Origin: an uncultured Desulfobulbaceae bacterium
GTDB lineage: Bacteria > Desulfobacterota > Desulfobulbia > Desulfobulbales > Desulfocapsaceae
Direction of reading: 5' to 3'
Length of the DNA: 46,613 nt
NCBI GenBank assembly: GCA_937132035.1
Contig: CAKZOA010000141.1
Location: 1 to 46,613, forward strand
The position numbers were made by a program, and so were the translations under genes. Below are positions 1 to 46,613 of the stretch, piece by piece. Below the pieces are notes generated by a model, which ran no database searches, had not been told where the DNA came from, and saw only the letters and a program-made list of their open reading frames with translations. How positions within the stretch are numbered: the stretch's first letter is position 1; each line of letters starts with the position of its first letter.

Positions 1-6
1 TCTCAA

Positions 7-546
7 TTGTTTAATCCGCAACATAATCTTATTGATGTCGCCTATGAGCTCGCCGAAGAACTTGAACGACGTGCCTACCCTCCACTTCTGCCGAGACATC
101 CGCAACAGCCAATACTGACAACCACCTTTGTCAACAACGACAACCTCAACGAGACATCGCAATTCAGCAGAGTAATGCAGGAACATCTCACTTCACGTTT
201 CGTCCAGATGGGCTACACCGTCAGGGAAGTCAAACTGCGCCAGGAACTTGAGGTCGCTCCGCTGAGCGGAGAAAAGATTCTTTCGAGAAACATTGTTGAT
301 CTACAGCCGCAGCAGCTGGCTCAGGCCGTTGCCGTGGGAACATACTCCGTGGCCAACCAAACCATCTTTATTTCGGCGCGATTGATCGATCCGGTCAATG
401 CCACCATTCTCTCCTCCGTCGACCACCAGATGACCATGGATGCGACACTGATGGCCATGTTCGGTCTTCGCCCCAACGAGAGTGAAAGCATGGACCTGAT
501 AGCTCAACCCAGGCGCTCCTTCATGACCAGATTACTCTATAGATAA
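7..546 (+). CDS. FlgO-domain outer membrane/flagellar assembly-like protein, 5' end probably outside the window
   Basis: Translation NLIDVAYELAEEL...TTTFVNNDNLNETSQFSRVMQEHLTSRF...GTYSVANQTIFISARLID is FlgO-like; the frame is open to the window edge and the listed start is TTG. Confidence 0.7.
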   Translation: MFNPQHNLIDVAYELAEELERRAYPPLLPRHPQQPILTTTFVNNDNLNETSQFSRVMQEHLTSRFVQMGYTVREVKLRQELEVAPLSGEKILSRNIVDLQPQQLAQAVAVGTYSVANQTIFISARLIDPVNATILSSVDHQMTMDATLMAMFGLRPNESESMDLIAQPRRSFMTRLLYR

Positions 547-571
547 CAAGGTTCGAGCTTACCCTGCTGTC

Positions 572-880
572 ATGGCTCTGGTAAATATCTCTGCGGTGTT
601 GCGATTGACCATGCAGAAACTGCGCAAGACTGAAATATCCAGCGGCATAGGACTTTCCTCCTACAAACGAAATAGAAAAATTCTCATCTTCAAAAAATCC
701 CAAAAGTGGTATATCCTCAAGGAACAAGGATACCGCAATGAAGAGAAGATCCTGGCGCTGGAGTCCTTGGAAAAAGCCCTTAGCGATGGTATCAAAAGAG
801 AGTTCCCCCGCAGTAGAAAAATACGCATGTACACACTTACTGATTCTCTGGATCTGGGAAAGGCCTATAAGAAATTATAG
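572..880 (+). CDS. hypothetical protein (102 aa)
   Basis: Open frame between co-directional genes; no family recognised. Confidence 0.4.
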   Translation: MALVNISAVLRLTMQKLRKTEISSGIGLSSYKRNRKILIFKKSQKWYILKEQGYRNEEKILALESLEKALSDGIKREFPRSRKIRMYTLTDSLDLGKAYKKL

Positions 881-922
881 CCGCCCGATGAATACGCACA
901 TTTTCCTGCCCCCTCTTAAGCG

Positions 923-1153
923 ATGCTTGTTCTCAGATGCGCTGCCTGTCGCAGTAAATTATGGAAATATGACAAAGTAGGTCCCGGAGAGGTTCTACGC
1001 TGTCATAAAAAGAGAATAGACAGGGTCTACTCTCTTGAAGTCCGGGGCCAGAAAATTGTCTGCCGTTGCGGCAAAGAAATAGGAATCGACAAAGGCAGCT
1101 TCTACAAAATGATCGCCACGTCATTTACCTACAGCGGCACCAAACGGACCTGA
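923..1153 (+). CDS. small zinc-ribbon-like protein (76 aa)
   Basis: CAAC...RCHKKR...CRCG cysteine pattern. Confidence 0.5.
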   Translation: MLVLRCAACRSKLWKYDKVGPGEVLRCHKKRIDRVYSLEVRGQKIVCRCGKEIGIDKGSFYKMIATSFTYSGTKRT

Positions 1154-1234
1154 GCAAAGCACTTCCGGTCTGAGCGGGAAGCCTCCCCTCTGTCAATAGC
1201 TCCAGAAAAGATGGCGGGGTGAGCTAGCCCGGAG

Positions 1235-1897
1235 TTACCGGAAGAGCAGGCCTTCCCTGTCCAGCAGCGTTATCCTGCGGCCGTTTACGGCAATAAGTCC
1301 CTCCTCGCTCATTTTGGCCAATATTCGCGAGAGTGTCTCGGGTATGGTTCCCAGCAAAGATGCCAGCTGGCCTTTGGAGATTTCCAGTTCTACGGTTTCT
1401 TTGCCGTTCTGCTCTTCCTGAAGGTAGAGAAGATATTCGGCCAGCCGGGCCGGCACCTCCTTGAGAGATAAATTTTCAATCTGCGTTGTAAACCTGCGAA
1501 GCCTCAGAGAAAGTACGGCCAGCATATTGAGGGCGATGGAAGGATTGCCATGGATCAGGCCGACGAAACTGTCGCGGGGAAAGAACAATGTTTCCGTCCT
1601 GCTCAGACACTCGGCCGAGGCCGGAAAAGGCTGGCCGTGGAAAACCGGTACTTCGCCGAAGGGTTCTACTGGCCCGAAAATGTGGAGAATGTGCTCCTTT
1701 CCGCCGGGTGACATTTTGTAGATTTTCACCTTTCCTGAAGCAACCAGATAGAAACCGTTGCCCTCATCGCCCTCAAAAAAGACAGCCTCTCCTCTGCCAT
1801 AACTTTTCTGGAAACTTATCTGTGCAATATCATCAATTTGCTTCTCAGGGAGTTTGTTGAAAAGGGCACACTTTTTGAGTATTTCTCGTTTGTTCAT
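1235..1897 (-). CDS. Crp/Fnr family transcriptional regulator
   Basis: N-terminal cyclic-nucleotide-binding-like fold (GEAVFFEGDEGNGFYLVASGKVKIY) and C-terminal HTH (SKGQLASLLGTIPETLSRILAKMSEEGLI). Confidence 0.93.
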   Translation of the reverse strand: MNKREILKKCALFNKLPEKQIDDIAQISFQKSYGRGEAVFFEGDEGNGFYLVASGKVKIYKMSPGGKEHILHIFGPVEPFGEVPVFHGQPFPASAECLSRTETLFFPRDSFVGLIHGNPSIALNMLAVLSLRLRRFTTQIENLSLKEVPARLAEYLLYLQEEQNGKETVELEISKGQLASLLGTIPETLSRILAKMSEEGLIAVNGRRITLLDREGLLFR

Positions 1898-2131
1898 GGT
1901 ATACTTTCCCTGTCATTGGCGGACGGTGGCATTGACCAGCAACCTAATTTCTTCAGCATCCTCTTCCATCACGGCAAGAGCTGTGCTCTTTTTTCGGGGC
2001 CGTCGGCACTATTGCACCAGGCGGTATTACGCTACTACAGCATCCTCGGAGTGGCTTCAGCAATCGACAAACTGTATCCTGCAAAACTGACAAATGCAAA
2101 TATCCATATTCCTTGCCATCATGCATATTCC

Positions 2132-3211
2132 ATGAACGGAAAGAAAAAAATTATCCATATAGACATGGATGCTTTCTACGCTTCCGTGGAACAACTGGAC
2201 AAACCGCACCTGCGCAACAGACCCGTCATCGTCGGCGGCAACCCGCAAAAACGCGGAGTGGTGGCCGCCTGCTCCTATGAAGCACGAGAATATGGCATTC
2301 ACTCGGCGATGCCCTGCTCAACGGCTGCCAGACTCTGTCCCCGGGCGATATTCACAGCCCCTCGCATGCAGCGCTATAAGGATATTTCTGCCGAGGTGAT
2401 GTCAATACTAGCAGAATTTACCGACCTCATCGAGCCGTTGTCTCTGGATGAAGCGTACCTCGATGTTACTCGTAACCGAGAAAATAATCCATCGGCCACC
2501 AGAATCGCCGAAAAAATCCGCTACCGCATCCATACAGCCACAGGCCTTACAGCTTCTGCCGGTGTTTCCTACAACAAATTCCTGGCAAAGATCGCCTCGG
2601 ATCTCAACAAGCCGGATGGTATCAGTATCGTACCTCCGGATAAGGCCGTCTCTTTCCTCGATCTTCTTCCCATCGGCAAGTTTCATGGCATCGGCAAGGT
2701 AACGGAGAAGAAAATGGTGCGGCTGGGAATAACCCACGGTCGCGACCTTCGCCGGTTCAGCAAGGAAGACCTGCTGTTTCATTTCGGCCGGAGCGGAGCT
2801 TTTTTTTACGACATCGTCCGTGGAAAAGACGACAGACCGGTCCAATCAAGCCGTGAGAGAAAGTCCATCGGCAGTGAAACAACCCTGCAGCACGATACCT
2901 CTGATACCGGATTATTAAAAGACATTCTGAGCCATCTCGCCGCAAAGGTGGAAAAGGCCATGCAGGCACGGGAGTGTGGCGGCGCCTGTGTTACCTTGAA
3001 GGTAAGATATCATGACTTCAGGACCATCACCCGTTCGGTAACGCTGGCTGAGCCGCTTTTTACCAGTATGGAAATACTAAGACAGGTCGACAGACTGCAA
3101 CGGGACACCGAAATCGGAAAGAGAAAAATCAGGCTGCTGGGCATAACCCTTTCGAAGCTCAGTAGCAAGAACGTGCAAAGACCCGTGCAGCTGATGCTGC
3201 CCTTTGACTGA
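2132..3211 (+). CDS. dinB: DNA polymerase IV (Y-family)
   Basis: MNGKKKIIHIDMDAFYASVEQ...PLSLDEAYLDVT; start moved from 1838 to the ATG at 2132, before the family N-terminus. Confidence 0.96.
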   Translation: MNGKKKIIHIDMDAFYASVEQLDKPHLRNRPVIVGGNPQKRGVVAACSYEAREYGIHSAMPCSTAARLCPRAIFTAPRMQRYKDISAEVMSILAEFTDLIEPLSLDEAYLDVTRNRENNPSATRIAEKIRYRIHTATGLTASAGVSYNKFLAKIASDLNKPDGISIVPPDKAVSFLDLLPIGKFHGIGKVTEKKMVRLGITHGRDLRRFSKEDLLFHFGRSGAFFYDIVRGKDDRPVQSSRERKSIGSETTLQHDTSDTGLLKDILSHLAAKVEKAMQARECGGACVTLKVRYHDFRTITRSVTLAEPLFTSMEILRQVDRLQRDTEIGKRKIRLLGITLSKLSSKNVQRPVQLMLPFD

Positions 3212-3530
3212 GTCGACGGAGCAATTCCGCTTCCTCATCCCGTTATTCCCGCTGTTCCCGCTGTCATTTTCTCCATGACCGCTTCCCGCCATGGCTGCTG
3301 CGGTAATTTCGGCTTACTGAACGGATATCGACAGTCGTGCATCGGTGAAGAGCGTGAGGGGATGCAAAGAGCGAAAAAAATCAGTGACTATCCACTGGAG
3401 ATCACCTCAGATCCAGGGAAACAGCGCACTTTCCCGGCAGGATAAGTATGGGGTTTACAACGTGTGTAGGGTAAGGTACCATCGCTCCAAATACACCTGA
3501 CATTATTCCTCTTTCAACCGAGAACACTTC

Positions 3531-5375
3531 ATGAAAGATCTTATCAAGTCGATTTTTACCATTCTTCAATACGCCGGTAAAACGATAACCGTTTTTCGCA
3601 ACATAGTTTTCAACACTATATTCATCGGCGTTATCATCCTTTTCTGCCTGGTCTTTTTTACCGGAGAGAAAAACGAGGTTTCCCCGAACAGCGCTCTACT
3701 GCTGAGCATTACAGGCGATATCGTCGAAGAAAAACAGATCATCGACCCCATAAGTGAGCTTTTTAATGAAACGTTAGGATTCTCCCGCTTGCCCGAGGAG
3801 ACACTGCTGCAGGATATACTCGACGCCATTTACGCCGCAGCAGACGATGAGGCCATCAGCGCCATCGTCCTCGATTTGAGCAAGATGGGAACAGGGTCGC
3901 TCAACCAGATCCGCGACATAGGCTCTGCTCTTGAGTACTTCAAAATGAGTGGCAAACCTGTTGTTGCCGCGGAAGACTACTATACCCAGAACAAATATTT
4001 TCTCGCCTGCTACGCCGATAAAATTTTCCTCAACCCCATAGGAATTGTCGACCTGCATGGATTAGGAGCCTACCGCCTCTATTTTCATGACGCCCTGGAA
4101 AAACTCAAAGTCAACTACCATGTCTTTCGGGTAGGATCCTATAAATCTGCACTGGAGCCAATCACCCGCAACTCCATGTCCACGCAAGCCAAGGAGCAGA
4201 ATGACAACCTTTTACAGGCACTCTGGCAGGAAGTGGAAAACGAGATAGTCACGAGGAGAAAAATATCTGGTGCGACTCTCGAAGAATATACCAACTCAGT
4301 CGCTTCGCTGCTCAAACAGTTCGACGGAGACACCGCTCAGCTGGCACTGCAGACAGGACTGGTCGACGACCTGAAAAGCAGAGAACAGCTTCGCGCCTTC
4401 CTGATCGGCATAAGTGGATATTCGACGGCCGGCGATTTCCGCCACGTTGGCTTCAAAAACTATTTAAAAACGGTTTCTCGGTCATACACCGATACATCAC
4501 AGAATAATGTCATTGGCGTCATCGTCGCCCAGGGCAATATACTGACCGGCGTCCAGCCCCCGGGATCCATTGGCAGTGAAACCATGGTCAAACTGCTCCG
4601 GCAGGCCCGTAACGACAGCAGGGTGAAAGCCGTAGTCCTCAGACTCAACAGCGGCGGAGGCTCGGTTTTCGCATCTGAAATAATCCGCCAGGAGCTATTG
4701 GAGCTGAAGGCCAGCGGCAAGCCATATGTCGTTTCCATGGCGGCAGTAGCCGCCTCGGGAGGATACTGGATCTCGGCGGATGCCGATCAGATCTGGGCGC
4801 ACCCCACCACCGTCACCGGTTCCATCGGCATATTCGGAGCAATCCCAACCTTTGAAAAATCTCTGGCCCATATGGGTATCTACAACGATGGTACGGCAAC
4901 GGCCGAACTCGCTTCCGGCCTTGATCTCACTCAGCCCCTTTCGCCGGAAATCAAACAATCGATTCAGATCGGCATAGAGCACGGATATGAAACGTTCCTC
5001 TCCATCGTCTCCTCCGGCCGCGGTCTTGACAGGATCGATGTTGAGAGGTTGGCCCAGGGTCGTGTTTTCGACGGCAGAACTGCCATGAAGCTCGGACTTA
5101 TAGATAAGCTCGGCAATCTCGAAGATGCAATCAAGGCCAGTGCATCCCTGGCTGGACTGCAAACCTATACTGCCGAATATATACGCAGTTCGCTCTCTTT
5201 TCCTGAAAGACTGCTTGGCAGGTTTAAGCTGGAAGCGACCACCTTTTTGGGCCGGGGACAGCAGCGACACCCCCTGGCGGACAAAGCCGAATTTTTTACG
5301 GACTCTCTCGCCGGTCTCTTCCTTTTCAATGATCCGAAGGCTATGTATGCACACTATATGATTCATTTTCGTTAA
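3531..5375 (+). CDS. sppA: signal peptide peptidase SppA, 67K type
   Basis: Tandem S49 domains; VGSYKSALEP (Lys) and AAVAASGGYWIS (Ser) catalytic-type motifs; N-terminal TM segment. Confidence 0.95.
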   Translation: MKDLIKSIFTILQYAGKTITVFRNIVFNTIFIGVIILFCLVFFTGEKNEVSPNSALLLSITGDIVEEKQIIDPISELFNETLGFSRLPEETLLQDILDAIYAAADDEAISAIVLDLSKMGTGSLNQIRDIGSALEYFKMSGKPVVAAEDYYTQNKYFLACYADKIFLNPIGIVDLHGLGAYRLYFHDALEKLKVNYHVFRVGSYKSALEPITRNSMSTQAKEQNDNLLQALWQEVENEIVTRRKISGATLEEYTNSVASLLKQFDGDTAQLALQTGLVDDLKSREQLRAFLIGISGYSTAGDFRHVGFKNYLKTVSRSYTDTSQNNVIGVIVAQGNILTGVQPPGSIGSETMVKLLRQARNDSRVKAVVLRLNSGGGSVFASEIIRQELLELKASGKPYVVSMAAVAASGGYWISADADQIWAHPTTVTGSIGIFGAIPTFEKSLAHMGIYNDGTATAELASGLDLTQPLSPEIKQSIQIGIEHGYETFLSIVSSGRGLDRIDVERLAQGRVFDGRTAMKLGLIDKLGNLEDAIKASASLAGLQTYTAEYIRSSLSFPERLLGRFKLEATTFLGRGQQRHPLADKAEFFTDSLAGLFLFNDPKAMYAHYMIHFR

Positions 5376-5447
5376 GATATGGCCACTCTCAGATCTCCTC
5401 GTCGAGCAGACCATCTCAACTCATAAAATAGTCGGATCAGGACCGCA

Positions 5448-6482
5448 ATGAAAGCCAAGCCTCTGTCAATCACTTTTGTACTGTTTCTCGGTCTTGCAGC
5501 CTCCATTGTATTCGCTACCGGTGTTGGTTATCTGCCAATTACCGCTGGCGAGGTCATCCAGATCATCTGGGGCCGTCTTTTCGCCGATACCTACCCGGCC
5601 GCTATCAATCAGGCATTTCCTTTCGTCGTCCTCGATGTACGCCTTCCCCGGATTTTGACCGCCGTTTTGGTGGGAGGCGGCCTTGCCGTGGCCGGCTGCG
5701 TATTCCAGGCGATACTGCTCAACCCGCTGGCCGACCCGTACACCCTTGGCATTTCCTCGGGAGCCGCTTTCGGTGCTTCACTGGCTCTGATTCTGGCTAT
5801 TATCGGCATCACCCTGCCTTTTTGGTTCTCGGTACCACTCTTTGCTTTTTTAGGGGCGATAGCCACACTCTATGCGGTGTTTTACCTTGCCTCCGCTGAT
5901 ACAAGGTTGTCTTCAAATACCCTTATACTTTCCGGCGTCATACTCTCAGCCATACTCTCTGCCGGTATTGGTTTCATCAAGTATCTCGCCGACGAGGAAG
6001 TCAGCATCATTATTTTCTGGCTGATGGGCAGTCTGGTGGGAAAATCATGGACGGACGTAGTCCTGGTGGCCTTCCTCCTGGCCCCCTCCTTCCTGTTGAT
6101 TCTCTATTTCGCCAGGGATCTCAACATCATGTCGCTAGGCTCTAAAACATCTGATACGCTTGGCATAGAAACTGCCAGGATACGCAAAATACTGCTTGTC
6201 AGTGCCTCACTTATCACCGCCGCCTGCGTCTCTGTCTCAGGTATTATCGGCTTCGTCGGCTTGATCATACCTCATATTTTGCGGCTTGCACTGGGCGCGG
6301 ACAACAGAGTACTTCTCCCGGCATGTTTTTTCGCTGGAGCACTCCTGTTGCTTTTTGCCGATACCGTTACCAGAGCTTTTCTGCCTTCTGAACTGCCTAT
6401 AGGGGTATTGACATCGCTGATCGGAGGCCCGTTTTTCTGCTATATCTTTCGTCAAAAACAACTCGGGTCTGTCAGCCAATGA
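5448..6482 (+). CDS. FecCD/BtuC-family ABC transporter permease
   Basis: Polytopic; VRLPRILTAVLVGGGLAVAGCVFQAILLNPLADPYTLGISSGAAFGA is the family signature. Confidence 0.95.
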   Translation: MKAKPLSITFVLFLGLAASIVFATGVGYLPITAGEVIQIIWGRLFADTYPAAINQAFPFVVLDVRLPRILTAVLVGGGLAVAGCVFQAILLNPLADPYTLGISSGAAFGASLALILAIIGITLPFWFSVPLFAFLGAIATLYAVFYLASADTRLSSNTLILSGVILSAILSAGIGFIKYLADEEVSIIIFWLMGSLVGKSWTDVVLVAFLLAPSFLLILYFARDLNIMSLGSKTSDTLGIETARIRKILLVSASLITAACVSVSGIIGFVGLIIPHILRLALGADNRVLLPACFFAGALLLLFADTVTRAFLPSELPIGVLTSLIGGPFFCYIFRQKQLGSVSQ

Positions 6483-7267
6483 GCCAGTCACCACTCTTTA
6501 CCATGGACAGCGGCATTTTCAAGTATGGCAACACCGGCGTTTTCGACGATCTCAGCTTTTCTCTTCGAGCAGGTAGATTTTACGGTCTTATCGGCCCAAA
6601 CGGCAGCGGCAAAAGCACTCTTATAGATTTGCTCATGGGCATCAAAGAACTGAGCGGGGGCCGCCTCACGTATAAGTGTCGCACTCTTAACAGCTACCGG
6701 AAAAAGGATTTGGCACGACATCTCGCCCTGGTGCCGCAGCAGATAACGGTGGGTTTCGACTATAGTGTCTACGATCTTGTTCTTATGGGACGTCACCCCT
6801 ACATCCCTCGTTTTTCAGCACCTACCGCCGATGACGTGCAGCGCGTTGACGAAGCACTTGAGCTTATGGATATATTTCATCTGCGAAAAAGATCGGTAGG
6901 CACCCTCTCGGGAGGGGAAAAGCAACGGGTTATCGTCGCTAGAGCCCTGGCACAGGCAACAGAGACAATTATGCTCGATGAAGCCACCTCCAGCCTTGAT
7001 ATCAAACACACCATAGAAATTATGCGCGTTTTGCAGCGCAGAGTAAAGGAATCCGGAGTAACGGTGCTTGCCGCCATACATGATCTCAATCTTGCCGCAG
7101 CGTTTTGCGAGGAACTTCTCGTTTTGAAAGAGGGACGCCTCTATACCATGGGAAAAACCGATGAGATCCTCTCTTCGGCTCTGCTGTTAGAGGTTTTTTC
7201 CGTCCAGGGCGCCGTCCTCAAAGACAGGGCGTATCCACGTATAGAGTACCAGATGCATGAAGGGTGA
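6479..7267 (+). CDS. ABC transporter ATP-binding protein (FecE/BtuD type)
   Basis: Walker A GPNGSGKST, signature LSGGEKQRV, Walker B TIMLDEATSSLD; overlaps the permease by 4 nt. Confidence 0.95.
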   Translation: MSQSPLFTMDSGIFKYGNTGVFDDLSFSLRAGRFYGLIGPNGSGKSTLIDLLMGIKELSGGRLTYKCRTLNSYRKKDLARHLALVPQQITVGFDYSVYDLVLMGRHPYIPRFSAPTADDVQRVDEALELMDIFHLRKRSVGTLSGGEKQRVIVARALAQATETIMLDEATSSLDIKHTIEIMRVLQRRVKESGVTVLAAIHDLNLAAAFCEELLVLKEGRLYTMGKTDEILSSALLLEVFSVQGAVLKDRAYPRIEYQMHEG

Positions 7268-7580
7268 TGCGTTTCGCCCCAACAAAAATCTCCAGGTGAG
7301 GCCTCGTCTCCAGACAGATAAGATTTTCCGGGTCAGAGTGTGGGAGTTCAAGGTCGAACCATACACTCCTGTGGAAAAATGAGTGGTATTTTCCATGTCA
7401 TGCTCACTGGAGTAACCGTCAATAACTCACAACCTTTACCATGATGGATTTTACCGGAAATCGCCGCCTAACATCTAAATATGTCAGGAAAAAATGCTGT
7501 TTTTAAAATTTTTTTCTCACTCCAGTTCAATGTTATTGGTGACCACGCAACCTTCTGCATTACAAGGGAAATCTCTCTAT

Positions 7581-7602
7581 GCATAGGTAATATTACCTAT
7601 GC
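7581..7602. repeat. 22-bp perfect palindrome GCATAGGTAATATTACCTATGC
   Basis: Read directly; every base pairs with its dyad mate. Intergenic. Confidence 0.9.
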
Positions 7603-7707
7603 CCCTTGCTGTATTCCTACCTATTTACAGGCGAATGAATCACTGCTAAGAAATGTGTGTATGATAGATACCACTCAGTGCAAAACCGCAAACCGTAGGA
7701 TGGAATC

Positions 7708-7950
7708 ATGGCAAAGGACAAAAAAACACCAGAAAACAGTACGCCGGCTTCGGTCGGTACTCGAAAGAATCATCAATTCAACGACGACATACGTTTTGTC
7801 GTACCGATGCCTGGGAGGTCCGCCTGGCACTCGCAGCACGATCAACCGACCTTCAAAAAGCTGCACACTTTCAGTAAACGGGCAGGAGACTGTGCCCTTG
7901 AAGATTACCAGGCTCAGTTCCTCATGCAAAGAGAGTACCTGATCGACTGA
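7708..7950 (+). CDS. hypothetical protein (80 aa)
   Basis: ATG preceded by AGGATGG Shine-Dalgarno-like sequence; no family recognised. Confidence 0.45.
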   Translation: MAKDKKTPENSTPASVGTRKNHQFNDDIRFVVPMPGRSAWHSQHDQPTFKKLHTFSKRAGDCALEDYQAQFLMQREYLID

Positions 7951-7962
7951 TGACCGTCTGCA

Positions 7963-8001
7963 CTCTCTGTCCTCGCTACAACTCTGTTCGAGGACGGAGA
8001 G
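7963..8001. terminator. candidate hairpin between convergent genes
   Basis: CTCTCTGTCCTCG / CGAGGACGGAGAG, 13-bp stem with one non-Watson-Crick position; outer GAGTAC/GTACTC arms at 7933-7938 and 8003-8008; no clear U-tract. Confidence 0.5.
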
Positions 8002-8160
8002 CGTACTCGCCTCACTGACCGTCATAGCCATCTCCTTGCCCCGCTAACACTTGCCCCGCTAGCACCTGCCACCGCAACTCACCACAAACCCTATCATCCA
8101 CCAGCGGGTGTGCACTCTTCACCGGGATTCTTCTCCATCCTTTCGATACATCATAAATAT

Positions 8161-9831
8161 TCAGTCATCCAGGGCGAGAACCGCTCCGGTGGCTGCCGAC
8201 GATGCCAGGCGGCTGTAGATTTTCAGGTATCCGGAGATCACCCGGGGAGCCGGCTTTTGCCACCTACCTCGTCTTTTGGCCAGGATGGCGTCGTCTACCC
8301 GGAGCGAAATCTCCTTGGCGCCTATATCGATGACTATTTCATCGCCATTCTCAACCAGTGCCAGAGGGCCACCCGCCATCGCCTCGGGCGAAATATGGCC
8401 GACAAAGCAACCGTTGTTGGTCCCAGAGAACCGCCCGTCGGTAACAAGGGCGACGGTCTTGCCCATGCCCAGTCCATGGAGGAGTTTCATGGCCTTGAAC
8501 ATCTCCGGCATTCCCGGTCCGCCCTTGGGACCTTCGTAGCGGATAACGACGACGTCACCAGCGCTTACCTGGCCCTGCATGATCGCTTCATTGGCTTCCT
8601 GTTCACTGTTGAAAACCCGGGCTGGACCACTGAATGTATGCATTTCCGGATCAATGGCCGCCGGTTTGGTAATGGCCGAATCCGGTGCCAGATTGCCACG
8701 GAGAACGGCCAGTCCTCCGAAGGCACTGAAAGGATTTTGTAACGTCTTGATGACCTCATTATCCGGAGAACGATACGGCGCCACGTTCTCTGCCAGGCTT
8801 GCACCAGTGACCGTTGGGACGTCACCGTTGAGCAGGGGCAGCAGTTCGGCCATGACGGCAGGGACTCCGCCGGATCTGTGGAAATCGATAACATTGGCAG
8901 ATGCCGCCGGATTCATTTTGGCAACCAACGGTGTGGAACGACTTATCCGGTCAAATAGATCTATATCGAAGCCTATGTCCGCTTCATAGGCAATAGCCGG
9001 TATATGCAGCGCTGCATTGGTCGAGCCGCCAATGGCCGCCGTCAATCGAACCGCATTCTCCAGAGACTTCAAGGTAATAATTTGTCGAGCGGAGACCTCG
9101 TTTCGAATCAGTTCGACTATGGCTTCACCGCTGGCAAAGGCTACCTGCATCCTTCCGGCATGAGTTGCCGGTATCATGGCACTGCCTGTCAGCGACATAC
9201 CAAGCGCCTCGGCAATGCAGCACATGGTATTGGCCGTACCCAAAAACGAGCATGATCCGCAGGTAGGCGCACAGGTATCTTCCATGGCAACCAGTTCATC
9301 CATGTCGATGGCTCCCCGGCGCAATCTGCCGACACCTTCGATGATGGAAGTGGAATCAGAGGTACGGCCGTCTATCTGAGGTCCACCGAGCATTGGTCCG
9401 CCGTTCACCAGAATAGCGGGCAGATCGAGCCTGGCTGCCGCCATGAGCATGCCCGGCACTATCTTGTCACAGGAACCAAGCAGAACAATGCCGTCAAAGC
9501 GGTGGGCCTGAACCATCAGCTCAATGCTGTGAGCAATGATATCCCTGGTCGGCAGTATGTAACGCATACCCTCATGGCCTTCAGCGATACCGTCGCAGGC
9601 ACCGATGACGCCGAACTCAACAGGGGTCCCGCCATTGCTCCAGATACCGGCCTTAACCGACTCCGCTACCTGGCGCAGATTACTGTGACCGGGCACCACC
9701 GTACTCCAGGCGTTGGCCACTGCGATCATAGGTCTTTCAAGATTCCGATCACTGTACCCCATGGACTTGTAATAGGCGCGGTTAATACTCCACTCCGGCC
9801 TTTTGAGTATCTCCTGACTGCGCAGTTTCAT
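8161..9831 (-). CDS. IlvD/Edd-family dehydratase (sugar-acid or dihydroxy-acid dehydratase)
   Basis: [30 protein letters not shown] Fe-S ligand motifs; [14 protein letters not shown]...[10 protein letters not shown]. Confidence 0.93.
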
Positions 9832-9909
9832 CCTCGCCTCATTGTGGTAGATTTTTTGACAACATACACCGAACAGCCTGAAAAAATGTTGTGCCCATGC
9901 CAGTTCTTG

Positions 9910-10941
9910 TCAGCAGGCGAGAGCCGCCGCCATTCTTATGGCCTCCACCATTGACTGCGGATTGGCACGTCCATCGCCAGCTTTGTCAAAGGCAGTGCCA
10001 TGGTCCACCGATGTACGGACAATGGGCAGACCGATAGTGACATTTACTCCGGCCATCTGCCCCCAGGTATCAGTGGCATCGTCATAGACAAAGCCGGAAA
10101 GCTTTGCCGGAATATGCCCCTGATCGTGATACATGACCACCACTGCATCATACATCCCCCCCTTCATTTTGCTGAAAACGGTATCTGCGGGCAACGGCCC
10201 CTCCACCTGAATCATCAGAGCCCTGGCCGCCTCCACCGCCGGCAGTATTTCTTGTTCATCCTCAGTGCCGAAGAGGCCACCCTCGCCGCAATGCGGATTG
10301 AGACCGGCAACGGCTATGCGGGGAAGGGGTATCCCCAGCAGTTTGAGTGTTTCATTGGTGAGTTGGATCACTTTTTCTATCCGCTCCTTTTTCACCCGGT
10401 CACAGGCTTCCCGCAGCGAGACATGGGTTGACACATGGGTTATGCGAAAACCTTTGTCGGCGAGCATCATGGCAAAATCGGCGGTTCCCGTCTTCTCTCC
10501 GTAAATCTCGGTATGCCCGGCATAATGGTATCCGGCCATGTTTATAGCCGCTTTGTTGATCGGTCCCGTTACCGTGCCGTCAATATCACCGGCCATTGCC
10601 AGCGCTATGGCCCGGTCGACATATTCAAAAGAAGCCCGGCCCTGTGTTGCTGTCACGGTTTTATGCCGCAGTTCACCGATAGGGATGTTTTTGAGATCAA
10701 GAACATCCAGCGAGCCATGACGAAAGAGACCATCGTCTGGTTGTTCACAGCTGTTGATCTCCATCGACAGTTTCGAAAAGGCAACCGCGTTTGCCATAAT
10801 GGTGGCATCGCCAATGATCAGTGGCCTGCACAAAGTGTAGATATCTTTCTCTGCCAGGGCCTTGGCGCATATTTCAGGGCCGATTCCTCCGGGGTCCCCC
10901 ATGCTAATGCCAAGAAGCGGAAGTTTTTTCGGATGTGCCAT
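9910..10941 (-). CDS. PdxA-family 4-phosphate dehydrogenase (likely PdxA2-type, acid-sugar catabolism)
   Basis: LGISMGDPGGIGPEI...GHTEIYGEKTG...NPHCGEGGLFGTEDE...YHDQGHIPAK. Confidence 0.93.
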   Translation of the reverse strand: MAHPKKLPLLGISMGDPGGIGPEICAKALAEKDIYTLCRPLIIGDATIMANAVAFSKLSMEINSCEQPDDGLFRHGSLDVLDLKNIPIGELRHKTVTATQGRASFEYVDRAIALAMAGDIDGTVTGPINKAAINMAGYHYAGHTEIYGEKTGTADFAMMLADKGFRITHVSTHVSLREACDRVKKERIEKVIQLTNETLKLLGIPLPRIAVAGLNPHCGEGGLFGTEDEQEILPAVEAARALMIQVEGPLPADTVFSKMKGGMYDAVVVMYHDQGHIPAKLSGFVYDDATDTWGQMAGVNVTIGLPIVRTSVDHGTAFDKAGDGRANPQSMVEAIRMAAALAC

Positions 10942-10950
10942 TCGTTACCT

Positions 10951-12225
10951 CTACTTGAGTTGTTGGATAAGCTCCAGCAGTGCATCGTCGCTGCCAAAGG
11001 CGCCGGCCTTGGTTACCACCGGCAGTCCATTATAATCCCCGCCGACAACCATCCCCAGTACCAGACCGGGAAGTATTTCCTCCTGCAGACATATGCCGTC
11101 AGCGGCTATATCGCCCAGTACGGCCTCGGCGGTATCCCCTCCGGAGAGAAAAAGACCATCGAAAACATCATCTTGAAGAACCGATGCCGCGCACCTGGCT
11201 ACAGCCGCTATCACCAGATTCGGCTCCACCTGCTGCGCCGCCTTCTCGGAAATAGGAGCCAGTGACATGACAATGCCGGAGGAGCTGCGGGCAAGATCGC
11301 TCCCACCGCTGCTCGACGACTCCACAGGGGCTCCTTCTTCTGCGAGGAGCTCTTCGGGCTGCAGAAGAATATGTGTCATATCCGCCTGCACCGTCAATCG
11401 CTCAACCTGTCTTTTCATGACCTGTGAGGCAGAACCGCAGACAAGAAGCCATCGGCGCACAGAAGGACGTCGGAAACCTTCTCTTTCTTGCCTGTCGGCG
11501 GCTGTCACCTCCACAACCGCCGAGGCGAGTCCGGCAGAACCAGCCAGCAGAATATGAGCCTTGTTCAATTGTCGGCGGGCAAGAAGAGCGATTGTCTGCA
11601 AGTGCTCTGTGCTGAGCGCATCGAAAACAAAGTGTCTGCAGCCGCGGCGAGTAAGCTGCCAAAGCCTTTTTTCGAGTTCACCAGGGCCACTGTCAATCCA
11701 GTCGAGACCAACATGTCCCACCTGAAAATCGCTCTGAGTGCCCAGCAGAACCGAGAGCCGCGACTCCTTTACCGGACAGAGCGGATCCCGGCCTATTTCC
11801 GTCTGGGCCACGGGCACCCCGGCAACCATATGTACATCGTCTCGCGTTGTTCTTCCCTGCACGGGAAGCGCCGGGGCGACAAAACTCATCTCCGCCCTGC
11901 TCTGCCGTAAAACTGCGTCTAGTTCCGCGCCGATATTACCCCGCAGGCAGGAATCTATCTTTTTATAGATCAGCGGAGGGAGATCACTGCCCACCCCGGC
12001 CAGGGCTGCAGTCACTCGCTCGGCGGCTTCCCCTGCCTCGACATGGCGCGAATTGGTAAAAATCGACAGCCCTCCGGCCATACCGTTCGCACAGGTGCGC
12101 GTTTCAGCAGCATAGTGTTTCAGAAACATCCTGCCGGCAATACGGCAAAACTGCACTCCGGTATCGGCACCGCCGGTGAGATCATCGGCGATAACAATGG
12201 CGTCGGGCATATTGGCCTTGGTCAT
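10951..12225 (-). CDS. four-carbon acid sugar kinase family protein (DUF1537)
   Basis: IVIADDLTGGADTGVQF at N-terminus, YKKIDSCLRGNIGAE, C-terminal LFLSGGDTAEAVL and KAGAFGSDDAL. Confidence 0.93.
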   Translation of the reverse strand: MTKANMPDAIVIADDLTGGADTGVQFCRIAGRMFLKHYAAETRTCANGMAGGLSIFTNSRHVEAGEAAERVTAALAGVGSDLPPLIYKKIDSCLRGNIGAELDAVLRQSRAEMSFVAPALPVQGRTTRDDVHMVAGVPVAQTEIGRDPLCPVKESRLSVLLGTQSDFQVGHVGLDWIDSGPGELEKRLWQLTRRGCRHFVFDALSTEHLQTIALLARRQLNKAHILLAGSAGLASAVVEVTAADRQEREGFRRPSVRRWLLVCGSASQVMKRQVERLTVQADMTHILLQPEELLAEEGAPVESSSSGGSDLARSSSGIVMSLAPISEKAAQQVEPNLVIAAVARCAASVLQDDVFDGLFLSGGDTAEAVLGDIAADGICLQEEILPGLVLGMVVGGDYNGLPVVTKAGAFGSDDALLELIQQLK

Positions 12226-13499
12226 CGCCGCATCTCTTCTGCCGGTAGCGGTAACATATCGGGCGCATGGGTGAGTACGGTTAACCTGGCATCTGCACCC
12301 TGCTGTTGAAAAGCTGAGTGTAGTGCTTCCTCGATGGTGTCGGCATGACTGAAACCCAGTAGCTCCTTGTCTTTTTGCGTTATGCCCGGTGAATACATAA
12401 TCACGGAAGCCTTCTCCCGGACCATGGCCCAGGCGGCAGCAAGGGCGGCTGCCACACCGTTTTTGATACGGCCCTGGCGGTATCCTGACTGAATATCAGC
12501 AGAGGACCAGGCCGTATATTCGAGAAGATCGGTATGTACCGGACTGACGCCTTCCGGCGCCGGTGTACAGACAATGATGGTTCCCCCCGGCCGAATCATG
12601 CGCTGGGCGGGATAGAGTGACTTGTGCGACTGCCAGAAGTCGAGGTCGCAGGGAAAAGAGTTGGCCAGCACGATATCTGGGATTTCGTGGTAGACCACAC
12701 CGTATATCTTCTTGGCAAGCTGCGTTCCTTTCTTGAAAGCCGCCCGTTTTTCACCGAAGAAGAGACCGACGACACCGCCGTGACTGTCCATTACCACGTT
12801 AAAAATTGTCTCCATGCCGACCATGTCAGCCATATCGTCCATATCGCGGCGCACCGGATTATCCTCGATGCCGAGAAAGGAGTCTCCCCCGCCTTTACAG
12901 GAGAGCAGGTGCGTTTCCGCAGTTGTTTGGGCGCTGCAGACCCCGGGCTGGATTATCTTGGAGGATCCGGAGTATCCTGGAATATGATGTGGGACGATTG
13001 CGCCCAGGCCGATGACGACGTCGGCTTCGGCCACCAGTCTGTTGACTGCCAGCGGTGTTCCCTGGCGCGAGCGACCGAGATCGAGCAGATTGACCGGATC
13101 CCGCCATTGGTGATTGACGACGTCAATACGTCTGTAGACCTGAGCACCGACCTTGTCCCGCATCTCTTCCTCACGCATATACCGGTGAGTGCCGAGGGCC
13201 ATAATGCAGCAGATGTTTTTATCGGGAACGCCGACGGCATTAAGACGGTCGAGCAGTGGCGGCAGAATTTTGTCGGCCGGGGTCATGCGAGTGTTGTCGT
13301 CACTGACGACGGTATCCGTCGGTCTGACCCATTCTCGCATGAGCGGCTGGCCGATTGGATTGTCGAGGGCATCGGCGATATGTTTTTCGAGATCGGTGAG
13401 GGCCTCTGAAGGTTGAGGTGAGAGGATCTCCGCTAAATTATCATTGTCCACCGTAAAGTTCAGGTCGGCACCGCCGAAAGGTATGTGTACATCAGCCAT
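12222..13499 (-). CDS. LarA-like nickel-pincer-dependent racemase/epimerase, copy 1
   Basis: IMALGTHRYM...PHHIPGYSGSSKIIQPGV...THLLS match LarA/DUF2088 active-site blocks. Confidence 0.88.
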   Translation of the reverse strand: MADVHIPFGGADLNFTVDNDNLAEILSPQPSEALTDLEKHIADALDNPIGQPLMREWVRPTDTVVSDDNTRMTPADKILPPLLDRLNAVGVPDKNICCIMALGTHRYMREEEMRDKVGAQVYRRIDVVNHQWRDPVNLLDLGRSRQGTPLAVNRLVAEADVVIGLGAIVPHHIPGYSGSSKIIQPGVCSAQTTAETHLLSCKGGGDSFLGIEDNPVRRDMDDMADMVGMETIFNVVMDSHGGVVGLFFGEKRAAFKKGTQLAKKIYGVVYHEIPDIVLANSFPCDLDFWQSHKSLYPAQRMIRPGGTIIVCTPAPEGVSPVHTDLLEYTAWSSADIQSGYRQGRIKNGVAAALAAAWAMVREKASVIMYSPGITQKDKELLGFSHADTIEEALHSAFQQQGADARLTVLTHAPDMLPLPAEEMRR

Positions 13500-13503
13500 G
13501 GGG

Positions 13504-14781
13504 TCAGTCTACATAGAGGTCGGGAATGAACATCACAATTTCAGGAACATAGGTCATAAGCACGAGAACACCTATCATGACAAGTAAAAACGGCATGATA
13601 TAGCGTATGATCTCCGAAAGCTGAATATTGGCAATGTTACATGAAATGAACAGACAGATTCCCAGGGGTGGTGTGAGCATGCCAATGGCCAGGGCGGTGA
13701 CCATGACTACGCCGAAGTGAACGGGATCTATGCCAAACTGTACTATTACCGGTAGGAAAACAGGTGTCAGGATAATCAGGGAAGCAGAAGTCTCCATGAA
13801 GGTACCAACAGCCAGCAGGCAGATCAAAATCAGCGAATAGAGAATCAGCGGCGAAGAGGTAAGGCTCACCAGGTAGGCAGCAACGTTCTGCGGCACCCGC
13901 TCGGCGGTGAGAATCCAACCGAAGATATTTGCCGTTGCAATCAGCAGCATAACCGTTGAGGTGGAAATGGCCGCTTTGGCAAAAATCCGTGGCAGATCAC
14001 GCAGTTTCAACTCCCGGTAAATGATAAAACCGACCAGGGCGCCATAGACGGCGGCCACCACAGCCGCCTCGGTAGGGGTGAATATACCGCCGAGAATACC
14101 GCCAAGGATTATAAGCGGCATCAGCAAGGCCCAGAAAGCGCCGACAAAGGTGGTAACAATTGCCTTGAAACCCTGAAAAGTATCGCGGGCGTAGCCGGCC
14201 CGTTTGGCCAGAAAATAACTGACGACTATGAGACTGCCACCGATGAGCGCCCCCGGTATGAAACCGCCGAGGAAGAGCTTGCCAATGGAAACGCCGCCAA
14301 CCACGCCATAGATAATCATTGGTATGGAGGGGGGAATGATAACGCCGATGGATCCACCGGCAGCCTGAACGGCGGCGGCAAATCCTTTATCATAGCCCTT
14401 GCGTATCATCGCCGGTATGGATACGGCGCCGACGGCGGCAGTATCGGCTGCTGCCGCACCGGAAATACCGGCAAAAAACATAGCGGCGACAACGGCCACC
14501 ATGGCCAGACCGCCGACGACGAAGCCGACAATGGCATGAGCGAAATCAAAGAGTCTGCGGGAAATGCCTCCGGCCTCCATGAGTTCTCCCGCCAGCATGA
14601 AAAAAGGGATGGCCATCAGAGGAAAAGAGTCGGTCCCGGTGAACAGTCTCTGGGCCGCCAGGGTCAGTGGCAGATTGGAGGCAAACTCCAGCGTGGCAAC
14701 CGAGGCCACACCGATGGAAAAGGCAATGGGAATGCCAATGATAAAGCAGACAATCAGGGAAAGAAACAGAAAGGCGGTCAT
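13504..14781 (-). CDS. TRAP transporter large permease (DctM)
   Basis: FPLMAIPFFMLAGELMEAGGISRRLFDFA...GGSIGVIIPPSIPMIIYG. Confidence 0.95.
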   Translation of the reverse strand: MTAFLFLSLIVCFIIGIPIAFSIGVASVATLEFASNLPLTLAAQRLFTGTDSFPLMAIPFFMLAGELMEAGGISRRLFDFAHAIVGFVVGGLAMVAVVAAMFFAGISGAAAADTAAVGAVSIPAMIRKGYDKGFAAAVQAAGGSIGVIIPPSIPMIIYGVVGGVSIGKLFLGGFIPGALIGGSLIVVSYFLAKRAGYARDTFQGFKAIVTTFVGAFWALLMPLIILGGILGGIFTPTEAAVVAAVYGALVGFIIYRELKLRDLPRIFAKAAISTSTVMLLIATANIFGWILTAERVPQNVAAYLVSLTSSPLILYSLILICLLAVGTFMETSASLIILTPVFLPVIVQFGIDPVHFGVVMVTALAIGMLTPPLGICLFISCNIANIQLSEIIRYIMPFLLVMIGVLVLMTYVPEIVMFIPDLYVD

Positions 14782-15272
14782 AATCGCACCTCCCTGTCAA
14801 GCGGCCGTCCCTGCATGGCGGAGATCATGACGCGGACAGAATTGATGAACATGAAGATCGACCCCACAGGAACCGCCATATAGGGATAGAGCATGGAGAT
14901 GTGCATGGAGGCCGACTCCTGGAACCTGATTATACCCAGGATCTTGAAGCCCCAATAAATTATCATGAGGAGAAACACTTGTATGATCAGATTGGCGACA
15001 ACCACGGTCCAGCGGTGCAGGGATGGCGGCAGCAGTTTTTCCATCAGGTCTATGCCCAGATGAACCTGATACCGGACGCCCGCTGCAGCGCCCATGAAGG
15101 AGATCCAGACGAAAAGATACCTGCCGGCCTCTTCGGACCAGGAAAGAGGATCGTTTAAAACAAAGCGGTACCATACCTGGGCTGTAATAACGACAACCAT
15201 CCCGGCCATCAGCAGAGCCAGAAACCAGTTGATGCAGCGATCCATGATTTCGAAAAACGGTGTGAGAAACAT
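14778..15272 (-). CDS. TRAP transporter small permease (DctQ)
   Basis: WSEEAGRYLFVWISFMGAAAGVR motif; start trimmed to MFLTPFFEIMDR after AGGAGG; 4-nt overlap with DctM. Confidence 0.92.
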   Translation of the reverse strand: MFLTPFFEIMDRCINWFLALLMAGMVVVITAQVWYRFVLNDPLSWSEEAGRYLFVWISFMGAAAGVRYQVHLGIDLMEKLLPPSLHRWTVVVANLIIQVFLLMIIYWGFKILGIIRFQESASMHISMLYPYMAVPVGSIFMFINSVRVMISAMQGRPLDREVRL

Positions 15273-15310
15273 CTGTCCTCCTGAAAACCTTCGAGAAAAG
15301 AGGGCAGTTC

Positions 15311-15338
15311 GACCCGACCGGGAAAAGCCGGCCGGGTC
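15311..15338 (-). other. stable intergenic hairpin between DctP and DctQ genes
   Basis: GACCCGACCGG-gaaaag-CCGGCCGGGTC; second inverted repeat GGTCCAG(15346-15352)/CTGGACC(15371-15377). Confidence 0.7.
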
Positions 15339-15402
15339 AGACCTGGGTCCAGCAGTACACAAGTCAACGCCTGGACCGGAGCATCAAAGAACGACAGGAC
15401 TC

Positions 15403-16410
15403 TTACATCGCCGCGGCCTTAGCTGCATCGATAAGCCGTTGTCCTTCTTCCTGGTCGCCGCCGCCAATCGCTTTGATCACGGAATCATTGGTATAGACCG
15501 GCGCGACTGCCTTGACAAAAGGTTCTTTATCCGGGTGGGTAACGACCATGCCTTCCTTGGCCAACGCCTGCTCAAGTTCCTGGTCGGCTTTGAGGGAAAG
15601 CTCACGCTCATATGTTTTGGCCTTGGCTGCGGCATCGGCGACGATTTTCTGGTGCTCGGGACTGAGGGTCTGCCAGGTGATTTCGCTGATCAGCATTACT
15701 GCCGGCGAATAGAAATGTCCGGTCATAGCCAGATATTTCTGTACCTCAAAGAACCGCGAGGAATGGATGACCGCCAGGGGGTTTTCCTGGGCGTCGACTA
15801 CTCCCTGTTCCAGAGCTGTGTAGAGTTCGCCGAAAGCCATCGGTGTGGGGCTGGCGCCCAGGGCTTTCATGGTCAGTATGAAAACATCGTCTTCCATTAC
15901 CCTGATCTTCAGTCCGTCCATATCACTCGGGGCATTTATCGGACGCTTGGAATTGGTGATATTACGGAAACCGTTTTCATACCAGCCCAAAGAGCGGATA
16001 CCGACTTTGACGAATTTGTCGGCGATCGATTGACCGATTTCGCCGTCGAGAACACGGTAGCATGACTCACGATCCTTGAACAGAAACGGCAGATTAAAGA
16101 GTTTGACCTGGGGAATGAAATTGCCCATCGGTCCAGTTGAAGTGAGGGTCATCTCCAGAGAGCCGAGCTGCAGACCTTCGACCATATCCCGCTCAGAACC
16201 AAGCTGGGCCGCCGGAAATACCTGGACTTCGATCTCACCGCCGCTTTCTTTGGCAACGATATCACCGAAGTACTCTGCGGCCTGATTATAGATATGACTC
16301 GGCTGTGTGGAAGTACCGAGTTTAATCACTGTCTTGGCATACCCTGTCGTCGAAACAGCAATAACTGCAAACAATGACGCTACTACAGTTGCCAACGCTT
16401 TCTTGCGCAT
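15403..16410 (-). CDS. TRAP transporter substrate-binding protein (DctP)
   Basis: Signal peptide MRKKALATVVASLFAVIAVSTTGYA; KLFNLPFLFKDRE, ITNSKRPINAPSDMDGLKIRVMED; GGAGG before the ATG at 16410. Confidence 0.95.
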   Translation of the reverse strand: MRKKALATVVASLFAVIAVSTTGYAKTVIKLGTSTQPSHIYNQAAEYFGDIVAKESGGEIEVQVFPAAQLGSERDMVEGLQLGSLEMTLTSTGPMGNFIPQVKLFNLPFLFKDRESCYRVLDGEIGQSIADKFVKVGIRSLGWYENGFRNITNSKRPINAPSDMDGLKIRVMEDDVFILTMKALGASPTPMAFGELYTALEQGVVDAQENPLAVIHSSRFFEVQKYLAMTGHFYSPAVMLISEITWQTLSPEHQKIVADAAAKAKTYERELSLKADQELEQALAKEGMVVTHPDKEPFVKAVAPVYTNDSVIKAIGGGDQEEGQRLIDAAKAAAM

Positions 16411-16488
16411 AACTTCCTCCTTCATTTGATTAAGCTACCTACACTTTCGCCAAACCGTCCCCGACGCGTGCCAAACGATGTACATCGT

Positions 16489-17787
16489 TTATGGTTCGAG
16501 AATTGGGAAGGTATTGGCACCCTGTGGCATTACCGTCACTTTCGGCATGTTTTTCCCACACTTCTCATACGCCATCTCAAGGGCTTCCTCAATGGAGGTC
16601 ACCCCCTGTATGCCCGCTTTTCGGGCAATGTCTACATTTTCCTCCTTGGTTACCATGATTATGGTGCCTTTGCTGCTGTATTCGATCTGTCGTACCGCTA
16701 CCCACCCGGAAATAAGAAAATCGGCTCGTACCGCCTTTTCCATGGCCAGGGGATTGGGAAAGTCAAACCAGTCGAAAAATTCACGAGGCTCCTGAATATC
16801 TGGACATTCCGCCAAAAGAATAACAACCCCTCCGGGTTTCATCGCATAGACCGCATTGTCAATGGTCTTCTGCGACTGGTATAGATTGATATCCTTGGGA
16901 TAGCCGCCGGTGGAGGCAATGACGATATCGGCCTGTTCCCTGATCGGTACCCCGAAAATGTCATCGACCATCTCCGTTGCTGCAAGCCAGGCGGAAACCC
17001 AGTTACCGGTAAAAATGCCGGTGATGTCGCCGTCCAGATTCGGCACGACGTTGACGATGAAGTCAGGTTGAATGAAAGCCGCCGCCTCCATCATATCTTC
17101 ATGGGCGGGATTACCACTGGTTTTCATGTTTGCCGCCAGAGGGCTCGAGCCTTCGCCGACATTTTTCTGCATAGCCCACATGTGGCACTGCTGGATGGTC
17201 TTCAAAGAAGCAACGCCCGGCATGACGCTCTTGCGTCCGCCACCGTAACCCACCATGTAATGATAGATTACCCCGCCGGTGAGAATAACTCTGTCGGCTC
17301 CAGCGACGATTGCGTTAATCGATACTTCCGTACCGCGGCTGGTCTTGCCGTAGTACACCATATTGTCACTGTCCCAGGCATCGTGGTTGAGTACCCTGAC
17401 GCGCCGACATATTTCTGTGGTGCATATTTCCTCAAGCTCAGCCTGGGTGTTCTGGCGATGGGCGCCAACGGCGATGAGTATGGTGATATCTTCCTCATTG
17501 ATTCCCGCTGCCACCAGATAGTCGATCAACACAGGTAATGTCTGGTTGTTGCGCTGCCAGCCGCGGGTTATGTCGCTGACGGTGATGGCCACCTTCTCTC
17601 CGGCGTTTACTATTTCCTTGAGCGGAGGGCAGTCGATCGGATGATCAAGGGCATGCAGATAGGCCTTTTTCAGATCCTCGGGAGGCCTGCGGTTCCTGCC
17701 CTGCAAATGATACAGCACCTGCTCTTTGAGTAGAGAGAAGGTTACTGCTTCTTTACCGATGTTGAGAGTAAAATCAACGTTTTCCAT
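16489..17787 (-). CDS. LarA-like nickel-pincer-dependent racemase/epimerase, copy 2
   Basis: LIAVGAHRQN...YHYMVGYGGGRKSVMPGVASLKTIQQCH matches LarA/DUF2088 active-site blocks. Confidence 0.9.
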   Translation of the reverse strand: MENVDFTLNIGKEAVTFSLLKEQVLYHLQGRNRRPPEDLKKAYLHALDHPIDCPPLKEIVNAGEKVAITVSDITRGWQRNNQTLPVLIDYLVAAGINEEDITILIAVGAHRQNTQAELEEICTTEICRRVRVLNHDAWDSDNMVYYGKTSRGTEVSINAIVAGADRVILTGGVIYHYMVGYGGGRKSVMPGVASLKTIQQCHMWAMQKNVGEGSSPLAANMKTSGNPAHEDMMEAAAFIQPDFIVNVVPNLDGDITGIFTGNWVSAWLAATEMVDDIFGVPIREQADIVIASTGGYPKDINLYQSQKTIDNAVYAMKPGGVVILLAECPDIQEPREFFDWFDFPNPLAMEKAVRADFLISGWVAVRQIEYSSKGTIIMVTKEENVDIARKAGIQGVTSIEEALEMAYEKCGKNMPKVTVMPQGANTFPILEP

Positions 17788-17823
17788 TTCCTGCTCCCAC
17801 CGACCGCAGATGGTCGATGCCTG

Positions 17824-18651
17824 TTAGAGTTTATTGGCCTCGCCGTCAATCATGCGATAGACATGTTCCTCACCGGGAAAAGCACCGGTTCGCACATCGT
17901 CTATATAGGCCTTGAAGATTTTGGAAAATTCCTCGGCCATGTTGCCGTAGCGTTTGACAAACTTAGGTGTAAAGGCCTGGAAGAGACCGAGAATGTCGGA
18001 GCAGATCATAACCTGTCCGTGACAGTCGCCGGCGCCTATGCCATATACCGGTATGGGAATTTCTCTGATGATAGCCTGGGTGACTTCCGGCGGGACTCCT
18101 TCGACCAGTACCGCAAAAGCCCCCGCTTCATACACCGCTCTGGCATCCTCAATAATGGCTCTGGCAGAATCAGCAGTCCGCCCCTGGGCACGGAATCCGC
18201 CCTGGGCAGAGGAGCTTTGCGGAGTGAGCCCGATATGGCCCATGACCAGCATACCGCCGTCGCTTATGGCCTTAATAATCGGTGCCACTCGTGTGCCGCC
18301 TTCGAGTTTGATACAGTCGACGCTGGCCTCCTTGTAGAAACGAACGGCATTGCGGCAGGCATCTTCAATGCCGCTTTGATAGGCACCGAACGGCATATCC
18401 CCGATAATAAATGTATTTGCGGCACCGCGGCGTACCGCTTCGGTATGGTAAATACACTGATCCATGGTCACCGGCACCGTGCCGGCATACCCGTAGACAG
18501 CCATGCCAAGGCTGTCGCCAACCAGCAGCATATCCATTCCCGCTTCTTCGGCGAGTTGCGCCGTGGTGAAGTCATATGCAGTGAGCCATACCGCCTTCTC
18601 ATCTTTGTCTCTCATTTCCTGGAGATCAAACCGCGTCAGTTTCTTTTTCAA
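17824..18651 (-). CDS. PanB-family ketopantoate hydroxymethyltransferase (possibly repurposed)
   Basis: LLVGDSLGMAVYGY, GHIGLTPQSSSAQGGFRAQGR, EGVPPEV, GIGAGDCHGQV; 4-nt overlap with the upstream DeoR gene. Confidence 0.92.
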   Translation of the reverse strand: MKKKLTRFDLQEMRDKDEKAVWLTAYDFTTAQLAEEAGMDMLLVGDSLGMAVYGYAGTVPVTMDQCIYHTEAVRRGAANTFIIGDMPFGAYQSGIEDACRNAVRFYKEASVDCIKLEGGTRVAPIIKAISDGGMLVMGHIGLTPQSSSAQGGFRAQGRTADSARAIIEDARAVYEAGAFAVLVEGVPPEVTQAIIREIPIPVYGIGAGDCHGQVMICSDILGLFQAFTPKFVKRYGNMAEEFSKIFKAYIDDVRTGAFPGEEHVYRMIDGEANKL

Positions 18652-19490
18652 TTGAGCTTCTCCTCATATGTTGTGATACTTTCGTCGCTGTTGTCATCGC
18701 GGCCATTTCTCCGACAGCACCGCAGCACAGCACCTTTCTTTTTAAGCGCCTGACGCATCGCAGAAGATGGCAGGCAATCTGAGATAATTTCGGCCCTCCT
18801 GTCGATCTCAAAAGCCTGAAAAAAGGCAACCTGACCGAATTTGCTGGAGTCCGCCAGAATCAGGACTTTCTTGGCGGCAGCTACCATATGCCGTTTGATG
18901 GAGGATATTTCAAGGGATGTGTCGTAGCAGGAGGTACCGTTGAGGGCATGTATACCCATGAGGGCGACATCAACTTTCAGATTCTGCAGGAAACCGGTTC
19001 CAGGTTCGCCGATGAGACTGTACGAGCCGGCACGAATGGTTCCACCGCAAACAATCAGACGTACGCTGGTGCAGGGTGCAAAAAGCTCGCTGATTCGGAT
19101 ATCGTTGGTAACGACGGTGAGACGAAGCTGTCGTTCTACTGCAAGCCGGGCCGCTTCAAAAACCGTCGTGCTTGAATCGAAAATTACACTCTGGTGGTCC
19201 TTGAGCTGGTCGACCGCTAATCTGGCGATTGCCGCCTTTTCTTCACGAGCCATGGTGGCAGTGACATGATGCTCAGGCTCATGCGTTGTTCCGCTGGATT
19301 CCTTGAAAGCGGCGCCGCCATGGCTGCGTTCGACTACGCCGGCTTTGGCAAGATGGTCGAGATCACGACGTATGGTGGGCTGGGAAACCTCAGTCGCCGA
19401 GGCCAGTTCACGCACAGACAACACCCCCTTGCTGCGGATGAGGTCAAGGATCAATTTGCGCCGTTGAACTGGTATGACGTCAGGCTTCAA
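18648..19490 (-). CDS. DeoR/GlpR-family transcriptional regulator
   Basis: VQRRKLILDLIRSKGVLSVRELASATEVSQPTIRRDLDHLAKAGVVERSHGGA; C-terminal sugar-isomerase-like domain. Confidence 0.95.
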   Translation of the reverse strand: MKPDVIPVQRRKLILDLIRSKGVLSVRELASATEVSQPTIRRDLDHLAKAGVVERSHGGAAFKESSGTTHEPEHHVTATMAREEKAAIARLAVDQLKDHQSVIFDSSTTVFEAARLAVERQLRLTVVTNDIRISELFAPCTSVRLIVCGGTIRAGSYSLIGEPGTGFLQNLKVDVALMGIHALNGTSCYDTSLEISSIKRHMVAAAKKVLILADSSKFGQVAFFQAFEIDRRAEIISDCLPSSAMRQALKKKGAVLRCCRRNGRDDNSDESITTYEEKLN

Positions 19491-19511
19491 ATCATATATC
19501 CTTCGTTGAAG

Positions 19512-19535
19512 GGAAGTTTATTACTTCTTACTTCC
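19512..19535. promoter_or_regulatory. inverted repeat GGAAGT-N12-ACTTCC upstream of the DeoR gene, candidate operator
   Basis: Read directly, about 20 nt upstream of the DeoR start; operator role inferred. Confidence 0.35.
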
Positions 19536-20099
19536 TATCAAATTCAATCACAAAAAGTCAATATAAAAAAGAAACGATCAACAACCGTTCATTATCGCCA
19601 CGATAAAACCCCTACCGAGGTGGCGGCAAACCGGTTTCTTGGTCTTTCGATTGTCAGGCACAAATAATTCCTCCTGCTCTGTTCACTCCCATGATCAGCC
19701 TCTCCACTGTCAAACATTCATGGGTTCGGGGCTACCTTCGGCACCACCCCAGCCCCGATGTCCACAATACTGAATACATCGTCATGTCTGGAGCCAGCCG
19801 CAGCGAAGCCCTGGTGGCCCCCGATTCCATCGACATGCTCACCGGTGAGGGCGGCACTGCCCTGCCCGACAAACCTTTCAGAGCTTGTCCGCAACGCCCT
19901 TCCTTCCCCCTTTAGCCCCAAGCCCCAGTATTGCACATGTCTATTGAGCTCATAGGCAAGGCGTCACGGATGCAGCTGTACTACTCCACCGCAAGCTCTC
20001 GATAACGACGAGAAGGGCTTCAGCAGCTAAAACTGTCGAACCTTATCCGGACCAGATACTTGCGATACGATGGGTTGAAAGAAAGTTGAGCATACAAGA

Positions 20100-20131
20100 C
20101 GAGGGCCTACGGAATTACCATAGGCCCTCGA
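20100..20131 (-). terminator. candidate terminator hairpin downstream of tRNA-Thr
   Basis: CGAGGGCCTA...TAGGCCCTCG inverted repeat; weak U-tract. Confidence 0.55.
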
Positions 20132-20137
20132 TATATT

Positions 20138-20213
20138 TGGAGCCACTTAACGGAATCGAACCGTTGACCTACGCTTTACGAGAGCGCCGCTCTACCATCT
20201 GAGCTAAAGTGGC
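20138..20213 (-). tRNA. tRNA-Thr (anticodon CGT), CCA encoded
   Basis: Minus strand GCCACTTTAGCTCAGATGGTAGAGCGGCGCTCTCGTAAAGCGTAGGTCAACGGTTCGATTCCGTTAAGTGGCTCCA: acceptor GCCACTT/AAGTGGC, anticodon stem GCGCT/AGCGT with loop CTCGTAA. Confidence 0.96.
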
Positions 20214-20433
20214 AGGAGTTTTTACAACGACAGAACTTTATAGCAGAAAATATATCAGAACACAATACCTATGCGCAAGCTTACGGAAATCTCTGCCCTG
20301 TCCTCGGCTGAGGTTTCAAGGATAGTGTTGCAGTCCGTTTTCAAAAAAGAGTTCAACTGTTTAGCCAGAGTATGGTATAGAAAGAGACGGAAAGAACCAT
20401 ACCGGCAAACCTCTTTACCTGAGACGACTCACC

Positions 20434-21177
20434 ATGACGCCCGCTTTCGCTTCCCGCATCAGTCAGCAGATCATCGTGCCGCTGCTTCTGCTCGTTGCCG
20501 TCTCCTGTACCGCCGGAGCGACCTCAACCACATCGTCTGGACAGAAACCTCCGACCCAGAGACCCTACGTAATTAATAATATAAAGTATTATCCCGTCGC
20601 TTCATCCGCCGGCTATGTCGATACCGGCATTGCCTCCTGGTACGGAGATGCCTTTCACGGGCGCCTCACCTCCAATGGTGAGCGCTATGACATGTATGGT
20701 CCAACCGCCGCCCATAAGATTCTGCCGATGAACACCATGCTGCATGTACGCAATCTCGACAACGGCAGGGAAGTCGTCGTCCGCATAAACGACAGAGGAC
20801 CATTCATCCGCGGCAGGATACTCGATGTCAGCTATGCTGGAGCTCAAAAACTGGGGATGCTCAGAAGGGGAACGGCCAGAGTCCAGGTAACCGCTCTGGC
20901 GCCCACAGCCAATGGCAAATATCTTCCTCATCCTAATTTCCAGGAAGGAGAGTTTTTTGTCCAAATCGGCTCATTCCGCAACAAAGACAATGCCCGGCGG
21001 CTACAGAAAAAGTTCGCCGATGCCGGCCATACAGCCATTATCCGCCGCGCTACCCTGAATGCAGAGACCTACTTCAGGGTGCAGGTCTACATCGGCACTC
21101 AGCTGAGGACGGCGAAAAGGGCGGAAAGGTCACTGCTGCAAAAGGGATACGACGGGGCTTTCATTATCGCCCGCTGA
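20434..21177 (+). CDS. rlpA: RlpA-family septal ring lytic transglycosylase with SPOR domain, lipoprotein
   Basis: Lipobox-like LLLLVAVSC; GIASWYGDAFHGRLTSNGERYDM; NDRGPFIRGRILDVSYAGAQKLGM; C-terminal SPOR (FFVQIGSFRNKDNARRLQKKF). Confidence 0.95.
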   Translation: MTPAFASRISQQIIVPLLLLVAVSCTAGATSTTSSGQKPPTQRPYVINNIKYYPVASSAGYVDTGIASWYGDAFHGRLTSNGERYDMYGPTAAHKILPMNTMLHVRNLDNGREVVVRINDRGPFIRGRILDVSYAGAQKLGMLRRGTARVQVTALAPTANGKYLPHPNFQEGEFFVQIGSFRNKDNARRLQKKFADAGHTAIIRRATLNAETYFRVQVYIGTQLRTAKRAERSLLQKGYDGAFIIAR

Positions 21178-21832
21178 CCGCACTCCGGCGGTCCCACTCG
21201 GCAACAGCGGTAACGAAGCGCTTGAGCAATTCATGGTCTTTTTTTCCTGGAGTTGTCTCAATTCCGGAGTTGACATCAACACCGTAGGGAGAAGCCACCT
21301 CCAGGGCGCTGGAGACATTTTCCGGGGTGAGCCCACCGGCAAGAAGGTAAGGTTTGCGTACATCCAGATCAGCGATCATTTGCCAGTCGAAGACCCGGCC
21401 GGTGCCGCCCTCTTCGTTCTCCACATAGGTATCGAGCAAAAAGCCATTGACCGCGTGCCGATAGGGAACAATATCGGCGGCCCTGCTCATGGAGCCTATG
21501 CGGAAGGCCTTCAAAATACGGCAGTGCGGCAGGGATGCGGCCAGTTCCCGGCACAGGGCCGGCTGCTCATTGCCATGAAGCTGAAGTGCAGTAAGTCCCA
21601 GACGACGGGCTTTGCCGACGATCGCCTCCAGTTCTTCATTGACGAAAACACCGACTCGATCGATGAATGGCGGCAGTGAATACATAATCGCTGCAGCATC
21701 CTCCTCGCTGACATAGCGTGGACTTTTGCGAACGAAAATAAACCCCAGAGCGTCGACTCCGGCCTCAACCGCAGCCATGGCATCGGTGCCGCTGGTGGTT
21801 CCGCACATCTTGACTCTCGTTCGCATTACCAT
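21164..21832 (-). CDS. trpF: phosphoribosylanthranilate isomerase
   Basis: VKMCGTTSGTDAMAAVEAGVDALGFIF...LLAGGLTPENV...GVDVNSGIE. Confidence 0.95.
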   Translation of the reverse strand: MVMRTRVKMCGTTSGTDAMAAVEAGVDALGFIFVRKSPRYVSEEDAAAIMYSLPPFIDRVGVFVNEELEAIVGKARRLGLTALQLHGNEQPALCRELAASLPHCRILKAFRIGSMSRAADIVPYRHAVNGFLLDTYVENEEGGTGRVFDWQMIADLDVRKPYLLAGGLTPENVSSALEVASPYGVDVNSGIETTPGKKDHELLKRFVTAVAEWDRRSAVSGR

Positions 21833-21841
21833 CTCCCTATG

Positions 21842-22621
21842 CTATAGACCCTGCCGCAAAACTTCAAGGCCATTGCCGTCTGTGCCGGCGCGCATCAATG
21901 TTTCTCCAATCAGTGCCGCAGTTATGCCGTTTTCCGCCAGTTTTCTCATATCATCACCAGTTTTCAAGCCAGATTCGCTAACCACGGGAACGGATTCAGG
22001 TATGAGTTTCTTCAACCGAAAGGTGGTTTCGATGTCGACGGAAAAATCGTTGAGGTTGCGGTTATTGATGCCTATGAGATCACACTCCGATTCCATGGCC
22101 TTATCGACCTCTTCCTCGTTGTGCACCTCGACAAGAATGTCCATCTGCAGCTCTCTGGCACAGGCCAGATAGTCGCCTATCTGATATCTGTCAAGAATCG
22201 CGGCAATAAGCAGTATGGCATCGGCACCGTAACGCGCCGACTCTTCGATCTGGATAGCGTCTATGATGAAATCCTTGCGCAGCACCGGCAGAGAGATAGT
22301 CTCCCGGGCCATGAGAAGGTACTCGAGGCTGCCCTGGAAAAAATCGGTATCGGTCAGCACCGACACAGCCTGGGCGCCGTGGTTCTCATAATGCCGGACT
22401 ATTTTGCAGACATCGAAATCGGCGGAAATGACTCCTTTGGAAGGAGATGCCTTCTTGGCCTCGGCGATAACCGCCACCCCCTTATGCTCTACCAGCGCCC
22501 GGCGAAAACCTCGGGGCGGATCGATGCTTGTATCAATATAGCCTCTGGGGAGATGGATACCCCGCTGTTTCAGCTCGGCAACTTCAGCTTCTTTTTTCTT
22601 TACTATGGTTTCGAGAATCAT
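21842..22621 (-). CDS. trpC: indole-3-glycerol-phosphate synthase
   Basis: VIAEAKKASPSKGVI, VLRKDFIIDAIQI, GINNRNLNDFSVD; start trimmed to MILETIVKKKEAEV. Confidence 0.96.
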   Translation of the reverse strand: MILETIVKKKEAEVAELKQRGIHLPRGYIDTSIDPPRGFRRALVEHKGVAVIAEAKKASPSKGVISADFDVCKIVRHYENHGAQAVSVLTDTDFFQGSLEYLLMARETISLPVLRKDFIIDAIQIEESARYGADAILLIAAILDRYQIGDYLACARELQMDILVEVHNEEEVDKAMESECDLIGINNRNLNDFSVDIETTFRLKKLIPESVPVVSESGLKTGDDMRKLAENGITAALIGETLMRAGTDGNGLEVLRQGL

Positions 22622-22935
22622 CGTCGATATCTTTGAAGTAGAGTCGTTTTTATGATCACCCCTCAAGCTCAGCGTATCGAGGTATTACAAGCAAGAGGTG
22701 ATCTTTTGAAGGGTGTCTATGGACGGGAACGGGTTCATGGCGTCCCGTGAAAAGATCTATTCCGATCCGCTACTCGTTGAAATTACGTTGTGCACGAATA
22801 CAAAACCTTAGGATCACTCAATCTCTTCGTTGTGTCAGGGAATTTTATCCTCGGAATATTACCTATATACCTCCGGCAAAAATTTCCTGCCACGCCTCGA
22901 CCTTGAGCGAAAATCCCTATTATTCAAGGTACCCT

Positions 22936-23994
22936 TTAGAGAAGAGTTCCGTTTTTTTGAGCCAGTCGGCATGAGACCGCCACAAGGGCCTCCAGTTTCG
23001 CCTGGGCTTTGCCGCTGTCGATTATTTCGGCTGCCATCTGCACACCGTCTTTGAGAGTACCGCAGGACCCTGCGGCCATCAGAGCGGCGCTGGAGTTCAA
23101 CAGCACCATATCCTTTCTCGGTCCCGCTTTTCCCGTCAAGACTTCTTTCAGCAATACCGCTGATTCCTCTGCAGTCTCACCGCCTTTGAGTTCATCGAGG
23201 CGTGCTGTGGCCAGCCCGACATCAGCCGGAGTAATGGTATAATTGGTGATCTCGCCGTCCTTCCACTCCGAAATCCGGGACATGCCGGTGACTGTAAGCT
23301 CATCGAGATTTCCTTCGCCATGTACGACAAGCGCCCTTCTGGTACCGAGCCTGCCAAGTACCTGGGCAAGCGGCTGGGTCAGCTCAGGGGCAAAAACACC
23401 AAGAACCTGGACGTTGGCGCCGGCCGGGTTGGTCAGCGGCCCGAGGATGTTGAAGATCGTACGGACGCCGATCTCTTTGCGAGGGCCGATGGCATGCCTC
23501 ATGGCACCGTGCAGGGCCGGTGCGAACAAAAACCCTATGCCCGTCTCGCGTATGCAGGCGCCGATATCTTCAGGCGGCAGGTTGAGCACTACGCCTGCGG
23601 CTTCGAGAACGTCGGCGCTGCCGCATTTACTCGATATCGACCTGTTGCCGTGTTTGGCAACGGTAATGCCGGCACCGGCGACGACAAAGGCCGAGGCGGT
23701 GGAGACGTTGAAGGTCCCGGAGCTGTCGCCGCCTGTTCCGCAGGTATCGACCACCACCCCACCTTCTGCGGTATTGATACCGGTGTCAATTCGCGTCGCT
23801 TTCTCCCGCATGACCCTGACCGCTCCGGTGATCTCCTCGACCGTCTCTCCCTTCATGCGTAAAGCCGTGATGAAGGCACCGATCTGAGCCGGGGTTGCCT
23901 CACCACTCATTATCTCATCCATTACCGCCAGCATCTGCTCCTCGGTAAGGTTCGTGCCTGCTATTACCAGTCCAATGGCCTCTCGTATTTCCAT
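22936..23994 (-). CDS. trpD: anthranilate phosphoribosyltransferase
   Basis: DTCGTGGDSSGTFNVSTASAFVVAGAGI.VAKHGNRSISSKCGSADVLEAAG; start set at MEIREAIGL. Confidence 0.96.
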   Translation of the reverse strand: MEIREAIGLVIAGTNLTEEQMLAVMDEIMSGEATPAQIGAFITALRMKGETVEEITGAVRVMREKATRIDTGINTAEGGVVVDTCGTGGDSSGTFNVSTASAFVVAGAGITVAKHGNRSISSKCGSADVLEAAGVVLNLPPEDIGACIRETGIGFLFAPALHGAMRHAIGPRKEIGVRTIFNILGPLTNPAGANVQVLGVFAPELTQPLAQVLGRLGTRRALVVHGEGNLDELTVTGMSRISEWKDGEITNYTITPADVGLATARLDELKGGETAEESAVLLKEVLTGKAGPRKDMVLLNSSAALMAAGSCGTLKDGVQMAAEIIDSGKAQAKLEALVAVSCRLAQKNGTLL

Positions 23995-24020
23995 GCTGTT
24001 CCTGGCCCTGCGCTTTCGGT

Positions 24021-24656
24021 TCAAAGTGACTGCAGTTCACCCTCGTGCTGGGCGTGTTCTAGTCTCTGCAGATAATGAGGCGAAGTAAAGTTTTCCAGTA
24101 AGCGGATACCCGCCCGGGTCATGATTGATTCCGGATGAAACTGCACCCCTTCCACCGGCAGTGTTTTGTGCCGGACCCCCATCAATTCTCCCTGTTCGGT
24201 TTTGGCGGTAATGCTTAAGCACTGAGGCACCGTGGCATTTTCTATAACCAGTGAGTGATAGCGCATACCTTCGAAAGGAGTATCGAGTCCTTCGAAAACC
24301 CCTCTGCCGTCGTGATGAATCTCACTGGTTTTGCCGTGCATGATACGCCCGGCCCTCACTGTTTTGCCGCCGAAGGCCTCGCCGATGGCCTGATGACCAA
24401 GGCATATGCCCAGCACCGGAATTCTGTCGCCAAAATAGCGAATCGCCTCGATGGATATGCCGGCATCTGCGGGAGTGCCGGGACCGGGAGAAATCAATAG
24501 CCTCTGTGGTTCGAGAGCGGCTATCTCCTCGACTGTCACCGTGTTGTTGCGAAAAACTCTGATATCGGCCGTCATGCCCGCTTTCTTGTAGCTGCCGGCA
24601 ATGGTCTGCACAATATTGTAGGTAAAGGAATCGTAATTATCGATTATGGCAAGCAT
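24021..24656 (-). CDS. trpG: anthranilate synthase glutamine amidotransferase subunit
   Basis: IIDNYDSFTYN, LLISPGPGTP, GICLGHQAI, GVQFHPES. Confidence 0.96.
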   Translation of the reverse strand: MLAIIDNYDSFTYNIVQTIAGSYKKAGMTADIRVFRNNTVTVEEIAALEPQRLLISPGPGTPADAGISIEAIRYFGDRIPVLGICLGHQAIGEAFGGKTVRAGRIMHGKTSEIHHDGRGVFEGLDTPFEGMRYHSLVIENATVPQCLSITAKTEQGELMGVRHKTLPVEGVQFHPESIMTRAGIRLLENFTSPHYLQRLEHAQHEGELQSL

Positions 24657-24659
24657 CTT

Positions 24660-26162
24660 TTAAAACCCCTTCTCCGCTAGCTCCACAGCTCTTCTCAGCC
24701 CCATGGATTTATTGACCGTCTCCTCAAACTCTTTTGCCGGATCGGAATCGGCGACGATACCCGCACCCGCCTGGATCCAGAGATTGCGTCCCTTCATGAC
24801 GAAGGTGCGTATGGTTATGCAGAAATCCATATTGCCCGAAAAACCGAAATACCCGACAGACCCGGCATAGGGACCGCGTCGTTCAGGCTCGAGTTCGTCG
24901 ATTATCTCCATGGCGCGGATCTTCGGTGCTCCGCTTACCGTACCGGCAGGAAAACAGGCGGCCATGACATCAAACTGATCTTTTCCCTCGGCTATGATAC
25001 CGTGCACACCCGAGACTATATGCATGACATGTGAATATCTCTCGATTACCCCGAGATCGCGTACCTCGACGGTGCCTGCCGCCGCCACTCTGCCAACGTC
25101 GTTCCTGCCAAGATCGACCAGCATAAGATGTTCGGCCCGTTCCTTGGGATCTGCAAGCAAATCCTCCTCGAGTGCCTGATCTTCCTCGACGGTGCCCCCC
25201 CTCTTCCTCGTCCCCGCTATGGGGCGCAACTCAATCGAGACGCCCTCCTTTCGTACCAGAATTTCCGGTGATGAGCCAATCTGTACAAGGTCATCGATTT
25301 TAAGAAAAAAGAGATAAGGGCTGGGATTGATATGACGGAGCGCCCTATAGAGCTGCAAGGGGGTGATATCTGTAGTGGTATGAAATCGCTGGGAAAGTAC
25401 TACCTGGAAAATATCACCGGCAAGTATATACTCTTTTGCCTCCTCTACCATTTTATGGAAGAGCTGCGGTTGCATGTTTGAAGTAAAGGTGTGCCTGATT
25501 CCTTCGGTTGCGGTGGCATCAACTCCATATCTTTCAGGCATCGCCCCCCGTACCCTGGCGACAACGCGCTCAATTTCACCTCGAGCGGCGTCATATTGCT
25601 TTTTGGGGGATTGGTCATCGTCGATCCGGTTCCAGCAGACAACCGTCAGGGTCTGCTGGAAACTGTCATGCACCAGGACGATGCGCGGAATGATAAATGC
25701 CGAATCAGGGATATCTATCGCCTCGTGTCTGTCCGGCAGATCCTCGATAAAGCGTACCATGTCGTAGCCGAGATATCCCACCGCCCCGCCACAGAATCGC
25801 GGGAGCCCCTGAGGTTCACAGGCCTCAAAAGAGTTTACCAGCCTACGTATATATTCCAGAGGATTAACGTTTTCGTACTCGATCGTTTCTCCGCTTTCGA
25901 GATACTCAAGTAAAACCCTGCTGCCGCTGGAGCTGAACTTCACTAAAGGATCGAAGCCTATAAAAGAATATCGTCCCCACTTTTCGCCGCCCTCCATACT
26001 CTCAAAGAGAAATATGTGGTCATGCGCTTCTGCTACTTTGGCAAAAAGCGTCAACGGCGTGTCGAGATCGGCAATGATCTTCCTATACACCGGCACGAGA
26101 TCGGAGTCAGAAGCAAATCTTTCAAATTCCTGAAATGGAGGAGAATATGTTTCGTAGGGCAT
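24660..26162 (-). CDS. trpE: anthranilate synthase component I
   Basis: LSQRFHTTTDITPLQLYRALRHINPSPYLFFL, RPIAGTRKRG, FPAGTVSGAPKIRAMEIIDELEP; start trimmed to MPYETYSPPFQEF. Confidence 0.95.
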   Translation of the reverse strand: MPYETYSPPFQEFERFASDSDLVPVYRKIIADLDTPLTLFAKVAEAHDHIFLFESMEGGEKWGRYSFIGFDPLVKFSSSGSRVLLEYLESGETIEYENVNPLEYIRRLVNSFEACEPQGLPRFCGGAVGYLGYDMVRFIEDLPDRHEAIDIPDSAFIIPRIVLVHDSFQQTLTVVCWNRIDDDQSPKKQYDAARGEIERVVARVRGAMPERYGVDATATEGIRHTFTSNMQPQLFHKMVEEAKEYILAGDIFQVVLSQRFHTTTDITPLQLYRALRHINPSPYLFFLKIDDLVQIGSSPEILVRKEGVSIELRPIAGTRKRGGTVEEDQALEEDLLADPKERAEHLMLVDLGRNDVGRVAAAGTVEVRDLGVIERYSHVMHIVSGVHGIIAEGKDQFDVMAACFPAGTVSGAPKIRAMEIIDELEPERRGPYAGSVGYFGFSGNMDFCITIRTFVMKGRNLWIQAGAGIVADSDPAKEFEETVNKSMGLRRAVELAEKGF

Positions 26163-26595
26163 AATGGTCGTATGGTAATGATCTGTGGTGAACCGGCCAT
26201 CACTCCAAAAAAACTGCGGCACACTCGATGAACCGGAATAATTCCACTCTTTATCTAAAAGCCCCAGCTGTTGCGCTCCGAAAAGCAAGGCTTCAGAGGT
26301 CTTTTCCACAAACTTCACAGAGAAGAGAATGGCCTCTGGCCGGTAGCCGGGAGAAGATAAACACGAGCCAACATACCATATATTATGGGAATTACCACCA
26401 CCTTAAATAGAGTGGGTAACGAGAAGAGGATTGCAGGAGTTGCGATTGGAGAGGGTCTTGCCTGGATCGTGGCAGCGTACTGGCTGCAGTGGAGTCCTGA
26501 GGAGAACCCCATCTCAACTTTCCATGGTAGACGGCTGCAAGCTGCTGCGAGCGCATAACCGCTGGACAGCAGGTACGCACTGAAGGAATTGTGAC

Positions 26596-26637
26596 GAAAA
26601 AAAATGGGGTTGAGAAAGCTCTGCCTCCCAACCCCAT
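26596..26637 (-). terminator. Rho-independent terminator after rpsT
   Basis: Minus strand ATGGGGTTG...CAACCCCAT followed by TTTTTTTT, about 60 nt past the rpsT stop. Confidence 0.88.
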
Positions 26638-26696
26638 GCTGCAATCTTAGAAAATCCGAAATGCAAGACGATACAACTTCGAGGATATCGCTCTAA

Positions 26697-26969
26697 TCAG
26701 GCGTTTGCCTCAATTTTGTTTACTCGCCTGGTAAGTCTGGAAATCTTACGGGAACTGTTGCGCTTATGTATGGTTCCCTTGGAGGCGGTTTTGGCAATGA
26801 CGGGAATCGCATCGACCAGCGCGGCCTTGGCCTCTTCTGCAGAACCGGCCTCAACGGCTTCATTGACTTTCCGTATCGCATTCTTCATCTTGGTTTTGTT
26901 AATACGGTTTCGCATACGACGAACCTGAGCCTGGCGGTTTCTCTTCTCTGCAGATTTATGATTAGCCAC
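26697..26969 (-). CDS. rpsT: 30S ribosomal protein S20
   Basis: (GTG)ANHKSAEKRNRQAQVRRMRNRINKTKMKNAIRKV...GTIHKRNSSRKISRLTRRVNKI; strong SD (GAGGAGGAA) before the GTG. Confidence 0.97.
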   Translation of the reverse strand: MANHKSAEKRNRQAQVRRMRNRINKTKMKNAIRKVNEAVEAGSAEEAKAALVDAIPVIAKTASKGTIHKRNSSRKISRLTRRVNKIEANA

Positions 26970-27349
26970 GAAGTAATTCCTCCTCAAATTTTCTGTCAAT
27001 ATAGTCTATCCGGACATCTCCGGAAATCTCTCATACCTAAATTCACCAGGCGGTTCCACGGGCCTGGTGCTCATGGCAACGACAACTGCCAACGGTTAAG
27101 ATCATAGTTTATACTTCAAACCATGGCTCAGGTCAATGTTTTTCCTGGCCTACAAGGTTTTTTCTCCTTTTCAGGGCTATTTGAAAGCGGTATCATATCT
27201 GCGATACTCTTATGATGCACAAACGTACAATTTATTTTATAGTGGAAATGCTGTAATTCAGCCGCAGAGGAGTGTGTTCAACACATCTCTCCTGCTCACT
27301 TGAAAAATCGCCGCCCACGGCCTACTCGCGCTGCACAATCAACCTCACT

Positions 27350-28450
27350 ATGGGATTTCCTGAAGTCAAATTCAGAATCGTCGAAAACAGAAGATGTCCT
27401 CTCTATACCTATGGTGACACCTTTTGTCTCACGGGCATAGCCATCGCCATGAAAAGCAGCGATGATAATTCCTGCATAACCACCTCCGTAGTGCACACAC
27501 CCTCGGAGAGAAAAAGCTGCAAGATTCTCAACGCCGATCTCACCCGCCTTATTATCCAGTACGAGCGTGGCGATAAAATCCCGGTGTGCATGATCAGCTG
27601 CAGCGGCTGCACCGGCTCCGTACGTCTCGAACATAACAAAGATGACATCCTCAGCCCCCAGGAAGGCGAGGCCATGCTCTCCGATGAACTTTCCTCGATG
27701 ATGCACCTGCTCAGCGGCTTTGCTTTTTTCAAGTCCATCGATCAGAGCAATCTCGACAAGGTCATGCAGTTTTTTCGCATGAAGACATTTAACCCAGGCG
27801 ACGTTATCATTCGCAAAGGCGAGGTCGGCGGCAACTTTTTCATAATTGCCTCGGGCTGTGTCAATGTCCTTAATGAGGGCGGCATTGCCATTTCAACCCT
27901 GAACAAAGGCGATGTCTTCGGCGAGATGAGTCTTATCTGCAACGAACGGGTCAGCGCTACCATCCAGGTGAAGGAGCAGGCGTCGATTCTCTACATAGAC
28001 CGGGAAAACTTCTCTAAAATAATAGAACGTTATCCGACCGTTCAGCTCTATTTCTCAAGGATGATGGCCAATCGCCTGTCCAAATCGAACACGGTGCGCT
28101 CGGCAGATCTCTCCTCGGGGATGATCGGCAACCTCTCGGATATTCCGGCAGAGGCCCTTTTTCAGACGCTGAACATGAACACGAAGACCGGGATCCTGAC
28201 AATCCAGGAACTGAGCCGCGGCACGGCCCGGTTTTCCTTTCGTCAGGGAGCATTGATCAAGGCCAAATACGACGAGATATCAGGAGAAGAGGCTTTCTAT
28301 GAGGTTCTCAAGGAGCATAATGGCAGATTTCGCTTCACCCCCGGCATTCCGCCCGATCAGTTCGAAACTCCGGAAATAGGCTACTTCATGAAACTTTTGA
28401 TGGAGGGAATGCGCAGACTCGACGAGGGCAGGTCAAGATCGGCCAACTAG
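27350..28450 (+). CDS. Cys-rich N-terminal domain + cyclic-nucleotide-binding domain + DUF4388-like domain protein
   Basis: Central cNMP domain FFKSIDQSNLDKVMQFF...GEVGGNFFIIASGCVNVL...GDVFGEMSLI; C-terminal GNLSDIPAEALFQTLNMNTKTGILTIQ is DUF4388-like. Confidence 0.82.
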   Translation: MGFPEVKFRIVENRRCPLYTYGDTFCLTGIAIAMKSSDDNSCITTSVVHTPSERKSCKILNADLTRLIIQYERGDKIPVCMISCSGCTGSVRLEHNKDDILSPQEGEAMLSDELSSMMHLLSGFAFFKSIDQSNLDKVMQFFRMKTFNPGDVIIRKGEVGGNFFIIASGCVNVLNEGGIAISTLNKGDVFGEMSLICNERVSATIQVKEQASILYIDRENFSKIIERYPTVQLYFSRMMANRLSKSNTVRSADLSSGMIGNLSDIPAEALFQTLNMNTKTGILTIQELSRGTARFSFRQGALIKAKYDEISGEEAFYEVLKEHNGRFRFTPGIPPDQFETPEIGYFMKLLMEGMRRLDEGRSRSAN

Positions 28451-28473
28451 CCTGCTGCACCACGAAGAAAACC

Positions 28474-30696
28474 TTATTGTAATTTTCCCATATAATTGAA
28501 GGTAGGCAATTTATACAGCTTACCGCCGGAAATCCTCCGGGCCAGCTCCTCTATATTTTTCTGTCCCATGCGCATATATCTGGTATCGACCACGACAAAG
28601 TCAAAGCCCATTGCCGCCAACTCTTCAAGATAGGCAAGCAGTGAAAACGGTTTTTGCGGCACGGTGAGCACCAGCCCCTCTCTTTTAGCAATTGCGAACT
28701 TTTCTCCCTTCGGACTGACAAAAGTACGGTCGTACTGAAAATGTTTGCTGCCAAGGCGCGAGGTAAAAAGCGCTGGGGCACCATATACGGTCAGCCCTAC
28801 TTTCATTTTCTGTTTTTTCCCCAAGGCAGCGGCGGCAGTGTATCCCTGGAGCATAGAGGCAAAAGCTTCACGGTCAAGTTCGACGGCGACCTGCGTTGCC
28901 CCAAGACCAAACGATTCGGCCGTCATCATCGCCCTGCTGTTGGCCAGATTGAGAGTGTAGTCGCCATACAGGCGCACTTTTTCTCCTGCAAACAGTTGTT
29001 TCTGCGAGATATGGCCCAGCTGGAAGTCTTTAAAGCCGCTGCGGATAAGCTGCCTGATACGCTTGCGATACCTGCCCAGATCCTTGTCGAAAAGGACGGA
29101 CGGCAGAGCCCAGATGAGCTGCCTGCATCGTTTGCCAAGACTTTTCCTGATCAGGGTCGACTGGCTGAGCATCCGTTTATCGATATCGATAATGTACATT
29201 TCCGGCAGAAAGGGCAGCCGGGATGTCACCAGCTTGGCGGAATCGGTGCGCAGCCATAATTTCAGCGGCAAAGAGAACGAGGCCTTTTTCTTCCCGCGTT
29301 GCCGTGCTGCAGGAGCCGACTCGTCTTTGCCGCTGTCCACCGATTTAGGTACTGTCATGCTCTTCTTCAGATTCCGCAGGCCCGTGTTCTCTCTGGTGCG
29401 CAGATGATCAAGCTTTTTTTTCGCCCCAGCCAGCAACGCATCAAGATAACCCTTGTCGGCAAAGCCCGCTCCCTCATCGACTTTGTAAAGCTCGACCTGA
29501 CCTTTTTGCAGCCCCTGCTGGTCTTTTGGCAGCCCCAGTCTGACAGCAGTCCCCGCCGCGGCTGATTCTACCGGCTCATTGCCGGTCCACAGCTTGTGCA
29601 GCGTGAACCCCTGGCGTTCGCCGGTTGATTCGACGTGAAGACGCAGTCTGTCGCCTCGGTTCAGCGGGTATTTAGGGACGATGGTCCCCTCAAGGCACTT
29701 GCCGGTTGATGCAATCTGGCTGAAGCTGCCCAGGTGCAGTCCCATATTGCCGGAATGATGAGCGGAAACGGCATCCTGGGGCTGTGGTGAAAAAAAGTAG
29801 CCGGTGGAGGTCCTGCGGCCCATGGCCTCCTCTGCCAGTACTACTGCCCTGGCAATGGCCTGCTGCTCTTCTTCCTCTGCAGCATCGAGCACCCCTCTGT
29901 AGGCCTCAACGATTTTGCCGATATAATTGGCCGAACGCAGCCTTCCCTCTATTTTTACAGAGGTCACACCGGCCCTCTTAAGCTGAGCCACAGCCTCGAA
30001 ACCCTCAAGATCGTTCATGGAAAAAAGGTACTTGCCGCCCCCGGACGAGCTCGCCTTCCCCCCTTTTTGGCCGCCGCCCCTGCCGGCCCAGGAATACCCC
30101 CTTCTGCATGGTTGAACGCAGCGGCCGCGCAGCCCGCTTTTGCCGCCGAGAAAAGAGGAGAACAAACAGAGGCCGGAAGAGGAATAGCACATCGCTCCGT
30201 GGACGAAGACCTCCAGTTCAACGTTGACACGCGAGGCGAGAGCGGCAATCTCTTTCAGGGTAAGCTCCCTGGCCAGAACAACTCGGTCGCATCCCATTGC
30301 CGATAACGTGGCTGCACCATCGCTGCTGCTGCAGCCCATCAGAGTTGAGGCGTGAATGGAAAGCTGCGGAAAGTGGTTGCGGAGCAGATTCACCAGAGCA
30401 AGATCCTGAACGATAATCCCGTCCGGCTGAAAATCTTGCAGCAAGAAAAAGGTCTCGGCCAGCGACGGCAGATCTTTTTCCAATATGAGGCTGTTGGCGG
30501 CTAAATAGACTCTCTTTCCTAAACCGTGGGCGTATTCGATCATCGCCCCGATTTCGGCTAGAGTCAGATCCCGGGCGAGATTTCTGGCATTGAGGCCCGG
30601 CGCGCCGATATAGACCGCATCGGCGCCTGCGTGCAGGGCGGTGTGAAAAGTTTCGACGGTGCCGGCCGGGGCGAGCAGTTCCATATCAGCTCTCAA
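28474..30696 (-). CDS. peptidase U32 family protein (740 aa)
   Basis: MELLAPAGTVETFHTALHAGADAVYIGAPGLNAR...VELEVFVHGAMCYSSSGLCLFSSFLGGKSGLRGRCVQPCRR. Confidence 0.93.
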   Translation of the reverse strand: MRADMELLAPAGTVETFHTALHAGADAVYIGAPGLNARNLARDLTLAEIGAMIEYAHGLGKRVYLAANSLILEKDLPSLAETFFLLQDFQPDGIIVQDLALVNLLRNHFPQLSIHASTLMGCSSSDGAATLSAMGCDRVVLARELTLKEIAALASRVNVELEVFVHGAMCYSSSGLCLFSSFLGGKSGLRGRCVQPCRRGYSWAGRGGGQKGGKASSSGGGKYLFSMNDLEGFEAVAQLKRAGVTSVKIEGRLRSANYIGKIVEAYRGVLDAAEEEEQQAIARAVVLAEEAMGRRTSTGYFFSPQPQDAVSAHHSGNMGLHLGSFSQIASTGKCLEGTIVPKYPLNRGDRLRLHVESTGERQGFTLHKLWTGNEPVESAAAGTAVRLGLPKDQQGLQKGQVELYKVDEGAGFADKGYLDALLAGAKKKLDHLRTRENTGLRNLKKSMTVPKSVDSGKDESAPAARQRGKKKASFSLPLKLWLRTDSAKLVTSRLPFLPEMYIIDIDKRMLSQSTLIRKSLGKRCRQLIWALPSVLFDKDLGRYRKRIRQLIRSGFKDFQLGHISQKQLFAGEKVRLYGDYTLNLANSRAMMTAESFGLGATQVAVELDREAFASMLQGYTAAAALGKKQKMKVGLTVYGAPALFTSRLGSKHFQYDRTFVSPKGEKFAIAKREGLVLTVPQKPFSLLAYLEELAAMGFDFVVVDTRYMRMGQKNIEELARRISGGKLYKLPTFNYMGKLQ

Positions 30697-31222
30697 TTAC
30701 CACCTGGTCGATGTCGTCCCTCTCGCTCAGCTGCACCTGGATACGTTCGTTGGCACGAACGGTGGTGGCCATGCCGATATAGTCTGGCTGAATCGGCAGT
30801 TCCCTGCCGCCACGGTCCACCAGGGCAGCCAGTTGAATTGAGCGCGGGCGGCCATAGTCCATGATAGCATCAAGAGCGGCACGGATGGTTCGACCGGTGA
30901 AGACAACATCGTCAACCAGCACCAGATTCAAGCCCTCCACGGGAAAAACGATATTGGTCGTTTTGACCACGGGGCTCTGAGCAATGCTGCTCCAGTCATC
31001 ACGGTAGAGGGTAATATCGAGACTCCCGGAATCGACTTCGATATCGCTGATGTCATAGATGCGCTCGACAATGCGTTCGGCGAGATAGACGCCGCAGGTG
31101 TGAATACCCACGACCGCCAACCGCTCCACCTTCTGGTTCCGCTCCAACACCTGCAAAACGATACGCTGCAGGGCCAGGGTTATGTCATCCGCAGTCATTA
31201 TTATTCGCTTGTCCATACTCAC
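30686..31222 (-). CDS. pyrR: bifunctional pyr operon regulator / uracil phosphoribosyltransferase PyrR
   Basis: NLVLVDDVVFTGRTIRAALDAIMDYGRP PRPP-binding motif; AALVDRGGRELPIQPDYIG. Confidence 0.95.
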   Translation of the reverse strand: MSMDKRIIMTADDITLALQRIVLQVLERNQKVERLAVVGIHTCGVYLAERIVERIYDISDIEVDSGSLDITLYRDDWSSIAQSPVVKTTNIVFPVEGLNLVLVDDVVFTGRTIRAALDAIMDYGRPRSIQLAALVDRGGRELPIQPDYIGMATTVRANERIQVQLSERDDIDQVVIES

Positions 31223-31800
31223 CTCGCCAGGCGCTGCCAGAAAAAATCGATACCTTTGTCGTCGACCAGGTTAATGGCCTCAGGAAAGGCCAGGCACTCT
31301 GCCTCAAAGACCCTGGCGGCAATGTCGTCGACACTGTCATCATATGCCAGGGGAACGCATTTTTGCAGGATAATGGGCCCGGCATCATAAACCTCGTTGG
31401 CGAAATGGACGGTACAGCCGCTGATCATACAGCCCCGCTCCTTTACCGCACGATGAACAACGGAGCCGTAATAACCGTCTCCGCAGAACATGGGGATGAG
31501 AGAAGGATGGATATTGATCACGGCCTTCTCCAGTTCAGGGGGAGGTGTGTAGAGCTTGAGATAGCCGGCCAGACAGATGATGTCTATCTCGTAGCCCGCC
31601 AGAATAGTATTGGTCGCCTGGCTTCCACAGGCGTGGAAGGCCGGGTACCCGTAATTTCGGGCTTTCTCCAAGCCTAGAGCGTCTGCACTATTGGAGATGA
31701 CCACTTCAACCTGCGCCGCCAGTGTTTTTTCTGCTATTCTCTGATGGAAATTGTCCAGCGTCCTGCCGCTGCCGGATAACAGCACCGCCATTTTCAGCAT
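31219..31800 (-). CDS. purN: phosphoribosylglycinamide formyltransferase
   Basis: VLLSGSGRTLDNF, ICLAGYLKL, NIHPSLIPMF, GCTVHFANEVYDAGPII. Confidence 0.92.
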   Translation of the reverse strand: MLKMAVLLSGSGRTLDNFHQRIAEKTLAAQVEVVISNSADALGLEKARNYGYPAFHACGSQATNTILAGYEIDIICLAGYLKLYTPPPELEKAVINIHPSLIPMFCGDGYYGSVVHRAVKERGCMISGCTVHFANEVYDAGPIILQKCVPLAYDDSVDDIAARVFEAECLAFPEAINLVDDKGIDFFWQRLAR

Positions 31801-31802
31801 GG

Positions 31803-32423
31803 CTACTCTCCTTTGAAAAAGTCATTGGAATCGACATTGATCGCCTCGAGCCAATGGCTGATGGCGGTATCGTAGCGGGAGGTCAGGGCAAAAACCTTGG
31901 TAGCCAGGTAGAAACGGGTCTTTAATGTGGTCGTGCCGCTTTCCAGCATCTCCGCCAGAATCAGCTCATAATCGGAGGGATCGACAACCACCGTTACGTC
32001 CTGGAAATTTTTGGCTGCCGCCCTGAGCAGCGTCGGGCCGCCTATGTCGATGTTTTCGATGGCGTCGCCAAGGCTGCATCCGGGATCGGCCACCGCTTTT
32101 TCAAAGGCGTAGAGGTTGACCGCCACCAGATCGATGTCTGCGATTCCGTGCTGCCGGCACTGACGACGATGCCCCTCATTGTCGCGCTGGTTGAGAATAC
32201 CGCCGTGGACCAGCGGATGCAGGGTTTTAACCCTGCCATCGAGCATTTCAGGAAAACCGGTAAAATCAGATACATCTTTAACTTCAACTCCGCCTTCGCG
32301 TAGTTTTTTGGCCGTACCGCCGGTGGAGAGTATTTCCACGCCCAGAGACTGCAGCCGGGTAGCGAATTCCTCGATACCCGATTTGTCCGTCAAACTGATC
32401 AACGCCCGCTCGATCTTTTTCAT
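31803..32423 (-). CDS. IMP cyclohydrolase, stand-alone domain (N-terminal half of PurH only)
   Basis: [43 protein letters not shown]...[18 protein letters not shown]...[17 protein letters not shown]; stops at 206 aa without an AICAR transformylase domain. Confidence 0.93.
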
Positions 32424-32431
32424 CTGCTCTC

Positions 32432-32824
32432 CTATTTTTTACGTATGAATTCTCGTATTTTCCTTCTGTCCCGTTTATCCGGCTTGCCTGCCGGGGCCGA
32501 GTGGCCGGCATGAAACATTTTGCGCATCTCACGGGCGTGATGGCGGCGTTGCTTGCTTTCCTCGCTCTCCTCATAGAGAAGTCTCGCCTCGGCAGCCGGT
32601 CTTCGCTGGGCGTTAAGGGCGAGCACGGCCACGTGCCATTCGAGTTCGCCCTTGGTGATCTGGACCACGTCGCCTACATGAACGGTTCGGGAAGATTTCA
32701 CCCGCGCCTCGTTGATATGCACCCTGCCGCCATTTACCGCTTTCGAAGCCAGTGAACGCGTCTTGAAAAAACGTGCCGCCCACAGCCATTTATCTATGCG
32801 TATACCTTGGTCTTTACTGTCCAT
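32432..32824 (-). CDS. S4-domain RNA-binding protein (HslR/Hsp15 family)
   Basis: [45 protein letters not shown]. Confidence 0.93.
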
Positions 32825-33083
32825 TTATCATCTTCCAATGGTGGTCCTTCCAGAAAAGAATGGAGAAAACAGACTACAATGAATCCAGCCGAAACGCCAA
32901 AAAAAAGAAAGTGTGAATAACCCGCAAAGAGATTATTATTGAATCATTGCCCAAAGCATATTACACACACGATGTGGTAAGTGCTGCTCGGCGGCGGTGA
33001 TGAAGATATGCACATCGACAGGAAGGCGCGTGCTTATCCGGGTTCAACCGTAAATGTATCGCACCGATGTATCGCAGCGCTGT

Positions 33084-33096
33084 TTTACACTGTAAA
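33084..33096. promoter_or_regulatory. 13-bp palindrome TTTACA-C-TGTAAA upstream of folE2
   Basis: Read directly; regulatory role inferred. Confidence 0.35.
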
Positions 33097-33178
33097 CCAA
33101 GGTTTTTTTCTTCGGCAAAGTCATCACATGCCGTGGATACATACTCCTCACTCTCTGTTTGGCTTTCCAAAAGGTGTT

Positions 33179-33922
33179 ATGTCAGCTCATATTCAGGTCG
33201 TCGGCATTAAGGATATTCAGCTTCCCATCAAGGTCCGGGAGCGCAACGGCGGCCTGCAGAATACCGTAGCCACCATCACCTTGCGGGTGAACATGCCCGG
33301 CGGCCAGCGAAAAAGCTGCCTCAGTGTTTTCACCACCATCCTCAACGAGTACCTCGAAGACATTACCTATACCAACTTTTCCAAGATTCTCGAGGATGTA
33401 AAAAAGGCCTTGGATGCCAAAAGCGCCGAGTTGGAGATGAATTTTCCCTACTTCATCGAAAAAAAGGCGCCGGTCACCGAAACGAAAGGACTCATGGAAT
33501 ACAACTGTGCCTTCACCGGCACCTCGGGCGCCCAAAACGACTTCATCATTTCCGTCCGTGTTCCCGTTACCACCCTCTGTCCCTGTTCCAAGGAGATCAG
33601 CGAGGCAGGGGCCCATAACCAGCGGGCCGAGGTACATCTCAACGTCAAGTTCAAGAATTTCATCTGGGTCGAAGATCTCGTCGAAATGATCGAAAAGTCG
33701 GCTTCATGCGAACTCTATTCTCTGTTGAAAAGACCCGACGAAAAGTATGTAACCGAGCAGGCCTACAAGAACCCGATGTTCGTCGAGGACGTCGTTCGCA
33801 AGGTTGCCGTCTCTGCCTACGAACACCCAGATATCACCTGGTTCTCGGCAGGAGTGGAAAGCTTTGAGTCCATTCACAAGCATAGTGCCTACGCCTACGT
33901 CGACAGCAACGAAATGCGATGA
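33179..33922 (+). CDS. folE2: GTP cyclohydrolase FolE2
   Basis: VPVTTLCPCSKEISEAGAHNQRAEVHL...NPMFVEDVVRKVA; start moved to the ATG at 33179. Confidence 0.94.
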   Translation: MSAHIQVVGIKDIQLPIKVRERNGGLQNTVATITLRVNMPGGQRKSCLSVFTTILNEYLEDITYTNFSKILEDVKKALDAKSAELEMNFPYFIEKKAPVTETKGLMEYNCAFTGTSGAQNDFIISVRVPVTTLCPCSKEISEAGAHNQRAEVHLNVKFKNFIWVEDLVEMIEKSASCELYSLLKRPDEKYVTEQAYKNPMFVEDVVRKVAVSAYEHPDITWFSAGVESFESIHKHSAYAYVDSNEMR

Positions 33923-34032
33923 CGGCCCCTGTCTTTTTCCCGCCTATTTAGACTGTTTCAGGCAACAGGCATACTGGCATCGTTGGCGGGAATTCCCACC
34001 CGGGGTCCCACCCGATCCATAGGCAGAAAAGA

Positions 34033-34581
34033 TCACCCTTTTTCGTTTCGTCTCTCCTGCATATCCATAGCCGCCCTGACCATGCGGTAGAGTTCTCGGA
34101 AATGCATCCTGTTGCGTGTACGCACATACTGATAGGCGCAGCGGCGCAGGTCGGCCTCGTCGAGTTCAGGCAGCTCCTGAAGAACTTCGCCGACCAGCTC
34201 GCCCGGGTAATCCGGTTCGAAGGGAATCTCCGCTCTACGGCATTCCTCCTGCAATTCCATGGCCTCGTTGATAAGGATATCCCGCATCCTCTCCGCCCGG
34301 TGCAGAATTCTATTATCCTTGAGCGACGAACCTTTTCTGGCGTCCATGTAGTTGTAGATCTCATCGAGTTCATACTGTCGCAGGACCTTGGCCAGATATT
34401 TGATCTGGCGCTTTTTGGCCCCGCCTTTGAGGCCACGACAGACGATGATCTCATCTCTGATGTCTTCCTGGTCCGGAAACGTCTTCAAATCGTTATCGCT
34501 CAACTCCGCCAGCTCAGCGGCAAGCTCTTCGACCTGCTTAAAGAGCCTTTTTCTCTCGGACTTGCTTATTTTCTCAATCAT
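34033..34581 (-). CDS. darP: DarP/YjgA (DUF615) ribosome biogenesis-associated protein
   Basis: ISKSERKRLFKQVEELAAELAELSDNDLKTFP...RQIKYLAKVLRQ matches YjgA. Confidence 0.85.
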   Translation of the reverse strand: MIEKISKSERKRLFKQVEELAAELAELSDNDLKTFPDQEDIRDEIIVCRGLKGGAKKRQIKYLAKVLRQYELDEIYNYMDARKGSSLKDNRILHRAERMRDILINEAMELQEECRRAEIPFEPDYPGELVGEVLQELPELDEADLRRCAYQYVRTRNRMHFRELYRMVRAAMDMQERRNEKG

Positions 34582-34586
34582 GGGCG

Positions 34587-36209
34587 TCAGACCTTGCGGA
34601 TAAGCGATGGTTCATAATCACTGGGCGGGCCGTAACCCAAAAGGGTAATCAGGGTGGCGGCGACATTTGCCAGACCGGGAGCGTCAACGTCGGTTAGGGC
34701 GAACCGCTTGTCGCCGCCGTAATCGCAAACGACGAATGGCACCGGATTCTTGGTGTGGGCGACCATCGGTGATTTTTCATCATCTTTTTCCCTCCACATG
34801 CATTCGGCGTTACCGTGGTCGGCGGTCACCACGAGTATACCGCCCGCTTTCTTCACGGCTTTGACCAGCCTGGACAGACAAAGATCAACGGTCTCGACGG
34901 CTATCCGCACCGCAGCTTCAACACCGGTGTGGCCAACCATGTCTCCATTGGGAAAATTGAGGCGGAGAAAACGGTAGTCGCCGCTTTCAAGCGCTTCAAT
35001 GACGGTATCGGTGATTTCATCGGCCTTCATCCAGGGACGTTTGTCAAAATTGACAATGTCGGAGGGAATTTCAACAAACTTCTCGAGATTTTTATCGATA
35101 TAGCCGGATTTGTTGCCATTCCAGAAATAGGTAACATGGCCGTACTTCTGCGTCTCCGAAACGGCATAGGAGGTAATGCCGGCGGCACAGAGATACTCGC
35201 TGATGGTTCTGCCGATGACGGGAGGTTCGATGAGGTAATTCGCGGGGATCTTGGCGTCACCATCATATTCCATCATGCCGGCATAAAAAACATCGGGAAA
35301 GCGCTGGCGGTCGAACTTGGAAAAGTCTTCTTCCTCGAAGGCCCTGGAAAGCTCTATGGCTCTGTCGCCGCGAAAATTGAAGAAGACTACGGCATCACCG
35401 TCTTCAATCGTGCCGACCGGGCTGCCCTCTTCAGCGACAACGAAGCTGTCCATATACTGGTCAGTGGTATCGGGATTTTCTTCATAGTAGGTTGTAATGG
35501 CCTCAGTCGCCTTGGAAAACTGCCGCCCTTTGCCGAGTACATGGGCATCCCAGCCATTTTTCACTACACTCCAGTCGGCATTATACCTGTCCATGGTGGT
35601 AACCATCCTGCCGCCCCCTGAGGCAATACGATAGTCTTTCTCCGCCGAGGACAACGACTCCAGTTTTTTTTCCAGCGGTTTGAAATAGTCGAGAGCGCTT
35701 CGCTGGCCGACATCGCGGCCATCGAGCAGACCATGGACTCGAACCCTGGCGAAGCCTTCCTCGGCACAGCGCTCAAGCAAGGCGTAGAGGTGATCTATAT
35801 GGCTATGCACCTTGCCGTCTGAAACCAGACCGATAAAATGAACCGTACCACCATCCTCGGCCCGTTCCTCCACCTTTTGCCAGGCGTCGCCTAAAAAAAT
35901 ATCGCCGCTGGCAATGGCTTCGTTGACCAGCTTGGCGCCCTGAAAGATGATTCGCCCGGCTCCGAGAGCATTATGACCGACTTCAGAGTTGCCCATGTCA
36001 TCTTCGCTGGGGAGTCCCACCGCTGGGCCGTGTGCCTTGAGCCGCACCTGCAGCCGTTCCTTGAGCAGCCCATCCAGCACCGGGGTGTAGGAAACATGGA
36101 CACCGTTGTTTGCACTTTCGGCACCAATGCCTATACCGTCCATGACCACCAACACCAGCGGCGAGGCTATTTCCGCACCGGGTAATGATTTCAACGTCAA
36201 TTCTGTCAT
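34587..36209 (-). CDS. gpmI: 2,3-bisphosphoglycerate-independent phosphoglycerate mutase
   Basis: VLVVMDGIGIG..., SDGKVHSHIDHLYAL, DGRDVGQRSALDY, ADHGNAECM; start trimmed to MTELTLK after AAGGAG. Confidence 0.95.
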   Translation of the reverse strand: MTELTLKSLPGAEIASPLVLVVMDGIGIGAESANNGVHVSYTPVLDGLLKERLQVRLKAHGPAVGLPSEDDMGNSEVGHNALGAGRIIFQGAKLVNEAIASGDIFLGDAWQKVEERAEDGGTVHFIGLVSDGKVHSHIDHLYALLERCAEEGFARVRVHGLLDGRDVGQRSALDYFKPLEKKLESLSSAEKDYRIASGGGRMVTTMDRYNADWSVVKNGWDAHVLGKGRQFSKATEAITTYYEENPDTTDQYMDSFVVAEEGSPVGTIEDGDAVVFFNFRGDRAIELSRAFEEEDFSKFDRQRFPDVFYAGMMEYDGDAKIPANYLIEPPVIGRTISEYLCAAGITSYAVSETQKYGHVTYFWNGNKSGYIDKNLEKFVEIPSDIVNFDKRPWMKADEITDTVIEALESGDYRFLRLNFPNGDMVGHTGVEAAVRIAVETVDLCLSRLVKAVKKAGGILVVTADHGNAECMWREKDDEKSPMVAHTKNPVPFVVCDYGGDKRFALTDVDAPGLANVAATLITLLGYGPPSDYEPSLIRKV

Positions 36210-36449
36210 TTGCACTCCTTTGTGGTTATTCTCACACCGACAAATACTCCGGCTTAATAGTGTCAAATCAATTTTTTTTGCTATTTACAGGCGAATATCT
36301 TAGAATATGCATTGATAATTATCCAAAGAATATAAACTATTTCCGAAAGGTAGTATATGCAAGATTCAATGAACGTTTTCATGCGTTTTTTTTCACCGGC
36401 AGACAGCGCTGTGTCAGTGGATTATCACCGATGAATTGTGGAGACAACA

Positions 36450-37067
36450 ATGCCGCAGACCGCTAGTCGACACACCGTCATGCTCACTGTTCTCCACGCA
36501 GAAATGAGTCGGCTCACCAGCCTTCTGCAGTCAGGAATCTGTTTGAAGAGCAGCATCGGTATGGCGGTGGGCCTTTTCCTTACCGATCTGCCAGGCTTTG
36601 ATCAGAACTATCTGAATGAAAAGGTTCAGACCATATTCCTCGACGGCAGCGCAATCGACGACCTGCAGCGCCCTTTGTCCAGACCCCGTCACGTGCTGGC
36701 GCTTTCCGCCGCGATGCCCGGCCTGGCGGGCGCCATTTTCCGGAAAAACAGTCTCTGCGCCGCCCTGCGAACCCGCGCGCCCTCCTCAACCGTTGCGGAC
36801 GAAGGCAGTGGAGATACCGTCGTACAACTCAAATTATTCAATACCATCGCCAGAGAAAAAGGCGAGGCCCTACTCAGAGGCGGTGGTGTCTTTACAGGAG
36901 CCGCTCTCCTGCGATTTTTTGGGGATCATTCCTCTGTACTGCAAAGAGCACTGGGCGCCAGATATGACGGCAGCGATTTCCAGCCGCTGCAGCTGCACAC
37001 TTCAATCCGTGCCGACAGTGATTATTTTCTCACCATCACTACACCGGAAACGGAGAAATCGCCATGA
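36450..37067 (+). CDS. unknown protein co-translated with moeA
   Basis: GGAGA ribosome-binding-like sequence before the ATG at 36450; 4-nt overlap with the moeA start; no family recognised with confidence. Confidence 0.75.
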   Translation: MPQTASRHTVMLTVLHAEMSRLTSLLQSGICLKSSIGMAVGLFLTDLPGFDQNYLNEKVQTIFLDGSAIDDLQRPLSRPRHVLALSAAMPGLAGAIFRKNSLCAALRTRAPSSTVADEGSGDTVVQLKLFNTIAREKGEALLRGGGVFTGAALLRFFGDHSSVLQRALGARYDGSDFQPLQLHTSIRADSDYFLTITTPETEKSP

Positions 37068-38344
37068 CGCCAGCACATTCGAAAGAAACCCGCGATATGC
37101 TCGGCCGCAAGGGCCTGATGGCCGTCGGCCAGGCCAGGGAGTTGCTCCTTGAACGTCTGCAGTACACAGTCGATTCGGAGACACTGCCGCTTGATGAGGC
37201 TTTGGGACGCATTACCGCTATCGATATTTGCGCCCCGGAAGATCTTCCGGCCCATCCCCGTTCGACCATGGATGGGTATGCAGTCATCGCCGCCGATACC
37301 TTCGGCGCCTCGGAATCTATGCCCTGCTATCTCGATGTCACCGGTGAAGTTGTCATGGGCGAAATACCCGACCAGACCGTTCATCGAGGTACCTGTCTGC
37401 GTATCGCCACCGGCGGTCTCTTGCCCGAAGGCGCTGACAGCGTCGTTATGTTCGAACACAGCGTACCCGTGGATGCCACGCTCGTCGAGATAGTCAAAGG
37501 CGTCGGTGCCGGCAGCAATGTCATCGGTAGAGGCGACGACATAGAAAGGGGCCAGGTCGCCGTGAGTGCCGGTCGGTCTCTCCGCCCCCAGGAGCTTGGT
37601 CTTTTGGCAGGCCTGGGTCTCAAGGAGATAGCCGTCCGCAGAAAGCCTCGATTCGGCATAGTCTCAACCGGTGATGAAATCGTTGCCTACGGCACGACGC
37701 CTCCCCCGGGAAAGATACGCAATATAAACACCATCACCCTGGCAAGCCAGGCCAGAAAGCTGGGGGCCGAGGTGCGCGACTACGGAATCGTCGCCGACAC
37801 CGTCGAGAGCTTTTTTCCGGCACTCAAAAAGGCGGTGAGCGAAAATGATCTGGTGGTCTTCTCCGGCGGCAGTTCTGTGGGAGCCAGAGATCTCGGAGAG
37901 CAGGCCGTCGATACACTTGGCAGCCCCGGCATCCTCGTCCATGGTGTAGCCCTCAGGCCGGGAAAACCCATACTCATTGGGCTGCACGACAACACCCCTG
38001 TTTTCGGCCTGCCGGGACACCCGGTTTCGGCCATGGTCTGTTTCGATCTTTTCGTCGGCCCGGCCCTTGAAAAGATCGCCGGCATTCGAACAGAGGCATT
38101 GCCGCTTTCACCCTACATAGACGCCCTGCTGGCCCGCAATGTTCCCTCGGCAGCCGGCAGACAGGATATCATCCGCGTACGACTCGACCACAACAGCGCC
38201 GCCGGCCAGATCAGGGCATTTCCTGTTCTCGGTAAATCCGGCGCCATATCCACGCTTTCCAGAGCCCATGGCTATATTATAGTCGATGAGGACCTGCAGG
38301 GCGTAAGCGAAAATTCCCAGGTAAAGGTGTATCTGTATCAATGA
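37064..38344 (+). CDS. moeA: molybdopterin molybdotransferase MoeA
   Basis: HPRSTMDGYAVIAADT, IATGGLLPEGADSVVM, FGIVSTGDEIV, FSGGSSVGARD, GLPGHPVSAMVCFD. Confidence 0.95.
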   Translation: MTPAHSKETRDMLGRKGLMAVGQARELLLERLQYTVDSETLPLDEALGRITAIDICAPEDLPAHPRSTMDGYAVIAADTFGASESMPCYLDVTGEVVMGEIPDQTVHRGTCLRIATGGLLPEGADSVVMFEHSVPVDATLVEIVKGVGAGSNVIGRGDDIERGQVAVSAGRSLRPQELGLLAGLGLKEIAVRRKPRFGIVSTGDEIVAYGTTPPPGKIRNINTITLASQARKLGAEVRDYGIVADTVESFFPALKKAVSENDLVVFSGGSSVGARDLGEQAVDTLGSPGILVHGVALRPGKPILIGLHDNTPVFGLPGHPVSAMVCFDLFVGPALEKIAGIRTEALPLSPYIDALLARNVPSAAGRQDIIRVRLDHNSAAGQIRAFPVLGKSGAISTLSRAHGYIIVDEDLQGVSENSQVKVYLYQ

Positions 38345-40266
38345 GCGTAAAAAATATCTATGTCAGCAATACCCCGCTGCCCAAAGCCAAACAGTTATGG
38401 CATGCAGCACTGAAAGAGCACGGTTTCAGTCACGGTGCGCGTACCGAGACCATTAAGGTCGACGACAGTCTTGGCAGGCTGACGGCGGTAGCGGTCATGG
38501 CCGGGAACTCGTCTCCTTCCTACAATGCCGCCGCCATGGACGGCATTGCCGTCCGTTTTCTTCAGCTCGCCTCCGCAAGTGAAGCACATCCGGTGGTACT
38601 GCAGAAAGAAGACTATGCAGCGGTAAACACAGGGAACGCCCTGCCGGCCGGCTTCGATGCCGTGGTCATGATTGAAGATGTACACATGCTGGACGGCGAC
38701 AAAACGGAACTCACCGCTCCGGCGACACCCTGGCAGCATGTACGTACCATCGGCGAGGATATCGTTGCCACCGAGTTGATCCTTCCCGAAGGCCATCGCA
38801 TCAGGCCGATCGACCAGGGTGCCATGCTCGCCGGCGGCGTCACCGAAGTCGAAGTCCGCTGTCCCCCACAGGCGATGGTTATCCCCACCGGCAGCGAACT
38901 CATCCAGCCAGGGGAAAGCGGGCGCCCCGGACAGATTATCGAATTCAACAGCCGCATCCTCCGAGGCTACCTGCAGAGCTGGGGTGCGCAGGCCGAAACC
39001 AGCCTGCCTGTAAAAGACGATCCCGAATCCCTTAAACAGGCGATCTCCACCGCTGTAGCCGATTATGACCTGGTCATTCTCAATGCCGGCGCCTCCGCCG
39101 GCACCAAGGACTTCACCTCCTCGGTACTGGCGGAACTCGGTGAGGTAGTAGTTCATGGGGTTGCCATAAAACCTGGTAAACCTGTCATTTTGGCTGTTGT
39201 CGACCATACACCTGTGATTGGCCTTCCCGGCTATCCTGTTTCCGCTGTGCTGACCATGCGCCTGTTCGTCGAGGAAATGATAGACGATTATCTGGGCATC
39301 GAGTCTCCCCCCCCCAGGATCATCGAGGCATTGATGTCGCGGCCGGTGTATTCGGCCATGGGCGTCGACCAGTTTGTCAGGGCCACCCTTGGTCGCGTCG
39401 GCGCCAATCTGATGTGTACTCCCTCAGGCAAAGGGGCTGGAGCCGTCATGTCGCTTGTCAGAGGCGACGGCATACTGACCATTCCGGCCGGCAGCGAAGG
39501 CGTCGGCGCCGGCGAGCGGGTGCAGGTGGAGCTGCTCCGGGACCCTTCTGAAATAGAGTCCACCCTGGTAGTGATCGGCAGCCACGACAATGTACTCGAC
39601 CTCATTGCAAATCAGCTGCACAAGAATCGTCCCTCGGTACGCCTGTCCTCTGCTCATGTCGGTTCCATGGGCGGCATCATGGCTATCCGCAGGGGGGAAG
39701 CACATATCGCTGGCTGCCATCTGCTCGACGAACAGACAGGAGAGTATAATGTTTCCTTTATCCAGCGGCTGCTGGCTGGTAAAGCCTTGAAACTGGTTAA
39801 TCTCTGCTACCGTGAGCAGGGTTTCATTGTCAAAAAAGCAAACCCGAAGAATATACATTCTTTCAGAGACATCGCCGACCATGGACTGACCTTCATCAAC
39901 CGCCAGGGCGGCGCCGGCACCAGGCTGCTTACCGATAAGATTCTCAAGGAAGAAGGCGTGCAGCCTTCATCTCTTTACGGCTACGACCATGAGGAATATA
40001 CCCATATGTCCGTAGCGGCGGCGGTGGCCTCAGGCAGCGTCGATGCCGGCATGGGCATCCGGGCCGCGGCCGTGGCTCTCGACCTCGACTTCGTCGCCGT
40101 TGCCGAGGAACGGTATGACCTCATCATCCCCACTGATTTTTACGGCGATGACAAAATAACCGCCCTGCTCAAACTTATTGGCGACGACAGTGATTTCCAT
40201 AACCGAATTACCGCTCTTGGAGGCTACGACCTCCGGGACTGCGGCAGTATCGTCTATGAACAGTAA
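38341..40266 (+). CDS. MoeA-like domain fused to a periplasmic-binding-like C-terminal domain
   Basis: MoeA motifs YNAAAMDGIAV, VIPTGSELI, NAGASAGTKDF, GLPGYPVSAVLT; C-terminal VVIGSHDNVLDLIANQLHKN...AVASGSVDAGMGIRAAA matches the COG1910-type PBP domain. Confidence 0.92.
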   Translation: MSVKNIYVSNTPLPKAKQLWHAALKEHGFSHGARTETIKVDDSLGRLTAVAVMAGNSSPSYNAAAMDGIAVRFLQLASASEAHPVVLQKEDYAAVNTGNALPAGFDAVVMIEDVHMLDGDKTELTAPATPWQHVRTIGEDIVATELILPEGHRIRPIDQGAMLAGGVTEVEVRCPPQAMVIPTGSELIQPGESGRPGQIIEFNSRILRGYLQSWGAQAETSLPVKDDPESLKQAISTAVADYDLVILNAGASAGTKDFTSSVLAELGEVVVHGVAIKPGKPVILAVVDHTPVIGLPGYPVSAVLTMRLFVEEMIDDYLGIESPPPRIIEALMSRPVYSAMGVDQFVRATLGRVGANLMCTPSGKGAGAVMSLVRGDGILTIPAGSEGVGAGERVQVELLRDPSEIESTLVVIGSHDNVLDLIANQLHKNRPSVRLSSAHVGSMGGIMAIRRGEAHIAGCHLLDEQTGEYNVSFIQRLLAGKALKLVNLCYREQGFIVKKANPKNIHSFRDIADHGLTFINRQGGAGTRLLTDKILKEEGVQPSSLYGYDHEEYTHMSVAAAVASGSVDAGMGIRAAAVALDLDFVAVAEERYDLIIPTDFYGDDKITALLKLIGDDSDFHNRITALGGYDLRDCGSIVYEQ

Positions 40267-40327
40267 CCATGTACTTTCAGGATGGTCTACCAAACGAAAC
40301 TCAGAACCTACATGAGGAGAACAAAAA

Positions 40328-42055
40328 ATGACTGACAAGATTTTTCGCATAAACATGACGGATTTGACCACAGCGATCGAAGACGTGCCCGAAGGCTGGG
40401 CTGCTCACGGCGGCCGGGGCTTAACCTCAACCGTCGTTGCCGCCGAGGTACCACCGCTTTGCCACCCGCTGGGACCGAACAATAAACTGGTTATCGCCCC
40501 CGGCCTGCTCTCCGGAACTGCAGCCGCCAACTCCGGACGTATCTCGATAGGCGCCAAAAGCCCGCTGACCGGTACCATCAAGGAATCCAATGCCGGTGGA
40601 ACAGCGGCCCAACTGCTGGCGCGCTGCCACTGCAAGGCCATCATCATAGAGGGCCAGCCCCAGGCAGGAAAGTGGTACAACATATCCATCTCTCCGGGGG
40701 CGGTCTCCATCAACGAGGAAACCGAAACCATCGGTAAAGGCAATTTCGCCACGGCGGAAATACTCAAAAACCGATTCGAAGGCAAACCGGGCTTCATTGC
40801 CATCGGTCCAGCCGGCGAGATGAAAATGTCGGCTGCCAACATTTCCGTCAAAGACCCTGATTTTCGAATGCGCAGCGCCGGTCGCGGCGGCCTCGGTGCA
40901 GTCATGGGTTCCAAGGGCGTTAAATTCATCTCCATCGATCCTCAGGACGGCAAGGTTGAAATCGCCGAGCCCGAAGCCTTCAAAGAGGCTAATCGGGTTT
41001 TCGTCAAGGCCCTTGCCAATCATCCCATCAGCCAGGGTCTGGGCCAGTACGGCACCAACGTTTTGGTGAATATCATCAACGAATCCGGAGGTCTTCCCAC
41101 CAAGAACTTCACCCTCGGCCAGTTCGAAGGCCATGAGAAGATATCGGGTGAGACAATGTATGAGAGAATCCAGGAACGCGGCGGCAAGCCCAAGCATGGT
41201 TGCCATCCGGGATGTGTCATCCAGTGTTCCCAGATCTACAACGACGCCAACAATCAATACAAGACTTCCGGCTTTGAATATGAATCTATCTGGGCCATGG
41301 GTGCCGACTGCTGCGTCGACGACCTCGATCAGATTGCCGAGGCCGACAGTATCATGGATGATCTGGGAATCGACTCCATTGAAACATCAGTTGCGATGGG
41401 TGTTGCCATGGAGGCCGGCGTACTTGAGTTCGGTGATGGTGAGGGCATATGCAGAATTCTGCGCGATGAAGTCGGTAAGGGTACCGGCATGGGACGCCTC
41501 ATCGGCGGGGGTGCGGGCATGGTGGGCCAGATCTATGGCGTTGCCAGAGTGCCAGTTGTTAAAAACCAGGCGATCCCCGCCTACGATCCCCGGGCCATCA
41601 AGGGCATCGGCATCACCTACGCAACTTCAACCATGGGTGCCGACCACACCATGGGCTACTCCATCGCCACCAATATCCTCAACGTCGGTGGCTCGGTCGA
41701 CCCTCTCTCCAAGGAAGGCCAGGTGGAACTTTCCAGAAACCTGCAGATCGCCACGGCTGCCATCGACTCCACCGGCATGTGCCTTTTTATCGCTTTCGCC
41801 GCCCTCGACGACGAAACCTGCCTGCCGGCCCTGATCGACCTGATCAACGCCAGGTTCGGCCTGAAGCTCACCGGCGACGACGTCGTCAACCTCGGAAAAT
41901 ACATTCTGAAGACCGAAAAGGCCTTCAATGAAGCCGCCGGTTTCAGCAAGCAAGACGACAGACTGCCTGAGTTTTTCTCCATTGAGAAACTCCCTCCGCA
42001 CAATGTGGTCTGGGATTTCAGCGGTGAGGAGATCGACAGTTTCTGGGACTTCTAA
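40328..42055 (+). CDS. aldehyde ferredoxin oxidoreductase (AOR) family tungsto/molybdopterin enzyme
   Basis: RISIGAKSPLTGTIKESNAGG, MRSAGRGGLGAVMGSKGVK, GCHPGCVIQCS, DSTGMC. Confidence 0.94.
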   Translation: MTDKIFRINMTDLTTAIEDVPEGWAAHGGRGLTSTVVAAEVPPLCHPLGPNNKLVIAPGLLSGTAAANSGRISIGAKSPLTGTIKESNAGGTAAQLLARCHCKAIIIEGQPQAGKWYNISISPGAVSINEETETIGKGNFATAEILKNRFEGKPGFIAIGPAGEMKMSAANISVKDPDFRMRSAGRGGLGAVMGSKGVKFISIDPQDGKVEIAEPEAFKEANRVFVKALANHPISQGLGQYGTNVLVNIINESGGLPTKNFTLGQFEGHEKISGETMYERIQERGGKPKHGCHPGCVIQCSQIYNDANNQYKTSGFEYESIWAMGADCCVDDLDQIAEADSIMDDLGIDSIETSVAMGVAMEAGVLEFGDGEGICRILRDEVGKGTGMGRLIGGGAGMVGQIYGVARVPVVKNQAIPAYDPRAIKGIGITYATSTMGADHTMGYSIATNILNVGGSVDPLSKEGQVELSRNLQIATAAIDSTGMCLFIAFAALDDETCLPALIDLINARFGLKLTGDDVVNLGKYILKTEKAFNEAAGFSKQDDRLPEFFSIEKLPPHNVVWDFSGEEIDSFWDF

Positions 42056-42279
42056 TGAATGTAGAGGTCAAACTTTTCGCCTATTTCCGGGACAACCGCT
42101 TCAAGGTAAAAAACTTTACTTTCGAAGAGGCTGTCCCGGTCAGCCATGTGCTCGACCACCTGGGCATCAACGCCGACGAAGTCGGCGTGACCATGGTCAA
42201 TGGCCGTCACTGCCGGCTCGACACCCATCTGCAACCCGATGATTCACTGGGGATTTTTCCCATGATAGGCGGTGGTTAA
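42055..42279 (+). CDS. MoaD/ThiS-family sulfur carrier protein
   Basis: 74 aa beta-grasp-like protein ending FPMIGGG; start overlaps the AOR stop. Confidence 0.88.
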   Translation: MNVEVKLFAYFRDNRFKVKNFTFEEAVPVSHVLDHLGINADEVGVTMVNGRHCRLDTHLQPDDSLGIFPMIGGG

Positions 42280-42436
42280 GGGGACGTCATCGGATAGGAA
42301 AAGGCTGAAGACAAGGGTGAATCGGACCGGATCCAACCACTAATGTTCGCTTGGCAGGAACTGCAACAGCTTCCTCTTTCTCCTTGAGGTGCTTGTGTTT
42401 CTACCTGTACATATCTGAGTCAGGAAAAATACATAT

Positions 42437-43591
42437 ATGGATTTCTTGCACAAGACCGTTCTCGACTGCCGTAGTCGCTCCACCAATGATGACGACCTCA
42501 TAGAAAACCTGACGAAATACGCCCAACAGCACGGCCCGCCAATGTTCCAGGCGATTTTCCATATTTTTGCAAGCCTCGACTTGTCGCCGCAACTCGCGGA
42601 GGACTACTGGTATGATGTTCTTTTGCACCGGCAGTCTATGGTCAAAAAGCTCGGCCGGAAAATTGACTTCATTCCCTGTCTGTACGACTACCTTGCCGCC
42701 TCTCCCCATCCCTTGACAAACCCGCGACTGGTCGATGAAAAGGCCTACTCGCGGGTCATAATGGGAACCACTCACGACGGGCTGACCGCGATTTATAATC
42801 GCCACTATTTTGACGAAGCCCTGGAACAGGCGGTTTCCTCCGCCAAGAGGTATGGCAACGATGTCTCTCTGCTCTTTCTCGATATAGATGATTTTAAGGA
42901 TATCAACGACACCTACGGCCACCGGTACGGAGATACCATACTCCAGCAGGTCGCCGGAATAATCGAGAGTGAAAAACGGGAAAGCGACATAGCCGCCCGC
43001 TATGGTGGTGAGGAGTTTGTTCTGCTGATGCCGCACACGGAAAGCATTCACGCCTTTATTCTTGCCGAACGCATCCGGGTCAGTATCGAAAAAAACGTTG
43101 TCGGCATCGAGGATAAGCCGGTGGAAGTGACCATAAGCGGAGGCCTCGCCGCTTTCCCGCAGAACAGCGACACGTCCTCGCAGCTTGTCCACCATGCCGA
43201 CAGTGCTCTCTACCTTGCCAAAGGTGCAGGAAAGAATATCATATGTCTGTATAAAGAAGAGAAGAGACGGTATCTCCGTGTCAAATACAAGGAACCGGTG
43301 AAAATCAAGGAGCTCGGTTTCGAATCTTCGCCGACCTTTGCCGGGACGAGTAAAGATATCTGCATAGGCGGCATTCTCTTCGAGAACAACGTCCCCCTGC
43401 CCATCGGCTCGAGAATTCAGGTAAACCTGCCTATACAGAAGGGCAAACCGCTGCTTCTCATAGGAACCGTGATCCGTGTCGAGGCGTATGCGGACAATCT
43501 TTTCGATATAGGAATGTCCATCTCCTTTAAGGAAATGGAAAAAATTGCCAGCAGTGAAATTGCCAATTTTCTCCAGAATACACTCTCGTAG
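42437..43591 (+). CDS. diguanylate cyclase (GGDEF) with C-terminal PilZ domain
   Basis: DGLTAIYNRHYFDEAL, FLDIDDFKDINDTYGH, YGGEEF active-site motif; C-terminal EKRRYLRVKYKEPV...DICIGGILF PilZ-like. Confidence 0.93.
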   Translation: MDFLHKTVLDCRSRSTNDDDLIENLTKYAQQHGPPMFQAIFHIFASLDLSPQLAEDYWYDVLLHRQSMVKKLGRKIDFIPCLYDYLAASPHPLTNPRLVDEKAYSRVIMGTTHDGLTAIYNRHYFDEALEQAVSSAKRYGNDVSLLFLDIDDFKDINDTYGHRYGDTILQQVAGIIESEKRESDIAARYGGEEFVLLMPHTESIHAFILAERIRVSIEKNVVGIEDKPVEVTISGGLAAFPQNSDTSSQLVHHADSALYLAKGAGKNIICLYKEEKRRYLRVKYKEPVKIKELGFESSPTFAGTSKDICIGGILFENNVPLPIGSRIQVNLPIQKGKPLLLIGTVIRVEAYADNLFDIGMSISFKEMEKIASSEIANFLQNTLS

Positions 43592-43758
43592 AAGTGTATC
43601 CGAGAAATGCATTTTTGTTAGAGTACGACGTTTGCAGAAAAGCTGGCACCACCATCAACGCAGGGCAGGGGGCGGTGCTTTTCTCAGTCCGCTGCCGATG
43701 TTATTGCTCGGGCGATCGCTATCAGCCCCTATCGACACCAACGAAGGAGAACACCATT

Positions 43759-44031
43759 ATGTCGACAGTTCACGCCCGCATCGAAGGACGGGTACAGGGT
43801 GTATTTTTTCGCGACTCCACCCGGCGCCAGGCAGAAAAATTAAACCTTACCGGTTGGGTGCAGAATATGGCCGACGGGAGTGTCGAAGCCGTCTTCCAGG
43901 GAAAAATCGAGAATGTCGAGGCCATGAAAACCTGGCTTGGCGACGGTTCACCTCAAGCCGATGTTTCCCGGGTCGAGATACAGCAGCTGGACGGCGAACA
44001 GCAATTTAGCGAATTCCAAATCCGCTATTAA
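43759..44031 (+). CDS. acylphosphatase
   Basis: HARIEGRVQGVFFRDSTRRQAEKLNLTGWVQNMADGSVEAVFQG; start moved to the ATG at 43759. Confidence 0.95.
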   Translation: MSTVHARIEGRVQGVFFRDSTRRQAEKLNLTGWVQNMADGSVEAVFQGKIENVEAMKTWLGDGSPQADVSRVEIQQLDGEQQFSEFQIRY

Positions 44032-44043
44032 AGCCGAAAACAT

Positions 44044-45657
44044 ATGACCACTCTGCTGCAGATCGACAACCTCAATACCTGGTTCGAGCTCGACTCATCC
44101 TCTGAAGAATCCGCTTACGCGCACATCCTCAAAAACATACGCTTTTCCGTTGGCCTCGGTGAGACCGCCGCCCTCGTCGGAGAGTCGGGATCGGGAAAGA
44201 CGGTGACGGCCCTGTCAATACTGCGTCTGCTCGAACAAATCAGTTCAGTCAGGCAGACAGGATCTATCGAGCTCGAGGGCAAAGACATTTTCGCCATGGA
44301 CAGCGAACAGATACGATCGCTGCGAGGAAACACCGTGGCAATGATTTTCCAGGAACCGATGACCTCGCTCAACCCCGTCTATACCATCGGCAACCAACTG
44401 ATCGAACCACTGATGCTGCACCGGAAAATGTCCAAAGCCGAAGCCCTGGAGGAAGCCACCGCCCTGCTGGAGCGTACCGGCATCCCGCGTCCCGATGAAC
44501 GCCTCGGCACTTATCCTCATCAGCTTTCCGGCGGTCAGAGGCAGAGGGTGATGATTGCCATGGCCATAGCCTGTAGGCCGAAGCTGTTGCTTGCCGACGA
44601 ACCGACCACGGCCCTCGACGTTACCGTCCAGGCGCAGATTCTTGAACTCCTCAAAGACCTGCAGCAGGAATACAACATGGCCATCCTTCTCATCACCCAT
44701 AACCTGCCGATGGTCAAAAAGATAGCCGACAACGTCTATATCATGCGAAGCGGAGAGATCGTCGAACGCGGCACGGTTCAGCAGATATTCGCCTCTCCCG
44801 AACACCATTATACCCAAAAACTGCTCCATTCGATCCCCTCTGGCAGTCCACCTCCGAAAACAACCCGATCCCCGTTTGTCAGCACCTCCGGTCTTAAGTG
44901 TCACTTTACCCTCAAAGGTGGGCGCAAAAGCCTGTTTACCAGATCCATGAACACCATCAAGGCGGTGGATAACATCAGCCTCACCATCGCCGAGGGCTCC
45001 ACCTGCGGCATAGTGGGAGAATCAGGCTCGGGTAAAACCACTCTCGGACTGGCCATTCTCCGACTCGTCCGCAGCACCGGCGCCATTGAGCTCAATGGCC
45101 ACAGGCTCGACGGCCTCAAGAATCGAGAGCTCCGTCCCTTGCGCAGCCAGATGCAACTTGTGTTTCAGGATCCATTCTCCTCCCTTTCGCCGCGACTGAC
45201 AGTAGAAGATATCATCGCCGAAGGGCTGCTGGTGCATGCGCCACATATTGATAAAAGGCAAAGGCGCAAAGCGGTCATGGATATACTTCAAGAGGTGGGG
45301 CTCGATGCCGATACCGCCCTTCGCTATCCTCACGAATTTTCCGGCGGACAACGACAGCGGATCGCCATCGCCAGAGCGGTTATTCTACATCCACGCTTCC
45401 TTGTCCTCGATGAACCGACATCCGCCCTGGACATGACCATCCAGGCACAGATAATCGCTCTGCTTTCCGATCTTCAGAAAAAGTACAACATGACCTACCT
45501 CTTTATTTCCCACGATCTGCTTGTGGTGAGGGCAATGGCCGATCAGATAGTCGTCATGCGGGATGGGGTTATTGTCGAGGAAGGGCCGGCGGAAAAGGTT
45601 TTCACTGCACCGCAGCATGAATATACCCAGAGTCTTTTCCGGGCTACTCTCGGCTGA
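44044..45657 (+). CDS. fused dipeptide/oligopeptide ABC transporter ATPase (DppD-DppF type)
   Basis: Two Walker A sites (GESGSGKT x2), two [16 protein letters not shown] signatures, two Walker B sites. Confidence 0.95.
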
Positions 45658-45680
45658 ACTTTCACCGCCACGAGTGATGT

Positions 45681-45705
45681 GTCTATCGGCAGACTACCGA
45701 TAGAC
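45681..45705. terminator. candidate hairpin between convergent genes
   Basis: GTCTATCGG-cagacta-CCGATAGAC 9-bp perfect stem; no strong U-tract. Confidence 0.55.
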
Positions 45706-45739
45706 GAGAGTCGGGCAAAAGGTGTTCGACCTCTTTCTG

Positions 45740-46603
45740 TCAGTCGCGCTGCAGAGTGGACTTCATCCAGCTGAGTACGGCGGTGAGGTAACTTCCCTTC
45801 CTTGAATCCTGCTCCGTTGAAAACAAGCCCAGTTCAGTGAACAGGGAAAGGTTCCAGAGAGAGCCTCCGAGTCCTTCGTGCAGAAGAATCAGTTCTGCGT
45901 GCTGCAAAGCGAGGATGGTATCCTTCTGGCTGTCGCGGGAGAAAAAGGTGACATTGCCGTCCTGGGAAACAGCAATGGCAATGGAACCTGGCTGGTCATA
46001 GGCAAACTGGGCTGCCGACTGGTGTCTGGTCCCGCTGAGGTCGGAGAACTGACCGCTGCTTTCTCCGCTGCCGGTAAAGGGGTTTACCAGGCGCAGTTGC
46101 GCCAGTGTTCCCTTGATATTCACCGGTACTATTTTGGCGCCAAAACAATAGACAAATCTATCATAGGTCATAACCAGCGCCCCATCGACCGCCGTCAATC
46201 TGGCAATTCTGTTGCACTGCTGCTGCACCTGCCCCCATGACTTCATCAAGTCCTTCTGCTGCGGCAAACTCAGCTCATTTACAATGTTGTCAATATTTTC
46301 GGCACCGGAACCGGCAGCCGTCGATGCTCTGGAAGACAGGGCATCGGCGTCAAGAAAATTCGCCCCTCCGGTATATTTGATCGGCGCCTCGATGGACGAC
46401 ATCCAGTTTTTGTTCTCCGCGGCGACCAGCACCGTGCCGCCCCTGCCATGAACCCGCATCTGTTGGGCTATTTTTAACAAAGCATTATAGCGCAGCAGAT
46501 TGAAAAGCCGGGTTTCACCCGATTGTGCCTGCCCGGCTATTTTCGGGATGAGGCTGCACATTGCCTTGCTCTGATCGAGGAATTCGGCGCGGTTGCCGGT
46601 CAC
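45740..46603 (-). CDS. DisA_N/DAC-like domain protein (putative nucleotide sensor or diadenylate cyclase-like), 5' end probably outside the window
   Basis: DGALVMTYDRFVYCFGAKI...LSGTRHQSAAQFAYDQPGSIAIAVSQDGNVTFF resembles the DGA and RHR blocks; listed start is GTG and the frame is open to the edge. Confidence 0.72.
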   Translation of the reverse strand: MTGNRAEFLDQSKAMCSLIPKIAGQAQSGETRLFNLLRYNALLKIAQQMRVHGRGGTVLVAAENKNWMSSIEAPIKYTGGANFLDADALSSRASTAAGSGAENIDNIVNELSLPQQKDLMKSWGQVQQQCNRIARLTAVDGALVMTYDRFVYCFGAKIVPVNIKGTLAQLRLVNPFTGSGESSGQFSDLSGTRHQSAAQFAYDQPGSIAIAVSQDGNVTFFSRDSQKDTILALQHAELILLHEGLGGSLWNLSLFTELGLFSTEQDSRKGSYLTAVLSWMKSTLQRD

Positions 46604-46613
46604 GGCGGCAATA

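Follow-up and report, generated by a model that had tools for sequence, protein, structure and literature searches.

What does a small protein of no recognised family do in an operon that otherwise encodes an AOR-family oxidoreductase, two MoeA proteins and a MoaD-like sulfur carrier? This question is raised by a contig of an uncultured Desulfobulbaceae bacterium (CAKZOA010000141.1), the whole 46,613 nucleotides of which are referred to here as the window. The features of the locus are listed below.

36267..36449, no strand: intergenic region flanked by the operon and a divergently oriented gpmI-like gene (minus strand); presumed from the gene layout to hold the promoter
36450..37067, plus strand: 205-aa protein ORF; ATG at 36450, stop ending at 37067, with GGAG (SD site) 6 nt upstream
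37064..38344, plus strand: moeA of plain architecture, molybdopterin metal insertase, 426 aa; PF03453, PF00994 and PF03454 above cut-offs
38341..40266, plus strand: moeA-PBP fusion, 641 aa; MoeA_N, MoCF_biosynth, MoeA_C and PF12727 PBP_like (E 2e-76); NCBIfam NF011068 above cut-off
40328..42055, plus strand: AOR-family tungsten/molybdenum bis-pterin oxidoreductase, 575 aa; AFOR_N PF02730 and AFOR_C PF01314
42055..42279, plus strand: moaD-like gene, MoaD/ThiS-type sulfur carrier, 74 aa; PF02597 (E 4e-9), C-terminal GGG

Layout of the operon and its putative tungsten enzyme

The five ORFs named by the sequence-only reading were confirmed, all on the plus strand and in the order 205-aa gene, moeA, moeA-PBP, AOR and moaD, with overlaps at three junctions (4 nt between the 205-aa ORF and moeA, 4 nt between moeA and moeA-PBP, and 1 nt between AOR and moaD). 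The first product had been given as 206 aa; the ORF is real and its length is 205 aa, the figure of 206 including the stop. A gap of 61 nt separates moeA-PBP from AOR, and GAGGAG precedes the AOR start. In the 36267..36449 region, the single sigma-70-like match (36278-36306) was weak and not above chance, and no Rfam RNA, the Moco riboswitch included, was matched. A collection of 84,980 species contained 28 Desulfobulbales relatives, most of which have the block, in one of two gene orders: 205-aa gene, moeA, moeA-PBP, AOR, moaD, or AOR, 205-aa gene, moeA, moeA-PBP, moaD. Because of this recurrence, the arrangement is not due to chance. The block is best explained as an operon that serves a single tungsten enzyme and the building of its cofactor.

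The product of 40328-42055 has both AFOR_N and AFOR_C together with the cluster cysteines (Cys-X3-Cys-X3-Cys, a spacing variant, and DSTGMC), and its nearest solved structures are 9mqx, 1aor, 8c0z and 9g7j. Judged by sequence, it is a putative tungsten aldehyde oxidoreductase of the AOR family. The product of 42055-42279 belongs to the ThiS family, ends in Gly-Gly and lies next to AOR, the features of the ThiS-like carriers termed 'WorX' in the tungsten-oxidoreductase literature (PMC13328260); a GG end was present in nearly all of the aligned AOR-linked MoaDs. Iyer et al. reported moaD genes linked to AOR in 2006 (PMC1779556), and AOR-moaD(-moeA) operons are already known. With this precedent and four ThiS-family ORFs in the genome, the earlier claim that the MoaD is a dedicated one is plausible.

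The two MoeA proteins

Both operon MoeAs have the MoeA_N, MoCF_biosynth and MoeA_C domains and the PGKP and GLPGxPVS motifs, and the nearest solved relatives of the plain MoeA are the archaeal and E. coli MoeAs. It had been suggested that the two copies separate tungsten from molybdenum insertion. One MoeA of M. extorquens is indeed tungsten-selective (PMC13197769), and the four MoeA_N matches in the genome make MoeA specialisation possible elsewhere in it. However, the Arg of PGR and the Ala replacing the motif Ser in M. extorquens MoeA1 are absent from both operon MoeAs, which retain PGK...S. In D. vulgaris, Aor depends for its tungsten cofactor on a plain MoeA and a MoeA-PF12727 protein together (the DVU2990/DVU0951 pair, cofitness 0.85), the same two architectures as in the operon, and a W/Mo split in Desulfovibrio was explicitly rejected by the authors of this transposon genetics study (PMC10102598). 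On the published genetics and the motif residues, the proposed division between the two MoeAs was rejected as very unlikely. The D. vulgaris pair is unlinked, whereas here both genes share one operon with AOR, an arrangement consistent with the D. vulgaris genetics of joint action. The operon is also relevant to the question of why two MoeA genes are retained in many bacteria, both being found here beside a single AOR.

Predicted fold of the 205-aa protein

The 205-aa protein matched no Pfam or NCBIfam family, and nothing relevant was matched among PDB sequences. Its AlphaFold model, a confident one (pLDDT 92.3, pTM 0.87), shows the pattern E-H-E-H-h-E-E-E twice, with domain 1 at approximately residues 8-97 and domain 2 at approximately 122-197. 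Both halves follow the order S1-H-S2-H-h-S3-S4-S5, which is that tabulated for MoaD (PMC1949818). Using hhalign, half 1 was similar to MoaD (P 2.7e-5; best of 40 column shuffles 7.7e-3, reversed 0.25) and to half 2 (P 1.1e-5; best shuffle 2.6e-3). A PDB fold search with domain 1 placed MoaDs on top (6jc0, probability 0.97; 3rpf, 0.75; 2q5w, 0.66), above TGS, ubiquitin, SAMP1 and ThiS, at weak Foldseek E-values of 0.2-3 for the MoaD matches. No significant match to the full-length model was found in PDB and BFVD, the sole coherent match being H. pylori MoaD at the level of the domain. When domain 1 was modelled in isolation two strands were lost, so the two halves may not be independent units but intertwined. 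Collectively, from the model and the profiles, the 205-aa protein looks like two MoaD-like beta-grasp domains in tandem without a Gly-Gly tail.

The predicted fold order is that of MoaD/ThiS, but neither PF02597/ThiS nor a C-terminal Gly-Gly was found in the protein or in any of its 57 homologues (0/57 for the tail). Since the tail is absent, the protein cannot be a sulfur carrier, and this role was ruled out. The best Cys column of the family is occupied in only 16 of the 57 homologues, which indicates that there is no conserved metal or Fe-S site; a redox or Fe-S role was rejected on the same ground. Conservation lies at the basic positions R98, K99, R107 and K128 (each at least 93%) and at S86, P90, G91, G94 and N131, which are invariant. 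Apparent fusions of 472 and 1106 aa in two GC-rich loci (L085, L090) were artefacts of longest-ORF gene calling.

Like the MoaD/ThiS carriers, including WorX (PMC13328260) and the MoaDs of Iyer et al. (PMC1779556), the protein has a predicted beta-grasp in which the MoaD helix follows strand 1 and precedes strand 2, occurs in AOR operons, and in its first half has a similar profile. It differs from them in having two domains per chain, no C-terminal Gly-Gly and no Pfam ThiS match, and in sitting beside a normal, tailed MoaD. A pseudo-MoaD of this kind might act on molybdopterin synthase or on a ThiF/MoeB E1, for example by channelling dithiolene sulfur to the AOR pathway or by tuning MPT synthesis. 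The MoaD-like fold and profile fit such a role, as do operons that encode ThiF and, as a separate protein, a MoaD with a tail. We nevertheless consider it improbable, for the protein lacks the tail, its operon already has a tailed MoaD, and MPT synthesis is common to all Mo/W enzymes, yet the gene tracks certain AOR clades.

Genomic association with AOR

In a phylum survey of 297 sampled genomes, 40 carried the 205-aa gene. Of these 40 carriers, 38 had the AOR branch of the operon, compared to 50 of the 257 genomes without the gene (Fisher P 4e-21); genome G276 has the 205-aa gene and lacks this branch. Adjacency was counted by HMM hits on all ORFs, and AOR was located within 5 kb of the 205-aa gene in 23/28 Desulfobulbales loci and in 30/39 other genomes of the phylum, most commonly directly upstream on the same strand. 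On the AOR tree, the label 'linked' needed 8 changes, compared to 36.5 after shuffling; where the 205-aa gene is distant in the genome, the AOR fell into the same clades as the linked ones. Linkage to moeA was mostly confined to Desulfobulbales. The constant partner of the 205-aa gene is AOR, not MoeA. The sequence-only reading had held that wide occurrence without moeA and AOR would speak against its proposal; a linked moeA was often absent, but the AOR branch was nearly always there.

Other operons had the order AOR-205-aa-moaD-thiF or AOR-205-aa-moeA-moeA-moaD-thiF, with ThiF beside a tailed MoaD in some of them. In a minority of carriers the gene was located away from both AOR and moeA, and the neighbours of these unlinked copies were not consistent; a plasmid search found no real homologue of the protein. 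The minority would fit a passenger gene with no functional relation to its neighbours that became fixed by hitch-hiking in operons. This explanation is hardly credible, given that the gene co-occurs with the AOR branch even in genomes where the two are not linked, that its sequence is strongly conserved and that it recurs in two gene orders.

The earlier suggestion that the protein is a partner in the maturation of the enzyme or its cofactor was borne out in that genomic context and phylogenetic profile tie the gene to AOR and, in Desulfobulbales, also to moeA, moaD and thiF. A genetic tie to one enzyme family is what a maturation factor would show, and the tracking of particular AOR branches across the phylum suggests that the protein is probably a dedicated helper for tungsten cofactor assembly or insertion. 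Related AORs occurred without the 205-aa gene in more than half of the genomes that have such an AOR, so maturation of an AOR of this family is possible in the absence of the protein.

A pure AOR-binding subunit would be expected to leave the same genomic pattern, which counts against the maturation-factor reading. The protein could be a stable accessory of the mature enzyme, such as an electron-carrier docking surface or an oligomerisation factor; AOR rather than moeA is its constant neighbour, the partnership tracks AOR clades, and nine Desulfobulbales loci have AOR-205-aa behind redox genes, those of one locus (L012) resembling an Flx/HdrA electron-transfer cluster. This is unlikely, although it carries more weight than the pseudo-MoaD role. 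The absence of a conserved cysteine and of any flavin or Fe-S family match leaves the protein no redox role of its own, and its fold is MoaD-like. Moreover, the gene is far from AOR in some carriers, and in two loci (L005, L017) it stays with moeA/moaD while AOR lies outside the operon, L017 keeping the whole 205-aa-moeA-moeA-moaD block with AOR at another site.

A candidate maturation factor for AOR

These data directly support the order of the genes, the predicted fold, the similarity of profiles, the missing tail and the co-occurrence with AOR. Our best explanation, held with moderate confidence, is that the 205-aa protein is an AOR-dedicated maturation factor that handles the W-bis-pterin cofactor or apo-AOR. 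We infer its binding partners, ligand and maturation step as follows. MoaD, with ThiF/MoeB and MoaE encoded elsewhere, would provide the dithiolene sulfur of molybdopterin; the two MoeAs would act jointly in metal insertion and not as W/Mo alternatives; and W-bis-molybdopterin would be taken up by AOR. At the hand-over from MoeA to AOR, the 205-aa protein most likely keeps hold of apo-AOR, the pterin cofactor or both; having no Gly-Gly tail, it would work by binding and not by sulfur transfer. An anion surface for pterin phosphate or tungstate may be formed by the conserved MPGLxGAxxRK...R loop-helix and KxFN strand.

The system-specific Mo-enzyme chaperones NarJ/TorD, XdhC/PaoD and FdhD resemble the 205-aa protein, a candidate for such a role, in being small, tied to one Mo/W enzyme and proposed to assist cofactor loading. 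Their folds differ from its predicted fold. The literature searched contained no chaperone dedicated to AOR-family enzymes, no description of a tandem MoaD-like protein of AOR operons and no account of how nucleotide-free bis-pterin cofactor is delivered to AOR-family tungsten enzymes, a gap that limits making these enzymes in other hosts. The 205-aa protein, a clade-specific AOR partner with a predicted tandem MoaD-like fold, is a concrete and testable candidate.

The AOR operon of Aromatoleum aromaticum encodes AorD and AorE (WP_041646407), MoaD-resembling proteins absent from the purified enzyme (PMC6365974), which are likened to the 205-aa protein by their description. When both were co-expressed and tungstate was added, AOR activity and W content increased, which favours the maturation-factor reading. 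Against it, W content in cells given no extra tungstate was 0.39 with aorDE and 1.06 without, though activity rose, and the two factors were expressed as a pair (PMC9295118). The A. aromaticum AOR has three subunits, and such subunit genes are absent from the operon here.

AOR-N (PF02730) comprises approximately 200 residues in two tandem beta-grasp domains, as in the model of the 205-aa protein, and was proposed to descend from MoaD-like precursors that recognised metallopterins as dimers (PMC1949818). AOR-N is without the helix between strands 1 and 2, whereas the 205-aa protein has the MoaD order, and no profile similarity between them was found (hhalign P 0.17; lowest P among nine comparisons 0.07). 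Sequence descent of the protein from AOR-N or from MoeA was rejected, as no hhalign profile signal was obtained. It is conceivable, if doubtful, that the 205-aa protein stands in, as a separate chain, for the pterin-binding N-terminal module of AOR, its two MoaD-like domains binding W-bis-molybdopterin as a pair and passing it to apo-AOR. In that case the AOR family would have a chaperone of its own for cofactor insertion, and the 205-aa protein would be a present-day counterpart of the tandem beta-grasp precursor, derived from MoaD, from which AOR-N was proposed to descend.

Gene arrangement of the AOR operon

The sequence-only reading had placed five genes of an AOR-family tungsten/molybdenum bis-pterin oxidoreductase (AOR) operon at 36450-42279, and all five were found as it described, in the same order on the + strand and with three overlaps.

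Genes of the AOR operon
36450-37067, + strand, ORF encoding the unknown 205-aa protein
37064-38344, + strand, moeA, 4-nt overlap with the preceding ORF
38341-40266, + strand, moeA-PBP (moeA fused to a PF12727 PBP-like domain), 4-nt overlap with moeA
40328-42055, + strand, AOR, 61-nt gap after moeA-PBP
42055-42279, + strand, moaD, 1-nt overlap with AOR

A gpmI-like gene adjoins the operon in divergent orientation, and a GGDEF-PilZ gene lies downstream, outside the conserved block. An Rfam search of the operon detected no RNA family, Moco riboswitches included. The solved structures nearest to the AOR are all AORs (9mqx, 1aor, 8c0z and 9g7j). Domain matches across the whole genome were AFOR_C (5), MoeA_N (4), ThiS-family ORFs (4), ThiF (3) and MoaE (1, weak).

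The 205-aa protein probably has a tandem MoaD-like fold

Searches of the 205-aa protein against Pfam, NCBIfam and PDB sequences gave no match, and its 57-member family gave only scattered chance-level matches. The AlphaFold model was confident (pLDDT 92.3, pTM 0.87) and comprised two repeats (E8-13 H16-27 E30-35 H40-45 H52-57 E61-64 E67-69 E80-86; E122-130 H131-144 E146-149 H150-159 H161-165 E169-172 E175-177 E191-197), both predicted to follow the order S1-H-S2-H-h-S3-S4-S5. This is the MoaD order tabulated by Burroughs et al., in which the helix linking strands 1 and 2 distinguishes MoaD from ThiS, TGS and the AOR N-module (PMC1949818). Profile comparison agreed with this order. Half 1 matched AOR-linked MoaDs at P 2.7e-5, compared with 7.7e-3 for the best of 40 column-shuffled controls and 0.25 for the reversed profile, and matched half 2 at P 1.1e-5 (shuffles, 2.6e-3); the match of half 2 to MoaD was weaker (P 7e-4, over 12 columns only). 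When domain 1 was modelled separately, MoaDs headed the PDB fold search (6jc0, probability 0.97, then 3rpf and 2q5w, with 1fm0 lower), TGS, ubiquitin, SAMP1 and ThiS were also matched, and the Foldseek E-values were weak (0.2 and up). Strands 1 and 2 were missing from this isolated model, suggesting that the halves may depend on each other. Together, these results make a tandem MoaD-like fold very likely, short of proof.

AOR is the constant partner of the gene

The species collection yielded 28 loci with a relative of the gene, apparently all from Desulfobulbales, and a sample of 297 genomes spanning the phylum yielded 40 carriers. Neighbourhoods were recounted using HMM matches on all ORFs. 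Thirteen of the 28 loci had the gene followed by moeA-moeA-AOR and ten had AOR followed by the gene; three were cut by contig ends, and the last two (L005:7953-12336 and L017:7851-11998) kept the gene with moeA-moeA-moaD and no AOR between. The L017 genome has an AOR elsewhere (74% identity), and the L005 genome only a more distant one. In the other phylum genomes, an AOR lay ≤5 kb from the gene in 30 of 39 (two duplicate loci excluded), mostly upstream on the same strand and divergent in three; by our own estimate, chance would place an AOR that near in a percent or two, given 1-6 AORs per ~4 Mb genome. moaD and thiF accompany the AOR-led pair outside Desulfobulbales too, and moeA linkage is almost confined to that order. 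The constant partner is thus AOR, and the overlap with moeA, which the earlier reading had noted and which is real in the window, is a lineage feature and no general tie.

Two loci (L024, L032) have the order AOR, gene, moeA-PBP, and in neither block was a plain moeA detected. In three genomes of family f43 (L079, L086, L090) the gene and the adjoining AOR, which falls in a separate subclade, are on opposite strands. Nine Desulfobulbales loci (L012, L013, L019, L024, L025, L027, L030-L032) carry a conserved-size gene run ahead of AOR and the gene. At L012:634-5940 it encodes an HdrA-like FAD/4Fe-4S protein, FlpD/MvhD, a Fer4 protein with FrhB_FdhB_C, a Fer4_22 protein and an NAD-binding/DHODB-type protein. 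The run resembles Flx-Hdr, a name inferred from Pfam domains, and may connect AOR with NADH/ferredoxin.

The window's AOR branch was present in 38 of the 40 carriers of the gene and in 50 of 257 non-carriers (Fisher P 4e-21, which overstates certainty, as the branch threshold, match E <1e-174, was chosen after the scores were seen and related genomes are not independent). The two exceptions were G286, with a truncated same-branch copy, and G276, without that branch. When 109 AORs were placed in a tree, the linked ones were confined to a few clades (8 label changes versus 36.5 when shuffled), which also held the AORs of genomes carrying the gene elsewhere; several related clades lacked the gene entirely. 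The partnership is thus restricted to particular clades, and not every AOR depends on it. At AOR loci in the phylum (L176, L180 and others), most members of the window's branch have a Cys-X3-Cys-X3-Cys Fe-S motif, and eight AORs without the gene have Cys-X2-Cys-X3-Cys.

A putative role in AOR maturation

MoaD carries the molybdopterin sulfur, MoeA inserts the metal, and the AOR cofactor is W-bis-molybdopterin. No C-terminal Gly-Gly was present in any of the 57 homologues, which rules out MoaD-type sulfur-carrier chemistry, and the family alignment has no conserved cysteine column, which excludes a redox subunit in its own right. Conservation instead peaks where the MoaD tail would start and shortly after (S86, P90, G91, G94, R98, K99, R107, then K128, F130, N131, G145); this Gly-rich loop enters a helix whose basic residues are invariant, and may form an anion site. 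Two A. aromaticum proteins, AorD and AorE, are both described as MoaD-resembling and do not appear in the purified enzyme; they raised activity, and also W content when tungstate was added (PMC6365974, PMC9295118). The best reading is that the 205-aa protein is an AOR-dedicated maturation factor that would work through binding, with no sulfur transfer, at the hand-over from MoeA to AOR.

The N-terminal module of AOR itself (AOR-N, PF02730) is a tandem of two beta-grasp domains, which bind the pterins, and its proposed origin lies in MoaD-like precursors that recognised metallopterins as dimers (PMC1949818). The 205-aa protein shares this architecture but is a free protein beside AOR, and could be a surrogate AOR-N; we consider this improbable and keep it as a hypothesis, since profile comparison found no relation to AOR-N, nor to MoeA. 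Operons pairing AOR with moaD, in some cases also with moeA and moeB, have been on record since 2006 (PMC1779556), and a 2026 paper describes the ThiS-like WorX (PMC13328260). We found no description of a tandem MoaD-like family in the open-licence literature searched, which covers AorE through its published description.

The two MoeAs had been suggested to separate W from Mo insertion. D. vulgaris, of the same phylum and with the same pair of MoeA architectures, gains a chlorate advantage upon loss of moaA, moaC, moaE, moeB, mogA, tupABC, moeA, moeA-2 or aor, explained by lost Aor activity; the study concludes that the tungsten cofactor requires both MoeAs, one of them a PF12727 fusion (PMC10102598). 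This speaks against such a split for these architectures, as do the window's MoeAs, both of which lack the residues reported for tungsten selectivity in M. extorquens MoeA1 (PMC13197769).

A further cluster in the window

An apparent sugar-acid catabolic cluster lies at 8161-17787 on the minus strand. It encodes an IlvD/Edd dehydratase, PdxA, an SBD_N/NBD_C kinase, the TRAP transporter parts DctM and DctP, and two proteins of the lactate-racemase (LarA) family, one without a detected LarA C-terminal domain. The pairing of two LarA-type genes with PdxA and a kinase of this type could point to an unusual substrate.
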